This document shows, one piece after another, positions 1 through 64,000 of a stretch of DNA of 64,000 bases. Numbering within the stretch: the stretch's first letter is position 1; the number at the start of each line of letters is the position of its first letter. A program made the translations under genes and the position numbers. Under the pieces are notes generated by a model. The model had not been told where the DNA came from, made no database searches, and was given only the letters and a program-made list of their open reading frames with translations. This DNA comes from Thiomicrorhabdus sp. (lineage in GTDB: Bacteria > Pseudomonadota > Gammaproteobacteria > Thiomicrospirales > Thiomicrospiraceae), in assembly GCF_963662555.1 (NCBI RefSeq), contig NZ_OY759719.1, positions 826,985-890,984 of the forward strand, given 5' to 3'.

Positions 1-3000
1 AAGTTTTAGCTTCAGGTGTTGTAGATAAAGAGTCTGGTGAATTAGTTGCACGTACTAATGAAGTATTAACCGCTGAGCTTATTGAAAAAATTTCTCATAT
101 TAATAAATGTGAAATTAAGATTCTTTATATCGATGAGCTTGAAAACGGTCCTTATATTTCAGATACGCTAAACCTAGATACTACAACTTCTCAGTTGGAA
201 GCTCAGATTGAAATCTACCGTATGATGCGTCCAGGTGAGCCACCAACAAAAGAATCTTCAGAAGCTTTATTTAATAGCTTGTTCTTTGATGATGCTCGTT
301 ATGATTTGTCTTCTGTAGGTCGTATGAAACTAAACCGTCGTTTAGGTCGTAAGACTAATGAAGGTAATGTTGTTCTTGAAAAAGAAGATATTATTGATGT
401 ATTGCGTGAATTAATTAATATCCGTAACGGTCTATCGACTGTCGATGATATTGATACATTAGGTAACCGTCGTATTCGTGCAGTTGGTGAGATGGCTGAG
501 AATGCTTTCCGTGTAGGTCTTGTGCGTGTTGAACGTGCAGTTAAAGAGCGTTTGAATCAAGCTGAAACAGATGGTCTTTTACCTCAAGATCTTATTAATG
601 CTAAGCCTGTATCTGCTGCAATCAAAGAATTCTTTGGTTCAAGTCAGTTATCACAGTTTATGGACCAAGTTAACCCATTGTCAGAGGTTACTCACAAACG
701 TCGTGTTTCGGCTCTTGGGCCTGGTGGTCTGACTCGTGAGCGTGCTGGTTTTGAGGTGCGTGATGTTCACCCAACTCATTACGGTCGTGTATGCCCAATC
801 GAAACACCTGAAGGGCCAAACATTGGTCTGATCAATACATTAGCTATTTATGCTAAGACAAATGAATATGGATTCTTAGAAACACCATACCGTAAAGTTG
901 TTGATGGTCAGGTGACTGATGAAGTTGAATATGTATCTGCAATTGATGAAGCTCAGTTTGTTATTGCCCAGGCAAGTGCAAATGTTGATGCATCAGGTAA
1001 ATTTTTAGATAACTTAGTTTCAGCTCGTCATCAAAATGAATTTACATTAGCATCTTCTGCTGATATTAACTATATGGACGTATCGCCTAAGCAGATCGTA
1101 TCTGTTGCGGCGTCACTTATTCCATTCCTTGAACACGATGATGCTAACCGTGCACTTATGGGTGCTAACATGCAACGTCAGGCTGTTCCAACGTTACGTG
1201 CTGATAAGCCATTAGTAGGAACAGGTATTGAAAAAACTGTTGCTATCGATTCAGGTGTAACAGTGGTTGCTGATCGTGGTGGTGAGGTTCTTTCATCTGA
1301 CGCGGCTCGTATTGTTGTTCGTGTAAATGCTGAAGAAATTAAAGATGGTGAGTCTGGTGTAGATATTTATAACTTAGTTAAATACCAGCGTTCTAACCAA
1401 AATACATGTATCAACCAGAAGCCGATTGTAAAAGCGGGTGATGTTGTTGTTCGTGGTGATGTTATGGCGGATGGACCATCTACAGATTTAGGTGAATTGG
1501 CTCTTGGTCAAAACATGCGTATCGCATTTATGCCTTGGAATGGTTATAACTTTGAGGATTCAATCCTTGTTTCTGAACGTGTTGTTCAGGAAGACCGTTA
1601 TACAACAATTCATATCGAAGAGTTAACGTGTTTAGCACGTGATACTAAGCTTGGGCCTGAAGAGATTACTGCGGATATTCCTAACGTTGGTGAGTCAGCT
1701 CTAGCTCGTTTAGATGATTGCGGTATTGTTAATGTTGGTGCTGAAGTTAAGCAAGGTGATATTCTTGTAGGTAAGGTTACGCCTAAGGGTGAGACGCAAT
1801 TAACACCTGAAGAAAAACTACTTCGTGCTATCTTTGGTGAAAAAGCCTCTGACGTAAAAGACACTTCATTACGTGTAACTAAAGGTATTGAAGGAACGGT
1901 TATTGACGTTCAGGTCTTTACTCGTGAAGGGATTCAAAAAGATTCACGTGCATTAGCTATTCAAGAAGAAGAATTAGCCAAGGTTCGTAAAGATATTGAT
2001 GAACAGTTCATTATTCTTCAAGCAGATACGTTAGGTCGTATTAAAACTATGCTAGATGGCAAGAAGCTTGTAGATGGAACTAAGATTGATGAAGCTTACC
2101 TTGAAGGTATTGAATCATCAAGATGGTTCTCTTTAAATGTTGATGATGCAGATGTTATGCACCAACTAGAAATGCTTGAAGCCCAACTTAAAGATAGCCG
2201 TAAAACCTTCAATGATATGTTTGAAGAGAAGCGCAAGAAGCTTACTCAAGGTGACGATTTGGCACCTGGTGTTTCTAAGATGGTTAAGGTTTATGTTGCG
2301 ATTAAGCGTCGTATTCAGCCTGGTGATAAGATGGCTGGTCGTCACGGTAACAAAGGTGTTATTTCACGTATTTGCCCTGTTGAAGATATGCCTTATGATG
2401 AAACTGGTCGTCCAGTAGATATCTGTCTTAACCCTCTAGGTGTACCATCACGTATGAACGTTGGTCAGATCTTAGAAGTTCACCTAGGTTTAGCGGCAGA
2501 AGGTCTTGGTACTAAGATTAATGCCATGCTTGCTCAGCAGGCTGATATTGCTGAAATTCGTGGTTTCTTGAACAAGATTTACAATGACACTCAAGGTCAG
2601 CCTGTTGATTTAACTCAGTTCTCTGATGATGAAATCATTGAATTAGCACATAACTTGAAAAAAGGTGTGCCTTTAGCATCTGCAGTTTTTGATGGTGCTT
2701 CTGAAGAACAAATCAAGTCTTTACTAAGGCTTGCTGAACTTCCAGAGTCTGGTCAAATGAAATTATTTGACGGCTTAACAGGTGAAGAGTTTGACCGTCC
2801 TGTAACAGTTGGTTACATGTACTATCTAAAACTTAACCACTTGGTTGACGATAAGATGCACGCTCGTTCTACTGGTCCATATAGCCTTGTAACTCAGCAG
2901 CCTTTAGGTGGTAAAGCTCAGTTCGGTGGACAGCGTTTTGGTGAAATGGAGGTATGGGCACTAGAAGCTTATGGTGCAGCATTTACTCTACAAGAAATGC

Positions 3001-3158
3001 TAACAGTTAAGTCGGATGACTTAAACGGTCGTACCAGAATGTACAAAAACATTGTGGATGGTAATGAATACATGGAACCTGGTATGCCAGAATCGTTTAG
3101 CGTATTACGTAAAGAGATTCGTGCTTTAGGTATTGATATTGAGTTGGAGCAAGACTAA
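1..3158 (+). CDS. rpoB: RNA polymerase beta subunit, 5' end outside window
   Basis: Beta subunit of RNA polymerase, which forms half of the active-site cleft and the rifampicin pocket. The reading frame is open from base 3, so about 1051 residues are present and roughly 300 N-terminal residues lie upstream of the window. The rifampicin region is at about 630-720 ([10 protein letters not shown], then [13 protein letters not shown]), and the hybrid-binding and clamp segments follow ([12 protein letters not shown] near 2320-2355, [16 protein letters not shown] near 2890-2950). One departure from E. coli is seen: the residue equivalent to N518 is valine (codon GTT). The positions equivalent to D516, H526 and S531 are unchanged. 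The stop codon directly abuts the rpoC start, as expected for a coupled rpoBC pair. Confidence 0.99.
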
Positions 3159-6100
3159 ATGAAAGATTTATTAGGATTTCTAAAAAAACAAAACGTATCA
3201 AGTGATTTTGATGCGATTAGAGTAACACTTGCTTCACCAGAGAAAATCCGTTCTTGGTCTTTTGGTGAGGTCAAGAAGCCAGAAACAATTAACTATCGTA
3301 CGTTCAAGCCTGAGCGTGATGGCTTATTCTGTGCAAAAATCTTTGGACCTATTCGTGACTTTGAATGTTTGTGTGGTAAATATAAACGTCTTAAGCACCG
3401 TGGTGTAATTTGTGAAAAATGTGGTGTTGAAGTAACTCAATCTAAAGTACGTCGTGAACGTATGGGTCATATTGATCTTGCTACTTCGGTTGCACACATT
3501 TGGTTCTTAAAGTCACTACCTTCACGTATCGGTTTAATGTTAGATATGACATTAAAAGAAATCGAAGCTGTCCTTTATTTTGAAGCTTTCATGGTGGTTG
3601 ACCCAGGTCTTACACCGTTAGAGCCATGGCAGCTATTGACTGAAGAAGAATATCTGGATGCAATGGATGAGCATGGTGATGAGTTTGAAGCACAAATGGG
3701 TGCGGAAGCAATCAAGAAAATGCTTCAAGCTATCGATTTGCCTGGCGAAGCTGAGCGTCTACGTGTGGAAATCGACAGTACGAATTCTGAAACTAAACAA
3801 AAGAAAATCTCCAAGCGTTTAAAGCTAATTGAATCTTTCTTAGGTTCAGGTAATAAGCCTGAGTGGATGATTTTAGATGTACTTCCAGTTTTACCACCAG
3901 AATTGCGTCCATTAGTACCTCTTGATGGTGGTCGTTTTGCTACTTCTGACTTAAACGATTTATACCGTCGAGTTATTAACCGTAATAACCGTCTAAAACG
4001 TCTATTAGATTTGATGGCTCCAGATATTATCGTACGTAACGAAAAACGTATGTTACAAGAATCTGTTGACTCTCTATTAGATAACGGTCGTCGTGGTCGT
4101 GCCGTAACAGGTACTAACAAACGTCAGCTTAAGTCTCTAGCGGACATGATTAAAGGTAAGCAAGGTCGTTTCCGTCAAAACTTACTTGGTAAGCGTGTTG
4201 ACTACTCAGGACGTTCTGTAATCGTTGTTGGACCAACTTTACGTTTACACCAGTGTGGTCTTCCTAAGAAAATGGCTCTTGAGTTATTCAAACCATTTAT
4301 TTTCAGTAAGTTACAGAAGCGTGGACTAGCTCCAACAATTAAAGCTGCTAAGAAAATGGTAGAGCAAGGATTGCCAGAAGTTTGGGACGTTCTTGATGAA
4401 GTAATCAGAGAGCATCCAGTACTGCTAAACCGTGCACCAACACTTCACCGTCTTGGTATTCAAGCGTTTGAGCCAGTATTGATTGAAGGTAAAGCGATTA
4501 ACTTGCACCCATTGGTATGTTCAGCATTCAACGCCGATTTTGATGGTGACCAAATGGCGGTACACGTGCCATTATCACTAGAAGCACAGCTTGAAGCACG
4601 TACATTAATGATGTCAACAAACAACTTACTATCACCTGCGAATGGTGATCCAATCATCGTTCCTTCGCAGGATGTTGTATTAGGTTTGTACTACATCACT
4701 CGCGAGCGAATTAACTCTATTGGTGAAGGTAAAGCGTTCTCTAACTGGCAAGAAGTTCAGCGTGCAATTGATGCTAAAGCGGTGCATTTACATACAATTA
4801 TCAAATTACGTATTGTTGAAACAGTGATTGATGATAATGGTGTAGAAACTGTATCGAGCCGTATTGTTGACACTACAGCAGGTCGTGCGTTACTGACTAG
4901 AATTTTACCTAAGGGATTAAGTTATGACTTATTAAACTTAAACCTAACAAAGAAAAATATCAGTACTGTACTTAACACTTGTTACCGTGTTTTAGGGCCT
5001 AAAGAGACTGTTATTTTTGCTGACCAATTAATGTATGCTGGTTTCAAGTGGTCTACATTAGCGGGTCTGTCTTTCTGTTCAGATGATATGTTAATTCCTG
5101 ATTCAAAAGCGGGTATTATCGATCGTGCAGAAGCTCAGGTTGAAGAGATTCAAGGGCAGTTCTCACAAGGTCTTGTTACCGAAGGTGAGCGTTATAACAA
5201 AGTTGTTGATATTTGGTCACATACTAATGAATTAGTCACCAAGTCAATGATGGAAGAGCTTCAGTTTGAAACCGTTACTGATAAAGAAGGTAATGACGTT
5301 AAGCAAACATCATTTAACTCAGTTTATATGATGGCAGACTCAGGAGCTCGTGGATCGGTAGCACAGATGCGTCAGCTTGGTGGTATGCGTGGTCTTATGG
5401 CAAAACCTGATGGATCTATCATTGAAACACCAATCACAGCAAACTTCCGTGAAGGTCTAAACGTACTTCAGTACTTTATCTCTACTCACGGGGCTCGTAA
5501 AGGTCTTGCCGATACCGCTCTTAAAACAGCAAACTCTGGTTACTTAACTCGTCGTCTTGTAGACGTAGCTCAGGATGTTGTTGTAACTGAAGATGACTGT
5601 GGAACAGAAGCCGGTATCAGAATGACTGCTCACGTTGAGGGTGGTGATATTATCGAATCTCTAAAAGATAGAGTATTAGGTCGTATTACCAGTACCGAAG
5701 TTGTGACCAAGTCTGGTGACGTGATTGTTGGTAAAGGTGAGCTGATTGATGAGAAGCTAGCTAATTTGATTGATGAAAGTGGTGTGGATCATGTAAATGT
5801 TCGTTCACCAATGACTTGTGAAACTAAATTTGGTATTTGTAAGCATTGTTATGGACGTGATTTAGCACGTGGTCACCTAGTAAATATGGGTGAAGCTGTA
5901 GGTGTTATGGCTGCACAGTCAATCGGTGAGCCTGGTACACAGCTAACTATGCGTACATTCCATATTGGTGGTACAGCATCTGGTTCAGCTGCCCAAAGTC
6001 AAATTGAAGTTAAACACTCTGGTGTCGTTAAGTGGGATAACATCAAAGCAATCAAGAACTCTGATAAACAAATTATTGTTACGTCTCGTTCTGGTGAGGT

Positions 6101-7382
6101 TTCTGTAAGTGATGAAGCTGGTCGTGAACAAGAGCGTTATAAGATTGCTTATGGTACAACTTTGAATGCAGAAGATGGCGGTAAAATTACTTCTGGTGAG
6201 ATTCTTGCACAATGGGATCCACACACTCACCCAGTTATCACTGAAGTAGAAGGTAGTATTGCTTTCGGTAACTTTGAAGGAACTGTAGAAGAGCGTGTTG
6301 ATGAATTAACAGGTTTAACTACTCACGTGGTTAAGGATGCAAAAGAGCGTATGTCTTCTGTAAAAGAGACACGTCCATATATTGCAATTGTTGATACAGC
6401 TGGTGAAGCGGTATGCTTTACAGGTACGCAAACTCCTGCTTTATATTACCTACCAGAAAACGGTATTGTTGTTGTACAAGAAGGTGGAAAAGTGGGTGCG
6501 GGTGATGTTCTTGCACGTATCCCTCAAGCTTCTTCTAAAAACAAGGATATTACTGGGGGTCTACCTCGAGTGGCTGACTTGTTTGAAGCTCGTCAACCTA
6601 AAGAGCCTTCAATCATGGCAGAAGTTTCTGGTGTGGTTGGTTTCGGTAAAGAAACTAAAGGTAAGCAGCGTCTTGTTATTACACAGGATAGCGGTGAACA
6701 GTATGAAGCACTTATTCCTAAATGGCGTACAGTTTCAGTCTTTGAGGGTGAGCGTGTAGAACGTGGTGATGTTGTTGTCGATGGTAACCCAAACCCACAT
6801 GACATCTTACGTTTATTAGGTATTGAAAAATTGGCAGAATACATTGTTGACGAAGTACAAGATGTATATCGTTTACAAGGTGTAAAAATCAATGACAAAC
6901 ATATCGAAACGATTGTTCGTCAAATGTTAAGAAAAGTAGAAGTTAAGAACTCTGGTGATACTGGCCTAATTAAAGGTGAGCAAGCTGAGTACTCAAATGT
7001 TCTAGCATTAAATGAAAAAGCTCGTGAAGAAGGTAAAGTAGAAGCAAGTTTTGAACGTGTATTACTTGGTATTACTAAAGCTTCATTAGCGACTGAATCA
7101 TTTATTTCAGCAGCATCTTTCCAAGAAACAACTCGTGTATTAACAGAAGCCGCAGTAAGTGGTAAACGTGATACTTTAGTTGGTTTGAAAGAAAATGTTA
7201 TTGTTGGTCGTTTAATTCCAGCAGGTACAGGTTTCGCCTATCACCTAGCTAGAAAAGCAGCCGCAGAAAAATCAATGAACGAGCTTCAAGCATTTATGAC
7301 TAAAGATAACTCTGAAGTTGTAGAAGATGTTGAAGAAGCAGTAGTTGAAAATGTAATTGAGAATGAAGGGGTTGATGCCTAA
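3159..7382 (+). CDS. rpoC: RNA polymerase beta' subunit
   Basis: Largest RNA polymerase subunit, carrying the catalytic magnesium. Full length at 1407 residues (E. coli 1407). The N-terminal zinc ribbon has Cys70, Cys72, Cys85 and Cys88. The catalytic loop NADFDGD places the three aspartates at 460, 462 and 464, exactly as in E. coli. The second zinc site is visible as a Cys in DDCGTEAG and the [11 protein letters not shown] cluster, followed by the bridge-helix and trigger-loop region with [13 protein letters not shown]. The ATG follows the rpoB TAA without a gap, with GGAG about 8 bases upstream inside rpoB. The C-terminus is a short acidic tail. No intrinsic terminator is visible immediately downstream, so readthrough into the str operon is possible. 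Confidence 0.99.
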
Positions 7383-7408
7383 GTTAAATAAATTCAAGTA
7401 GTTAATGC

Positions 7409-7437
7409 TTGACTTATTGACTTTAGGTCTCTAAAAT
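7409..7437 (+). promoter_or_regulatory. Promoter of the str operon
   Basis: A strong sigma70-type promoter: -35 TTGACT at 7409-7414, a 17-base spacer, and -10 TAAAAT at 7432-7437. The expected start of transcription is near 7444. It lies in the rpoC-rpsL gap and would let the str operon be expressed independently of rpoBC. Confidence 0.75.
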
Positions 7438-7451
7438 CCTCATTCCTAATT

Positions 7452-7480
7452 TGTAGGTCTGGTAATGTACCAGGCCTGCA
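7452..7480 (+). promoter_or_regulatory. Leader hairpin upstream of rpsL
   Basis: Two 13-base arms (7452-7464 and 7468-7480) pair completely across a 3-base loop if two G-U pairs are allowed. The right arm contains TACCAGGCCTG, a partial copy of the repeated palindrome of this genome. The hairpin lies just after the predicted transcription start and about 45 bases before the rpsL start. No U-run follows it, so it looks like a leader structure or processing site rather than a terminator. Confidence 0.6.
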
Positions 7481-7524
7481 CTTTCGTATATGTAAGAGTT
7501 AATCTCAAATTTGGAGAAAATTTA

Positions 7525-7899
7525 ATGGCGACTATTAACCAGTTGGTGCGTAAGCCGCGTAAAGATAAGCGTAAAGTTTCTAACGTTGCAGCGTTGCAGG
7601 CATGTCCTCAACGTCGTGGTGTTTGTACGCGTGTTTATACAACAACCCCTAAGAAGCCTAACTCTGCTCTGCGTAAAGTTGCGCGTGTACGTTTAACGAA
7701 TGGTTATGAAGTAGCCTCTTATATTGGTGGTGAAGGTCATAACCTTCAAGAGCACTCGGTTATCCTTATCCGTGGTGGTCGTGTAAAAGATTTACCTGGT
7801 GTGCGATATCACACAGTTCGTGGTGCATTAGATTGTGCTGGCGTTTCTGATCGTAAACAAGGTCGTTCTAAGTACGGTGCAAAACGTCCTAAAGGTTAG
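7525..7899 (+). CDS. rpsL: 30S ribosomal protein S12
   Basis: S12 (uS12) of the decoding centre, 124 residues, the usual length. The start is set at 7525 (protein begins [12 protein letters not shown]), preceded by GGAGA about 8 bases upstream. A further in-frame ATG at 7465 falls in the loop of the leader hairpin and would add 20 residues unlike the family. The streptomycin-related stretch [13 protein letters not shown] and the loop [12 protein letters not shown] are both wild type in appearance. First gene of the str operon with rpsG, fusA and tuf. Confidence 0.98.
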
Positions 7900-7963
7900 T
7901 AATTAACTTTTAAACATACGTTTTGCAACAATTTGTGTTCAATTTATACCGGAAGAGTTAAGA

Positions 7964-8437
7964 ATGGCAAGAAGAAGAGAAATACCAAAGCGTCAGGTTC
8001 TACCTGATCCTAAGTTTGGTGATACAACGTTAACAAAATTCGTTAACATGATTATGGTTAGCGGTAAAAAAGCCGTTGCTGAAAAAATCGTTTATGATGC
8101 TTTAGATGTTTTAGTCGAGCGTAAAAAAGGTGGCGATCACGCTGCTTTATTAAGAGAAGCATTAGATAACATCGGTCCGATGGTTGAGGTTAAATCTCGC
8201 CGTGTAGGTGGTGCGACTTATCAGGTTCCTGTTGAAGTACGTCCAGACCGTAAAACTGCGTTAGCTATGCGTTGGCTTGTAGAAGCTTCACGTAAGCGTA
8301 GTGAAAAAGGTATGATGCTAAGATTAGCTGGTGAGTTAGGTGACGCACTAGAGAATCGTGGTTCTGCTATCAAGAAAAAAGAAGATACCCATAGAATGGC
8401 TGAGGCTAACAAAGCCTTTTCACATTTCCGTTGGTAA
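7964..8437 (+). CDS. rpsG: 30S ribosomal protein S7
   Basis: S7 (uS7), the primary assembly protein of the 30S head, contacting E-site tRNA. It has 157 residues, close to the common 156-residue form and shorter than the extended E. coli K-12 protein. Start [10 protein letters not shown] is preceded by GGAAGAG. The C-terminal half carries the conserved [14 protein letters not shown] ending. It lies 64 bases after rpsL; in E. coli S7 represses this operon by binding the rpsL-rpsG junction, and I could not confirm such a fold here. Confidence 0.98.
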
Positions 8438-8443
8438 TCTGAA

Positions 8444-8465
8444 GAGGGCCCTAATTAGGGCCTTT
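8444..8465 (+). terminator. Hairpin between rpsG and fusA
   Basis: A 16-base palindrome GGCCCTAATTAGGGCC at 8447-8462, extended by wobble pairs on both sides and followed by TTTGTTATTT. The U-tract is weak, so this is more likely an attenuator or RNA-processing hairpin inside the str operon than a full stop. Confidence 0.5.
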
Positions 8466-8497
8466 GTTATTTATGTTTTAACGAAAAGGTTAATAAA

Positions 8498-10600
8498 GTG
8501 GCACGTACAACCCCTTTAGATAGATATCGTAATATCGGTATCATGGCCCACATTGATGCGGGTAAAACAACAACAACAGAACGTATTCTGTACTATACCG
8601 GTGTATCTCACAAAATTGGTGAGGTTCATGACGGTGGTGCGACTATGGACTGGATGGAACAAGAACAAGAACGTGGTATTACCATCACTTCTGCAGCGAC
8701 TACTTGTCACTGGAGTGGTATGGCTAAGCAATACCCACAGCACCGTATCAATATCATTGATACTCCGGGGCACGTTGACTTCACAATCGAAGTTGAACGT
8801 TCTCTACGTGTATTAGATGGTGCAGTAACTTGTTTCTGCTCTGTATCAGGTGTTGAGCCACAGTCTGAGACTGTATGGCGTCAGGCTGATAAATATGGTG
8901 TACCTCGTATGGGCTTCGTCAATAAGATGGACCGTGCAGGTGCAAACTTCCTAAACGTTAACCAAATGGTTATTGATCGTTTAGGTGCTACACCAGTTCC
9001 TATGCAGTTACCAATTGGTGCTGAAGAAACTTTTCGCGGTGTTGTTGACCTAGTTAAAATGAAAGCAATCTATTGGGCCGAAGAAAACATGGGTATGGAA
9101 TATACTTATGAAGAAATTCCTGAAGATATGGCTGATCTTGCGGCAGAATGGCGTGAGAAAATGGTTGAAACTGCTGCTGAAGCTTCTGAAGAACTTATGG
9201 ATAAGTATCTTGATGAAGGTGATCTTTCTGAAGAAGACATTAAAGCTGGTATTCGTCAACGTTGTATTGATGTTGAGATTGTTCCAATGTTTTGTGGTTC
9301 TGCCTTTAAGAACAAAGGTGTTCAGACGTTACTTGATGCAGTAATTGATTACATGCCTGCTCCAATGGATGTTCCTGCGATTCAAGGTGAACTTGAAGAT
9401 GGTACTACTGCTGAGCGTCATTCAACAGATGATGAACCTTTTGCTTCATTAGCGTTCAAAATCATGACTGACCCATATGTTGGTACTTTAACATTCTTCC
9501 GTGTTTATTCTGGTGTGTTGGCCGCTGGTAGCCCTGTATATAACTCAGTAAAAGCTAAGCGTGAGCGTGTTGGTCGTATCTTGCAGATGCATTCAAACTC
9601 TCGTGAAGAGATTAAAGAAGTACGTGCTGGTGATATCGCCTGTGCAGTAGGTCTTAAAGATACAACAACGGGTGATACATTATGCGATCCTGATAACCGT
9701 ATTATTCTTGAGCGTATGGAATTCCCTGAGCCAGTTATCTCGATTGCGATTGAGCCTAAAACTAAGGCTGACCAAGAGAAGATGGGTATTGCTCTACAGA
9801 AGCTTGCTGCTGAAGATCCTTCATTCCGCGTACACTCTGATGAAGAAACGAATCAAACAATTATCTCTGGTATGGGTGAGCTTCACCTAGATATCATTGT
9901 TGACCGTATGAAACGTGAGTTCAGTGTTGAAGCTAACGTTGGTGCACCACAAGTATCTTACCGTGAAACAATTAAAACTGCGGTTGAAGCTGATGGTAAA
10001 TTTGTACGTCAGTCTGGTGGTCGTGGTCAGTATGGTCACGTTGTATTCAAAATCTACCCACGTGAAGCGGGATCTGGATTTGAGTTTGTTAACTCTATCG
10101 TTGGTGGTGCTGTACCTCGTGAATACATTGGTGCAGTTGAAAAAGGTGCTAAAGCACAGCTTGAAAGCGGTGTAATCGCTGGCTTCCCAATGGTTGATGT
10201 AGGGGTTGAGCTTATCGATGGTTCATACCATGATGTTGACTCAAACGAAATGGCATTCTCTGTAGCAGCTGGTATGGGTATTAAGAATGGTACCCAGCAA
10301 GCTAACCCAGTTATTCTTGAGCCTATTATGGCTGTTGAAGTTACTACTCCAGAAGAGTACATGGGTGATATCATTGGTGACCTTAACCGTCGTCGTGGTA
10401 TGGTTTCAAGCATGGATGATATTCCAACCGGTAAGTCAATCAAAGCTGAAGTTCCACTTTCAGAGATGTTTGGATATTCAAACTCAATGCGTTCATTAAC
10501 TCAGGGGCGTGCTAACTACAGCATGGTGTTTGAGAAATATAATGATGCACCACGTAATATCCAAGAAGAAATCATTGCAAGTGCTAAAAAAGGCTCTTAA
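8498..10600 (+). CDS. fusA: Elongation factor G
   Basis: Translocase GTPase that moves tRNA-mRNA through the ribosome and helps recycle it with RRF. 700 residues, the usual length. The start is GTG at 8498 with AAAGG about 10 bases upstream. GTPase motifs are present: P-loop AHIDAGKT at 17-24, DTPGH at 88-92 and NKMD at 142-145; the domain IV loop with GGRGQYGHV follows. It is the third gene of the str operon, between two inter-cistronic hairpins. No second EF-G copy is in the window. Confidence 0.98.
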
Positions 10601-10619
10601 TCTTTTTATATAAATTTAT

Positions 10620-10643
10620 GGCTCGCTTTAATAGTGAGCCTTT
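10620..10643 (+). terminator. Hairpin between fusA and tuf
   Basis: A 7-bp stem (GGCTCGC at 10620-10626 against GTGAGCC at 10634-10640, one G-U pair) with a 7-base loop, followed by TTTG. It is a weak attenuator-like structure 22 bases before tuf and could set the EF-G to EF-Tu ratio or protect a processed tuf transcript. Confidence 0.45.
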
Positions 10644-10664
10644 GCTTAATATAGGTATTTTAAA

Positions 10665-11855
10665 ATGGCAAAAGAAAAATTCGAACGCGCGAAATTGCAT
10701 GTAAACGTTGGTACGATCGGTCACGTTGACCATGGTAAGACAACTCTTACAGCAGCACTAACAATTGTACAAGGTAAGAAGTTTGGTGGGGATATCAAAG
10801 ATTTCGCATCTATCGATAACGCACCAGAAGAAAGAGATCGTGGTATCACTATCTCAACTTCACACGTTGAATATGAATCAGATACACGTCACTACGCACA
10901 CGTAGACTGCCCAGGTCACGCCGACTATGTTAAAAACATGATCACTGGTGCTGCACAGATGGACGGAGCAATCCTAGTATGTTCAGCAGCAGACGGACCA
11001 ATGCCACAGACACGTGAGCACATCCTTCTATCACGTCAGGTAGGTGTACCATACATCGTAGTATTCCTAAACAAAGCTGACATGGTTGACGACGAAGAGC
11101 TAATGGAGCTAGTAGAAATGGAAGTTCGTGAACTTCTAGATATGTACGAATTCCCAGGTGACGATACTCCAGTAATCATCGGTTCAGCTACTTTAGCAAT
11201 CGCTGGTGACGAATCAGAGATCGGTGCTCCTGCTATCGGACGTTTAGTAGACGCTCTAGATGCATACATCCCAGATCCTACTCGTGAAACAGACAAGCCA
11301 TTCCTAATGCCTGTAGAAGACATCTTCTCAATCCAAGGTCGTGGAACAGTAGCAACTGGACGTGTAGAAACTGGTGTAGTAAAAGTTGGTGAAGAAATCG
11401 AAATCGTAGGTATTCGCCCAACTCAAACAACAACAGTTACTGGTGTAGAAATGTTCCGTAAGCTTCTAGACCAAGGTGAAGCTGGTGACAACGTAGGTAT
11501 CCTATTACGTGGTACTAAGCGTGAAGACATCGAGCGTGGTCAAGTTCTAGCACACAAAGGTTCTGTTACTCCACATACTAAGTTTGAAGCAGAAGTATAT
11601 GTACTAGGTAAAGATGAAGGTGGACGTCACACTCCATTCTTTAACGGATACCGTCCACAGTTCTACTTCCGTACAACGGATGTAACTGGTGCATGTGAAT
11701 TACCAGCAGGAACAGAAATGGTAATGCCTGGTGATAACGTACAAATGACTGTAGAGTTAATCAACCCAATCGCGATGTCAGAAGGTTTACGTTTTGCCAT
11801 CCGTGAAGGTGGACGTACAGTTGGTGCAGGTGTTGTTGCTAAAATTATTGACTAA
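10665..11855 (+). CDS. tuf: Elongation factor Tu
   Basis: GTPase that delivers aminoacyl-tRNA to the ribosome. 396 residues. GHVDHGKT at 19-26, DCPGH at 80-84 and NKAD at 135-138 are intact. Domain II carries [13 protein letters not shown], and the end is the typical [10 protein letters not shown]. Codon choice is visibly more selected than in the neighbours: leucine is mostly CTA, and GTA, GGA, AAC and ATC are favoured, whereas fusA and rpoBC lean on TTA. That is expected of an extremely highly expressed gene. Last gene of the str operon, closed by a clear terminator. A second tuf copy near secE-nusG would be typical but lies outside this window. Confidence 0.98.
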
Positions 11856-11880
11856 TTTTAGATAACAAACATTTGTTATA

Positions 11881-11908
11881 AAAAAGGGAGCTTAGGCTCC
11901 CTTTTTTT
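11881..11908 (+). terminator. Terminator of the str operon
   Basis: Rho-independent terminator: GGGAGC and GCTCCC arms with a short loop, preceded by a run of A and followed by seven T. It ends the rpsL-rpsG-fusA-tuf transcript 25 bases after tuf. Confidence 0.9.
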
Positions 11909-12288
11909 GTCCAAATTTTAAGGCGGATAGTTGGCCAAAGTAATAAGTGTATTTATATGGGTATAGTTGAAAGGTGAATTTATGAAAATAAATCATTAAG
12001 TGTTGAATGATTTATATGTTCTCAATTATCAAATCTAAAATACCAGGCCTGGTAAAACTGTATTTCAATCTCATGAATGCCTAATGCACAGGTATAACTA
12101 CTAGAAATGATAGATGTGAAATGAGAAGGCTAAAAATAATTTATGTTTATAAAGTAAAGTTGAAAGTTTAAATATGTAGTTATAATTTTTTAAGAGTCTA
12201 GTTTGTTAATGCTTCAGGGTGCTAGCTGAGTTGAGATTGAGTGTTTTTTTACATAAAAAAGGTTTCTTTATTTGAATGTTATAAGGGC
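11909..12288. other. Gene-free gap between str and S10 operons
   Basis: AT-rich sequence with no plausible coding frame. It holds a 10-bp stem-loop (11988-11997 with 12006-12015, no U-run) and one full copy of the repeated 14-bp palindrome at 12041-12054. The S10 operon promoter follows immediately. I see nothing else in it. Confidence 0.7.
12041..12054. repeat. Full palindrome copy 1
   Basis: Exact TACCAGGCCTGGTA. Intergenic, about 235 bases upstream of the S10 operon -35 element. Dyad symmetry is perfect across all 14 bases, but no adjacent gene start or U-run suggests operator or terminator use. Confidence 0.9.
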
Positions 12289-12317
12289 TTGTTTTTATTT
12301 AATTTACTTGCTATAAT
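12289..12317 (+). promoter_or_regulatory. Promoter of the S10 operon
   Basis: -35 TTGTTT (12289-12294), 17-base spacer, -10 TATAAT (12312-12317) preceded by TG in the extended -10 position (TGCTATAAT). Transcription should begin near 12324, giving a leader of only about 63 bases before rpsJ. Confidence 0.8.
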
Positions 12318-12332
12318 CCGCTCCCTTAGTTT

Positions 12333-12358
12333 GTACGCCGCTAAATAGGCGTGCTTTT
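12333..12358 (+). promoter_or_regulatory. Leader hairpin of the S10 operon
   Basis: A 7-bp stem (12333-12339 with 12348-12354, one G-U) and 8-base loop, followed by TTTTC. It occupies most of the short leader and could act as an attenuator. The long L4-responsive leader known from E. coli is not present in this small space. Confidence 0.5.
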
Positions 12359-12386
12359 CTATATTCTAAATAAAAGAGAATAAATT

Positions 12387-12698
12387 ATGGCGACTCAAAA
12401 TATTCGTATTCGCTTGAAAGCGTTTGATCACCGTTTGATTGATCAATCAGCTCGAGAAATTACGGAAACTGCAAAAAGAACTGGTGCGCAAGTACGCGGT
12501 CCAATTCCAATGCCAACTCGTAAAGAGCGTTTTACAATTTTGATCTCACCGCACGTAAACAAAGATGCTCGTGATCAGTACGAAATTCGTACTCATAAGC
12601 GTTTGTTAGACATCGTTGATCCTACTGAAAAAACAGTAGATGCATTAATGAAGTTAGACTTAGCGGCCGGTGTAGACGTTCAATTGGAACTACGTTAA
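12387..12698 (+). CDS. rpsJ: 30S ribosomal protein S10
   Basis: S10 (uS10) of the 30S head, also the NusE partner of NusB in transcription antitermination. 103 residues, the normal length, beginning [16 protein letters not shown]. The conserved loop [20 protein letters not shown] is present. First gene of the S10 operon; AAAAGAG lies upstream of the ATG. Confidence 0.98.
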
Positions 12699-12759
12699 TT
12701 CGTAGATAGCTAGTCATCAATCGTAATGACAAGCAACACTATAATAATGAGGTAATGAT

Positions 12760-13395
12760 ATGAGTATTGGTATCATTGGTAAAAAAATCGGAATGACTCG
12801 TGTTTTTAATAACGAAGGTATTTCAACTCCTGTAACAGTTGTTGAAGTGTCACCTAATCGTATTACACAGATTAAAACATTAGAAACTGATGGTTATTCT
12901 GCGATTCAGGTTACTACTGGATCAGTGCATGCAGGTCGCGTAAGCAAGCCTGCTGCTGGGCATTTTGCGAAAGCAGGTGTTGAAGCTGGTAAGGGTCTTT
13001 GGGAATTCCGTGCTGAAGAAGCAGATATGGAAGGACTAGAGGTAGGTTCTGAGTTAACTGTAGAGCGTTTCAATGAAATTGCTGTGGTTGATGTAACTGG
13101 TACTACTAAAGGTAAAGGTTTCCAAGGTGGTATTAAACGTCATAACTTCAGTATGCAAGATGCTACTCACGGTAACTCGATCTCTCACCGTTCAAACGGT
13201 TCAATCGGGCAAAACCAAACTCCAGGTCGTGTTTTCAAAGGTAAGAAAATGTCTGGTCACATGGGTGATGTTCGTCAAACAACACAGAACTTAGATTTAG
13301 TGAAAGTTGATGCAGAGAATGGTCTGTTATTGATTAAGGGTGCAGTCCCTGGTGCTAAAAACAGTACTGTCATTGTTCGTAAAGCTGTTAAGTAA
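12760..13395 (+). CDS. rplC: 50S ribosomal protein L3
   Basis: L3 (uL3), an early assembly protein whose long loop reaches towards the peptidyl transferase centre. 211 residues. The loop is recognisable as [15 protein letters not shown] followed by [16 protein letters not shown]; the Gln in this loop is the residue methylated by PrmB in E. coli. Start [16 protein letters not shown] has GAGG upstream. Confidence 0.98.
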
Positions 13396-13405
13396 GGTGG
13401 GCATG

Positions 13406-14026
13406 ATGGATTTAAAATTAATCGAATTAGCTTCAGGTAAAGAAAACGGTACAGTTGCTGTTTCTGATGCCTTATTTGGTGTGGACTTCAATGAAGCTCT
13501 AGTACACCAAGTAGTGACTGCATATATGAATGCAGGACGTCAAGGAACTAAGGGTCAAAAGAACCGCGCTGCTGTAAGTGGTGGTGGTGCTAAGCCTTGG
13601 AACCAAAAAGGAACTGGTCGTGCACGTGCTGGTACTATCCGTAGCCCTATCTGGGTTGGTGGTGGACGTGCGTTCCCTGGTCATAACCGTGATTTCTCTC
13701 AAAAAGTAAACAAAAAAATGTACCGTGGTGCTATGCGTTCAATCGTAGCTGAGCTTGCTCGTACTGGTCGTTTAATTGTTGTTGATGATTTCAAGGTTGA
13801 AGCACCAAAGACTAAAGAATTTAATGCAAAACTAGCACAGTTAAATATTACTGATGCATTAGTTATCACTGAAGGTTTTGATGAGTACTTGTATTTGTCA
13901 GCTCGTAACCTTTATGGTGCGGATGTGTGTGATGTTGCGTCAATTGACCCTGTAAGCCTAATTGGTTTTCAGAATGTTGTAATGACTCAAGGTGCGGTTA
14001 AGCAGCTAGAGGAGCAATTAGCATGA
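13406..14026 (+). CDS. rplD: 50S ribosomal protein L4
   Basis: L4 (uL4), whose extended loop lines the nascent peptide tunnel; in E. coli it also represses the S10 operon. 206 residues from 13406. Two adjacent ATG codons (13403, 13406) follow AAGG at 13394-13397; the second has the better spacing. A longer frame opening at 13340 would overlap rplC and is not supported. The tunnel loop [14 protein letters not shown] and the [13 protein letters not shown] ending are typical. The last four bases overlap rplW as ATGA. Confidence 0.95.
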
Positions 14027-14319
14027 AACAAGAAAGAATTCTAAAAGTATTGCTAGCACCACATGTTTCTGAAAAATCAGCAATCATGGCTGATGCAGCT
14101 AGTCAGTACGTATTCAAAGTAGAGCCGACAGCTACTAAAACTGAAGTAAAGGCAGCAGTTGAGTCTTTATTTGATGTAAAAGTGCAGTCTGTAAATATGA
14201 TTAACCTTAAAGGTAAGCGAAAAGTCTTCAAAGGTCGTCAAGGACAGCGTAATGGTGTGCGTAAAGCAATCGTTCGTTTAGCTCCTGGTCAAGACATTGA
14301 CTTCGCTTCAGCTGAATAA
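14023..14319 (+). CDS. rplW: 50S ribosomal protein L23
   Basis: L23 (uL23) at the tunnel exit, docking site for trigger factor and SRP. 98 residues. It starts in the ATGA overlap with rplD, indicating translational coupling. The N-terminal APHVSEKS contains the conserved glutamate used by trigger factor, and the C-terminal [18 protein letters not shown] segment is the extended basic loop. Confidence 0.97.
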
Positions 14320-14330
14320 GGAGTTCACGC

Positions 14331-15161
14331 ATGGCAATTATTAAAAAATCTAAACCGACTTCTCCAGGTCGTCGATTTGTTGTAAGTGTTGTTGAGCCAA
14401 GTTTACATAAAGGTAAACCTCATTCAGCGTTACTTGAAAAGAAATCAAAATCAGGTGGTCGTAACAACAACGGTCGTATTACTGTTCGTCACCACGGTGG
14501 TGGTCACAAGCAGCATTACCGTATGGTTGACTTCAAGCGTAGTAAAGCAGGAGTTCCTGCAACTGTTGAACGTCTTGAATATGATCCTAACCGTTCAGCT
14601 CATATTGCATTACTAAAGTATGCTGATGGTGAGCGTTCTTATATCATTGCTCCTAAGAACTTAGCAGCAGGTGATTTAGTTGAAACTGGTGATCATGTAG
14701 CAATTAAAACAGGAAACTGTTTACCGCTTCGCAATATCCCAGTAGGTACTATCGTTCACAACTTAGAGATGCGTCCAGGTAAAGGTGCTCAAATTGCACG
14801 TTCTGCTGGTGCTTCAGCTTCTATTGTTGGTAGAGATGGTCTTTACGTTCTAGTTCGTTTACGTTCTGGTGAAATGCGTAAGATCCTTGCTGAATGTAAA
14901 GCAACTATTGGTGAAGTTGGAAACTCTGAACATAGCTTACGTAAGCTAGGTAAGGCAGGTGCTAAGCGTTGGCGCGGTGTTCGTCCTACTGTTCGAGGTG
15001 TTGCGATGAACCCTGTTGATCACCCACACGGTGGTGGTGAAGGTCGTACTTCTGGTGGACGTAACCCAGTTACTCCATGGGGTGTACCGACTAAAGGTAA
15101 GAAGACTCGTAGCAATAAACGTACTGATGGAATGATCGTACGTCGTAGAAACAAAAAATAA
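14331..15161 (+). CDS. rplB: 50S ribosomal protein L2
   Basis: L2 (uL2), required for subunit association and peptidyl transferase assembly. 276 residues. The C-terminal [13 protein letters not shown] with the conserved histidine, then [11 protein letters not shown] and the basic tail [14 protein letters not shown] are diagnostic. AAGGAG precedes the start. Confidence 0.98.
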
Positions 15162-15173
15162 GGAAGGACACTG

Positions 15174-15449
15174 ATGCCACGTTCAGTTAAAAAAGGACCT
15201 TTTGTTGATAATCACTTATATAAAAAAGTGGTAGAGGCACAAGAATCTGGTAATAAACGTCCAATTAAGACATGGTCTCGTAGATCAATGATCTTACCTG
15301 ATATGATCGGTTTAACAATTGCCGTTCATAATGGTAAAGAGCACATTCCAGTTTTCGTATCAGAAAACATGGTTGGTCACAAATTGGGTGAATTTTCAAT
15401 GACTCGTTATTATCGCGGCCATGCTGCGGATAAGAAAGCTAAGCGCTAG
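15174..15449 (+). CDS. rpsS: 30S ribosomal protein S19
   Basis: S19 (uS19) of the 30S head, partner of S13 near the A site. 91 residues, beginning [15 protein letters not shown]. It contains the conserved [14 protein letters not shown] and [12 protein letters not shown] segments. AAGGA precedes the start; it follows rplB by 12 bases. Confidence 0.98.
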
Positions 15450-15461
15450 TAGGGGATTATT

Positions 15462-15794
15462 ATGCAAGTAAGTGCAACACATAAATTTGCTCGTATCTCT
15501 CCACAGAAAGCTCGCCTTGTAGCAGACTTAATCCGTGGTAAAGATGTGGAAACAGCAGTTAATATTTTAGCATTCAGCGACAAAAAAGCCGCTGATCTAA
15601 TCAAAGGGGTTTTAAACTCTGCGATTGCAAATGCTGAAAATAATGAAGGTGCTGATATCGATGAATTAAAAGTTACTGCAGCATATGTAAATGCTGGGCC
15701 TATCATGAAGCGCATGCGTGCTCGTGCAAAAGGTCGTGGTAACCGTATATTAAAACGTATCAGTCACATCACTGTCACTGTTGGCGATAAATAA
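15462..15794 (+). CDS. rplV: 50S ribosomal protein L22
   Basis: L22 (uL22), which forms part of the exit tunnel constriction. 110 residues. The beta-hairpin that reaches into the tunnel is visible as [18 protein letters not shown]; no deletion of the kind known from macrolide-resistant mutants is seen. AGGGGA precedes the start. Confidence 0.97.
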
Positions 15795-15805
15795 GGAGAA
15801 TCAGA

Positions 15806-16486
15806 ATGGGTCAAAAAGTTCATCCTATTGGGATTCGTCTTGGGATCACAAAAGATTGGAATTCTCGTTGGTACGCGGATAGCAAAAACTATTCTGATAA
15901 CTTAATCAGTGATGTTGAGATTCGTAACGAGTTAAATGCAAAATTAAAACATGCTTCTATCAGTAAAATTAACATTGAACGTGTAGCAAATGGAGTTCGT
16001 GTAACTATCCATACTGCTCGTCCTGGTGTTGTTATTGGTAAGAAGGGTGAAGATATTGAAAAGCTAAAAGCTGCGCTTTCAGCTAAAACTGGTTTGCCAG
16101 TAAGTATCAATATTGAAGAAATCAAAAAACCTGAACTAGATGCTAAATTAGTTGCTGAGTCTATTGCTCAACAATTAGAGAAGCGTATCCAGTTCCGTCG
16201 TGCCATGAAGCGTGCTGTAGGTAATGCAATGCGTATTGGTGCTGAAGGTATTAAGGTTACGGTTTCAGGTCGTTTAAACGGTGCTGATATTGCACGTGCT
16301 GAATGGTATAGAGAAGGGCGTGTACCTTTACATACTTTCCGTGCTGATATCGACTATGCAACTTTCGAAGCAGACACAACTTACGGCAAAATTGGCGTAA
16401 AAGTATGGATCTTCAAAGGTGAGAAGCTAGGTAAGCTTGCATTAGATGACAATAATCAATCTAAGGGCAAAAAAGGCCGTAATTAA
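15806..16486 (+). CDS. rpsC: 30S ribosomal protein S3
   Basis: S3 (uS3) at the mRNA entry channel. 226 residues. The KH domain loop is GKKG in [16 protein letters not shown], and the C-terminal domain contains [23 protein letters not shown]. The C-terminus ends in a lysine-rich tail. AAGGAG is well placed before the ATG. Confidence 0.98.
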
Positions 16487-16500
16487 AAGGATTTCCAACT

Positions 16501-16914
16501 ATGTTAATGCCTAAACGTACAAAATTTAGAAAAGTACACAAAGGACGTAACCGTGGTCTAGCACAGGTCGGTAACAAAGTTAGCTTTGGTGATTTTGGTC
16601 TTAAGGCTGTAGAAAGAGGCCGTATGACTTCACGTCAAATCGAAGCTGGTCGTCGTGTTATGACTCGTCACGTTAAGCGTGGAGCCAAAATTTGGATCCG
16701 CGTATTCCCTGATAAGCCAATCACAAACAAACCTCTTGAGGTTCGTATGGGTAAAGGTAAGGGTAGTGTTGAATATTGGGTAGCTCAGATTCAGCCGGGT
16801 CGTGTTTTATTCGAAATCCAGGGTGTAAATGAGCAATTAGCTCGCGAAGCGTTTGAGCTTGCAGCGGCTAAATTACCTTTTAAAACACAAGTTGTAACAA
16901 GAACGGTGATGTAA
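16501..16914 (+). CDS. rplP: 50S ribosomal protein L16
   Basis: L16 (uL16), which positions A-site tRNA. 137 residues. It starts [19 protein letters not shown], matching the family start. [11 protein letters not shown] includes the arginine hydroxylated by YcfD in E. coli. The TAA is followed directly by the rpmC ATG. Confidence 0.98.
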
Positions 16915-17106
16915 ATGACTGCTAAAGAATTAAATGAAAAAACAGTTGAAGAGCTTAATGCTGAGTTGCTTGATCTTTTGAAAGAGCAATTTAACTTAAG
17001 AATGCAAAATGCAACTGGTCAGTTATCTAACACTGCGCAATTAAAAACGACTCGTCGTTCTATTGCTCGTGTTAAAACCATCATTCGTCAAAAAGTGAGT
17101 AAGTAA
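16915..17106 (+). CDS. rpmC: 50S ribosomal protein L29
   Basis: L29 (uL29), a small helical-hairpin protein at the tunnel exit. 63 residues. The conserved [19 protein letters not shown] core and the [11 protein letters not shown] ending are present. No gap to rplP and two bases to rpsQ. Confidence 0.97.
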
Positions 17107-17108
17107 AG

Positions 17109-17372
17109 ATGGCTGGTCAAGAAAATAAAGCACGTACTATGCAGGGTGTTGTTGTAAGTAATGGTATGCAAGATTCTATCGTTGTTTCAATTGCACGTTT
17201 CATCAAACATGCGAAATACAAAAAATTCGTTAAGAAATCAACTAAAGTAATGGCACATGATGCTGAAAATGCTTGTGGAGTTGGTGATACAGTTACTATT
17301 CAAGAAACTGCTCCTATCTCTAAAAACAAGTCATGGACTTTAGTTTCTATTGACGAAAAAGCAAAAATTTAA
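17109..17372 (+). CDS. rpsQ: 30S ribosomal protein S17
   Basis: S17 (uS17), an early-binding 30S protein. 87 residues. The OB-fold core is seen in [16 protein letters not shown] and [17 protein letters not shown]. It is the last gene of the S10 group before a promoter-bearing gap of 150 bases. Confidence 0.97.
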
Positions 17373-17398
17373 GTTTTATAGCATTTCCGAAAATTATC

Positions 17399-17407
17399 TG
17401 TTATAAT
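17399..17407 (+). promoter_or_regulatory. Promoter of the spc operon
   Basis: Extended -10 element TGTTATAAT with no good -35 (TAGCAT at the 17-base position). It sits 26 bases after rpsQ and would make rplN and the genes behind it independently transcribed, as Pspc does in E. coli. Confidence 0.6.
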
Positions 17408-17424
17408 TCTCGGAATCTACTTAG

Positions 17425-17481
17425 CCACTTTAAAGAATAAGCCTAATTTTAGATTAGGAACTGCTCTTTTTAGTGGTTTTT
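17425..17481 (+). terminator. Attenuator-like leader structure before rplN
   Basis: A three-tier stem: CCACT (17425-17429) with AGTGG (17472-17476), AAAGA (17432-17436) with TCTTT (17465-17469), and CCTAA (17442-17446) with TTAGG (17454-17458). Five T follow at 17477-17481. It lies between the extended -10 promoter and rplN, which is the layout of a transcription attenuator. Confidence 0.55.
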
Positions 17482-17522
17482 GTGCTGTAAGTAATTTTTA
17501 AGTTTATGGATGGAGTACCACC

Positions 17523-17891
17523 ATGATTCAAATGCAAACTGTGCTTGATGTTGCTGATAACAGCGGAGCAAAGCGTGTCCAATGCATTAAAGTGTTAGGC
17601 GGATCAAAACGTCGTTACGCTGGTGTTGGTGACGTAATAAAAGTGAGTGTAAAAGAAGCTGCACCACGTGGAAAAGTGAAGAAAGGTGATGTATATAACG
17701 CCGTAGTTGTTCGTACAGCTAAGGGTGTAAGACGTCAAGATGGTTCTTTGATTAAGTTTGATGGCAATGCTGCTGTAATTCTTAACGCAAAACATGAGCC
17801 TATCGGAACACGTATCTTCGGTCCAGTAACTCGTGAGTTACGAAACGACAAGTTTATGAAAATCGTTTCTTTAGCTCCTGAAGTTCTATAA
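17523..17891 (+). CDS. rplN: 50S ribosomal protein L14
   Basis: L14 (uL14), at the subunit interface and the binding site of RsfS. 122 residues, starting [40 protein letters not shown] is typical. First gene of the spc operon, with GGAG upstream of the ATG. Confidence 0.98.
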
Positions 17892-17901
17892 GGAAGACGT
17901 A

Positions 17902-18216
17902 ATGAATCGTTTAAAAAAAGGTGATGAAGTTATCGTTATTACTGGTAAAGACAAGGGGAAACGTGGTTCTGTTTCTTCAGTTTTATCTAACGGTAAGGTT
18001 CTAGTAGATGGTATCAACCTTGTTAAGAAACACACTAAAGCAAATCCTATGACTGGTGCGCAAGGTGGAATTGTTTCTAAAGAGATGCCAATCGATGCCT
18101 CAAATGTGGCTTTAGTAAATCCTGAAACAAATAAAGCTGACAAAGTTGGTTTTAAAGTTGAAGGTGATGCAAAAATCCGTTTCTTTAAATCTAATGGTAA
18201 AGCGATTGACGCTTAA
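17902..18216 (+). CDS. rplX: 50S ribosomal protein L24
   Basis: L24 (uL24), an initiator of 50S assembly. 104 residues. An N-terminal KOW motif is seen in [17 protein letters not shown], followed by [21 protein letters not shown] precedes the ATG. Confidence 0.97.
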
Positions 18217-18230
18217 TTAAGGGTATAAAG

Positions 18231-18770
18231 ATGGCAAGATTACAAAAAATGTATAAAGAGCAGGTTGTTTCTAAATTAGTAGAACAATTTGGTTATCAGT
18301 CGCCAATGCAGGCACCTAAGTTGACTAAGATTACAATCAACATGGGTGTAGGTGAAGCGATTGCTGATAAAAAAGTTTTAGATAGTGCTGTTTCTGATAT
18401 GGAAGCAATTGCAGGTCAGAAAGCAATTAAAACTTTAGCTCGTAAATCAGTAGCAAGCTTTAAGGTCCGTGATGGATACCCTTTAGGTTGTAAAGTGACT
18501 TTACGTGGTGAAAAGATGTATGAGTTCCTTGATCGTTTAATCAATATTGCGTTACCTCGTGTACGTGACTTCCGTGGTGTAAACCCGAAAGCATTTGATG
18601 GTCGTGGAAACTATAACTTAGGCCTTAAAGAGCAAATTATTTTCCCTGAAATCGAGTTTGAAAAAGTTGATAAAATCCGCGGGATGGATATTAACTTCGC
18701 AACTACTGCACAAACTAACGATGAAGCGAAAGCTCTTTTAGAAGCCTTTAACTTTCCGTTTAAGAAATAG
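18231..18770 (+). CDS. rplE: 50S ribosomal protein L5
   Basis: L5 (uL5), which binds 5S rRNA and contacts P-site tRNA. 179 residues. Family signatures [13 protein letters not shown] and [16 protein letters not shown] are intact. It follows rplX by 14 bases. Confidence 0.98.
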
Positions 18771-18781
18771 AGGTTTTTCTA

Positions 18782-19087
18782 ATGGCTAAGCAATCAATGA
18801 TTATGCGCGAAGAAAAACGTGCAAAAACAGTTGCTAAATATGCAGAGAAACGTGCTGCATATAAAAAAGCATCTGTAGATATGTCTTTGAGTTTCGAAGA
18901 GCGTATGGATGCAATGGAAAAGCTAGCTGCTCTTCCTCGTAATGCATCGCCTGTTCGTCAGCGTAATCGCTGTCGTATTACAGGGCGCCCACACGGTGTT
19001 TATAGAAAATTTGGATTATCACGTAACATGCTAAGAGAATTAGCAATGGCAGGTGATGTTCCTGGATTAAGAAAAGCCAGTTGGTAA
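18782..19087 (+). CDS. rpsN: 30S ribosomal protein S14, zinc-free type
   Basis: S14 (uS14) of the 30S head. 101 residues, the long form without the CXXC pairs of the zinc-binding version; only one cysteine remains in [11 protein letters not shown]. The C-terminus [17 protein letters not shown] is typical of proteobacteria. Confidence 0.98.
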
Positions 19088-19099
19088 GGATAAATATCT

Positions 19100-19495
19100 A
19101 TGAGTATGTCTGATCCAATTGCTGATATGTTAACACGCATTCGTAACGGCCAAATGGCTGGTCACTCGAATGTAGTAATGCCTTCTTCAAAAGTAAAAGC
19201 AGCAGTTGCTAAAGTTTTGTCTGATGAAGGTTTTATCTCTGCATACAGCATAAATGACAAAGATGGAAAAGCTGAATTATCAGTGGATCTTAAGTATTTT
19301 GATGGTAAACCTGTTATTGATATGATTAAACGTGTAAGCCGTCCAGGTCTTCGTGTTTATAAAAACAAAGATGAGTTACCTAAAGTAATTGGCGGTCTTG
19401 GTATCGCTGTAATTTCAACGTCAAAAGGTATTATGACTGACCGCGATGCTAGACAAGCTGGTATCGGTGGCGAAGTTGTTTGCTACGTAGCATAA
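19100..19495 (+). CDS. rpsH: 30S ribosomal protein S8
   Basis: S8 (uS8), central-domain assembly protein and, in E. coli, translational repressor of the spc operon. 131 residues. The start [17 protein letters not shown] matches the family. The C-terminal [20 protein letters not shown] is the RNA-binding segment. Confidence 0.98.
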
Positions 19496-19505
19496 GGAAA
19501 TTATT

Positions 19506-20039
19506 ATGTCTAGAATTGCAAAAGCTCCAGTGAACTTACCTGCAGGTGTAGAACTTTCAGTTGATGGCTCTACTGTCACTGTAAAAGGTTCTAAAGCATC
19601 TCTAACTAAAGTGTTTAACTCTTCAGTTGTTGTTAAGAATGATGCTGGCGTTGTAACTTGTGCTCCTATTGAAGGTGCACCAAACGGTTGGGCTCAAGCA
19701 GGTACTGCTCGTTCAATCATCAATAACATGGTTATTGGTGTAACTGACGGTTTTGAAAAGAAATTAGAATTAGTTGGTGTTGGTTACCGTGCTAAAGCTG
19801 AAGGTAAGGCATTAGATCTTACTTTAGGTTTTTCACACCCAGTTAAACACGTATTGCCTGAAGGTATTACTGTTGAAACTCCAACCCAAACTGAAATTGT
19901 TGTAAAAGGTGCAGATAAGCAAGTTGTTGGACAAGTTGCTGCTGAAATCCGCGCGTATCGTCCACCTGAGCCTTATAAAGGTAAGGGTGTTAAATACGCT
20001 GGTGAGCGCATTTTACGTAAAGAAGCTAAGAAGAAATAA
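19506..20039 (+). CDS. rplF: 50S ribosomal protein L6
   Basis: L6 (uL6), near the factor-binding site. 177 residues, with two duplicated domains. The C-terminal signature [19 protein letters not shown] is intact. AAGGAAA precedes the ATG. Confidence 0.98.
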
Positions 20040-20051
20040 GGCTGAGTCGAT

Positions 20052-20405
20052 ATGGATAAGAAAACAGCCCGTCTTCGTAGAGCTAAGAAAACTCGTGGAA
20101 AGATTCTGGAACTTAAAATGCCAAGACTTTGCGTACACCGCACAGCTCAGCATATTTATGCACAGTTAATTTCTGCAAGTGGTTCAGAAGTGATTGCTTC
20201 TAGCTCTACTGTACAAGCGGACGTTAAAAAAGAAATTAGTAACACTGGTAATAAAGACGCTGCTGCTGCAGTAGGTAAAGCGATTGCTGAAAAAGCAAAA
20301 GCTGCCGGAATTACAGCTGTTGCTTTTGACCGTTCTGGTTTTAAATATCACGGACGCATCCAACAATTAGCAGAATCAGCCCGTGAAAACGGTCTTGAAT
20401 TTTAA
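20052..20405 (+). CDS. rplR: 50S ribosomal protein L18
   Basis: L18 (uL18), which binds 5S rRNA with L5. 117 residues. The basic N-terminus, [16 protein letters not shown] and the ending [26 protein letters not shown] fragments are typical. Spacing to rplF is 12 bases. Confidence 0.97.
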
Positions 20406-20419
20406 TAGAAGGATTAATT

Positions 20420-20929
20420 ATGTCTTCACGTGAATTACAAGACGGACAAGATGGTCTAATTGAAAAATTAGTCAACGTACGTCGTGTTGCTAAAGTTGTT
20501 AAAGGTGGTCGTGTATTTGCATTCTCAGCACTTGCGGTAGTAGGTGATGGAGAAGGTAAAGTAGGATACGGTAGCGGTAAAGCTAACGAAGTTCCTGTGG
20601 CTATCAAAAAAGCAATGGAAAAAGCTCGTCGTAATATGAGAGATGTACATTTAAATAATGGTACTATCCAATACCCAATTAACTTCAAACAAGGTGCAGC
20701 TAACATTGTTATGCTTCCAGCTTCTGAAGGTACTGGTGTAATTGCTGGTGGTGCTATGCGTGCAGTTTTAGAAGCTGCAGGTGTTAAAGATGTACTTTCA
20801 AAGTGTGTAGGTACTACACGCCCAGTTAACGTTGTTCGTTCTACGGTTAATGCATTAACAGGTATTTCAAGTCCTGATTATATTGCAGCTAAACGTGGCA
20901 AAACAGTTAATGAAATTGTAGGTGAGTAA
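20420..20929 (+). CDS. rpsE: 30S ribosomal protein S5
   Basis: S5 (uS5), at the mRNA entrance, affecting decoding accuracy and spectinomycin response. 169 residues. The spectinomycin loop region [13 protein letters not shown] and the second domain [17 protein letters not shown] are intact. AGAAGGA is upstream of the start. Confidence 0.98.
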
Positions 20930-20930
20930 G

Positions 20931-21119
20931 ATGTCAGATAAGAAATATGTCACTTTGACGTTGGTAAAGAGCACAATTGGTCGTTTACCTTCGCACAAAG
21001 CATGTGTATCTGGTCTTGGTCTGAGAAAGATGCACCAAACAGTAAGCGTTATTGATACTCCTGAAAATCGTGGAATGATCAATAAGGTTTCCTATTTGCT
21101 TAAGGTAGAGGAAGCATAA
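20931..21119 (+). CDS. rpmD: 50S ribosomal protein L30
   Basis: L30 (uL30), 62 residues, slightly longer than the usual 58-60. The start is set at ATG 20931, one base after the rpsE stop; an in-frame GTG at 20922 would overlap rpsE and has no better ribosome site. [20 protein letters not shown] and [16 protein letters not shown] mark the family. Confidence 0.95.
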
Positions 21120-21120
21120 A

Positions 21121-21555
21121 ATGCAGTTAAATACTCTTAAACCTGCTGAAGGTTCTAAACCTTCTAAAAAGCGTGTAGGACGTGGTCAAGGTTCTGGCTG
21201 GGGTAAGATGGGTGGCCGTGGTCATAAAGGTCAGAAGTCTCGCTCTGGTGGTATGCCTAAGATTGGTTTTGAAGGTGGGCAAATGCCTCTTCAAAGAAGA
21301 TTACCTAAAGTTGGTTTCTCTTCACGCAAATCTGCATATGCAACTGAGATTCGTCTAGATACATTAGCAAAAATTGATGCTGATATCATTGACGTAGCAG
21401 CGCTTAAAGCGGCTGACGTGATTGGTGAGAAAATTAAAGTTGTTAAAGTTATTAACTCTGGTGAAGTAACTAAAGCAATTAAATTATCTGGCATTAAAGC
21501 TACTGCTGGTGCTAAGGCCGCTATTGAAGCAGCCGGCGGATCAGTAGAAGCCTAA
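21121..21555 (+). CDS. rplO: 50S ribosomal protein L15
   Basis: L15 (uL15), a late 50S assembly protein with a glycine- and arginine-rich N-terminal extension ([20 protein letters not shown]). 144 residues. The second half, with the L15e/L18e fold, ends in an alanine-rich helix ([13 protein letters not shown]). It lies between rpmD and secY with two bases to secY. Confidence 0.97.
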
Positions 21556-21557
21556 TT

Positions 21558-22865
21558 ATGAATAGTTCTATTGCATCAGGTATGGGTGATTTAAAAAACA
21601 AAATTCTTTTTGTTTTGGGTGCTCTAATCGTTTATAGATTAGGTACTCATATCCCTGTACCATCAATTGATCCAGTTGCCCTAGCAGCAATGTTTGAACA
21701 GCAAAAGGGTACCATTCTAGACATGTTTAACATGTTTTCGGGTGGTGCCCTTCAGCGTTTATCTATTTTTGCACTTGGAATCATGCCTTATATTTCGGCG
21801 TCGATTATTATGCAGCTTCTTACCGTAGTTTCTCCAACATTGGAGCAACTTAAGAAAGAAGGTGAGCAAGGTCGTCGTAAAATCACACAGTACACGCGTT
21901 ACGGTACTGTTGTATTGGCTACTTTCCAAGCGTTAGGTGTTGCTATTGCACTGGAATCACAAAATGTGAATGGTATGTCGGTAGTAATTGACCCAGGCTT
22001 GATGTTTAGGCTTACGGCAGTTATTACACTGGTTGGTGGTACTATTTTCCTAATGTGGTTAGGAGAGCAGATTACCGAGCGTGGTATTGGAAATGGTATA
22101 TCTTTGATTATCTTTGCCGGTATCGTTGCAGGTTTACCAGCAGCTCTAGGTGGGACATTTGAACAGGTTAATACAGGTGCTATGCACGCAATTACGATTT
22201 TTGTATTGCTTGCTTTAGTATTTGCAGTTATTGCGTTTGTTGTTTTCGTTGAACGAGGACAGCGTCGTATTCCTGTTCACTATGCGCAAAAGATGCGTGG
22301 GCGTAAGTTATATGGTGGTCAAGAGTCACATCTACCACTTAAACTTAATATGGCTGGAGTGATTCCTCCCATCTTTGCTTCGAGCATTATTCTATTCCCT
22401 GCCACATTAGGTGGCTGGTTTGGAAGTGCTGAAGGTCTAGGATGGTTGAAGGACATCGCCACGACGATGTCACCAGGTCAACCGCTTTATGTACTTTTGT
22501 ATGCAATAGCTATTATCTTCTTTTGTTTCTTTTATACAGCGATTGTATTTAATCCTAAAGAAACAGCAGATAACTTAAGAAAATCAGGTGCCTATTTACC
22601 AGGTATCAGACCCGGAGCACAAACAGCTCGTCATATTGATAGTATTATGGGCCGTCTAACATTAGCCGGAGCTGTATACATCACTGCGGTATGTTTGTTG
22701 CCAGAGTTCCTTATTTTATATTGGAACGTTCCATTCTATTTTGGTGGAACTTCACTGCTCATCATTGTTATTGTTGTCATGGATTTCATGACGGCCGTTC
22801 AGGCTCAGATGCAATCTAGCCAATACGAAGGAATGATGAAAAAAGCAAATTTAAAAGGTAAATAA
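21558..22865 (+). CDS. secY: Preprotein translocase subunit SecY
   Basis: Channel-forming subunit of the SecYEG translocon in the inner membrane. 435 residues with about ten membrane segments. The plug and first segments include [11 protein letters not shown] and [21 protein letters not shown]. The cytosolic loop with [13 protein letters not shown] binds ribosome and SecA, and [13 protein letters not shown] is the C-terminal loop. It closes the spc operon; the usual next gene, rpmJ, is not present. Confidence 0.98.
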
Positions 22866-22883
22866 CAAAACTTGTTATATATC

Positions 22884-22912
22884 TGGTATTTAGGTTGAAA
22901 GACGTGTATAAT
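22884..22912 (+). promoter_or_regulatory. Putative promoter of the alpha operon
   Basis: -10 TATAAT at 22907-22912 with a weak -35 TGGTAT (22884-22889) at 17-base spacing. Transcription would begin near 22919, about 33 bases before rpsM. The 86-base gap contains no room for rpmJ. Confidence 0.5.
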
Positions 22913-22951
22913 TGCCCGTTTTTCAGTAGATGGAATTAAAGGGAGCGCAAA

Positions 22952-23308
22952 ATGGCTCGTATTGCCGGCGTAAACATTCCAGTTAACAAGCACATTGTTA
23001 TTGGATTGACTTCGATCTACGGTGTTGGTTCTACTTCAGCTCAGAAAATATGTGATGCTGTAAAGATAGATCCAGCTACGAAGGTTCGAGAACTAACTGA
23101 AGAACAGTTAGAAGCACTTCGTTCAGAAGTTACAAATTATAAAATTGAAGGTGATCTTCGTCGTGAAGTATCTATGAACATTAAGCGATTAATGGACATG
23201 GGTTGCTATCGTGGAATCCGTCACCGTCGTAGTCTACCTCTTCGTGGACAACGTACAAAAACTAATGCACGTACTCGTAAAGGTCCTGTAAGACCTATTA
23301 AGAGATAA
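22952..23308 (+). CDS. rpsM: 30S ribosomal protein S13
   Basis: S13 (uS13) of the head, forming intersubunit bridges and contacting P-site tRNA. 118 residues. It starts [19 protein letters not shown] and contains [23 protein letters not shown]. First gene of the alpha operon, with AGGGAG upstream. Confidence 0.98.
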
Positions 23309-23329
23309 CGCATAATTGCGAGATTAGAT

Positions 23330-23725
23330 ATGGCAAAAGCTAAAGCAAATTCGCGTGTTAAAAAGAAAGTAAAACAGGTTGTAACGGATGCCGTTGCACA
23401 CGTTCACGCTAGTTTCAATAACACAATTGTGACAATCACAGATCGTCAAGGTAATGCACTTTGCTGGGCAACTTCTGGTGGTAGTGGATTCCGTGGTTCT
23501 CGTAAGAGTACTCCATTCGCTGCACAGGTTGCTGCAGAACGAGCTGGTCAAATGGCTCACGACTACGGTGTTAAGAACGTTGAAGTTATGGTTAAAGGTC
23601 CTGGACCTGGCCGTGATTCTGCTGTTCGTGGTTTACATAGTGCTGGTTTCAAAATTACATCAATTTCTGATGTAACTCCGATTCCACACAACGGTTGCCG
23701 TCCACCTAAGAAACGTCGCGTTTAA
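23330..23725 (+). CDS. rpsK: 30S ribosomal protein S11
   Basis: S11 (uS11) of the platform, near the Shine-Dalgarno helix. 131 residues. [19 protein letters not shown] and [15 protein letters not shown] are diagnostic; the ending includes the Asn-Gly that forms isoaspartate in E. coli. Confidence 0.98.
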
Positions 23726-23739
23726 TATTTGAGGTTAAC

Positions 23740-24360
23740 ATGGCTAGATATATTGGTCCAAAGTGTAAACTTGCTCGTCGTGAAGGTACTGATCTTTTTC
23801 TTAAAAGCGGTGTTCGTAGCATCGAATCTAAGTGTAAGATTGATCAACTACCAGGTCAACACGGAGCAGGACGTAAGCGCGTAACAGAATACGGCTTACA
23901 GTTACGTGAAAAACAAAAAGTACGTCGTATGTACGGTGTACTAGAGAAAAAATTCCGCCTTTATTATAAAGAAGCGGATCGACGTAAGGGTTCAACAGGT
24001 GTTAACTTGTTACAAATCCTTGAGAGCCGTTTAGATAACGTTGTTTATCGTATGGGGTTTGCTTCTACTCGTTCTGAAGCACGCCAATTGGTTTCTCATA
24101 AGTCGATTTTAGTAAATGGTCAATCAGTAAATATTCCTTCATTTGAAGTTTCTGCTGGTGACATCGTTGCTATTAGAGAGAAATCTCGTAACCAAACTCG
24201 CATCGCGACTGCATTAGAACTTAATGCACAAGCTGGTGGGGTTAGCTGGGTTGAAGTTAACAAGTCTGCATTTGAAGGTACATTCAAAAATGTTCCTGAT
24301 CGTTCAGATCTATCTGCTGATATTTCAGAAAACTTAATTGTTGAGCTTTACTCTAAGTAA
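23740..24360 (+). CDS. rpsD: 30S ribosomal protein S4
   Basis: S4 (uS4), an assembly initiator of the 30S body and, in E. coli, repressor of the alpha operon. 206 residues. The N-terminus [15 protein letters not shown] lacks the four-cysteine zinc site of some relatives. The S4 RNA-binding domain is seen in [20 protein letters not shown]. Confidence 0.98.
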
Positions 24361-24390
24361 ACTTTGATTTGATACGGGAGATAACTTCGA

Positions 24391-25371
24391 ATGCAAGAGA
24401 TGTTAGAACAGTTGTTAACACCGCGTTTAGTTGATATTGATAGAAAGACTCCATTTCATAGCCGTGTAACTTTAGAACCACTAGAACGTGGTTTTGGTCA
24501 CACGCTAGGTAATGCACTACGTCGTATTCTATTATCATCTATGCCTGGTGCTGCTATTGTAGAAGCCAAAATTGATGGTGTTTTACACGAATACTCTTCA
24601 ATTGAAGGTGTAAGAGAAGATGTTTTAGAAATTCTTTTAAACCTTAAAGAAGTTGCAGTTAAGCTTAACGCTAGTGATAGCGCTGAGTTGACGCTGAACA
24701 AAAAAGGTCCTGCTGTTGTGCGTGCTTCAGATATCGTGTTAAACCACGATACTGAAATCGCTAACCCTGATCATGTAATTGCACATGTTTCAGAAGGTGC
24801 AGAATTGAATATGACAATCAAAGTTGCGACTGGCATGGGTTACCAAGCTGCTCCAACTGCGACTGACTCACAGATTGGTGTTTTACGTTTAGACGCCAGT
24901 TACAGTCCTGTTCATACAGTAAGTTACGAAGTACAGAACGCTCGTGTTGAACAGCGTACTGACTTAGACAAGTTAATTCTTGACGTAGTAACTGATGGTA
25001 CTTTAGATCCTGAAGATGCAATCAAACAAGCAGCAACGGTTCTACATTATCAGCTTAATGCTTTTGTTGATCTTAAGCATAAAGAAGTTGTTGCACCGGA
25101 AGAAGAAGAGAATGAATTTGATCCTATCTTCTTACAGCCTGTTGATGATCTTGAGTTAACAGTACGTTCAGCTAACTGTTTGAAAGCAGAACAAATTTAT
25201 TATATTGGTGACCTAGTACAGAGAGCTGAGCCTCACTTACTTAAAACACCAAACTTAGGTAAAAAATCTCTACAAGAAATCAAAGATGTTCTTGCTCAGA
25301 GAGGTCTAAGCCTAGGTACTAAGTTAGAAAACTGGCCACCAGCAAGTTTGGTAAGTAAAGAGTCAGCTTAA
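24391..25371 (+). CDS. rpoA: RNA polymerase alpha subunit
   Basis: Scaffold of RNA polymerase assembly and target of activators. 326 residues (E. coli 329). The N-terminal dimerisation domain includes [22 protein letters not shown] pieces, and the C-terminal DNA-binding domain has [19 protein letters not shown] and [19 protein letters not shown], including the residues that bind UP elements. Start ATG 24391 has GGGAG upstream. Between rpsD and rplQ as in E. coli. Confidence 0.98.
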
Positions 25372-25387
25372 TTATAAGGAAGCTATC

Positions 25388-25768
25388 ATGCGTCATGGTA
25401 AGACAGGTCGTAAGTTAAATCGTAACAGCTCGCACCGTAAGGCAATGTTTAAAAACATGTCTGCTTCACTTATCGAACACGAAGTGATTCGTACTACGGT
25501 TGCTAAGGCTAAAGAACTTCGCGGAGTTGCTGAGCCTTTAATCACGTTGGCAAAAAATGACAGCGTACATAACCGTCGTACTGCGTTTGCACGTTTAGGC
25601 GATAAAGCAGCTGTTGGTAAGTTATTCAGTGAACTTGGTCCTCGTTACCAAGCTCGTCCAGGTGGATATATCCGCATTTTAAAATGTGGTTTCCGCCCTG
25701 GTGATAATGCACCAATGGCAATTGTTGAATTAGTTGACCGTCCGGTTGCTGATTCAGCTGCTGAGTAA
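25388..25768 (+). CDS. rplQ: 50S ribosomal protein L17
   Basis: L17 (bL17), 126 residues, starting [20 protein letters not shown]. The conserved [14 protein letters not shown] and [18 protein letters not shown] are present. Last gene of the alpha operon, 9 bases before its terminator begins. Confidence 0.98.
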
Positions 25769-25776
25769 TCAGATTT

Positions 25777-25803
25777 AAAAGCCCGCTCTAAGCGGGCTTT
25801 TTT
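25777..25803 (+). terminator. Terminator of the alpha operon
   Basis: AAAAGCCCGCT and AGCGGGCTTTTTT around a 3-base loop. A strong intrinsic terminator that separates the ribosomal block from the TatD gene, whose start is only 23 bases further on. Confidence 0.93.
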
Positions 25804-25825
25804 ATATCTTTTGAAAAGTTTTCTT

Positions 25826-26563
25826 ATGTTCGACACTCACTGTCATCTAAATTCTTATTTTAATACTCCTCTTGATTTTCCAGATTCTATAAATTCTTAT
25901 TTAGCTGTTTCCACGCAGGTTGATGATTGGCTAGATACCATTAAATTTGCTTCTCAACATCATAATGTTTTAGCTGCATTAGGTATCCATCCTTGGTTTG
26001 TTAAGGAATCCTACGGTATTGATTTAGTTGTTCTTAAAAGTTTAATTTCAGAATATGGCATTACGGCTATCGGAGAAATTGGTCTTGATTTTAATGAACA
26101 ATATAAAAAGAGTAGAACGATACAAATTCAATGTTTTGAGCAACAACTTCAAATAGCTGAAAGTCATCAACTACCGCTATCCTTGCATTGTGTTAAAGCC
26201 CATAATGAAATGCTGGGTTTACTCAAAGGGTGCAATTGCATTGGTGTAGTTCATGGTCTGGGTACGAGTGTACAAATTGCACAGCAGTATATTGATTTAG
26301 GCTTTAAATTTGGAGTCAATGCGGTAGCGGTTCGTGAGAATGCAAAACGTTATCATGCGTTAATAAAACGTTTTGGAGTAGAACATATTGTTTTAGAAAC
26401 TGATTATCCTAATATCAATTTACCAGGCCTGGTAAATCCATCACTTAATGATATTCATGTTGTTGCTAAAACAGTAGCGAATATTTTATGTGTTTCTGTT
26501 GAAGATGTTATTCAACAAACCGATTATAATGCTGAGCAAATATTTAAAAGAAACGTGTTATGA
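25826..26563 (+). CDS. TatD-family metal-dependent hydrolase
   Basis: Predicted cytoplasmic metallo-hydrolase of the TatD/YcfH/YjjV family (DNases and related enzymes). 245 residues from ATG 25826; a TTG at 25811 would lengthen it but overlaps the terminator region. Metal ligands are visible: HCH near residue 5-7, the Glu of GEIGLD, His of LHCVKAHNE, His of VVHGLG and the Asp of LETDYPN. The family usually has ETDAP here, so this is a divergent member. No good ribosome-binding site is seen. A full copy of the repeated palindrome (26421-26434) is inside the gene and is read as LPGLV in the C-terminal part. It overlaps tcdA by ATGA. Confidence 0.85.
   Translation: MFDTHCHLNSYFNTPLDFPDSINSYLAVSTQVDDWLDTIKFASQHHNVLAALGIHPWFVKESYGIDLVVLKSLISEYGITAIGEIGLDFNEQYKKSRTIQIQCFEQQLQIAESHQLPLSLHCVKAHNEMLGLLKGCNCIGVVHGLGTSVQIAQQYIDLGFKFGVNAVAVRENAKRYHALIKRFGVEHIVLETDYPNINLPGLVNPSLNDIHVVAKTVANILCVSVEDVIQQTDYNAEQIFKRNVL
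26418..26437. repeat. Full palindrome copy 2, extended to 20 bp, inside the TatD gene
   Basis: The 14-bp TACCAGGCCTGGTA at 26421-26434 lies in a 20-bp perfect palindrome with ATT and AAT flanks. It is in frame and translated as part of NLPGLVN, just after the conserved ETDYPN. Confidence 0.9.
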
Positions 26564-27288
26564 ATATAAATGATGCTTTGTATGAAAGAAGTCTGCTTGT
26601 TTTTGAAGAACAAGGTCTTCTAAATTTAATAAATTCTCATGTATTAGTTGCTGGTGTAGGTGGCGTAGGTGGCTTTGTTATTGAAGCACTGGCAAGAGCA
26701 GGGGTCGGTCAATTAACGATGGTAGATCACGATGATGTTTCTCCTTCTAATAAGAATCGTCAGATTATTGCTCTAGATTCAACTCTTGGCAAAAATAAGG
26801 CTGTTGTGATGGCACAACGTATAGCTGATATTAACCCTAATTGTAAAGTGAATGTACTACAGTCATTCCTATCACCAGAGGATATGGAGCCGTTATTAGC
26901 CCAAGGCTTTGATTTTGTAGTGGATGCAATAGATAGCCTTAACTGTAAAGCTAATCTAGTGATTACGGCAGTTAAAAAGGATATACCCGTGGTTTCTAGT
27001 ATGGGTGCAGGCCGTAGAGTTGATCCAACTAAAATCGCATTAGCAGATATCTCTAAAACCCACGGTTGTGCTCTAGCTCGTAATATGCGTCAAAGACTCA
27101 AAAAACAAGGTATTAAAAAAGGGGTTATGACTGTTTTTTCTACCGAGATACCTAAAGAGCCAGGGCCAATGGAAGAAATTGAAGGTGCCCGTGGTAGGGT
27201 GGTTAATGGCACGGCGAGTTATATGCCAGGGATTTTTGGTTTGATGTTAGCAGGGCATGTGATTACTTCGATTGCTCATTCTGAGTAG
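26560..27288 (+). CDS. tcdA: tRNA threonylcarbamoyladenosine dehydratase
   Basis: E1-like ThiF-fold enzyme that cyclises t6A to ct6A in ANN-decoding tRNAs using ATP. 242 residues. The nucleotide site GVGGVGGF near residue 32-39 is followed by MVDHDDVSPSNKNRQ, which is typical of TcdA/CsdL rather than MoeB or ThiF. DAIDSLNCKA and SSMGAGRRVDPTKI also match. Zinc-type CXXC pairs are absent, as expected of this branch. Start overlaps the tatD-like gene by four bases, so the two are translationally coupled. Confidence 0.9.
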   Translation: MNINDALYERSLLVFEEQGLLNLINSHVLVAGVGGVGGFVIEALARAGVGQLTMVDHDDVSPSNKNRQIIALDSTLGKNKAVVMAQRIADINPNCKVNVLQSFLSPEDMEPLLAQGFDFVVDAIDSLNCKANLVITAVKKDIPVVSSMGAGRRVDPTKIALADISKTHGCALARNMRQRLKKQGIKKGVMTVFSTEIPKEPGPMEEIEGARGRVVNGTASYMPGIFGLMLAGHVITSIAHSE

Positions 27289-27329
27289 TTAAAAAATCAT
27301 AGGATACAACCTCCATCCTTAAAGCTATA

Positions 27330-27350
27330 TGTAAATTACCAGGCCTGGTA
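27330..27350. repeat. Inverted repeat block A, left copy, with full palindrome copy 3
   Basis: 21 bases identical to the reverse complement of 28315-28335. The last 14 bases are TACCAGGCCTGGTA. Lies 42 bases after tcdA. Confidence 0.9.
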
Positions 27351-27374
27351 TGCCCAGTGGCTCTATTCATTCAT

Positions 27375-27391
27375 TTTGAGCATAGGGTATA
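27375..27391. repeat. Inverted repeat block B, left copy
   Basis: TTTGAGCATAGGGTATA, identical to the reverse complement of 28262-28278. It ends one base before the stop codon of the leftward DUF2927 gene. Confidence 0.9.
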
Positions 27392-27392
27392 T

Positions 27393-28247
27393 TCAGTTTA
27401 CCAGTTGGTATAAACCTTTAGAGTTTACTGTTTTAGCGGCGTTCTTGACTTCACCATTATCCATTAATTGCTGTATCTCTTTTTTAAGTACCTTCTGGCT
27501 CTCTGTTTGAGACATACCAGCTTTAATCTCTGAATTATAAAGTAGCTTCAGTAAAATATAATCTAAGCCTGTAAGTAGCTCTATTTTGCTATCATCATTG
27601 GCAATGCTTGGATTGACCCAGCTTGCATCATTTGGCAGTCCTAATACTTGCGTGGTTTCTTCTACAACACATGAAACTAGTAATCCTCGGCTATAATCAT
27701 GGTCTACTGGTAAAACTACATCAGCTTGAATAATTTCATTTTGTTTATTGGTTTTATAGCTACCCATACAGTGGCTGTCTTTTTCTAGGTTTTTAACCGT
27801 TGATCCTGTGTACTTTTTTATTATGTCAGCGTAATTTTTATCTTTGGTTAGGTAGATTGTAAAGTTAGCGACTGAATTTTTTGCAGGCTGAATGTCTAGG
27901 CCTGTAATATCTGCCAAATGTTTGAGATGTGCGTTAAACAATTTTTCAACTAAATTGTTTTTTTTGAGATGTTGGTAATTAAACTGATAGCGAATTGGCT
28001 GTTGCCATTTTAAAATCCGCTTATGAGTTTTTTTATACTCATTTTTAAGAGCGATCTCTTGAAAGGATTTAAGAATATATTGTGGGTTTTGCCAAAGAGT
28101 AAATTTGTTAGAAGTCTTGTTTGGTTGAGCTTTTTCTAGATGACTTTCTGCATAACTATTAGAACCATACAGAAAAAGTGATATTGCCAAAACCAAAACA
28201 GATGATAGGTTTAAATTTAAAATCGTTTTGTTAAACCACATCAACAT
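27393..28247 (-). CDS. Exported DUF2927-type protein
   Basis: Function unknown. 284 residues with a hydrophobic N-terminal segment (about residues 8-27) and alanine-type cleavage after SYA, so probably periplasmic. Residues about 120-260 resemble the DUF2927 family: an N-terminal cysteine segment (DSHCMGSYKT), a second SCVVEETTQVLGL, then LPNDASW, a LLTGLDYILLKLLYNSEI segment and GMSQTES. VEE and the two cysteines suggest a metal- or disulphide-bearing, possibly peptidase-like fold, but no catalytic site can be proven. The gene is bracketed by the two-block inverted repeats described separately, points against tcdA and in the same direction as uvrA. Confidence 0.75.
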   Translation of the reverse strand: MLMWFNKTILNLNLSSVLVLAISLFLYGSNSYAESHLEKAQPNKTSNKFTLWQNPQYILKSFQEIALKNEYKKTHKRILKWQQPIRYQFNYQHLKKNNLVEKLFNAHLKHLADITGLDIQPAKNSVANFTIYLTKDKNYADIIKKYTGSTVKNLEKDSHCMGSYKTNKQNEIIQADVVLPVDHDYSRGLLVSCVVEETTQVLGLPNDASWVNPSIANDDSKIELLTGLDYILLKLLYNSEIKAGMSQTESQKVLKKEIQQLMDNGEVKNAAKTVNSKGLYQLVN

Positions 28248-28261
28248 TCACCTAAAATCTT

Positions 28262-28278
28262 TATACCCTATGCTCAAA
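28262..28278. repeat. Inverted repeat block B, right copy
   Basis: TATACCCTATGCTCAAA, the exact reverse complement of 27375-27391. It is 14 bases upstream of the DUF2927 start codon. Confidence 0.9.
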
Positions 28279-28314
28279 GTCTATGGCTGGCTAACTATGG
28301 CCAACCACAGGTTT

Positions 28315-28335
28315 TACCAGGCCTGGTAATTTACA
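28315..28335. repeat. Inverted repeat block A, right copy, with full palindrome copy 4
   Basis: Exact reverse complement of 27330-27350. Its first 14 bases are TACCAGGCCTGGTA. The repeat includes the stop codon of uvrA (28331-28333). Confidence 0.9.
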
Positions 28336-31135
28336 ACATATTCTTTAAATAGAACCCTGTATGTGACTCTTTACAAGCCGCAATGGTTTCTGGTGTACCG
28401 GTTGCAACAATGGTCCCACCTCCAGAACCACCTTCTGGCCCTAAATCGACAATCCAGTCCGCTGTTTTAATGACATCTAAATTATGTTCGATAATCACAA
28501 TGGTGTTTCCTTGGTCTCGCAGGTGTCTAATGACTTTTAGTAACAATTCAATATCATGAAAGTGCAGGCCTGTGGTAGGTTCATCTAAAATATATAGCGT
28601 ATTACCAGTATCTCGTTTAGATAGCTCTTTAGCTAGCTTAACACGCTGTGCTTCACCACCAGAGAGGGTCGTAGCACTTTGGCCGAGTTTGATATAACCC
28701 AGACCGACTTCCATCAGCATTTGCAGTTTACGAGCAATTACAGGAATCACATCAAAGAATGCTCGAGCATCTTCCACGGTCATCTCTAAAATTTCATGAA
28801 TGTTTTTGCCTTTGTATTGAACTTGCAAGGTTTCGCGATTATAACGAGCCCCTTCACACACATCGCAAGGTACATAAACATCTGGTAAAAAATGCATTTC
28901 AACTTTAAGTACACCATCACCTTGGCAAGCTTCACAGCGTCCGCCTTTAACGTTAAAACTAAAACGACCAGGGTTATAACCACGTGCACGTGATTCTGGT
29001 GTAGCAGCAAGTAGCTCACGAATCGGTGTGAATAATCCGGTATAAGTCGCTGGGTTAGAGCGAGGTGTACGGCCAATGGCAGATTGGTCAATATTGACCG
29101 ACTTATCAAAATGCTCCATTCCAGATAGTTTGGTATAAGGGGCAGGCGTATGTTGTGCTTTATTTAATTCATTAGCCGCTAGCTTGGATAAAGTACCGTT
29201 TATGAGTGTTGATTTACCTGAACCCGAAACACCGGTTACACATGTTAACAAACCTGCTGGAATCTTTAAGGTGACGTCTTTTAGGTTGTTTCCGCTAGCA
29301 CCTTCAATGGTAAGCCATTTGTCGGTAGCTTCTAGACGTTCGCCAGGCACTTCAATTTTACGAGTGCCTTTTAAAAATTGACCTGTTAATGAGTTGGGAT
29401 TATTCATAACTTCTTCTGGTGTGCCTTCGGCCATAATGCGGCCGCCGTGAATACCTGCGCCAGGGCCAATATCAAGCACATAGTCAGCGGCTCTAATGGC
29501 ATCTTCATCGTGTTCTACCACAATCACCGTATTACCCAAATCACGTAAATGCGTTAAGGTCGCTAGTAGGCGGTCATTATCACGTTGGTGCAGTCCAATT
29601 GAGGGCTCATCAAGTACATACATCACACCTACCAGGCCTGCTCCAATTTGGCTGGCAAGGCGAATGCGTTGTGCTTCACCACCCGAAAGTGTGTCGGCAC
29701 TGCGGTTTAACGTTAGGTAATTAAGTCCCACATTGACCAGAAAAGTTAAGCGGTCATGCACTTCTTTAATGATTTTGCTGGCGATTTCACCTTTGGCACC
29801 CTTTAAAGCTAAGGTACCAAAAATCTCATGCAGTTCGCCAACAGGAAGTTCGGTTAAAGAGGGTAGGCTGTATTCGGTAATAAAGACATTACGTGCTGCT
29901 TCATTTAAACGTGTGCCGTGGCAACTTTTACAAGGTGTTGTTACACGAAATTTTTCTAATTCATCGCGTACCGCTTTACTTTCAGTCTCGGTAAAACGGC
30001 GTTCCATATTAGGTAGTACACCTTCAAAACGACGTGTATCGCTGTATTTACCGTGAGGAAGTGGAATCTTCTCTCGACCAGAACCGAATAGGATGATTTT
30101 TTTATGTTTTTCATCCAGGTTCTCCCAAGACTCTTCTACATCAAAACCATAGTGCTCGGCCAGCGCTTTTAGCAAATCATAATAGTATTTATGACGGCGA
30201 TCCCAGCCACGAATTGCACCGCCAGCCAAGCTTAACTCTGGATGAGTAATCACTCGTTCAGGATCAAAACTCTCTTTAATGCCTAAACCATCACAGGTTG
30301 GGCAAGCTCCATGTGGATTGTTAAATGAGAAAATACGCGGTTCTAACTCAGGTACTGAGTAGCCACAATGTGGACAAGAAAACTTTTCTGAAAACAGTAG
30401 GGCAAAGTCATCATCTTCATCCATTGGTAATACTTGGGCAATGCCGTCGGCTAAACGTAATGCTGTTTCAAACGATTCAGCTAAACGTTGTTTAATGTCC
30501 TCTCGTACTTTAAAGCGGTCAACAATGACTTCAATGTCATGTTTTTTGTTTTTATCTAATTCAATAGTGCCATCTAAATCCATCACCTTGCCATCAATAC
30601 GGGCACGAATAAAGCCTTGAGCTTGTAGCTCATCTAACAGGTTGTGATGTTCCCCTTTTTTGCCGCGTACAATCGGCGCAATCAACAGACATTTAGTGCC
30701 TTCTGGCAAGGTTAAGGTGTGGTCAACCATTTGGCTAACGGTTTGGGCTTCTAAATCACAACCATGCGTTGGGCAACGAGGTGTACCTGCACGAGCAAAC
30801 AGTAAACGAAGGTAATCATAGATTTCAGTCACCGTACCTACGGTAGAGCGTGGGTTGTGAGAAGTAGATTTTTGCTCAATGGATATAGCTGGAGAAAGGC
30901 CTTCAATATGATCAAGGTCCGGCTTTTCCATAACCGACAAAAACTGACGAGCATAGGCTGAAAGTGACTCAACATAACGGCGTTGGCCTTCGGCATAAAT
31001 GGTATCAAAGGCTAAAGAAGATTTACCCGAACCAGATAATCCTGTAATAACAATTAGCTTATCTCTGGGTAGAGTCACATCAATGTTTTTTAAGTTATGG
31101 GTGCGGGCACCGCGAATAACAATTTCTTCTAACAT
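28331..31135 (-). CDS. uvrA: Excinuclease ABC subunit A
   Basis: DNA damage sensor of nucleotide excision repair, acting as a dimer with UvrB. 934 residues (E. coli 940). Two ABC modules are visible: first Walker [10 protein letters not shown] near residue 31-39 and second GVSGSGKST near residue 640; signature [12 protein letters not shown] and [12 protein letters not shown]. The zinc fingers CPHC/CPTC and CEAC/CDVC are intact. Start [15 protein letters not shown] is the standard one. The CDS includes two partial copies of the repeated palindrome (28565 and 29633). I saw no LexA box of the E. coli type upstream. It is tail-to-head with the DUF2927 gene. Confidence 0.98.
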
Positions 31136-31169
31136 GGCCTAGATTCCATTTAAATTTTAGCAATCAGCT

Positions 31170-31178
31170 ATTATAGCA
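31170..31178 (-). promoter_or_regulatory. Putative uvrA promoter
   Basis: On the minus strand an extended -10 element TGCTATAAT, 35 bases before the uvrA start. No convincing -35 at 15-18 bases. Confidence 0.5.
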
Positions 31179-31243
31179 AGATTCTAAAAATGAACGAGTG
31201 CTTACTTAATTAGCGATAACTTTCTATTTAAAAAGGGAATTTA

Positions 31244-31254
31244 CAGGCCTGGTC
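31244..31254. repeat. Partial palindrome between uvrA and the SIMPL gene
   Basis: CAGGCCTGGTC: the 8-bp core with one complete arm, in the gap between uvrA and the SIMPL-domain gene. Confidence 0.7.
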
Positions 31255-31327
31255 ATAATGCTTGAAATACTTTAGAACCAGGATTGATGAAGTGATCGTT
31301 TTACGATTGTGTTTAAGCGAACAGAAC

Positions 31328-32041
31328 TCAATAAGGCAGTAAGATTGTGCCAGAGATGTTTACAGTAATTTGGCTTTGGCCCGCTTCAACGACTGGTGCC
31401 GCCATTTTAGAAGACATCATCGCCATTTCTGAATTAGCATACATCGGTCTTGGCTGAAAACTATTAGGGGTATTGATTCGGGTTTCTAATATTTTGAATG
31501 ATGGAACATTGAAACCATGCGCAATTCTTGATGCTTGGTCTCTAAATTGTAGAATAGCCTTGTCGGTCAATTTTCCTAAAATTTTATGTTTCAATGCATC
31601 AGATACGCCAAATTGCATTGATTGATAGGCTAAGTAAGGTTGGATTTTAGTCAAAACTTTTACCAGGCCTGGTTTATTTTCTAAAGTTAAAACCAAACTT
31701 TGTTGGCCACGCCAATGGCTAATAACCTTTTTGGTATAGACAGGTTGAATGCTGTACTGAGAGGTTTTAACAATAATGTCAGGGTAAGGCTTTAAAGCTT
31801 TGATTGCAGATTGCATTTGCCTATTTATTTCATTGGCCACCGCTTGAGGTGAAATGCCCTCAGCAACTCGGTTAAATGTCATTGAAATAATGTCATTAGG
31901 TACATTTTGCATTTCTGAGATAGAAAAACTAACCCGGTTTCCTTGCGGTTGAGTGCTGTCTGCAAAAGCAGGATTGGTTAGATTAAATAAAAATAGAAAT
32001 CCAGACAAAATTAACGAATGTTTGAAGGTTAATCGTTTCAC
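31328..32041 (-). CDS. Periplasmic SIMPL-domain (DUF541) protein
   Basis: Function unknown; DUF541/SIMPL proteins are exported and resemble E. coli YggE, linked to oxidative stress. 237 residues. GTG start at 32041 with AAGGAG about 8 bases upstream. A signal peptide covers about residues 1-27 (cleavage after AFA). The domain (residues about 30-235) has the typical VSFSISEMQNVPND start and ARIAHGF segment near two thirds, ending in a beta strand SQITVNISGTILLPY. The palindrome variant TACCAGGCCTGGTT (31661-31674) lies inside and is read as KPGLV. Confidence 0.85.
   Translation of the reverse strand: MKRLTFKHSLILSGFLFLFNLTNPAFADSTQPQGNRVSFSISEMQNVPNDIISMTFNRVAEGISPQAVANEINRQMQSAIKALKPYPDIIVKTSQYSIQPVYTKKVISHWRGQQSLVLTLENKPGLVKVLTKIQPYLAYQSMQFGVSDALKHKILGKLTDKAILQFRDQASRIAHGFNVPSFKILETRINTPNSFQPRPMYANSEMAMMSSKMAAPVVEAGQSQITVNISGTILLPY
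31661..31674. repeat. Near-perfect palindrome inside the SIMPL gene
   Basis: TACCAGGCCTGGTT, 13 of 14 bases identical to the full repeat. Translated on the minus strand as part of NKPGLVKV. Confidence 0.85.
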
Positions 32042-32206
32042 TTTTTAAGCTCCTTAAGGAATCGTTAAGATACCTTTGATGTGCATTGCTCATTAACAAA
32101 ATAGCCTGTAAATTAGGCGGCTAATAATCCATTTATAAACCTATTCAGGTTTTCTAATGATTTAGTTAGCTAATTTCTCGATTATAACGTTAGATTTTAT
32201 GAAGTT

Positions 32207-32215
32207 TGTTATAAT
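32207..32215 (+). promoter_or_regulatory. Putative promoter of the MFS gene
   Basis: Extended -10 TGTTATAAT, 56 bases before the MFS start. No strong -35. It could serve both the transporter and ssb. Confidence 0.5.
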
Positions 32216-32270
32216 TTCGCCGCTTAATACTAAGCAATTCATTAAACCAAAATCAATGGCAGAATAAACC

Positions 32271-33650
32271 ATGAGCCTAGAACGACAAACAATGAGTCCT
32301 ACTGAAAAACGTGCTGCTTTCTCAGTTGCCGGAATTTTCTCTACCCGCATGTTAGGTCTATTTATGATATTCCCTGTATTTGCATTATTTGCACAACAGG
32401 AATTTAACGGCATCACAGGTTTGCAAATTGGTATTGCTATGGGTATTTACGGACTGACCCAAGCCTTTTTACAAATTCCATACGGCATGCTTTCAGATAA
32501 ATATGGCCGAAAACCACTCATTATTTTTGGTATGTTTATTTTTATGGTCGGTTCAATTGTCTGTGCCATGGCGGACTCTATAGAGATGATGATTATTGGA
32601 CGAGCCATCCAAGGTATGGGGGCAGTGGCCGCAGTACTTATGGCCTCAGTAGCCGACTTAGTTACTGAGCAGTTTCGTTTAAGAGCGATGTCGATTGTAG
32701 GGATGACAATCGGTTTATCATTCACATTGTCATTAATCGCGGGCCCTTTATTAGCCAGTTTCTTTGGGGTAAGAGGTATCTTTTGGACGATTGCAGGTTT
32801 AGCCGTGATTGGTATGTTGCTTGTTAAATTTGCCATGCCTGATATTGAAAAGCAAAATTTTCAACGAGAAGCCGAAGCCGATCCCAGTCAATTTAAAGAG
32901 ATTTTAAAACACCCGCAATTGCTGCGTTTAGACTTTGGTGTATTTGTTTTGCACGCCATGCTAACCGCCATGTTTGTTGTTTTACCACTAACCTTAAGAG
33001 ATTCTGCAGGCCTGGTATCCACTGAACATTGGGAAATCTATTTACCTGTTATGTTATTGTCATTTGTTTTAATGGTGCCATTTATTATTCAAGCCGAAAG
33101 CCGTGGCAGAATGAAAATGGTATTTGTAGGAGCCATTGCCACTCTTACCCTAATGCAACTTGGTTTTGCCTTTGTGCCTCCAAGTTTTTGGACACTGTTT
33201 GTTTTATTGTTAATCTTCTTCACGGCTTTTAACTTATTAGAAGCCTCTCTTCCATCGTTAGTCGTTAAGCTTTCCCCAGCGGATAAAAAAGGTACAGCAA
33301 GTGGCGTATTTTCAACTAGCCAGTTTTTAGGTGCCGCTTTAGGTGGTGCTATGGGTGGTTATTTCTATCAGCATTATGGGCATGATGGCGTGTTTATCTT
33401 TACCGCAACTATCGGTGCATTATGGACTTTAGCCGCCTTAACAATGGAAAAACCTCTACCACTAAGCATTGCTTCAGTGCCTATTGAAGACCTTAAAGAA
33501 GGTGAAGTTGAAAGTATTCAAAACAAATTGTTAGCGTACGATGGCATCTACGAAGTGGTAGTATTACCAGATGAAAAACGTGTGTATTTCAAAATAGACA
33601 GAAAAGTTGTCGATGAAGTTGCGTTAATTAATTACATTGAACAAAGATAA
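32271..33650 (+). CDS. YajR-type MFS transporter with C-terminal YAM domain
   Basis: Inner-membrane major facilitator of the drug/H+ antiporter type. 459 residues, about 12 membrane segments. Motif A is visible as GMLSDKYGRKPLI between segments 2 and 3, and RAIQGMGAVAAVLMA marks segment 4-5. Residues from about 395 form a soluble alpha/beta tail (KLLAYDGIYEVVVLPDEKRVYFKID) matching the YAM domain of E. coli YajR. Substrate unknown. It sits between the divergent uvrA side and ssb, a conserved neighbourhood in gammaproteobacteria. A partial palindrome (33007) is read as SAGLVS. Confidence 0.88.
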   Translation: MSLERQTMSPTEKRAAFSVAGIFSTRMLGLFMIFPVFALFAQQEFNGITGLQIGIAMGIYGLTQAFLQIPYGMLSDKYGRKPLIIFGMFIFMVGSIVCAMADSIEMMIIGRAIQGMGAVAAVLMASVADLVTEQFRLRAMSIVGMTIGLSFTLSLIAGPLLASFFGVRGIFWTIAGLAVIGMLLVKFAMPDIEKQNFQREAEADPSQFKEILKHPQLLRLDFGVFVLHAMLTAMFVVLPLTLRDSAGLVSTEHWEIYLPVMLLSFVLMVPFIIQAESRGRMKMVFVGAIATLTLMQLGFAFVPPSFWTLFVLLLIFFTAFNLLEASLPSLVVKLSPADKKGTASGVFSTSQFLGAALGGAMGGYFYQHYGHDGVFIFTATIGALWTLAALTMEKPLPLSIASVPIEDLKEGEVESIQNKLLAYDGIYEVVVLPDEKRVYFKIDRKVVDEVALINYIEQR

Positions 33651-33702
33651 ATTGTAAAATTGACCAGATATAAATTAAACAAGAAATAGAGAGAGCAATA
33701 CT

Positions 33703-34302
33703 ATGCGTGGTGTGAATAAAGTCATTTTGGTTGGAACCTTAGGTGCAGACCCAGAAGTTAAATATGCGGCAAATGGTAATGCCATTGCAAACCTAAGTGT
33801 GGCAACCAGTGAAGAGTGGAATGACAAAAACACTGGGCAAAAGCAGCAAAAAACAGAGTGGCATCGTGTCTCTATGTTTGGAAAACTCGCTGAGATTGCT
33901 GGCCAATACCTTAAAAAAGGCTCACAAGTTTATTTAGAAGGTAAATTACAAACTCGTAAATGGCAAGACCAAAACGGCCAAGATCGCTACACTACAGAAG
34001 TGGTCTTGAGTGGTTTTGACGGCACCATGCAAATGCTTGGTGGTGGTAATCGTCAGGGGGGTGATGCTTCCTTTGGTGGTGGTAATGACTTTAACCAAGC
34101 ACCTATGGGTAACCAGGGTGGTCAAATGGGCGGACAACCACAAGGTGGTTTTAATCAGCAGCCAGCTCAACAACCGAGACAGCAAAATCCAATGGGTCAG
34201 CAAAATGTTCCGCCAATGGGAGGGCATCAACAACCAGCTCAACCTCAGCGTGCACCAGCCTATGCACCAAATGACTTTGATGATGATGACGTACCGTTCT
34301 AG
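33703..34302 (+). CDS. ssb: Single-stranded DNA-binding protein
   Basis: Tetrameric SSB that coats ssDNA in replication and repair. 199 residues. The OB fold covers about residues 1-112 ([30 protein letters not shown]). A disordered linker rich in Gly, Gln, Asn and Pro follows, ending in DFDDDDVPF, the acidic tip that recruits partner proteins. GAGAG is upstream of the ATG. The same orientation and closeness (52 bases) as the MFS gene suggests a shared transcript. Confidence 0.98.
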
Positions 34303-34367
34303 GGTTTACATGCTACTATTTTGTTAGCTTTTTAGCTGTAAGTTATTGTTTAATTGGTTTAAAATGC

Positions 34368-34403
34368 AAAATACCTAATTTTTTATATGTTAGGTATTTT
34401 TTT
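34368..34403 (+). terminator. Terminator after ssb
   Basis: ATACCTAA and TTAGGTAT arms in an A-rich and T-rich context, ending in seven or more T. Intrinsic terminator, 66 bases after ssb. Confidence 0.85.
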
Positions 34404-34503
34404 ATCTATAATTTATTTTTTCTGAAGTTTATATCCCAAATTATTTAAGAATTTGGAAAGAAAAAACAATAAAAACTTTCTAAGCTTTTGATATGACTTA
34501 TAA
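34404..34503. other. Gap before the transposase remnant
   Basis: The ssb to chemoreceptor gap (34303-34627) consists of the terminator, this featureless AT-rich stretch and the transposase remnant. No gene or promoter is recognised in it. Confidence 0.5.
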
Positions 34504-34636
34504 AATTCGTTGTCAAAAGTGCAGTATGATTTAAGAGAGATTTTACGTTATTTCGCACTCAACTTAGCAGCTTCTAACACGTCCAGATTAACTGGTATTT
34601 CTGGCACAATTATTAATAATATTTACATTAAAATTC
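34504..34636 (+). pseudogene. Transposase N-terminal remnant (helix-turn-helix)
   Basis: An open stretch with no proper start codon encodes VQYDLREILRYFALNLAAS followed by [19 protein letters not shown]. This resembles the N-terminal helix-turn-helix of IS1595-type transposases, where a YFAL..L.AS..S.L.GI...TINN.Y.KIR pattern is common. A stop lies immediately upstream (34501) and similarity ends where it runs into the 3' end of the chemoreceptor gene on the other strand. No catalytic domain or inverted repeats remain. Assignment to IS1595 is tentative; a fragment of another transposase is possible. Confidence 0.5.
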
Positions 34637-36499
34637 GTCCCATTTTTCAGCGTTCGCCGGAATTTCAACAGTGTTTGAATTCGTTAAAAATGATGATAGT
34701 TCTGTTTTTTGTACAGATTGGATATTAACTAAATTCTGTTGGTTTTTTATTTTTTGTTTGACTGGTATTTGGTTTTGATGGTGCGTACCTCTATTAAAGT
34801 ATCCCATGCTTTGATTTAAAGACTCAGACAGGTCTTTTAAATTCTCCGCAGAAGCCGAGGTTTCTTCGACTAATGCAGCATTTTGTTGAGTTACTTCATC
34901 AATTTGTGTTATTGCTTGATGAACTTGATGAACACCTTCAGCCTGTTCGGTAGAAGCTTGTGAAATTTGAGTAATCATTTGTGTGACGGTGTGAATGGCC
35001 TCATTAATCTCAGTTAACATCTCACCAGAGTCACTCGCTAGGTTCACGCCTTGTGTAACCCTGCTTACAGTTTCTTCAATAAGTTTTTTAATATCTTTAG
35101 CTGCTTCCGCAGACTTTTGTGCTAAGTTTCGAACCTCTCCTGCAACGACAGCAAAACCTCTTCCATGCTCTCCTGCTCTAGCGGCTTCAACAGCAGCATT
35201 TAGTGCCAATAAATTTGTCTGAAAAGCTATACCATCAATAAGAGTTACAATATCAGAAATTCGGTGACTCGATTCTTGGATGGTTTCCATTGCGGTAATA
35301 GTGTCCCTCATAATAGCCTGACCACTTTTTGCCTTTGATTGGACATCGTTAGAGACTTGCTCAGCTTCTTGAGCATTTTGAGTATTACTTTGCACTTGAG
35401 AATTCATTTCATTCATAGTAGCAGAGGTTTCTTCCAAAGCAGCGGCTTGTTCCTGAACTCGCTGGCTTAAATCTAAAGCACTCGTTGCAACTTCACCAGA
35501 CACATCATTTACGGTATTGGCTGCTTCTAAAGCTTCTGAAATAACGCCTTGTAACTTAGAGCCGAGCTCTCCAATAGAACCTGATAGTTTTGTGATATTT
35601 TGATCGTAAAGAGTCGTGGCATCTGGATCGATGTGATTTTGCATGTGTGCCGATAGGTCTCCACTTGCCATTGCATTTACTACATTAGAGGCATCGTCAA
35701 TGACAGCATCTAATAAAATAGAGTTTTTGTTTGAGCCAATATCGGTTGCATATTTTATGACTTTGCATACTTGCCCGTCAGGATTCAGTATAGGGTTATA
35801 ACTTGCCTCTAACCAAACTGATTTGCCATTTTTTGTTTTTCGTTCGTAAGTATCTGAAAATGCTTGGCCTTTCGCGAGTTTATCCCAAAATGCTTTATAA
35901 GCAGGGGTTTGTGCAAAATCACCAACTGCAAACATGCTATGGTGTTTTCCTTGTACTTCACTTAGGCTGTAACCCATGACTTTTAAAAAATTATCATTGG
36001 CAGTCAGAATATTGCCTTGAGTATCAAACTCAATAGTGGCCATAACCAAATTAATTGCAGTAATCTGTGCTTGAGCTTCTATTTCATGCTCTACTTTTGC
36101 TGTAACATCAGTAGCAAATTTTACAAATTTATATGGTTTTCCAGTATCGTTTAAAATTGGGTTGTAATTAGCTTCAAGCCATATCGTTTTACCATTTTTA
36201 GCAACTCTCTTGAATCGGCCAGCCACAAAATTACCCGCTCGTAATTTTTGCCAAAAACCTTCATATTCAGAACTGGATGTTTCTTGAGATGCTAAAAACA
36301 TTTTATGATGTTGGCCTACAATTTCGTCAAGTTTATAGCCCATGACATTTAAAAAATTTGTATTGGCTGTTAATACCTTACCAGATAGGTCGAACTCAAT
36401 TATGGCATTGGATTTTTCAATGGCGTTGATTAATGCGGCTTGTTCATTTAGTGTCTTGGTTTGCTGACTGACTTTTTGCTTATATTTTTTACAAAACAT
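34628..36499 (-). CDS. Soluble chemoreceptor with two PAS domains
   Basis: Methyl-accepting chemotaxis protein that signals to CheA/CheW. 623 residues. Two PAS domains (about 26-136 and 150-255) are clearly duplicates of each other: [10 protein letters not shown] and [10 protein letters not shown], then [14 protein letters not shown] and [14 protein letters not shown]. No membrane segment is visible, so it is probably cytoplasmic, sensing redox or a small ligand. The signalling hairpin tip [20 protein letters not shown] and [16 protein letters not shown] lie near residues 425-470. The C-terminus EKWDEF resembles the CheR/CheB-binding pentapeptide (NWETF type). Preceded by AGAGAT. Confidence 0.93.
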
Positions 36500-36726
36500 A
36501 TTTCTAATCTCTTATAAAATGCTTTAGTTGTACCAATAGATTCCTTCAAACTTTGATTGAGAAAATTGGCATTGAATTCAGAATGTAAGATTTTTTTCTA
36601 AAAATCATAGAAAATTAATCTTTTACTGATTAATCACAACTCGCCGTTGAGTCGAAATCTTTTGTTTATATCTACTTAATATGTTGCCTTATTGATTGTG
36701 CTATCAGTAATGGCATCCTCTTACAG
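36500..36726. other. Gap between the PAS-EAL and chemoreceptor genes
   Basis: AT-rich, 227 bases, both neighbours leftward. I looked for a sigma28 or sigma54 promoter for the chemoreceptor and found only a poor TAAA-N15 match. Nothing else supported. Confidence 0.4.
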
Positions 36727-38739
36727 TTAATTTTTTAAGTTAAAACACGGTTTATAATCGGGTTTACTCATAGGCTTACCAATATAATAGCCTTGAGCAT
36801 AATCTATACCTAGTTGCTTAACGGTCTTAAAAATTGCCTCATCAGAAACAAACTCCGCTATCGTCTTAATGTCTTTTTTTTGAGCAAAAGAAACGATTGT
36901 TTCAAGTATGTCTTTTGTATCTTCGTTAGATGCTAATCCTTGTATTAAAGAACCATCTAATTTAATGTAATCAGGCTTTAAGTTTAAAATATTGCTGTAA
37001 TTTGCATAACCAGCTCCAAAATCGTCAAGTGCAAACTTGCATCCGTGAGTTTTCAAGTTTTCAATGAAAGCTGTCACACCGTCAAGATCAGAAATTTCCT
37101 CTGACTCTAGAATTTCAAAGGTAATATTGTGTTTGTAAGGAAAGACAGCTAAATGATTATGTAGGTGACTAACATAGGCTGGGTTCAAAATGTCTGATGC
37201 AGAAATATTAATTGAAAATTCTTTATCAATTTTTTTGAAAAGCTCAAATGTTTTGGTTACAACGCGTTTGGAAATCTTGTGATATTTTTTGGTTTTTTTA
37301 GAAACATCTAAGAAAAGGTAAGGGGAAATAACTTCTTTATTTGGTTCTATCAGTCGAACTAAAGCTTCATGTTTATAAATTTGATGATTTCTTAGGCTCA
37401 TGATTGGTTGATAAAAAGGCGTTATACGATCTTCTTCAATTGCACGATTGAGCTTATCAGACCACATTAAATTATTTGCTCGTTGTTCGACCATATCAAT
37501 TTTGGGTGAAAATTGAAGCATGTCTAGCGATGCTTTTTTAGCCTGACTCATGGTCATTTCTAACTTGTTAAGAATTACATCATGCGGCTCAAAACAAATG
37601 GCTAACGTAGTATTAAACATTATCTCTTGTCCCTTGACCGAATAGGTCTCCGAAGACAAATATTTTTGAAGTGTTTTCATCTCATTAGTAAAGGATTCAT
37701 TCGATAATTTATTACAATAAATTATGAATTGATCCGCATGAAAATGATAAAGCAGAGCATTTTTAGGTAAGTGTGATGAAATACTTTTTACAAATTCAAG
37801 CAATAAAAGATCACCGAATTCATTACCGAAATAATCGTTAAACTGCCGAAAATCATCAATATCTAGCATTGCGAGCTTTGGATATTTAAGACTGGGTATA
37901 TCTCTTATTAATGCATTACGATTAGGTATTTCTAAAAGTTTAGAGGTGTGTATGGCGTGCTCTAAATCTGCCTGTTTTTCCATTAACTCTGTAACTTCGT
38001 GACGAATTGCTAGATATTCCAGTAAATTATCAGAACTGTTCCTTAGCGGCACGATAGTCATTTCGACATAATATGAACTTCCATCTTTTTTTTGATTTTT
38101 TAGTCGTCCTTTCCAGGTATTTCCAGTTTTAATAGTTTCCCATAGTTCTTTAAACAAGCTTGAAGGTGTGTCTGGATGTCTAAGAATGCTGTGAGGTTTA
38201 TTAAGTAATTCTGAACGAGTATAGCCTGTTAAATTAAGTAGATTATCATTTACATAGGTAAAGTTTCCGTATTGGTCAGCACGTGAAATTAAATTACTTT
38301 GATCGAGTGCAAACGTTATTTGTTCGTTCAAAACAAGTGCCTTTTCCGCAATACTCTCAAGTTTTTTAAAGTTAGATATGTCTTCTAAAAACCCATAAAA
38401 CTCTATAACTTTTCCATTGGCATCACGCACAATATGGGTGGAATCTTTAACCCAAATCCATTCATTATTATTCGTTTTTATTCTATAAGGTTTATGAATA
38501 AAATCAGATAGGTTGCTCATTAAAGCACCATTGACTTCGTCAAGAACGCAGCTCAGATCATCTGGATGAATTATTTCCGAATATAATTTCTGACCGCTCA
38601 TCCATTCAGAGGCAGAATATCCCAATAATTTAACAGCCATACTGGAAGTGTGCATGACTGGCCATTCAGGTTCATTTTTCCATCTAAAAAACGCGTAAGG
38701 AGCACGGTCGAGATAGCCTTTAATATTTTCTAATGGCAT
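36727..38739 (-). CDS. PAS-PAS-GGDEF-EAL cyclic-di-GMP protein, probably a phosphodiesterase
   Basis: 670 residues. A PAS_3-like domain at about 10-130 (YSEIIHPDDL), a second PAS at about 150-260 (GNFTYVNDNLLNLTGYTRSE), a GGDEF domain at about 275-400 and an EAL domain at about 435-665. The GGDEF signature is degenerate (HADQF), so cyclase activity is unlikely. The EAL domain retains the catalytic set: HEALVR, INIS, FEILESEEI, ALDDFGAGY, YIKLDG, AEFV and QGYYIGKP. It should therefore hydrolyse c-di-GMP, with the GGDEF part perhaps a GTP-binding regulator. No membrane segment. Same direction as the neighbouring chemoreceptor, 227 bases apart. Confidence 0.93.
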   Translation of the reverse strand: MPLENIKGYLDRAPYAFFRWKNEPEWPVMHTSSMAVKLLGYSASEWMSGQKLYSEIIHPDDLSCVLDEVNGALMSNLSDFIHKPYRIKTNNNEWIWVKDSTHIVRDANGKVIEFYGFLEDISNFKKLESIAEKALVLNEQITFALDQSNLISRADQYGNFTYVNDNLLNLTGYTRSELLNKPHSILRHPDTPSSLFKELWETIKTGNTWKGRLKNQKKDGSSYYVEMTIVPLRNSSDNLLEYLAIRHEVTELMEKQADLEHAIHTSKLLEIPNRNALIRDIPSLKYPKLAMLDIDDFRQFNDYFGNEFGDLLLLEFVKSISSHLPKNALLYHFHADQFIIYCNKLSNESFTNEMKTLQKYLSSETYSVKGQEIMFNTTLAICFEPHDVILNKLEMTMSQAKKASLDMLQFSPKIDMVEQRANNLMWSDKLNRAIEEDRITPFYQPIMSLRNHQIYKHEALVRLIEPNKEVISPYLFLDVSKKTKKYHKISKRVVTKTFELFKKIDKEFSINISASDILNPAYVSHLHNHLAVFPYKHNITFEILESEEISDLDGVTAFIENLKTHGCKFALDDFGAGYANYSNILNLKPDYIKLDGSLIQGLASNEDTKDILETIVSFAQKKDIKTIAEFVSDEAIFKTVKQLGIDYAQGYYIGKPMSKPDYKPCFNLKN

Positions 38740-39013
38740 AAAAAGAGTTCCTTTAGCTTTGTTTTTAAATAAAAAATTGGTTTTGTTAAAAAAACATTAT
38801 ACATGCTATGTATAGGTTTTGTATTATTTTTGTACTATTGTGAATCAACAGGTTTTTTAGGTATTTAGGAAGGAGTTGGTGTAAAGATTCTTAGATGTAT
38901 TCGCCTATCTGTATTAAAACAAATCTGTTTAAGTAGGTAATAGGCCAATGATTTTGTGTCTATTTTGAAATTATCTCATCATCATTTTTAAGAGTGTTGT
39001 TGAATTTTTTTGT
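38740..39013. other. AT-rich gap upstream of the IS3 fragment
   Basis: Contains the 5' region of the leftward EAL gene, with a TATAAT on the minus strand near 38788-38793 inside a small dyad (ATACAT/ATGTAT around 38790-38806). No open frame. Part may be further decayed insertion sequence, but I cannot recognise it. Confidence 0.4.
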
Positions 39014-39181
39014 GCTTCTCATATGGGAGCAAAAAAGTAAACGTTCAAAAATAAATGCCATAACAAAACGATTACAGAGTCATAATTTTCATTGCTGAAA
39101 AAAGATTGAGTAAGGCATGAAATGTATTGAATTTATGACGAGGCTTGGGCTGAAATCTATGATTATAATGAAGGGTTCTAA
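39014..39181 (+). pseudogene. Decayed IS3-family transposase fragment
   Basis: In one frame the translation reads KNKCHNKTITES*FSLLKKD*, then VRHEMY*I, then YDEAWAEIYDYNEGF* (asterisks are stops). This matches the C-terminal part of IS3-type OrfB integrases, where RKGNCYDNA.TESFF..LKKE.V...Y..R.EA...I.DYIE.FYN is the usual order and the Glu in TES is the last of the DDE triad. At least four in-frame stops (39038, 39083, 39107, 39128) show it is dead. No flanking inverted repeats or upstream DDE residues are recognisable. It lies in the 666-base gene-poor gap between the EAL gene and the ABC ATPase. Confidence 0.65.
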
Positions 39182-39248
39182 AAGCTGAGGCTTTATTATT
39201 TCTTAAATAATGAATTGTCTCTAGTTTAGATTTAAAGGTTGTGATTTG

Positions 39249-39285
39249 AAAAGCTAAAAAAGTTTCATTTTTTAGCTTATTTTTA
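39249..39285. terminator. Orphan bidirectional terminator-like hairpin
   Basis: AAGCTAAAAA and TTTTTAGCTT arms around a loop of about 9 bases, with T-rich sequence on both sides. No intact gene on the plus strand ends here; it may have ended the decayed transposase or a small RNA. Confidence 0.5.
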
Positions 39286-39292
39286 ATTTTAG

Positions 39293-39304
39293 CAGGCCTG
39301 GTAT
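39293..39304. repeat. Partial palindrome upstream of the ABC ATPase
   Basis: CAGGCCTGGTAT: core plus one full arm, about 100 bases upstream of the ABC ATPase start and just after the orphan hairpin. Confidence 0.7.
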
Positions 39305-39405
39305 ATTAATACTGTGTTCAGTAAACATGGCTTTTTAAAAAGTGCTATAAAATTTAGAGTTAATTCAAAAGAGGGTGGTTTGTGGATAATCAAAAAGAGG
39401 GTTCA

Positions 39406-40209
39406 ATGAATACAAGCAATGCCCTGTTGGATTTTAAAGATATCTATGTAAGTTATGGCGAGGAACCCGTTTTAGAAAAGGTGAACCTAACCATAGAACC
39501 CAACCAACACTGGGTGATTTTGGGTAGTAATGGTAGTGGTAAATCTACTTTGATTAAATTGATTTCAAACGATTTATATCCAAACCCTAGGTTTTCGTTT
39601 AAAAAAGAGGTATTTGGTAAATCGGTTTGGAATATTTTTGAACTCAAACAACATCTTGGCATTATTACCCACGACTTACATAACTATTTTGCAATTCATG
39701 GTAATTTTTTAACCGCTTATGAAGTGGTATTGAGCGGTTTTTATAGTTCAATTGGAGTGTTTCAACACCAAGATTTTACTGATGAGCAACATCAAAAAGC
39801 TTTAGAAACACTAGAGTTTTTAGATATCCTAACAATCAAAGATAAAGCTGTTCACCAAATGAGCACTGGCCAATTAAGGTTGTGTGTGATTGGTAGAGCA
39901 CTTATTCACAACCCAAAAGCTTTGATATTGGATGAACCAACTATTGGTTTAGATTTTAAAGCTCAGCATCGATTTTTAAAATTACTACGCAAGCTCACGA
40001 ACCGTTTATCGATTATTTTGGTAACGCATCATATAGAAGAAGTCTTTGAAGAGATTAGCCATGTTGCTTTGATGTATAACAAAACCATTTATAAGCAGGG
40101 TAATAAGTCTGATATTTTAAATTCACAAAACCTATCCACTATTTTTGAAATAGAGATGGATCTCCAACAAAACAATGGTCGTTATTACATTCAAAGTATT
40201 GCTGATTAA
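39406..40209 (+). CDS. Orphan ABC-type ATPase
   Basis: Cytoplasmic ABC ATP-binding protein without a permease next to it. 267 residues from ATG 39406 (AGAGGG 5 bases upstream); an in-frame GTG at 39382 also has AGAGG and would add 8 residues. Walker A GSNGSGKST near residue 40, a variant signature MSTGQLRL, Walker B ALILDEP and the switch LVTHH are all present. It resembles the single-domain YlmA/ModF-like group, where the ATPase may act in gene regulation or with a distant permease. Substrate unknown. Confidence 0.85.
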   Translation: MNTSNALLDFKDIYVSYGEEPVLEKVNLTIEPNQHWVILGSNGSGKSTLIKLISNDLYPNPRFSFKKEVFGKSVWNIFELKQHLGIITHDLHNYFAIHGNFLTAYEVVLSGFYSSIGVFQHQDFTDEQHQKALETLEFLDILTIKDKAVHQMSTGQLRLCVIGRALIHNPKALILDEPTIGLDFKAQHRFLKLLRKLTNRLSIILVTHHIEEVFEEISHVALMYNKTIYKQGNKSDILNSQNLSTIFEIEMDLQQNNGRYYIQSIAD

Positions 40210-40235
40210 GTCGGCTGTAAAATTTAAATAAATAT

Positions 40236-40263
40236 AAAAAAGGCCGAATAATCGGCCTTTTTT
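40236..40263. terminator. Terminator between the ABC ATPase and efflux genes
   Basis: AAAAAAGGCCGA and TCGGCCTTTTTT around a 4-base loop. Symmetric, so it can serve both the rightward ATPase gene and the leftward efflux operon. Confidence 0.9.
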
Positions 40264-40325
40264 ATTTAGGAGAGTTTTGTTTATTTGTTTGAGTCAATGG
40301 GTAAAACAAGTGTAATAGTTAAAGC

Positions 40326-41759
40326 CTAAGACTTTGACTCTTGCCACTTGCCGCCAAGTGCTTTGTATAAGTTGACCAAAGCTGTTGAATGGCTAAGCAT
40401 TAGATTGACGCGATTTATTTCAGCATTAAATAAGTTTCTTTGCGCATCTAATACCTCTAGATAACTTGAATAACCTGCATCAAAACGTTTTTGCGATAAA
40501 TCTAATATCTGTTTCAGTGCTGTCACTTGTCGTTGTTGTGCCGCAAGTTGTTGACTGCTGCCTTTAAGGTTAGTGAGTGCATCTAAAACTTCTTTAAAAG
40601 CCGTGCGGATTGTTTGTTGGTATTGAATGACTAACGCTTGTTTTTGTGCCTCAGTAATCTGTACTTGCGACCGGCGTTTACCATAATCAAATATAGGGGC
40701 GTTAATAGCGGCTGAGGTATTCCAGCTAACTGAATCATCAGTAAATAGTTTATTTAACGCTTCACTTGAAAAACCTAATAAACCACTCAAACTGATAGAT
40801 GGATACAACGCTGCTTTGGCGACACCAATATTTGCATTCGCGGCAATTAGGCGTTGCTCCATGGCGACAATATCAGGACGACGTTCTAATAAGTCAGAAG
40901 GCAACCCTTTAGGTATAGGCAAACTATTTAAAGAGTTTAAGTCTTTGGTCTCAAATGAGCTGGCAGTCATTTGAGCTAAGGCTTTTGGTGATTGACCTAC
41001 CAAAACTGATAGGGCATGAAGCTGTAAATCACGTAGTTGCTGTTGTTGTTGCAGGGCAATTTCAACCGAGGCTAATTCAGATTCAGCTTGATGAACATAT
41101 AACGGTGTAACACTGCCATATTCAAGTTGAGTTTGTCTGAGTTGCAAGGCTTCTTTACGAGATTCAACGGTATCTTGAGCAATGCGCACATCTTGATTTA
41201 AGGCCATTAAATTTAAATAACCTTGTGCTACTGCCGCAGTCACGCTTAATTTAACCGTTTTTTGGTCTGCTTCAGTGGCTTTTAAGTTGGCTTGTGCTTG
41301 TTGTTTAAGGGCATCATTTTTCCCCCACAGGTCAATTTCATAACTTAATAATGCACCCAGTGAAAACTGCCCATAAGTGGCTTCTGAACCAACAGGGTAA
41401 GCTTCTAGGCTATTTTTTGTTCGGCCAAGTTGACCTGTTGCACTTAACTCTGGATATTGTGCCGCTTTACTTTGATTTAGAACTGAACGTGCTTGTTGTA
41501 AATTGAGCTTTGCCAGAGCAATGTCACTATTGTGAGTCAGTGCTTCATTCATTAAGTTTGCTAAAGTGTTATCGCCAGAAAGCTGATTCCACCAGGCCTG
41601 TTCACTTAAGTTTAATTGGCTGTCAACTTTAGGTTGTAAGTTATTCCAGCTGGCCTGGGTAGGCAGTTCTACCTTAGGTTTTTCATAAGTAGGTATTTGG
41701 CTACAACCTGTCAGCATCAAGACAGGAATAAGAGCCGAAATGGTGATTAAATTTCTCAT
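40326..41759 (-). CDS. Outer membrane efflux lipoprotein (OprM/NodT type)
   Basis: Outer-membrane channel of an RND tripartite pump. 477 residues. A lipoprotein signal is seen: MRNLITISALIPVLMLTGC with the lipobox cysteine at residue 19. Two OEP repeats follow, with GYLNLMALNQDVRIAQDTVE in the first and AGYSSYLEVLDAQRNLFNAE in the second. The start codon overlaps the stop of the inner-membrane pump gene by one base (TAATG), showing coupling. A partial palindrome (41593) is read as QAWW. Confidence 0.95.
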   Translation of the reverse strand: MRNLITISALIPVLMLTGCSQIPTYEKPKVELPTQASWNNLQPKVDSQLNLSEQAWWNQLSGDNTLANLMNEALTHNSDIALAKLNLQQARSVLNQSKAAQYPELSATGQLGRTKNSLEAYPVGSEATYGQFSLGALLSYEIDLWGKNDALKQQAQANLKATEADQKTVKLSVTAAVAQGYLNLMALNQDVRIAQDTVESRKEALQLRQTQLEYGSVTPLYVHQAESELASVEIALQQQQQLRDLQLHALSVLVGQSPKALAQMTASSFETKDLNSLNSLPIPKGLPSDLLERRPDIVAMEQRLIAANANIGVAKAALYPSISLSGLLGFSSEALNKLFTDDSVSWNTSAAINAPIFDYGKRRSQVQITEAQKQALVIQYQQTIRTAFKEVLDALTNLKGSSQQLAAQQRQVTALKQILDLSQKRFDAGYSSYLEVLDAQRNLFNAEINRVNLMLSHSTALVNLYKALGGKWQESKS

Positions 41760-44700
41760 TATTTAGACTCCGTTTGTGATTGTTCAACAGAATTTTTGTC
41801 TGTTTTTTTGAAGGAGAAGCGTTCAGACATACCCGCAACCCAACGGAAGAACATTGGTACAAATAGCGGAGCAAATAGCGTTGCTGCAATCATTCCACCT
41901 ACCAGGCCTGTACCTACTGCTTGACGTGCCGCAGCACCCGCACCGGTACTTAACATAAGCGGTATTGCTGCAATAGTAAAGGCCAAAGAGGTCATTACAA
42001 TAGGTCTAAATCTTAATCTAGCCGCCGTTTCAGCGGCTTCAATTAATGACATGCCTTGTTTATGTTTTTGCATGGCAACCTCAACTATCAGTATGGCATT
42101 TTTGGCAGAGAGACCTATTAAGGTTAAGAGCCCTAACTGGAAGTAGATATCATTCTGTAATCCAGTTAACTTCACGGCAATCGTTGCTCCTAATACTGCA
42201 AATGGAACAGCAGTTAAAACCGCAAGCGGGATTGACCAGCGTTCATACTGTGCCGCTAAAATTAAGAAGACAAACAGTAAACCAAATAAGAAGGCCTGGT
42301 TACCTGAATTAGAAGACTGCTTTTCTTGATAGGCTTCACCGACCCAACCTAAGCTATAGCCATTTGGCATCACTTCATTAGCAACTTGTTCAAAAGCAGC
42401 TATCGCTTGTCCAGAGCTATAACCTGGAGCAGGTTCTCCCATTAGCTTAGCGGCAGGGAATAGGTTAAAACGATCTACAATATCGGCACCAGTTGTGCGT
42501 TTTACACTTACTAATGCACTTAATGGAACCATTTGGCCAGTTTGCGAGCGCACAAATACTTGAGCTAAATCTTCTGGTTTTTCACGGAAATTAGATTCCG
42601 ACTGCAAGTTAACTTTATAAGTACGACCATATAAGTTGAAGTCATTCACATAAAGTGTTCCAAACGTGGCTTGCATTGCGGCAAAGACATCGGCAACAGG
42701 TATTTGCATTGCTTGTGCTTTTTCGCGGTCTAAGGTGATTTCATATTGTGGCACTTTAGTTGAGAAAGTTGTGCGTACCGATTTTAATTCAGGGCGTGCA
42801 GACGCTTTTTTAATCAATTCATCGGTTACTTTACTTAAGGCTAAAGAGCCATCGCCGTTACGGTTTTGCAAATAAGCTTCAAAACCACCCGTCATACTCA
42901 TCCCCATAATAGTTGGCATACCAATTGGAATACTAAACGCATCTGGGATAGCCATTAACTGACCGAACAGTTGACCAACAATCGCTTTCAAACTTTGGTC
43001 TGGTGCAGTTCTCTCATCCCAAGGTTTTAAACTTACAAAAGAGACCGCCGCATTGGTTTTATTGGTAAATGTTTGTAAATCAAACCCAGCAAAACTGATT
43101 GAGTGAGCCACACCAGGGTGTTGAATTAACATTTCTGAAGTTTTATCACGAACCACTTCAGTACGAGACAATGAAGCCGCTGGAGGTAAGTAGTTAAGTA
43201 CAAACAGAGTCCCTTTATCTTCTTGCGGAAGTAAACCTTTTGGAACGCCACCTAATGTTTGATAGGTAATGGCTACCAGGCCTGCAAAAAGTAACACACT
43301 GATTAAGCTGTAACGCATAATTGTTCTTACACCAGCAGTAAACCCACTGGTAATACGATCAAAAAAGCGATTAAAGTATAAGAAAAAGCCAGTTTGCTTT
43401 TGATGTGCCGATTGTAAAATATTGGCACATAACGCGGGTGTTAAGGTCAAGGCTACAATACCTGAGATCGTGACTGAAATAACAATAGTTATGGCAAACT
43501 GTTTATACATTTGACCCGTTAACCCACTGATAAACGCAACAGGGATAAATACCGCAGCAAGTACTAAAACAATCGCCACAATAGGGCCTGTTATTTCACT
43601 CATCGCTTTAATCGTAGCCTCTCGTGGTGAGAGGTTTTCGGTTCGCATTATTCGTTCAACGTTTTCTACCACTATGATGGCATCATCCACCACAATACCT
43701 ATGGCGAGTATCATTCCAAATAATGTTAGCTGGTTGATTGAGAACCCAAGTAGATACATCCCTACAAATGTACCAATGATAGACACTGGAATAGCCAAAA
43801 CAGGAATCAGCGTTGCACGAACATTCTGTAAAAATAGATATACCACTAATACGACTAAAATTAGGGCTTCAAAAAGGGTATAGATAACCTTTTCAATAGA
43901 GATGTTTACAAATTCTGTGGTGTCATAAGGTACAGAGTAGTTGAGTCCTTTAGGGAAACTCTTAGATAATTCCGCTAACTTTTTATCAATTAATGCAGAG
44001 GTTTCTAAGGCATTTGCCCCTGGTTTTAAAAACACCCCAATTGGTACAGTTGGTTTACCATCATAGGTTGCATTAAAGTTGTAGTCTTGAGCACCTAATT
44101 CAACACGTGCAACATCTTTTAAACGTAAGGTGTCACCTTGCTTTTCAGCTTTTAAAATAATGTTTTTAAACTGTTCTGGTGTTGATAAACGACCTTCTGT
44201 AGTCACGGTATAAGAAAAAGCTTGTGGGTTAGCCATTGGTTCCTGGCCAAAACGCCCCGCAGCAAACTGAGAGTTTTGTGACTGAATCGCGTTATAGACA
44301 TCGCTAGGTGTAAGTTTGTATTGTGCCAATTTATTTGGGTCTAGCCATACTCGCATAGAGTAGTCTTTAGAACCAAATTGGCGAGCTTCACCCACTCCTG
44401 GAATACGAGCCAGTTCATCTAAGACGTTAATTAAGCCGTAGTTAGCAATAAATACCGTGCTTAAACTTGAATCGCCAGAGTAGAGCGAAATAACTTTTAA
44501 GATACTTGATGATTTTTTATTAACCTTTACACCTGCACGTTGTACTTCTGTTGGCAGCTTGCTTAATGCTCCTTGTACTTTGTTATTAACGTTAATATTT
44601 GCCTGATCAATATCTGTACCAATCTTAAAGGTAACCGTTAGGGTTAAAGTACCAGCAGAGGAGGTAACTGAGTTAATGTAAAGCATGTTATCCACGCCGT

Positions 44701-44911
44701 TAATAGCCTGCTCTAAAGGAGCCGCTACAGTTTGTGAAATGGTTTCAGCACTCGCTCCAGGGTAGGTAGCCGTTACCGCAACTTGCGGTGGCACTATTTC
44801 AGGGTATTCGGCAATGGGTAAACCCTTCATTGCAAGAAACCCAGCAATAATCACCACAAAAGACAGTACACTGGCTAAAACAGGGCGATTAATAAAAAAT
44901 TTAGAAAACAT
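41759..44911 (-). CDS. RND multidrug efflux transporter (AcrB/MexB type)
   Basis: Proton-driven inner-membrane pump of the HAE1 family. 1050 residues. Start MFSKFFINRPVLASVLSF is typical. The proton relay aspartates are in GIVVDDAIIVVENVER (segment 4), and the lysine is in LSAKNAILIVE (segment 10). The large periplasmic loops and the C-terminal PLFVPMFFRW are complete. Partial palindromes are found at 41903, 42292 and 43277, read as TGLVGG, NQAFLFG (antisense arm) and FAGLVAI. Second gene of the operon between adaptor and outer-membrane gene. Confidence 0.97.
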   Translation of the reverse strand: MFSKFFINRPVLASVLSFVVIIAGFLAMKGLPIAEYPEIVPPQVAVTATYPGASAETISQTVAAPLEQAINGVDNMLYINSVTSSAGTLTLTVTFKIGTDIDQANINVNNKVQGALSKLPTEVQRAGVKVNKKSSSILKVISLYSGDSSLSTVFIANYGLINVLDELARIPGVGEARQFGSKDYSMRVWLDPNKLAQYKLTPSDVYNAIQSQNSQFAAGRFGQEPMANPQAFSYTVTTEGRLSTPEQFKNIILKAEKQGDTLRLKDVARVELGAQDYNFNATYDGKPTVPIGVFLKPGANALETSALIDKKLAELSKSFPKGLNYSVPYDTTEFVNISIEKVIYTLFEALILVVLVVYLFLQNVRATLIPVLAIPVSIIGTFVGMYLLGFSINQLTLFGMILAIGIVVDDAIIVVENVERIMRTENLSPREATIKAMSEITGPIVAIVLVLAAVFIPVAFISGLTGQMYKQFAITIVISVTISGIVALTLTPALCANILQSAHQKQTGFFLYFNRFFDRITSGFTAGVRTIMRYSLISVLLFAGLVAITYQTLGGVPKGLLPQEDKGTLFVLNYLPPAASLSRTEVVRDKTSEMLIQHPGVAHSISFAGFDLQTFTNKTNAAVSFVSLKPWDERTAPDQSLKAIVGQLFGQLMAIPDAFSIPIGMPTIMGMSMTGGFEAYLQNRNGDGSLALSKVTDELIKKASARPELKSVRTTFSTKVPQYEITLDREKAQAMQIPVADVFAAMQATFGTLYVNDFNLYGRTYKVNLQSESNFREKPEDLAQVFVRSQTGQMVPLSALVSVKRTTGADIVDRFNLFPAAKLMGEPAPGYSSGQAIAAFEQVANEVMPNGYSLGWVGEAYQEKQSSNSGNQAFLFGLLFVFLILAAQYERWSIPLAVLTAVPFAVLGATIAVKLTGLQNDIYFQLGLLTLIGLSAKNAILIVEVAMQKHKQGMSLIEAAETAARLRFRPIVMTSLAFTIAAIPLMLSTGAGAAARQAVGTGLVGGMIAATLFAPLFVPMFFRWVAGMSERFSFKKTDKNSVEQSQTESK

Positions 44912-44972
44912 GGTTTTTCCTCAGATTAACGGTTTAAGTTAATTGGTAATGTAAATTATCTATAGCAAAGTA

Positions 44973-46157
44973 TTATTTTGCTGCATGCTCTTTATCTGTT
45001 TTACCAGCAGTGCTTGGTTTGTTTGGCAATATGGATACCGGTGTTTTAGGGCGTAACTTTATAAGGTTATTGGTTACTACTACATCACCGTTAGATAAGC
45101 CAGAATCTACTAACCAATTGTGGCCTTTTTCACCACCTAAATGCACAGGTACTAAATCTGCAATGCCATCGGTTACCTTATAAACAAAGGATTGTCCGCC
45201 CATTTGTACAACCGCTTTTTTAGGAACAATATATACATTTTGACGAATTGAGTCGGTCACTCTTAAACGCACAAATGATCCTGGCATTAATTGGTTTGTT
45301 TTATTATCAAATACGGCTCGTGCTTGAATACTACCTGTTGTTGTGTTGATGTTGCTGTCAACATAATCAATTTTTCCAGAGGCGATGACTTCACCTTTCG
45401 CATTGATGATTTGTGCGGTCCATTGGTTTTTAGGAAGAGTTTTTAGTTTGCCTGCCTGAATTTCTTTTTGTTGCTGAATGTAATCAGCATCAGGTATCGC
45501 AAAAATAACATTAATTAAATCTAATTGAGTAATATTGGTAAGCAGGGTGTTTTCAGAGTTTGAGCCAACTAAGCTACCAATATCTTGTTGTTTGATACCT
45601 GCAACCCCCGAGATTTCAGCACGAACTTCAGTGTAATCTAAGTCAATTTGGGTTTCATTTAATGCCGCTTCTTGACCTTCTAAATTAGCCTTTGCCAATT
45701 CAAGGTTAGATAAAGCCGTATCAACTTCTTGAGCACTTACCGCTTTATTTTTATATAAACCCTTAACACGGTCATACTCTCTCTGAGCTTGATTTAGGTT
45801 CGCTTTTGCAACATTAACTTGAGCTTTTGCTTTAAGTACTAATGCACGATATTTGCGATCATCAATTTTATAAAGTAATTGGCCTGCCTTTACTTCTTGG
45901 CCTTCAGTAAAGTATTTCTTTTGTAAAATTCCACTCACACGTGCATACACTTCAACTTGTTGTGCGGCTTGTGTGCGAGCGGAGTAATCAGCATAAACTG
46001 GAACATTTTCTAGGCTAACTGTAGTCGCGGCAACGGGTAAGGCTTGCGGTTTCTGGCCTGAATCAGCCGCAGAAACAAAAAGAGGCATAAAAAGCAATAC
46101 ACCAATAAAGCTTTGAGTTAAGCATTTTTTTGGATTTAACAGGGCTGAAAACATCAT
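44973..46157 (-). CDS. RND efflux periplasmic adaptor (AcrA/MexA type)
   Basis: Membrane fusion protein linking pump and outer-membrane channel. 394 residues. N-terminal hydrophobic signal of about 30 residues ending in SAA, with no lipobox cysteine, so it may be anchored differently from AcrA. The lipoyl halves are seen in VEVYARVSGILQKKYFTEGQEVKAGQLLYKID pieces, with an alpha-hairpin at about 110-160 and beta-barrel after 220. Two ATG codons are adjacent (46157, 46154). First gene of the efflux operon, 130 bases from the divergent regulator. Confidence 0.95.
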   Translation of the reverse strand: MMFSALLNPKKCLTQSFIGVLLFMPLFVSAADSGQKPQALPVAATTVSLENVPVYADYSARTQAAQQVEVYARVSGILQKKYFTEGQEVKAGQLLYKIDDRKYRALVLKAKAQVNVAKANLNQAQREYDRVKGLYKNKAVSAQEVDTALSNLELAKANLEGQEAALNETQIDLDYTEVRAEISGVAGIKQQDIGSLVGSNSENTLLTNITQLDLINVIFAIPDADYIQQQKEIQAGKLKTLPKNQWTAQIINAKGEVIASGKIDYVDSNINTTTGSIQARAVFDNKTNQLMPGSFVRLRVTDSIRQNVYIVPKKAVVQMGGQSFVYKVTDGIADLVPVHLGGEKGHNWLVDSGLSNGDVVVTNNLIKLRPKTPVSILPNKPSTAGKTDKEHAAK

Positions 46158-46188
46158 AATTTCCTTTATAAATGGTCAAGAATTAAAT

Positions 46189-46212
46189 AAAGTGTAGCAT
46201 ACACTACACTTT
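46189..46212. promoter_or_regulatory. Likely TetR operator
   Basis: Perfect dyad AAAGTGTAG-CATACA-CTACACTTT (9-bp arms, 6-base centre) in the divergent gap between the efflux adaptor and the TetR gene. Its position and 24-bp size fit a TetR/AcrR operator controlling both directions. Confidence 0.8.
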
Positions 46213-46287
46213 TGTTTCAATAATAAGTTAAAATAAATTATAAGGTACAATACCCCCAAAAATTGAAAGTGAATAACTGGTGAAATT

Positions 46288-46932
46288 ATGAGAAAAGCGA
46301 TACAGCAATCAATTAGCGAGCCATGCAATAAAAGGGGCGTAGCCCGTCAACAAAAGTTTTTAGAAACTGCAGAAAAACTATTTTTGGCTTCTGGCTATGC
46401 CAACACAAGTGTTAATGAAGTTGTAAGATTATCTGGTGGTTCTTTAGGGACTTTGTATCGTTTATTTGGTAATAAAATTGGATTGTTCGAAGCTGTTTTT
46501 AGAAAACTCGCCATGACTTTTTTTAATGAGTTGGAAGAGGGAGTGGTTTGGAGTGATGATGTAGAGCGAAGTTTGATGGCGTTTGGTAGACACATACAAA
46601 GTGTGGTTTTGAAGCCCGATGGTATCGCTATTTATCGCCTAGTTTTAATGGAAAATAATGACGATCAGAAAGAAATACAAAGAATTTACTATAAATATGG
46701 CCCGCAGGTTGGTATAGAAATGTTGGCCTGTTATTTAAGAAAACAGGTTAGTCTTAAAAAGATTGCCCCCATAAATGAAGAGATTGCTGCAACACAATTT
46801 ATTGAAATGGTTAAGGGGCCGTTTGTTAATAGGTTACTTTTTGGTGAAGAAGTTTCAGAAGAAGACGTAGAGTTAGCGTTAATTCAAGGTGTGAAAATTT
46901 TTATAAATGGTTTAGCTATCAAGCCAGATTAA
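46288..46932 (+). CDS. TetR-family transcriptional regulator
   Basis: Likely repressor of the divergent RND operon. 214 residues. N-terminal helix-turn-helix at about 22-68: FLETAEKLFLASGYANTSV, VVRLSGGSLGTLYRLFGNK. The variable C-terminal domain (about 80-205) would bind the inducer. The ATG at 46288 follows about 75 bases of the shared gap that contains the operator. AcrR-like by context. Confidence 0.92.
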   Translation: MRKAIQQSISEPCNKRGVARQQKFLETAEKLFLASGYANTSVNEVVRLSGGSLGTLYRLFGNKIGLFEAVFRKLAMTFFNELEEGVVWSDDVERSLMAFGRHIQSVVLKPDGIAIYRLVLMENNDDQKEIQRIYYKYGPQVGIEMLACYLRKQVSLKKIAPINEEIAATQFIEMVKGPFVNRLLFGEEVSEEDVELALIQGVKIFINGLAIKPD

Positions 46933-47059
46933 CCTTAATTATTTATCTCGAAGTTCAACTTTCAAATAAATCTTTAATCTTATGGCTTGCATCGGGCAGA
47001 AAAAATTACATGTTTTACTGATTATTTCGCCTAATGCCGGTTAGTCTGTTTCTTTGTTT

Positions 47060-48130
47060 TTAATTTTCAGTTTGTGGGGGCAATGACTTTATATACAAGT
47101 CATGCTTGCTGAATGGAATTTCAATGCCTTCAATGGCAAAGCGTTTGTAGATAGCCGTGTTTAAGCTATCCACTACACGTCCTCGTATTTCAGGATTATC
47201 TATCCAAACTAATAATTCCATATCTAGACCTGAAGCACCAAATTGACGAAAACGCACTCGTGGTTCTGGATCAGTACAAATTTGAGTTTCTTCGCTGGCA
47301 ATATGCATGAGTGTCGATTTAACATGATCAATATCCACATCATAAGCTACGCTTACCGCAACTCGTGTTCTCGATTTTATGTGCCTACCGGACGACTCAT
47401 TTACAATTTTACCGTTAGCAATAATGGCATTAGGTACATTAATCTCTAGATCGTCTCGTGTTAGGATTCGGGTTGAACGTAAACCAATATGGGTTACCAT
47501 GCCACGCTCGCCGCTATCGATAACGATATAGTCCCCGATTTTATAAGGTGAATCTGCCAAAATGAATACACCAGAAAGTAAATTGGCAATGGTGTCTTTT
47601 GCAGCAAACCCCACAGCAATACCAATAATCCCCGCTGAGGCTAGCCAGGCACTCATGTCAATATTCCAGGTGATAAACAGCAGATAAAAAATAATTAATA
47701 CCACTAAAACGGCTGCAATGTTTTCAAACAAGGGCAGGGTTTGTGGTTGAATAAATCCACCTTGACGATGCGTTTGGCTTAGATTTTTTAAGCTAAATTG
47801 TGAGCTGCGGTAAATGAATTGTCCCCAAACAATAATATCAATACTTTGTAAAATCATTGGCAATAGGGATTCAAATTTGTCGCTTAATTCAAAGCTATGA
47901 ACGGCATTGTTGATGCCTATTAATACAATTGAAATGGTAATAGGTAAGCGAATGGCATTAAATACAAATGCAAGATTGGTACGCTGTTTTTTATTGGACC
48001 AAGCAAGAAATGTCCATTTAATAAAGTAACTTACGATTAGGGCAGTAAAAATTGCAATGGTCAGCAAAATAAAGGCATCTATTAAAGGATGGTTGGGAGA
48101 GCTTAAATATTGCTTAATAAAATCGAGCAT
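47060..48130 (-). CDS. MscS-family mechanosensitive channel
   Basis: Inner-membrane channel that opens under hypo-osmotic tension. 356 residues. Several N-terminal membrane segments, then the pore helix AWLASAGIIGIAVGFAAKD near residue 160-180 and the beta domain with DYIVIDSGERGMVTHIGLRSTRI pieces. The C-terminal alpha/beta domain is complete (GIEIPFSKHDLY). It is convergent with the TetR gene and lies just downstream of the OmpA-family gene in the same direction, but separated from it by a terminator. Confidence 0.92.
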   Translation of the reverse strand: MLDFIKQYLSSPNHPLIDAFILLTIAIFTALIVSYFIKWTFLAWSNKKQRTNLAFVFNAIRLPITISIVLIGINNAVHSFELSDKFESLLPMILQSIDIIVWGQFIYRSSQFSLKNLSQTHRQGGFIQPQTLPLFENIAAVLVVLIIFYLLFITWNIDMSAWLASAGIIGIAVGFAAKDTIANLLSGVFILADSPYKIGDYIVIDSGERGMVTHIGLRSTRILTRDDLEINVPNAIIANGKIVNESSGRHIKSRTRVAVSVAYDVDIDHVKSTLMHIASEETQICTDPEPRVRFRQFGASGLDMELLVWIDNPEIRGRVVDSLNTAIYKRFAIEGIEIPFSKHDLYIKSLPPQTEN

Positions 48131-48245
48131 AGTGGATTCCTGATAAGGTATATAAAGCCTTATTGTCTGAAAAAACAGTTAGGGTAAGTGTATATTTTTT
48201 ATGCATTGACTGACATTAATTTACCACACCCTGCAAGCGGGTATA

Positions 48246-48256
48246 AAGGCCTGGTA
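48246..48256. repeat. Partial palindrome upstream of the MscS gene
   Basis: AAGGCCTGGTA: one complete arm of the palindrome. The whole gap 48131-48417 contains only this and the terminator-like hairpin. Confidence 0.6.
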
Positions 48257-48316
48257 AATATTACATAGAATAGTAATAAATTAGCAGTCTGTTTGAAGCT
48301 TATGATTGCTAGATAG

Positions 48317-48356
48317 TAAAACGGCTATTTTCTGTAAAGAAAACAGCCGTGTTTTT
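48317..48356 (-). terminator. Terminator after the OmpA-family gene
   Basis: 13-bp arms with one mismatch (48321-48333 and 48338-48350 region, ACGGCT/AGCCGT ends, 4-base loop). TTTTAC follows on the minus strand and GTTTTT on the plus strand. Confidence 0.8.
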
Positions 48357-48417
48357 GGGTCGTTATATCAAGTATAAAGTGCCTGATAGTGACTTTTTTT
48401 AAGGCTTAAATAGTGAA

Positions 48418-49254
48418 CTATTTGATGATTTCCATCTCAACACGACGGTTTTCAGCACGGCCTTCTTTGGTTTTGTTTGAAGCTATTGGACTTTCTTCAC
48501 CCATACCAGTAGCGTGAATACGGTCTGCTTCAATGCCTTTTGACTCTAAGTAAGTTTTTACTGAGTTGGCACGTCTTTCAGAAAGTTTTTGGTTATAAGC
48601 GGCAGGCCCAGTAGAGTCTGTATGTCCAGTTACTTTAACTTCTGTTTTAGCATTATGAGATAGGTAGTCTGCATAGTCATTTAGTTTTGTTTTAGCGGCA
48701 TCTTTTAAAACAGCTTTATCAAAGTCAAAGAATCCACGGAACGCAACAGGTGCATCATCAACAATTTTCTTAACAAAAACCGGCTCAGGTTTAGGAACAA
48801 CCACTGGTGCAGGTTTAGCTACAACAGGAGGTTTTGGTTCAGCCCAACCTTCGCATTTAGCCATAGCGGTGTCTTTAGACCAATGAATGGTACGAACACA
48901 ATAACCATAACCATCACGAACGATACGGTTTTGTGAATCTACTACATATGCAATTTGACCAGAACCATCAATATCTTCTTTTACTGGTGGCAAAAGAGTT
49001 GGTGCTGGCTTGCTTTCTGCAGTAGTGCTTTCATCTGCTTCTTTAGTCGTGCTAGCTTGTTCTGTTTTTGGCTGTTCGCAACTTGCGATAGCGGTTTCTG
49101 GAGTCCATGCACTAGAACGAACGCAACTTCCATACGCATCTTTGGCGATTTCACCATAACTATCAGTTACGTAAGCATTAGAAGCGGCAATAGCATTTGA
49201 GCTTGCAGCAATAGAAATAATTGCAATCAGTGGAAGAAGTCTTGTTTTTATCAT
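48418..49254 (-). CDS. OmpA-family outer membrane protein with duplicated N-terminal module
   Basis: Probable envelope protein that tethers the outer membrane to peptidoglycan. 278 residues. Signal peptide of about 24 residues (cleavage after AIA). Two similar modules of about 38 residues follow (about 26-64 and 104-142), each with YV.DS, a CVR, a W and a second cysteine, so one disulphide per module is plausible. A Pro/Lys/Val linker (about 147-165) leads to the OmpA_C domain (FDFDKAVL, VTGHTDSTG, LSERRANSVK, GMGEESPIAS, AENRRVE). There is no eight-strand barrel, unlike OprF. AAAGGA precedes the ATG. It has its own ECF-type promoter. Confidence 0.92.
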   Translation of the reverse strand: MIKTRLLPLIAIISIAASSNAIAASNAYVTDSYGEIAKDAYGSCVRSSAWTPETAIASCEQPKTEQASTTKEADESTTAESKPAPTLLPPVKEDIDGSGQIAYVVDSQNRIVRDGYGYCVRTIHWSKDTAMAKCEGWAEPKPPVVAKPAPVVVPKPEPVFVKKIVDDAPVAFRGFFDFDKAVLKDAAKTKLNDYADYLSHNAKTEVKVTGHTDSTGPAAYNQKLSERRANSVKTYLESKGIEADRIHATGMGEESPIASNKTKEGRAENRRVEMEIIK

Positions 49255-49280
49255 GTAAATAATCCTTTAATAGATAGTTT

Positions 49281-49297
49281 AGAGTCAAAATGACTCT
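49281..49297 (-). promoter_or_regulatory. 5' stem-loop of the OmpA-family mRNA
   Basis: AGAGTCA and TGACTCT arms (7 bp) around AAA. On the minus strand it starts at, or within one or two bases of, the predicted transcription start. A 5'-terminal stem of this kind protects E. coli ompA mRNA from decay. Confidence 0.55.
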
Positions 49298-49303
49298 TAT
49301 AAT

Positions 49304-49336
49304 TTAAGACGCTGCGAGGCACTAAAAAGTCACATA
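49304..49336 (-). promoter_or_regulatory. ECF-type promoter of the OmpA-family gene
   Basis: On the minus strand TATGTGACTTT, 15 bases, GTCTTAA. The same two elements at the same spacing occur before the ECF sigma gene (51114-51146) and, as GTGACTTT-N15-GTCTGA, before corC. Predicted target of that sigma factor. Confidence 0.75.
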
Positions 49337-49432
49337 TTTAGCATTGTTTTATAAAAAACTTTTTTAATTATTTGTTGTTTATATTCATGTTAGCACCAAT
49401 AACCTGATGTTATCAAATAGATATTTTGGTTT

Positions 49433-49446
49433 TACCAGGCCTGGTA
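49433..49446. repeat. Full palindrome copy 5
   Basis: Exact TACCAGGCCTGGTA in the gap between the CmpX-like gene and the OmpA-family gene, about 100 bases upstream of the ECF-type promoter. Confidence 0.9.
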
Positions 49447-49503
49447 ATTTTAAAATATTGAGTGCCTTATTAAGCTTTTTAAAGTTATCTCAAATCGTAG
49501 ATT

Positions 49504-50331
49504 TTACTTGGTTTGTTTTTGGTAAATTTGGTCAAGTAATTGGTCATTTGGAATAACAACAATCCCTTCACTGGTTTTTATCTCAGTACTGCTACCATTA
49601 ATTTTAATGACCGTTCCGGTTTGTCCTTGTACAGTAATGGTGTCTTCTACATTAATGTGTTCTTTGAGGTAGTAAGACGATAAGATTTTTTTAAGTTGTG
49701 GGGCACTACCAATTCCAATAGCGAGGGCAATAGCTAAAGTAATACCAGTAAATGCAACTAATATAATCATCTGAATTAACTGAGTGTCAAAAGCCAACTG
49801 TTCTAATACGGTTAAGACAATAATGACGACCAATACGCCGTAAATAAAGCTAGAAATTAGCTGGGACGCAGCTGGTATAAAGTTTTTAAGGGCACTGTTT
49901 AAAGCATTACGAATAAAATGGGCTATAAATAAACCAGCAACCAAAATAATTAACGCAGCCATTACATTAGGAATGTACATTGCCACTTTATTTAATGTAT
50001 CAACAAATCCAGTTAATCCTGCATATTCGGCTGCAGTAATAAATGTAAATAGCACAATTAACCAAAAGAACAGGCCTGCTAAAAGGGTTGAGGGTGTTTG
50101 TTTAATCCCCACAGCTAAAAGCTTTTTATCTAATTGAATACGTTCAGCGGCACAATCAAATTTTAGTTTTTTAAATAATTTAAAGCTTAATTTTTGAACA
50201 AATACCGCCAATAAATAACCGATTAATAAAATACTAAATGCAATCAGTACATCGGGCAGAGCCATTAAAAAATTGTTGTAAGCATCTCCCCATGTAAACT
50301 GAATGCGGTCCTTTACATCATAAATATTCAT
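49504..50331 (-). CDS. cmpX: CmpX-like mechanosensitive-type membrane protein
   Basis: Inner-membrane protein of the small MscS-related group with conserved TM-helix repeats. 275 residues with about five to six membrane segments; GYLLAVFVQKLSFKLFKKL and VAGLFIAHFIRNALNSALK are the two repeats (about 38-56 and 131-150). A short soluble beta domain follows (VEDTITVQGQTGTVIKING near 228-246). In Pseudomonas the CmpX protein lies beside sigX and affects SigX activity. Here the start overlaps the upstream small gene by ATGA, so translation is coupled. Partial palindrome core at 50071 within the gene. Confidence 0.85.
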   Translation of the reverse strand: MNIYDVKDRIQFTWGDAYNNFLMALPDVLIAFSILLIGYLLAVFVQKLSFKLFKKLKFDCAAERIQLDKKLLAVGIKQTPSTLLAGLFFWLIVLFTFITAAEYAGLTGFVDTLNKVAMYIPNVMAALIILVAGLFIAHFIRNALNSALKNFIPAASQLISSFIYGVLVVIIVLTVLEQLAFDTQLIQMIILVAFTGITLAIALAIGIGSAPQLKKILSSYYLKEHINVEDTITVQGQTGTVIKINGSSTEIKTSEGIVVIPNDQLLDQIYQKQTK

Positions 50332-50540
50332 GAGTTTTCCTTTTGATGTGACAAAGTTTTAGCCATAGAAAATAGAGCTAATGGGAGTTTATATAAAAAT
50401 AGAATAAAGACTTCTTGAACCAGTGTTAGCCAATTCACGCCTTGTATGATCATAGAGGCTCTTTGAGCTGGGGTGTTTTTAGAGTTGTCTAATGACAAAA
50501 GCTTTTTGAATTTGTCTTCTTCTATTGAATCAGGTGTCAT
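50328..50540 (-). CDS. Small protein between sigX and cmpX
   Basis: Function unknown, 70 residues. A charged soluble N-terminus (about 1-30) is followed by one hydrophobic stretch (about 36-60, TLVQEVFILFLYKLPLALF), suggesting a membrane-associated helix. Both ends overlap their neighbours by ATGA (sigma stop, cmpX start), a coupling that supports it being real. It holds the place of CrfX in Pseudomonas. A very short anti-sigma factor or a CmpX partner are both possible; I see no zinc-finger anti-sigma motif. Confidence 0.7.
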   Translation of the reverse strand: MTPDSIEEDKFKKLLSLDNSKNTPAQRASMIIQGVNWLTLVQEVFILFLYKLPLALFSMAKTLSHQKENS

Positions 50541-51088
50541 AAACAGTTTTTCTCATAGAGTTGTTTAAAGCCTTCCATTGCTCTGTATAATCGCATTTTG
50601 GTGGCACTTAGTTTGAGATTAAGAATATCGGCAATCTCTTTAAGACTCAATTCAGTATTAAAACGCATACTAATAATGGCCTTTTCTACTTCGTTTTGTT
50701 GATCAATGCAATATTGAACACACTGCTCTTCATCATCGCACTCAAACTCGCTACTTAATTGCACATCATCAGCATAGTCATCAAGCGAATCGTACTGGGT
50801 CGTATAGCTCTTTTTTTGGGCTGCGGTATGACATAAGTTAATGGCAATTCGGTATAACCAGGTTGAGAATTGAGCATCGCCTCTAAAATTTTTTAATTGC
50901 TGGAATACTTTTAAAAAAACTTCTTGAGAAATCTCTTCTGCTTGCTCTTGATGACCAAAGTATCTTAAACAAATTGCGTACACTTTATTTTCATGGCGAA
51001 TAATTAATTCTTCAAACGCCACGGTAACATGGGGTAATTCAGCTTTTGCTTGTTCAACAATTTCAATATCTGTTAATTCTTTCAACAT
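50537..51088 (-). CDS. sigX: ECF sigma factor, SigX-like
   Basis: Sigma70-family ECF factor of 183 residues. The start LTDIEIVEQAKAELPHVTVAFEEL, region 2 (CLRYFGHQEQAEEISQEVFLKV, STWLYRIAINLC) and region 4 (MRFNTELSLKEIADIL, LSATKMRLYRAMEGF) all resemble Pseudomonas SigX as I remember it. It heads a coupled operon with the small protein and cmpX, and the OmpA-family gene follows. The classic anti-sigma gene with a zinc finger is missing. Own promoter with the shared motif suggests autoregulation. The ribosome-binding site is weak. Confidence 0.9.
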   Translation of the reverse strand: MLKELTDIEIVEQAKAELPHVTVAFEELIIRHENKVYAICLRYFGHQEQAEEISQEVFLKVFQQLKNFRGDAQFSTWLYRIAINLCHTAAQKKSYTTQYDSLDDYADDVQLSSEFECDDEEQCVQYCIDQQNEVEKAIISMRFNTELSLKEIADILNLKLSATKMRLYRAMEGFKQLYEKNCL

Positions 51089-51113
51089 GCTTGTTATGAT
51101 ACATACCTAATGA

Positions 51114-51146
51114 TTAAGACCATCTTATTTTCAACAAAGTCACATA
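51114..51146 (-). promoter_or_regulatory. ECF-type promoter of the sigX operon
   Basis: On the minus strand TATGTGACTTT, 15 bases, GTCTTAA, about 26 bases before the sigma start codon. Its -35 is the mirror of the corC -35: AAAGTCAC-N9-GTGACTTT forms a dyad at 51136-51160. Confidence 0.75.
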
Positions 51147-51152
51147 ATTTAA

Positions 51153-51181
51153 GTGACTTTTGTCATAGAGCCGATGTCTGA
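51153..51181 (+). promoter_or_regulatory. ECF-type promoter of corC
   Basis: GTGACTTT at 51153-51160, a 15-base spacer and GTCTGA at 51176-51181. Transcription should start near 51189, about 37 bases before the corC ATG. Back to back with the sigX promoter. Confidence 0.65.
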
Positions 51182-51225
51182 GTAGCATTACTTTGGCTAC
51201 ATTATAAAACGATAGGAAAATTACA

Positions 51226-52554
51226 ATGGAAAACTTTAGTACCAGTTTAATGGTAATTATTGTGCTTTTAGTGGCAAACGGATTTTTTGTTGCCGCCGAA
51301 TTTGCTTTGGTAAAAGTCCGCACTCTAAGAGTTGAAAACTTGGCTAAAGAAGGTGGATTATCTGCTCGCCTAACGTTAAGAATAAAACAAAACTTAGAAC
51401 CGTATTTAGCGGCGTGCCAGCTAGGTATAACCATGGCCTCGTTAGGCTTAGGTTGGGTGGGGGAGCCGGCTGTTTCTAAACTGCTTGAACCGCTATTTTA
51501 TTCAATGGGTATGCCAGACGAAGTATTGCACTTTACCTCTTTTTTAATTGGTTTCATTATTTTCTCTTCTTTGCATATTGTGATTGGTGAGCAAGTACCA
51601 AAAACCTATGCCATTCGTAAACCAGATCCTGTCTCTGTTTGGGTGGCGATTCCACTTCATGGGTTTTATTTATTGAGTTATCCATTAACTAAGGCTCTTA
51701 ACTGGTCAGCTTCAACTATCTTGCGCGCAATGGGGGTAAAAGAAGCTTCTCATGAGGAAATTTTTAGTGATGAAGAGTTGAGTGAGATGATTGATGCATC
51801 AAGCATTCACGGTAACTTAGATAATATTAAAGCGGATATGATTCAAAACATGTTTGCGTTTGATACTCGCATTGTAAGAGACATTATGGTGTCGCGCAGT
51901 CAAATTGATTGGTTAGATGTGAATGATGATTTACAAACTAATACTAAAAAGATAGTGGAATTAGGTCACTCTCGTTTTCCGTTAGTGCGAGGTCATTTGG
52001 ATGAAATTGTTGGGGTGTTGTTGGTTAAAGATTTACTGTTAAACAACTTAGATAATGAATCATCTGCACTTGTTGATATTGAATCGTTGGCTCGTAAAAG
52101 CTTAATTATGCCAGAGGTGATGGGGCTACAAAAAGCCTTTGATTTAATGCGAAATGAACGAAACCATATGGCTCTAGTTGTAGATGAATACGGTGCTCTA
52201 TCCGGCATTATTACCATGGAAGACTTAATTGAAGAAATTGTGGGTGAAATTGCCGATGAACTCGATAATGAAGAGATAGCAATTAAACAGTTAAAGTTTA
52301 CTGAAGGCTTTGAAGTGAACGGATTAATGGCCTTGCACGACTTTGAAAAACTCACCTCCACCAAACTAGATGTTGAACATAATGTGAGTACACTTTCAGG
52401 TTTGATTATGTCTGAACTGAATGAGATTCCAAAAGTGGGCGACGAGGTTATCTACAAGGGTTGGAAGTTTTTAGTTAAAAGCTTGGAAGGTAATCGGGCA
52501 GAAAAAATTTGGGCAATATTAGAGCCGTCTGATTCAGAATCAACATTAAGCTGA
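51226..52554 (+). CDS. CorC/HlyC-type CBS-domain membrane protein
   Basis: Member of the CNNM/CorC family, linked to magnesium and cobalt homeostasis. 442 residues. DUF21 membrane domain at about 1-200 (GFFVAAEFALVKVR, ACQLGITMASLGLGW), a CBS pair at about 215-340 (RDIMVSRSQIDWLDV, HMALVVDEYGALSGIITMED) and the CorC_HlyC domain at about 350-440. AGGAAA precedes the ATG. First gene of a rightward group followed by mgtE; the spacing is 112 bases. Confidence 0.92.
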   Translation: MENFSTSLMVIIVLLVANGFFVAAEFALVKVRTLRVENLAKEGGLSARLTLRIKQNLEPYLAACQLGITMASLGLGWVGEPAVSKLLEPLFYSMGMPDEVLHFTSFLIGFIIFSSLHIVIGEQVPKTYAIRKPDPVSVWVAIPLHGFYLLSYPLTKALNWSASTILRAMGVKEASHEEIFSDEELSEMIDASSIHGNLDNIKADMIQNMFAFDTRIVRDIMVSRSQIDWLDVNDDLQTNTKKIVELGHSRFPLVRGHLDEIVGVLLVKDLLLNNLDNESSALVDIESLARKSLIMPEVMGLQKAFDLMRNERNHMALVVDEYGALSGIITMEDLIEEIVGEIADELDNEEIAIKQLKFTEGFEVNGLMALHDFEKLTSTKLDVEHNVSTLSGLIMSELNEIPKVGDEVIYKGWKFLVKSLEGNRAEKIWAILEPSDSESTLS

Positions 52555-52614
52555 AAATAAACCTAAAAATGAATATATAAGAACAAAAAGTAATCTAAAA
52601 CGATTGAGAAGACT

Positions 52615-52674
52615 ATGCAAAAAAATCAAAAAGCCGCGGGTAATAAAAACGAGAAGGAGGCAAGAGATGTCTAA
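52615..52674 (+). CDS. Possible 19-residue leader peptide before mgtE
   Basis: ATG 52615 opens a 19-codon frame rich in lysine and asparagine (MQKNQKAAGNKNEKEARDV). Its TAA falls inside the second codon of mgtE, so it overlaps the mgtE start in another frame. The mgtE ribosome site lies within it. Such overlap could couple or block mgtE translation. It may equally be chance. Confidence 0.25.
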   Translation: MQKNQKAAGNKNEKEARDV

Positions 52675-54034
52675 TGATTTGTTTCCTGAAGAGATTATGA
52701 GCACTGAAGATAAACTGCTTCATATTCAAAATATGGTTGCCGATAACCGTGAGCAAGAAGTATGTGATTTATTTTTGAGGCTCACAGAGCATGAATTGTC
52801 GCATATTCTTGAGTCGTTTCCTCAAAATCAGCGTCAAAGTTTGTGGGTTTGTGTGCCAGATGAGATTCGCGGAGAAGTGCTTGCAGAGCTAAATGAAGAT
52901 GCTCGTTTGTCAATTTTGCAAGGCGTTGAAGCTAAAGAACTTAATGAAATTACTAAAGACTTAGATGCTCAAGATACCGCTGAAATTTTAGGGTCCTTAG
53001 ACCACGAGCTTGAAGCAGATGTCATGCAAAGCATGGACGAGACTCGTCGTGAAGAGGTGCAAAGTGTTTTAGATTATGATGATTATGCGGTGGGGCGTTA
53101 TATGCACACCGATACCGTTTCAATTCGTGAAAACGTCAAATTAGAAGTTGTTCAGCGTTTTTTAAGAATGAAAAACGTCATTCATAAAGGCACTCTAGAG
53201 CTAATGGTGGTAGATGAAAACAATCGATTATTAGGTACTTTGCATGTTGTGGAATTGATTCGCCATGATCCTGAAGCAATGGTTGCTGATGTTATGGAAC
53301 AACCTGAAACCGTATTGGATACTATGGATGCTATTGAAGCAGCCAAGTTTATACGCTCTAAGCATCATCATTTTGCACCTGTTGTTAATGATTGTGGTGT
53401 GTTAATGGGCCAATTAACCGCAGATGATGTGTTTGAATTAACCCTAGAAGAGAGTGAACAAACCGTTATGAATATGGCGGGTTTAGATGAAGAAGAGGAT
53501 CTGTTTGCTCCAATTAAAAAGAGTGTAAATGGCCGTACCCTTTGGTTGGGTATTAATTTAGCGACGGCATTTTTAGCGGCGGCGGTAATTGGCCAGTTTG
53601 AAGCGGTGATTGCTCAAGTAGTGGCTTTGGCGGTTTTAATGCCTGTTGTAGCGAGTATGGGCGGCATTGCTGGTAGCCAAACTTTAACATTGACTATTCG
53701 TGGTTTAGCCATGGGTAAAATTGGTGGCTCTAACCGCGTAGTTCTGTTTAATAAAGAATTTTGGATTGGTATTATAAATGGACTTATTTGGGCTGTAATT
53801 GTCGCTATAATTGCACAGCTATGGTTTGATGATATTATGATTAGTGTTGTGATTGGTTTGGCCATTCTTATTAATATGATTGCCGCTGCTGTTTCTGGTG
53901 TTGTAGTGCCGCTAATCTTAAAAAGATTTGGACAAGATCCGGCTCTATCTGGAGCGGTTATTTTAACCACTGTAACCGATGTGGTAGGGTTTTTATCCTT
54001 CCTTGGTTTAGCCACGTTATTAATTTTGAATTAA
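52667..54034 (+). CDS. mgtE: Magnesium transporter MgtE
   Basis: Mg2+ channel gated by its cytosolic domain. 455 residues from ATG 52667, which has a perfect AAGGAGG six bases upstream; a TTG at 52604 would add 21 poorly conserved residues. The N domain (about 20-130) is acidic and helical, a CBS pair follows (about 135-250, TLHVVELIRHDPEA, HHFAPVVNDCGVLMGQL), and the five-helix membrane domain (about 290-455) contains MPVVASMGGIAGSQTLT. The next gene starts 14 bases later. Confidence 0.95.
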   Translation: MSNDLFPEEIMSTEDKLLHIQNMVADNREQEVCDLFLRLTEHELSHILESFPQNQRQSLWVCVPDEIRGEVLAELNEDARLSILQGVEAKELNEITKDLDAQDTAEILGSLDHELEADVMQSMDETRREEVQSVLDYDDYAVGRYMHTDTVSIRENVKLEVVQRFLRMKNVIHKGTLELMVVDENNRLLGTLHVVELIRHDPEAMVADVMEQPETVLDTMDAIEAAKFIRSKHHHFAPVVNDCGVLMGQLTADDVFELTLEESEQTVMNMAGLDEEEDLFAPIKKSVNGRTLWLGINLATAFLAAAVIGQFEAVIAQVVALAVLMPVVASMGGIAGSQTLTLTIRGLAMGKIGGSNRVVLFNKEFWIGIINGLIWAVIVAIIAQLWFDDIMISVVIGLAILINMIAAAVSGVVVPLILKRFGQDPALSGAVILTTVTDVVGFLSFLGLATLLILN

Positions 54035-54048
54035 AAAAGGATTCATCT

Positions 54049-54477
54049 ATGCCGAACACTGTTGGTTGGTGCGAATGGGTAAGGTTACCTGAGCTAGGTA
54101 TTGAACGATTGGAATGCAAGGTTGACACCGGAGCAAAAAATTCCGCATTGCATGCTTTTGAAGTGGAACCATTTCAAAAAGATGGACAAGATTGGGTGCG
54201 TTTTTCAATTCATATTGATAACGATGACCTTTCTAAGGTAAAAGTTTGTGAAGCGGAGGTACAAGATATCAGAACGGTGACTGACTCTAGCGGTAACTCA
54301 GCGGAACGTTTCTTTATAGAAACGGCACTTGAGATTGGCGATTTTAGACTGCAAATTCCAGTTTCATTGACAAGCAGAGATACGATGGCATTTAAGATGT
54401 TGTTAGGTCGAACTGCTCTCAGAAAAGCTGGATTAATTGTTAATTCAGCAGAATCATATTTACAAGGAGTGAAATAG
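54049..54477 (+). CDS. Retropepsin-like ATP-dependent zinc protease family protein (RimB-like)
   Basis: Small protein of the PF05618 type, 142 residues. The aspartic-protease-like motif [13 protein letters not shown] near residue 25-37 is followed by RFSIHID and the second signature [15 protein letters not shown]. In Pseudomonas, RimB cleaves glutamate tails added to S6 by RimK. AAAGGA is upstream, with one base between this gene and rimK. Confidence 0.88.
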
Positions 54478-54478
54478 A

Positions 54479-55390
54479 ATGAGGATTGCCATTTTATCAA
54501 GAGGACCTAAGCTTTACTCAACACGTCGTTTAGTAGAAGCAGCCGAAGCTCGAGGCCATGAGGTGCGTGTTATTGATGCACTACGTTGTTATATGAATAT
54601 CAACTCGGTTAATCCTCAAATTCATTATAAGGGTGAAATTTTAGACAACTTTGATGCTGTGATTCCTAGAATTGGGGCATCGGTAACTTTCTACGGAACA
54701 GCAGTACTTCGCCAATTTGAGATGATGAATGTCTACCCATTGAACGAATCAGTTTCAATTAGTCGTTCTCGTGATAAGTTGAGAAGTTTACAACTGTTAT
54801 CACGCAAAGGAATTGGCTTGCCAGTAACGGGTTTTGCACACTCTCCTGATGATGTTGATGACCTATTAAAAACCGTTGGTGGTGCACCAGTAGTGATTAA
54901 ATTGCTTGAGGGAACTCAAGGGGTTGGTGTGGTTTTGGCAGACACTCACTCTGCAGCGTCTTCGGTTATTCAAGCATTCAATGGCCTTAAGGCAAATATA
55001 CTGGTTCAAGAGTTCATTAAAGAAGCGGGCGGTGCAGACATTCGCTGTTTTGTGGTGGGTGGTAAAGTCATCGCGGCTATGAAGCGCCAAGGTAAAGAAG
55101 GTGAGTTTCGCTCAAATCTTCATCAAGGTGGTTCTGCATCACTTATTAAAATTACCGCTGCTGAAAGAGCTACGGCAGTTAATGCTGCTAAAGCAATGGG
55201 TTTAAATGTATGTGGTGTTGATTTGCTACGTTCAAACCATGGTCCAGTCGTTATGGAAGTTAACTCATCACCAGGTTTGGAAGGGATTGAAGGTGCTACA
55301 GGCAAAGATATTGCAAGCATGATTATTCAGTTCATTGAAATAAATTCCAATAAAAAATTAAACCGAACTCAAACTGTAGGTAAGGGATAA
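54479..55390 (+). CDS. rimK: Ribosomal protein S6 glutamate ligase RimK
   Basis: ATP-grasp ligase that adds glutamate residues to the C-terminus of ribosomal protein S6. 303 residues. Start [18 protein letters not shown] is typical. ATP-binding and metal motifs include [36 protein letters not shown] and [14 protein letters not shown]. It sits between the RimB-like gene and the desuccinylase-like gene, with four bases to the latter. Confidence 0.93.
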
Positions 55391-55394
55391 ATTA

Positions 55395-56477
55395 GTGGTC
55401 GCTAAGGTTGTTAAAAATCAAGCAATTACTATTGGCGATGTCACTGTTAAACCAGGTGAAAAGAAAACGATTGAATTGCAAGTAGGTAAGTTATATACCC
55501 ACAGTGAATTGACTATGCCTGTTCAAGTTTGGTGTGGTAACCAGGCTGGACCAACTCTATTTATTAGTGCGGCTATTCATGGTGATGAATTAAATGGTGT
55601 AGAGATTATTCGTAGGCTGTTAAAGGTTAAAGCTTTACAGCGTTTAAAAGGCACATTGATTACCGTACCAATTGTTAATCTGCATGGCTTTATTAACCAT
55701 AGTCGTTATTTACCTGATCGTCGTGATTTAAACCGTAGTTTTCCAGGGTCAAAATCGGGTTCGATTGCGGGGCGTTTAGCACATATTTTTTTGAATGAAA
55801 TTGTGAGTAAAGCCACTCACGGTATCGATTTACATACGGGGGCGATTAACCGTACCAATTTACCACAAATTAGAGCCGATTTAGATAATGAAGAAGTGAA
55901 GATGATGGCTGAATCATTTGGTTCTCCGGTTATGCTTAATGCTAATTTAAGAGATGGTTCTTTGAGAGCGGCAGCGGTTAAAAAAGGTATTCCAATTCTG
56001 TTATACGAAGCAGGAGAAGCTCTTCGTTTTGATGAAGTCTCAATTCGTGCAGGCGTATCAGGTATTGTAAATGTCATGCGGCATTTAGGTATGTTACAAA
56101 AATCTCGTCGTATAAAAGAGCGAAAAATGAAACCGGTTATTGCACGTTCTAGTTTTTGGATTCGTGCTCCACAAAGTGGAATTTTTAGGTCTTTAATTCA
56201 AGATGGAGATCGTGTTGAAGCAAATAAAACCCTGATTGGGGTTGTCTCTGATCCTTTTGGGGAAGTAGAAGAAGAGGTCTATTCTCCAAACAGTGGAATT
56301 GTTATTGGGCAAATGTGTATGCCTTTGGTCAATGAAGGTGAAGCGTTGTTTCATATTGCTAAATTTGCTCGTAGTGATCTTGCAGAAGGCAAGGTTGAGG
56401 AGTTTCATGATGAGATGTACGATGACTCTAATTTGATGTATCCATCTGAAGATATTCCAAGGTATGGTCCAATATAA
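55395..56477 (+). CDS. Succinylglutamate desuccinylase/aspartoacylase-type metallopeptidase
   Basis: M14-like zinc hydrolase of the AstE/AspA group. 360 residues. GTG start with AAGGGA 7 bases upstream. Zinc ligands are in AAIHGDELNG (H and E) and DLHTGAINRTNLPQI (H), and the catalytic Glu is in LLYEAGEALRFDE. The C-terminal third resembles a lipoyl/barrel-like domain. Such genes commonly accompany rimK; removal of glutamate or a related acyl group is plausible but unproven. Last gene before a strong terminator. Confidence 0.88.
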   Translation: MVAKVVKNQAITIGDVTVKPGEKKTIELQVGKLYTHSELTMPVQVWCGNQAGPTLFISAAIHGDELNGVEIIRRLLKVKALQRLKGTLITVPIVNLHGFINHSRYLPDRRDLNRSFPGSKSGSIAGRLAHIFLNEIVSKATHGIDLHTGAINRTNLPQIRADLDNEEVKMMAESFGSPVMLNANLRDGSLRAAAVKKGIPILLYEAGEALRFDEVSIRAGVSGIVNVMRHLGMLQKSRRIKERKMKPVIARSSFWIRAPQSGIFRSLIQDGDRVEANKTLIGVVSDPFGEVEEEVYSPNSGIVIGQMCMPLVNEGEALFHIAKFARSDLAEGKVEEFHDEMYDDSNLMYPSEDIPRYGPI

Positions 56478-56522
56478 AGTTGGCTGTTTAGTCTAATTAT
56501 GTCTAGAACATATTTTGAATTG

Positions 56523-56549
56523 AAAAAAGGCCTAATAAGGCCTTTTTTT
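56523..56549. terminator. Terminator after the RimK cluster
   Basis: AAAAAAGGCCT and AGGCCTTTTTTT around AATA. Symmetric, so it can also stop the convergent patatin-like gene. Confidence 0.92.
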
Positions 56550-56611
56550 ATAACTTTTTTACTTTGAAGTAGAATGGTTTTATGTAAATTCAATGTCAGG
56601 TTATTGGTTAT

Positions 56612-57991
56612 TTAGTTATTAGATTTACCTTGGATGCTTTCGTCGTCATCCAGTTCTTGCAGCAACATTTGAAACTCTAAATTATTTTTTAGCAGTGAAC
56701 GACCTGCGTTAATTAATTTAGCCACATCAGGCTCAGTCAAACTTAGTCGTGTTGGAATCTGGTTAAATTCATTAATCTCTTTTTGAGTTTCTAATTCATT
56801 AAAGTTTATTTTGATAAAGTGCGGTTGAACCACGTGACCAGGTGAAGAGAGTTGATTTCCCCATTCAGTCAGAGAGTTTTTAAATAGTTGTAAAGTGGCG
56901 TCATTGTAGCGGTGAATTTGAATGTCACTCATCGCATCAATACTTTGTTGAATAGTAGGACTTTTATTTGTCATTCGAATGTTTTGAGAGCTTTGAGTAG
57001 AAGCATCGACTGAAATTACCGCAATATGATCAACACTTTTTTTATTCATTTTACGCAAAAAGGCTTTTGGTCCACCTGCAAACTGAATCGCTTCGTAAAT
57101 AGCCCGTAAGCCTAGATTGTCTGTTATGCCGCCATCAACAAGTTGTAAAAATGGGTAATTATTGCTGGCATATTCTTTTAGAGAATGAACCGCTTGTTGC
57201 AACTCAAGATTGTCCTTAATGTATTTTTCTGAAACAGAAAGTTTTTTTAAGGCGTTATTTTTACAGGGTTGAAAGTTTTGCAGCACGACAGGGTTAAAAA
57301 CTACGGGTACGGCAGATGATGCAGTAACCGCTTTGGCCACTGAAAAACTACTAATGTCTGAACAAATCAAATCAAAATAGTCTTGGGTAAACGAAAAACG
57401 AGCACCATTGGCTAAATCTGATGCATTAATTAATATCAGAGGGCGGCCAGGTTTTTTTAAGTCTGCAAAAGTGGCATCTTTAAAGATAGTCGTGTTGTAA
57501 AGCTGGATGGCCATTTGGGTACGGCCTGTATCACTAAACCAAGACAGAGGATTAAGTACTTCACTAATTAATTCATCTTCAATATCTTTTTTTAGCATAA
57601 CCTTTTCAAAATCTTTAAAGGTTTGATTGCCATTTAAACCATAGTAGGCAGCAATGAAGCTCCCCCCAGAAACCGCACTAATGATATCCACTTCATCCAA
57701 TAAACGAGTCTCTGTTTTTGAATGAGGAAGTTTTGTGTCTCTTAATTCTAATAAAACGCCATAAGCTAAAGCTGCTGCACGCGTACCACCACCAGAAAAC
57801 GTTAATACTAATGCAATGCGACCTTGTGGTTTAAGTTCTAAAACCGATTGAATGGAATAAACACTTTCTATTGGTTTATAGCGATTATTTTGTTTTTCAT
57901 TATTAATTACACCGTAAGAAGAACACCCCGTTATGAATGTGCTTAATGTTAAGAGTAAAAATATGATTTTTATTATCTGTAACTTAGGCAT
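56612..57991 (-). CDS. Patatin-like phospholipase lipoprotein
   Basis: Predicted lipid acyl hydrolase anchored in the envelope. 459 residues. Lipoprotein signal with lipobox ITGC (Cys23). The oxyanion segment FSGGGTRAAALAYG is near residue 68, the nucleophile elbow is AVSGGSFIAAYYG, where the first glycine of G-X-S-X-G is alanine, and the catalytic Asp is in LVDGGITDNLGL. The rest is of unknown role. Start MPKLQIIKII at 57991. Convergent with the RimK group. Confidence 0.88.
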   Translation of the reverse strand: MPKLQIIKIIFLLLTLSTFITGCSSYGVINNEKQNNRYKPIESVYSIQSVLELKPQGRIALVLTFSGGGTRAAALAYGVLLELRDTKLPHSKTETRLLDEVDIISAVSGGSFIAAYYGLNGNQTFKDFEKVMLKKDIEDELISEVLNPLSWFSDTGRTQMAIQLYNTTIFKDATFADLKKPGRPLILINASDLANGARFSFTQDYFDLICSDISSFSVAKAVTASSAVPVVFNPVVLQNFQPCKNNALKKLSVSEKYIKDNLELQQAVHSLKEYASNNYPFLQLVDGGITDNLGLRAIYEAIQFAGGPKAFLRKMNKKSVDHIAVISVDASTQSSQNIRMTNKSPTIQQSIDAMSDIQIHRYNDATLQLFKNSLTEWGNQLSSPGHVVQPHFIKINFNELETQKEINEFNQIPTRLSLTEPDVAKLINAGRSLLKNNLEFQMLLQELDDDESIQGKSNN

Positions 57992-58120
57992 GGTTTATTT
58001 CTTGTACTAAAAACTACGAATATTTTAACATGGTATTTTTAAGCTCATGGAGCTCTCTCTTTGGTTTTTGGCTTGAGTAAGTTGTTTTTTTAATAAAATT
58101 GCTTTTTGGGCTTTATAAAA

Positions 58121-58154
58121 ACCGCTTGCGGTCGATACCTTAATTAGAGGTATC
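58121..58154 (+). promoter_or_regulatory. Two dyads before the 58160 gene
   Basis: ACCGCTTGCGGT (58121-58132), then GATACCT-N7-AGGTATC (58134-58140 with 58148-58154). The right arm of the second covers the AGAGG ribosome site, so it might reduce translation of the next gene. Confidence 0.4.
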
Positions 58155-58159
58155 TATGG

Positions 58160-58777
58160 ATGAGAAATAACAAGCCGATTGGTCCAGCAATCAAATACTT
58201 TTTTAGACGTTTAGAAAAACGCTCTGCCGAGATTCAAGAGGAGCTAAACTCTGAAGCTGATGCTCGTCAAGAAGTTCATTTTGAAGAGGTTGAGGGTTTT
58301 TTTAGGCAAATTATGACGCAGAATATTTTTATTCATACGGTGGGTTTGAATGGTAAGCATGAGTCAACTATTTTATCTAAAGCCATTTTTAGTATGAATA
58401 GAGTTGTACGCATCTATTACAGCACGAGTTTTGATGAAGAACAGAGCGGATTTATACGAATTAAGCCTGTTAATAAAGAGCAAAAAATCATTGTTGAACG
58501 GTTGCATGGTTGCCGTCCTAAAGGCGAACTAATGTACGCAAGTCAGGATCAGAGTCATGTGATTCGATTTATGATTCGTTGGCTTTTACGAAGAATTGAT
58601 TGGGATAAAACGCGTTTGGCTAATTTAGATTTGTACAAGCGTTTTCTTGAACAACAACAAGCTGAAATTGAAGAACAGATTGCTGCAGCGGCGGCATTAA
58701 AAGAAGAGGAAGAGCTTAAACTCGCTTTGGAAAGGCATCAAAAAGGTTTAATGAAGAATAGACGCAAAATTCATTAA
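58160..58777 (+). CDS. Conserved-looking hypothetical protein
   Basis: Not recognised. 205 residues, soluble, strongly charged. Residues about 1-45 are basic-acidic (FFRRLEKRSAEIQEELNSEA), the middle (about 46-145) looks like a compact alpha/beta domain (IFIHTVGLNGKHESTILSK, RVVRIYYSTSFDEEQSG), and residues about 160-205 are a long coiled-coil-like helix (EQQQAEIEEQIAAAAALKEEEELK). No signal peptide or membrane segment. It stands alone between the leftward patatin-like gene and ispB. Confidence 0.8.
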   Translation: MRNNKPIGPAIKYFFRRLEKRSAEIQEELNSEADARQEVHFEEVEGFFRQIMTQNIFIHTVGLNGKHESTILSKAIFSMNRVVRIYYSTSFDEEQSGFIRIKPVNKEQKIIVERLHGCRPKGELMYASQDQSHVIRFMIRWLLRRIDWDKTRLANLDLYKRFLEQQQAEIEEQIAAAAALKEEEELKLALERHQKGLMKNRRKIH

Positions 58778-58802
58778 TAAATATGAGTATTGAATAGTGA
58801 CT

Positions 58803-58842
58803 AAAAAGCCTGCTTTATATCTTTTGGTAAAGCGGGCTTTTG
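58803..58842. terminator. Terminator between the 58160 gene and ispB
   Basis: AAAAAGCCTGCTTTA and TAAAGCGGGCTTTT arms, with one G-U, around a loop. Symmetric enough to serve both convergent genes. Confidence 0.8.
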
Positions 58843-58872
58843 TGTTTTTGGAGCCTTGAAGATTTTTAGGTA

Positions 58873-59838
58873 TTAATGAGAGCGATTAACGGCTAAATCA
58901 GCAATAGAACATAGAGCCGTTTTTAATGTACTATTTTCTAAAACATGTAATGCTTGTTTGGCTTGTTCGGCTTCATTTTGAGCGATCTCTTGTGTATAAG
59001 CTATTGCTCCCGAGCCTTTAATAATAGTGGTGACTTCTTCTAAAAGATTAATACCTTCTGATTCAATCGCTCTGCGAATAATCTCTTTTTCAGAGTCGCT
59101 ACCATTTTCTAATACATAAATAAGGGGCAAAGTTGGTTTGCCTTCTGCTAAATCATCACCGATATTTTTGCCCAACTCTTCTTCGTTTGCGGTGTAATCT
59201 AAAGCGTCATCAATTAATTGAAAGGCGGCACCTAAATGTCTGCCATAAGCAATAAAAGCATCTTCTAATTCTGGTTTATTGCTCAATATTGGTCCCATAT
59301 GAGTAGCCGCTTCAAATAACTTTGCAGTTTTACGGTGAATAACCTCCATATAACGTTCTTTGGTAGTATCGGCATCATGGCAATTAAGCAGTTGCAGTAC
59401 TTCACCTTCAGCAATGACATTGGTGGCTTCTGACATAACCTGCATTATTTTTAGCAGGCCTGGTTCAACCATCATTTCAAAAGAACGAGAATATAAGAAA
59501 TCACCTACTAAAACACTCGCTGCATTGCCCCAAACTTCATTGGCGGTTTTATTACCACGACGGGTGTCTGATTCATCAACAACATCATCATGTAATAAAG
59601 TTGAAGTATGGATAAATTCAATTACCGCAGCCATTAACTGATGATCAGTACCTTGATAGCCACAAGCACGAGCACTCAATAACACTAAAAGAGGACGTAG
59701 ACGTTTACCTCCGCTATTAATAATGTAGTGTCCTATTTGGTTGATTAGAACAACATCAGAAGATAGGCGGTTTAGTATAAGTTGGTCAACCGCTAGGATA
59801 TCGTCTTCAATTAAGGCACGGATTTCTGATAACGTCAT
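58873..59838 (-). CDS. ispB: Octaprenyl diphosphate synthase
   Basis: Trans-prenyltransferase making the C40 side chain of ubiquinone. 321 residues. First aspartate motif LLHDDVVDESDTRRG, second QLIDDALDY; GGKRLRPLLVLLSA near residue 42-56 is also typical. It is divergent from rplU, a conserved arrangement. A partial palindrome (59455) is read as EPGLL. Confidence 0.93.
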   Translation of the reverse strand: MTLSEIRALIEDDILAVDQLILNRLSSDVVLINQIGHYIINSGGKRLRPLLVLLSARACGYQGTDHQLMAAVIEFIHTSTLLHDDVVDESDTRRGNKTANEVWGNAASVLVGDFLYSRSFEMMVEPGLLKIMQVMSEATNVIAEGEVLQLLNCHDADTTKERYMEVIHRKTAKLFEAATHMGPILSNKPELEDAFIAYGRHLGAAFQLIDDALDYTANEEELGKNIGDDLAEGKPTLPLIYVLENGSDSEKEIIRRAIESEGINLLEEVTTIIKGSGAIAYTQEIAQNEAEQAKQALHVLENSTLKTALCSIADLAVNRSH

Positions 59839-60081
59839 GATGTGTTAGGCGATTTGCCTTCCAGGTATTTATAAAGGACGCTATTTTAGTATGAATAAGC
59901 CAGAGACGCTAGTCTTAGCGTTTAGATAGCAAATATTATTAAATAAAATACAAAAATCCTTTTTTTATTGAGATAAATAGACTTTAAATTCTAAATAAAT
60001 ACAATAAATAAATGTTTATTATTATCAATATCTTAGTCTAATTTTATATAGAATAAAGGGCTTACAAGGATTTAAGAAAAT
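59839..60081. other. Gap between ispB and rplU, left part
   Basis: Very AT-rich. It contains a 7-8-bp stem-loop (GACGCTA/TTAGCGTT, about 59909-59926) near the ispB side. The ispB promoter should be here but is not clear. No coding frame seen. Confidence 0.5.
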
Positions 60082-60095
60082 TACCAGGCCTGGTA
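60082..60095. repeat. Full palindrome copy 6
   Basis: Exact TACCAGGCCTGGTA, 26 bases upstream of the rplU -35 element. Confidence 0.9.
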
Positions 60096-60120
60096 AATTA
60101 AAAATATTTGTGAAATTGTT

Positions 60121-60149
60121 TTGACCTGGAAGGTAAAAGCTTATATAAT
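60121..60149 (+). promoter_or_regulatory. Promoter of rplU-rpmA
   Basis: -35 TTGACC (60121-60126), 17-base spacer, -10 TATAAT (60144-60149). The short leader carries a CCGCTTTCGCTAAATAGCGG dyad. Confidence 0.85.
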
Positions 60150-60206
60150 CCCGCTTTCGCTAAATAGCGGCTTATTAAAAAGAATTTAGATATCCGGGAG
60201 AGATAT

Positions 60207-60521
60207 ATGTACGCAGTTATTAAAACCGGTGGTAAGCAGTATAGAGTTCGTGAAGGTCAAATCTTACGTATTGAATCACTAAATGCAGAAGCAGGTGATG
60301 CAATTGAGTTTGACGAAGTATTGATGGTAGGTGAAGGTGCTGATGTTAAAATCGGTATGCCTGTTGTTGAAGGTGCTAAAGTTGCAGCAACTGTTGAATC
60401 AAACGGTCGTGGTAAAAAAGTAACCATCATCAAATTCCGTCGTCGTAAGAACCGCTCTAAGACTAAGCAAGGCCACCGCCAAAACTACACTGAAGTTAAA
60501 ATCGGTAAGATTTCAGCTTAA
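60207..60521 (+). CDS. rplU: 50S ribosomal protein L21
   Basis: L21 (bL21), 104 residues. It starts [18 protein letters not shown] and contains [26 protein letters not shown] in pieces. GGGAGAG precedes the ATG. First of rplU-rpmA-obgE, a conserved order. Confidence 0.98.
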
Positions 60522-60586
60522 AATTTGAATCTAAACGGCTGTTATTTCTGAGTAGGGGATAACACTGTTAATAAAAGGACTATACC

Positions 60587-60844
60587 ATGGCTCATAAGAA
60601 GGCAGCAGGTAGTACTAAAAACGGTCGCGATTCTAATGCCAAGCGACTAGGTGTGAAAGCATTTGGTGGTCAGCAAGTTTCTGCTGGAAGCATTATCGTT
60701 CGTCAGCGCGGAACTAAGTTCCACGCGGGTGATAACGTTGGTCGCGGTAAAGATGATACCTTATTTGCAAAAGCAGACGGTTCGGTTGCTTTCGTATCTA
60801 AAGGTAAGCCTCTACGTACTTACGTAACAATTGTATCTGAATAA
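60587..60844 (+). CDS. rpmA: 50S ribosomal protein L27
   Basis: L27 (bL27), whose N-terminus reaches the peptidyl transferase centre. 85 residues. It starts [19 protein letters not shown], with no cleavable extension of the Firmicutes type. 65 bases after rplU. AAAGGA upstream. Confidence 0.98.
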
Positions 60845-60864
60845 TTTCAGACTCGCTTGTTAAC

Positions 60865-60893
60865 AAAACGCCCCGCTTTGACGGGGCGTTTTT
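60865..60893 (+). terminator. Terminator after rpmA
   Basis: AAAACGCCCCG and CGGGGCGTTTTT around a 6-base loop. Strong intrinsic terminator, so obgE needs its own promoter or readthrough. Confidence 0.93.
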
Positions 60894-61042
60894 GTTTGTG
60901 TACAAAAAAATATAAAAAGGGCGACAGCTCTTAGTTAAAAATTACGTTTTATTAAGATTTTATAGTGCGGTTTTTATTACTAAGCTTTGATAAAATAATT
61001 TGACTTAGAAGTTTGCATAAACTGGTTTAATTAAGAACTTAA

Positions 61043-62179
<1,137 letters not shown>

Positions 62180-62214
62180 GATTAGCCTGTAACGAAAAGG
62201 TGAGTTAAAACTAT

Positions 62215-63339
62215 ATGCAGCGTTCTGATTTAAAAAATACCAAACGTTGGGTGGTTAAAATTGGCAGTGCCTTATTAACAAATGATGGCCAAGGATTAAA
62301 TCGTAAAGCTCTTGCAAGTTGGGTTGCGCAGATGGTTGAGTTGAAAAACCAAGGCGTTGAAGTTGTAATTGTCTCTTCAGGTTCGGTAGCTGAAGGTATG
62401 AAACGTCTAGGTTGGAAAACCCGTCCTAAATTACTAAATGAACTACAAGCGGCCGCTTCAGTTGGTCAAATGGGCTTAATTCAAGCTTATGAATCAAAGT
62501 TTTCTCAGTACGATATCCATTCAGCACAAATTTTAATGACACATGATGATTTATCTAACCGTAAGCGTTATTTAAATGTAAAAAGTGCTATTGAAACCCT
62601 TCTTGAGTACGGCGTTGTACCTATTATTAATGAAAACGATACCGTTGTAACCGATGAGATTCGTTTTGGCGATAATGACACCTTAGCAGCCTTAACAGCT
62701 AATCTTATCTCTGCAGATGTGTTGGTTATTTTGACCGATCAACAAGGTCTTTATAATGATAATCCTCGTGAAAATCCAAATGCTGAATTAATCAGCGAAG
62801 CACGTGTGAGCCGTAAAGATATTGAAGCAATGGCCAGCCCAGAAGGTGGTGCTTTAGGTAAGGGTGGTATGTACACTAAAGTGATGGCGGCAAAACGTGC
62901 AGCACGTTCTGGTACGGCAACTTTAATTGCTTCCGGTCACGCAGAAAATATCTTACCTAATCTATTTCATGGTGCATCACAAGGCACTTTATTAATACCA
63001 GACTTAGAACCTTTAACGGCCCGTCAGCAATGGCTAGCAGGTCATTTACAGGCTAAAGGTTCATTGGTAATTGATGAGGGAGCAGTTAAAGTATTGCGTT
63101 CTTCAGGTAAAAGTTTACTGCCTATTGGTGTTAAATCTATGCATGGAAATTTTCAGCGTGGAGAAATGGTAGTCTGTTATGATGAAGTTGGTAAAGAAGT
63201 TGCTCGTGGTTTAGTAAATTATTCGCTGACTGAAGCTCAACAGATTATGGGTAAACCCAGTCAGCAGATTGAATCAATACTTGGGTATATTGAAGATGAA
63301 TCACTTGTGCATAGAGATAACTTAGTACTTAGTGAATAA
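62215..63339 (+). CDS. proB: Glutamate 5-kinase
   Basis: First step of proline synthesis: phosphorylates glutamate. 374 residues. Amino acid kinase domain at about 1-260 ([60 protein letters not shown]), then a PUA domain at about 280-370 ([25 protein letters not shown]). Full length. obgE-proB adjacency is common in gammaproteobacteria. Confidence 0.97.
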
Positions 63340-63397
63340 AAAACCTATTTTTTAATATCGATTAATCTTTTTAAAATACATAAGGGTAGCATGGTAT

Positions 63398-64000
63398 ATG
63401 TCTGAAGTATTTATTGGGCGACAACCTATTTTAGATAGAGAGATGAATGTCTTTGCTTATGAGCTTCAGTTTTATCACGGCATTAATCCAAATAATAAAA
63501 GTCTAGAAGCAACCGAAGAGTTGATTAAAGATATTGAAGAAAAAATTGGCTTTCAATCGATCGTGGGTGACCATAATGCCATGCTTCATTTGCCAAAAGA
63601 ACTCATTAAAAAGTCTGCATTGCCCCAATTTGATACAACTCACCAACTTGTTTTAGAAATACCCAATAATATTACCCGTGATATTGAATTATTACGTAAC
63701 TTAAAAGAGTTAAAAGCAGAAGGCGTCAGCATAGCTCTTGATGACTTTATGGATGATGAGTCGAGTGTTCGTTTAGCGGGAATTAGTGATTACGTTAAGA
63801 TTGATCCTGAATCACATAACGAAATACAGATGAAAAAAATGCTTGCAGAATTGCAGCAAAAAAATATTAAAGTTATTGCTGAAAAAGTAGAAACAGAAGA
63901 AATGTTTTTCTATTTAAAAAAGCTTGGTTTTGATTATTTTCAAGGCTATTTCTTTACCAATCCTATTATTATTAATGGTCAAAAATTAAGTGGCAATAAA
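63398..64000 (+). CDS. EAL-HDOD type signalling protein, 3' end outside window
   Basis: Open to the end of the window; 201 codons are present. It begins MSEVFIGRQPILDREMNVFAYE, the usual start of EAL-HDOD proteins of the YuxH/CdgJ type. The EAL domain is degenerate: YELQFY stands in place of the EAL motif, although ALDDFMDDES, YVKIDPES, AEKVET and QGYFFTNP are recognisable. It should not hydrolyse c-di-GMP. The HDOD part would lie beyond the window. AAGGG is upstream of the ATG. Confidence 0.85.
   Translation, partial: MSEVFIGRQPILDREMNVFAYELQFYHGINPNNKSLEATEELIKDIEEKIGFQSIVGDHNAMLHLPKELIKKSALPQFDTTHQLVLEIPNNITRDIELLRNLKELKAEGVSIALDDFMDDESSVRLAGISDYVKIDPESHNEIQMKKMLAELQQKNIKVIAEKVETEEMFFYLKKLGFDYFQGYFFTNPIIINGQKLSGNK

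Follow-up and report, generated by a model that had tools for sequence, protein, structure and literature searches.

Three predicted promoters with a common spacing at a SigX-like ECF sigma factor locus of Thiomicrorhabdus with a magnesium-transport arm

Three copies of a bipartite motif, GTGACTTT-N15-GTCTKA, lie around an ECF sigma factor gene in the 64-kb window (the whole stretch of Thiomicrorhabdus DNA that was analysed). It is highly probable that they are promoters of the adjacent SigX-like sigma factor, predicted from sequence to drive its own operon, the neighbouring ompA-family gene, corC-mgtE and, probably, rimB-rimK-astE. Comparison at the sequence level established the sites, their fixed spacing, their conservation, their co-occurrence with the sigma gene and the kinship of that gene to Pseudomonas SigX. 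The initial annotation had reported three identical sites with a constant 15-base gap; both statements hold, the sites exceeding chance (the window has three, and 100 shuffles preserving dinucleotides yielded none) and the gap recurring in 19 of 20 upstream regions from seven genomes. The range it gave for the plus-strand corC site was exact, whereas both minus-strand ranges were 1–3 bases too wide. The second box and the start codon are separated by 26 bases at sigX, 44 at corC and 50 at ompA. The ompA leader also contains, between promoter and start codon, an inverted repeat with 7-base arms (49281-49297).

Table 1. Features of the sigX locus, in window coordinates.
Feature	Coordinates	Strand	Basis or remark
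Predicted sigX promoter, GTGACTTT-N15-GTCTTA	51115..51143	-	Pattern match; orthologous N15 site in 7/7 genomes
Predicted corC promoter, GTGACTTT-N15-GTCTGA	51153..51181	+	Pattern match; N15 site in 7/7 genomes
Predicted ompA-family gene promoter, GTGACTTT-N15-GTCTTA	49305..49333	-	Pattern match; N15 site in 5/5 genomes with ompA at that place
ECF sigma factor, SigX-like, 183 aa	50537..51088	-	Pfam sigma-70 regions 2 and 4
Small protein, 70 aa, in cfrX position	50328..50540	-	ORF; kept in 7/7 genomes
CmpX-like mechanosensitive channel protein	49504..50331	-	PF05552, PF00924
OmpA-family protein, C-terminal peptidoglycan-binding domain	48418..49254	-	PF00691
CorC/CNNM-family transporter protein	51226..52554	+	PF01595, PF00571, PF03471
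MgtE magnesium transporter	52667..54034	+	PF01769, PF03448; start inferred from orthologues
RimB-like zinc protease	54049-54477	+	PF05618 / PF08443 / PF24827 as a set for 54049..56477
RimK	54479-55390	+	Same set
AstE/AspA-like protein	55395-56477	+	Same set
Terminator-like hairpin, 13 pairs, 3' of corC unit	56521..56550	+	
Terminator-like hairpin, 13 pairs, 3' of ompA	48321..48350	-	

The sigma factor possesses sigma-70 regions 2 and 4 only, which identifies it as an ECF sigma factor. Its best NCBIfam match is the Pseudomonas-type SigX family PRK09640, at 140 bits and thus under the curated cut-off of 194, a Pseudomonas-type SigX control scoring 365 bits. In a tree of 47 ECF proteins, the group of the window's sigma factor, Pseudomonas SigX and ECF sigma factors linked to corC in other Gammaproteobacteria fell into one 20-row clade (support 100/98), within which the window's group is sister to the Pseudomonas and corC-linked proteins together, with long branches present. 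The name SigX, proposed in the initial annotation, is therefore borne out by best family match and tree. Beside the sigma gene, the CmpX-like protein shows 29% identity (E 1e-25) to cmpX of the Pseudomonas-type sigX locus. The 70-aa protein has no Pfam match; as a CfrX homologue it was rejected, since profile comparison (7 vs 28 sequences) gave a probability of 1.7% and detected no homology. The OmpA-family protein is best matched by OmpABordt (172 bits, cut-off 200) and has the C-terminal OmpA domain alone in common with OprF (42% over ~123 residues); an adjacent OprF porin was not found.

On the other side of the locus, mgtE follows corC in all seven genomes with sigX. The RimB-like, RimK and AstE/AspA-like genes probably form the rest of the corC unit, co-transcription being suggested by their close spacing, so that corC probably heads a longer magnesium-transport and rim unit, a point missed initially. 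Weaker hairpins are scattered inside the locus between the two strong terminator-like ones, and each side would comprise one or two transcription units. A patatin-like phospholipase gene (56612-57991, minus strand) faces the end of the corC unit. Elsewhere in the window, a TetR-like regulator gene (46288-46932, plus) adjoins and diverges from RND-type efflux pump genes (41759-46157, minus), all read from ORFs.

SigX orthologues were found in 6 of 32 genus genomes and in 7 of 62 genomes of the order. One SigX-bearing relative is deposited as Thiotrichales bacterium (L106), and it alone was close (73%) among 80 loci retained from a broader search of genome contigs, the others being distant. The order sigma gene, small gene, cmpX is kept in 7/7 genomes, as is corC-mgtE divergent from sigX, directly adjoining in most; an MscS-like gene is inserted between sigX and corC in G009, and CorA and MscS-like genes in G008. 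The ompA gene follows the cmpX-side operon in five of the seven. The window's type of corC occurs in exactly the same 6/32 genus genomes as sigX at a search cut-off of 1e-100, which leaves weaker corC paralogues uncounted; these genomes are related and hence do not represent six independent events.

Twenty upstream regions from the seven sigX genomes were scored with spacers of 12–19 bases permitted. N15 was the best spacer in 18, and in 19 once G009 was read to 380 bases, its sigX-side site having a 263-base leader and lying ahead of the MscS-like gene that precedes sigX. In those 19 regions a GTGACTTT-like box stands exactly 15 bases 5' of a GTC/CTC box (CTC in G040, G076 and at one G009 site); the exception is the CorA gene inserted in G008, with no N15 site upstream. 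Across the seven loci, real sites included, 22 of 1246 windows of 250 bases reached a score of at least 12.5 at N15, against 1/1246 in reversed sequence; because those same sites served to build the scoring, the weight falls on the control in reversed sequence and on the constancy of the spacing.

Enrichment followed the presence of sigX. The pattern GTGACTWW-N15-GTCWDA gave 25 matches vs 5 for the control in the six sigX-bearing genus genomes, and 8 vs 18 in the 26 without sigX. A second pattern gave 27 vs 3 in seven genomes with sigX and 4 vs 4 in ten without. The first was derived from G000 (the window's genome), G008, G009 and G015 and the second also from G040 and G076, so that the enrichment is partly circular; in the genomes unseen by the first pattern (G042 and G040) there were five matches vs four for the control, two of the five at ompA and corC of G042.

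The motif extends to Pseudomonadaceae, where 52 of 59 genomes carry SigX and the best-scoring 30 of those loci were read. Just 5' of cfrX, ~1220–1283 bases ahead of sigX and typically ~23–26 bases ahead of the ATG, GTGAC...GTC was present in 30/30, with N15 in 28, N14 in one and N16 in one, and with 30 different spacer sequences; the loci are related and so are not 30 independent trials. The second box is mostly GTCTAG or GTCAAG. Control windows matched in 17/2000 cases at any spacer of 13–17, and in 2/2000 at N15. Upstream of oprF the motif was found in 0/30 loci, and upstream of sigX in 1/30, there not at N18. As oprF is reported to be SigX-dependent, this absence, and the near absence 5' of sigX, mean that the code is not demonstrated at all SigX targets; in sequence terms, the clade promoter code is demonstrated at cfrX, not at oprF, in this family. 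According to the available text of PMC7641640, the P. aeruginosa cfrX promoter is SigX-dependent, the region retaining ~8% activity without SigX; 5' RACE placed a start at -208, and a further RNA-seq start with a 13-base leader was not validated. As that text gives these starts, the motif is placed to serve the 13-base-leader start, not the one at -208.

The two systems resemble each other in having sigma factors of one clade, a small gene and a gene for a CmpX-like channel next to that of the sigma factor, an adjacent OmpA-domain gene and GTGAC-N18-GTC 5' of cfrX as at the window's predicted promoters; a CorA-type gene beside the locus is common to G008 and the Pseudomonas type. In contrast to cmaX-cfrX-cmpX-sigX-oprF of P. 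aeruginosa, the window has the order sigX-small-cmpX-ompA, divergent from corC-mgtE, an OmpA protein unlike OprF at the N-terminus and a small protein that is not detectably CfrX. The regulons also differ: three promoters in the window's genome, as against the 347 genes that the available part of PMC4362757 gives for the primary SigX regulon of P. aeruginosa.

Of the corC-linked relatives in the SigX clade (L231-L233), L231 and L232 have N15 sites 5' of corC, an ompA-like gene, rimK and corA. They are thus like the window in sigma clade and sites, and L233 is like it in clade, showing no motif site at its locus, where the region upstream of corC lies beyond the contig. All three are unlike the window in lacking the motif upstream of the sigma gene itself, and in an intervening gene, which we take to be of LysR type. 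The L231 rimK site (GTGACTTT-N15-GTCTGA at L231:6155, G323) is downstream of the SigX-clade gene.

RpoE-type promoters have the form GGAACTT...TCTGA, and the window's sites, GTGACTT-N15-GTC, resemble them in an AACTT-like first box, a TC-containing second box and similar spacing, with GTGACTT replacing GGAACTT. Since the window's genome also holds two further ECF genes, located at about 374.0 kb and about 990.4 kb, the boxes might belong to another ECF sigma factor such as an RpoE type, SigX being their neighbour by chance. We regard this as very unlikely: RpoE (TIGR02939) scored above cut-off in 0/32 genus genomes, genomes lacking sigX also contain ECF genes of other types yet show no enrichment of the motif, and in Pseudomonadaceae, too, the motif goes with the SigX clade.

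The predicted promoters of sigX and corC are arranged back to back, only nine bases separating the two 8-mers, which is a new observation, missed by the initial annotation. Within the window the resulting inverted pair, AAAGTCAC-N9-GTGACTTT, forms a perfect palindrome, and a symmetrical pair of first boxes occurs in six of the seven genomes, features that would suit an operator for a dimeric regulator in place of two -35 boxes. Such an operator is highly improbable, given that the distance within the pair is not fixed (9, 8, 7, 8, 7 and 7 bases, and 2 in a distant relative, between corC and corA), that each half of the palindrome has its own GTC/CTC box at N15 and that ompA is served by a single site; varying distance, second boxes and single ompA site argue for divergent promoters. 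Two holoenzymes bound so close together would probably hinder each other, as we conjecture.

That the motif is conserved without function in this strain, or that a housekeeping promoter dominates in practice, is exceedingly improbable: sigma-70-like matches do overlap the promoter regions (51160-51188 and 49288-49259), but such matches are fewer than in shuffles (19 observed, mean 26.9), and from genome to genome both boxes persist although spacers and leaders differ.

A whole-genome search, proposed in the initial annotation, covered 2.70 Mb in a single contig (xseA, rplE and trpA being named by reading ORFs). Outside the trio, the remaining three exact or one-mismatch sites were all intragenic: the four exact sites are the trio and one within xseA, and the two one-mismatch sites lie within rplE (window 18495-18523) and trpA. 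The detectable regulon therefore consists of three promoters. The looser GTGACT-N17-GTCTNA found six sites vs none for the reversed pattern, the three other than the trio all within ORFs. With up to two mismatches there was no genome-wide excess (49 sites vs 50 in the control); a wider regulon in the window's genome was rejected on this count and on the intragenic position of the remaining sites, and since the count equals the control, a looser regulon would be invisible to the pattern alone.

In the sigX-bearing genomes, 11 matches of GTGACTWW-N15-GTCWDA lay off the locus. Four are shortly 5' of a gene, encoding an MscS-like protein and a 233-aa protein in G008, a homologue of the latter in G040, and a P-type cation ATPase in G009; the other seven are within ORFs or overlap an ORF end or N-terminal extension. 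The 233–241 aa protein (L194:3838-4536 in G008, L188 in G040, L200 in G076) has no Pfam match; a search of 15 genomes located it in three, each of which carries sigX, and gave no homologue in G000. Its gene is preceded by a SigX-type site in G008 and in G040, with no convincing one in G076. SigX-type sites were also seen 5' of a glucosaminidase gene and an MscS-type channel gene (L039:11095-11123 and L193:4107-4135, G008).

The initial proposal that SigX drives its own operon, ompA and corC is supported, as a prediction, by N15 in 19/20 regions of seven genomes, by enrichment confined to sigX genomes and by the same code 5' of the SigX-dependent cfrX. Likely transcription targets of SigX are its own operon together with ompA and corC-mgtE, and we infer that it binds the sites and that its effect is activating. 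Once freed or made, SigX would transcribe sigX along with the two genes behind it, for the small CfrX-position protein and the CmpX-like channel protein. It would also transcribe the OmpA-family gene next to them and, in the opposite direction, corC-mgtE and probably rimB-rimK-astE. The result would be a positive feedback loop linked to magnesium/cation transport, to membrane-tension channels and to the attachment of the outer membrane to peptidoglycan. The signal would be membrane tension or osmotic/cation stress. By analogy, we conjecture that the small protein and/or the CmpX-like channel protein might hold SigX back until membrane tension frees it. This idea follows the P. aeruginosa model in the available part of PMC8999054, which assigns SigX to ECF102, proposes a CfrX/CmpX/OprF mechanosensing complex and treats SigX as the sole studied ECF sigma factor for which control by such a complex has been proposed. 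Overexpression of cmpX in P. aeruginosa left sigX and cfrX expression unchanged (available text of PMC10965496), a result that does not clearly favour or contradict the model.

The locus represents a SigX system variant whose regulon is compact and includes a magnesium-transport arm. According to the available part of PMC7641640, a paper of 2020, SigX promoters could not be searched for, as their consensus lacked a precise definition. The code may be partly known already, as a SigX logo is printed in Fig. 2 of PMC4362757; in the available text of PMC4074388, GTGAC appears solely in a primer. The chances are about even that the SigX (ECF102-like) clade had GTGAC-N18-GTC as its ancestral promoter code, which would explain the unvalidated start near cfrX in Pseudomonas, and that the ancestral duty was a compact envelope-tension circuit of mechanosensitive channels, an OmpA-type anchor and the magnesium transporters corC-mgtE/corA. 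In that circuit the promoter of the sigma gene would stand back to back with that of the transporter genes, possibly letting two holoenzymes compete. Because the SigX-type regulon described here, outside Pseudomonas, is small and sharply delimited, and because the code recurs at cfrX in 30/30 Pseudomonadaceae loci, both promoter recognition and the core regulon can be tested directly.
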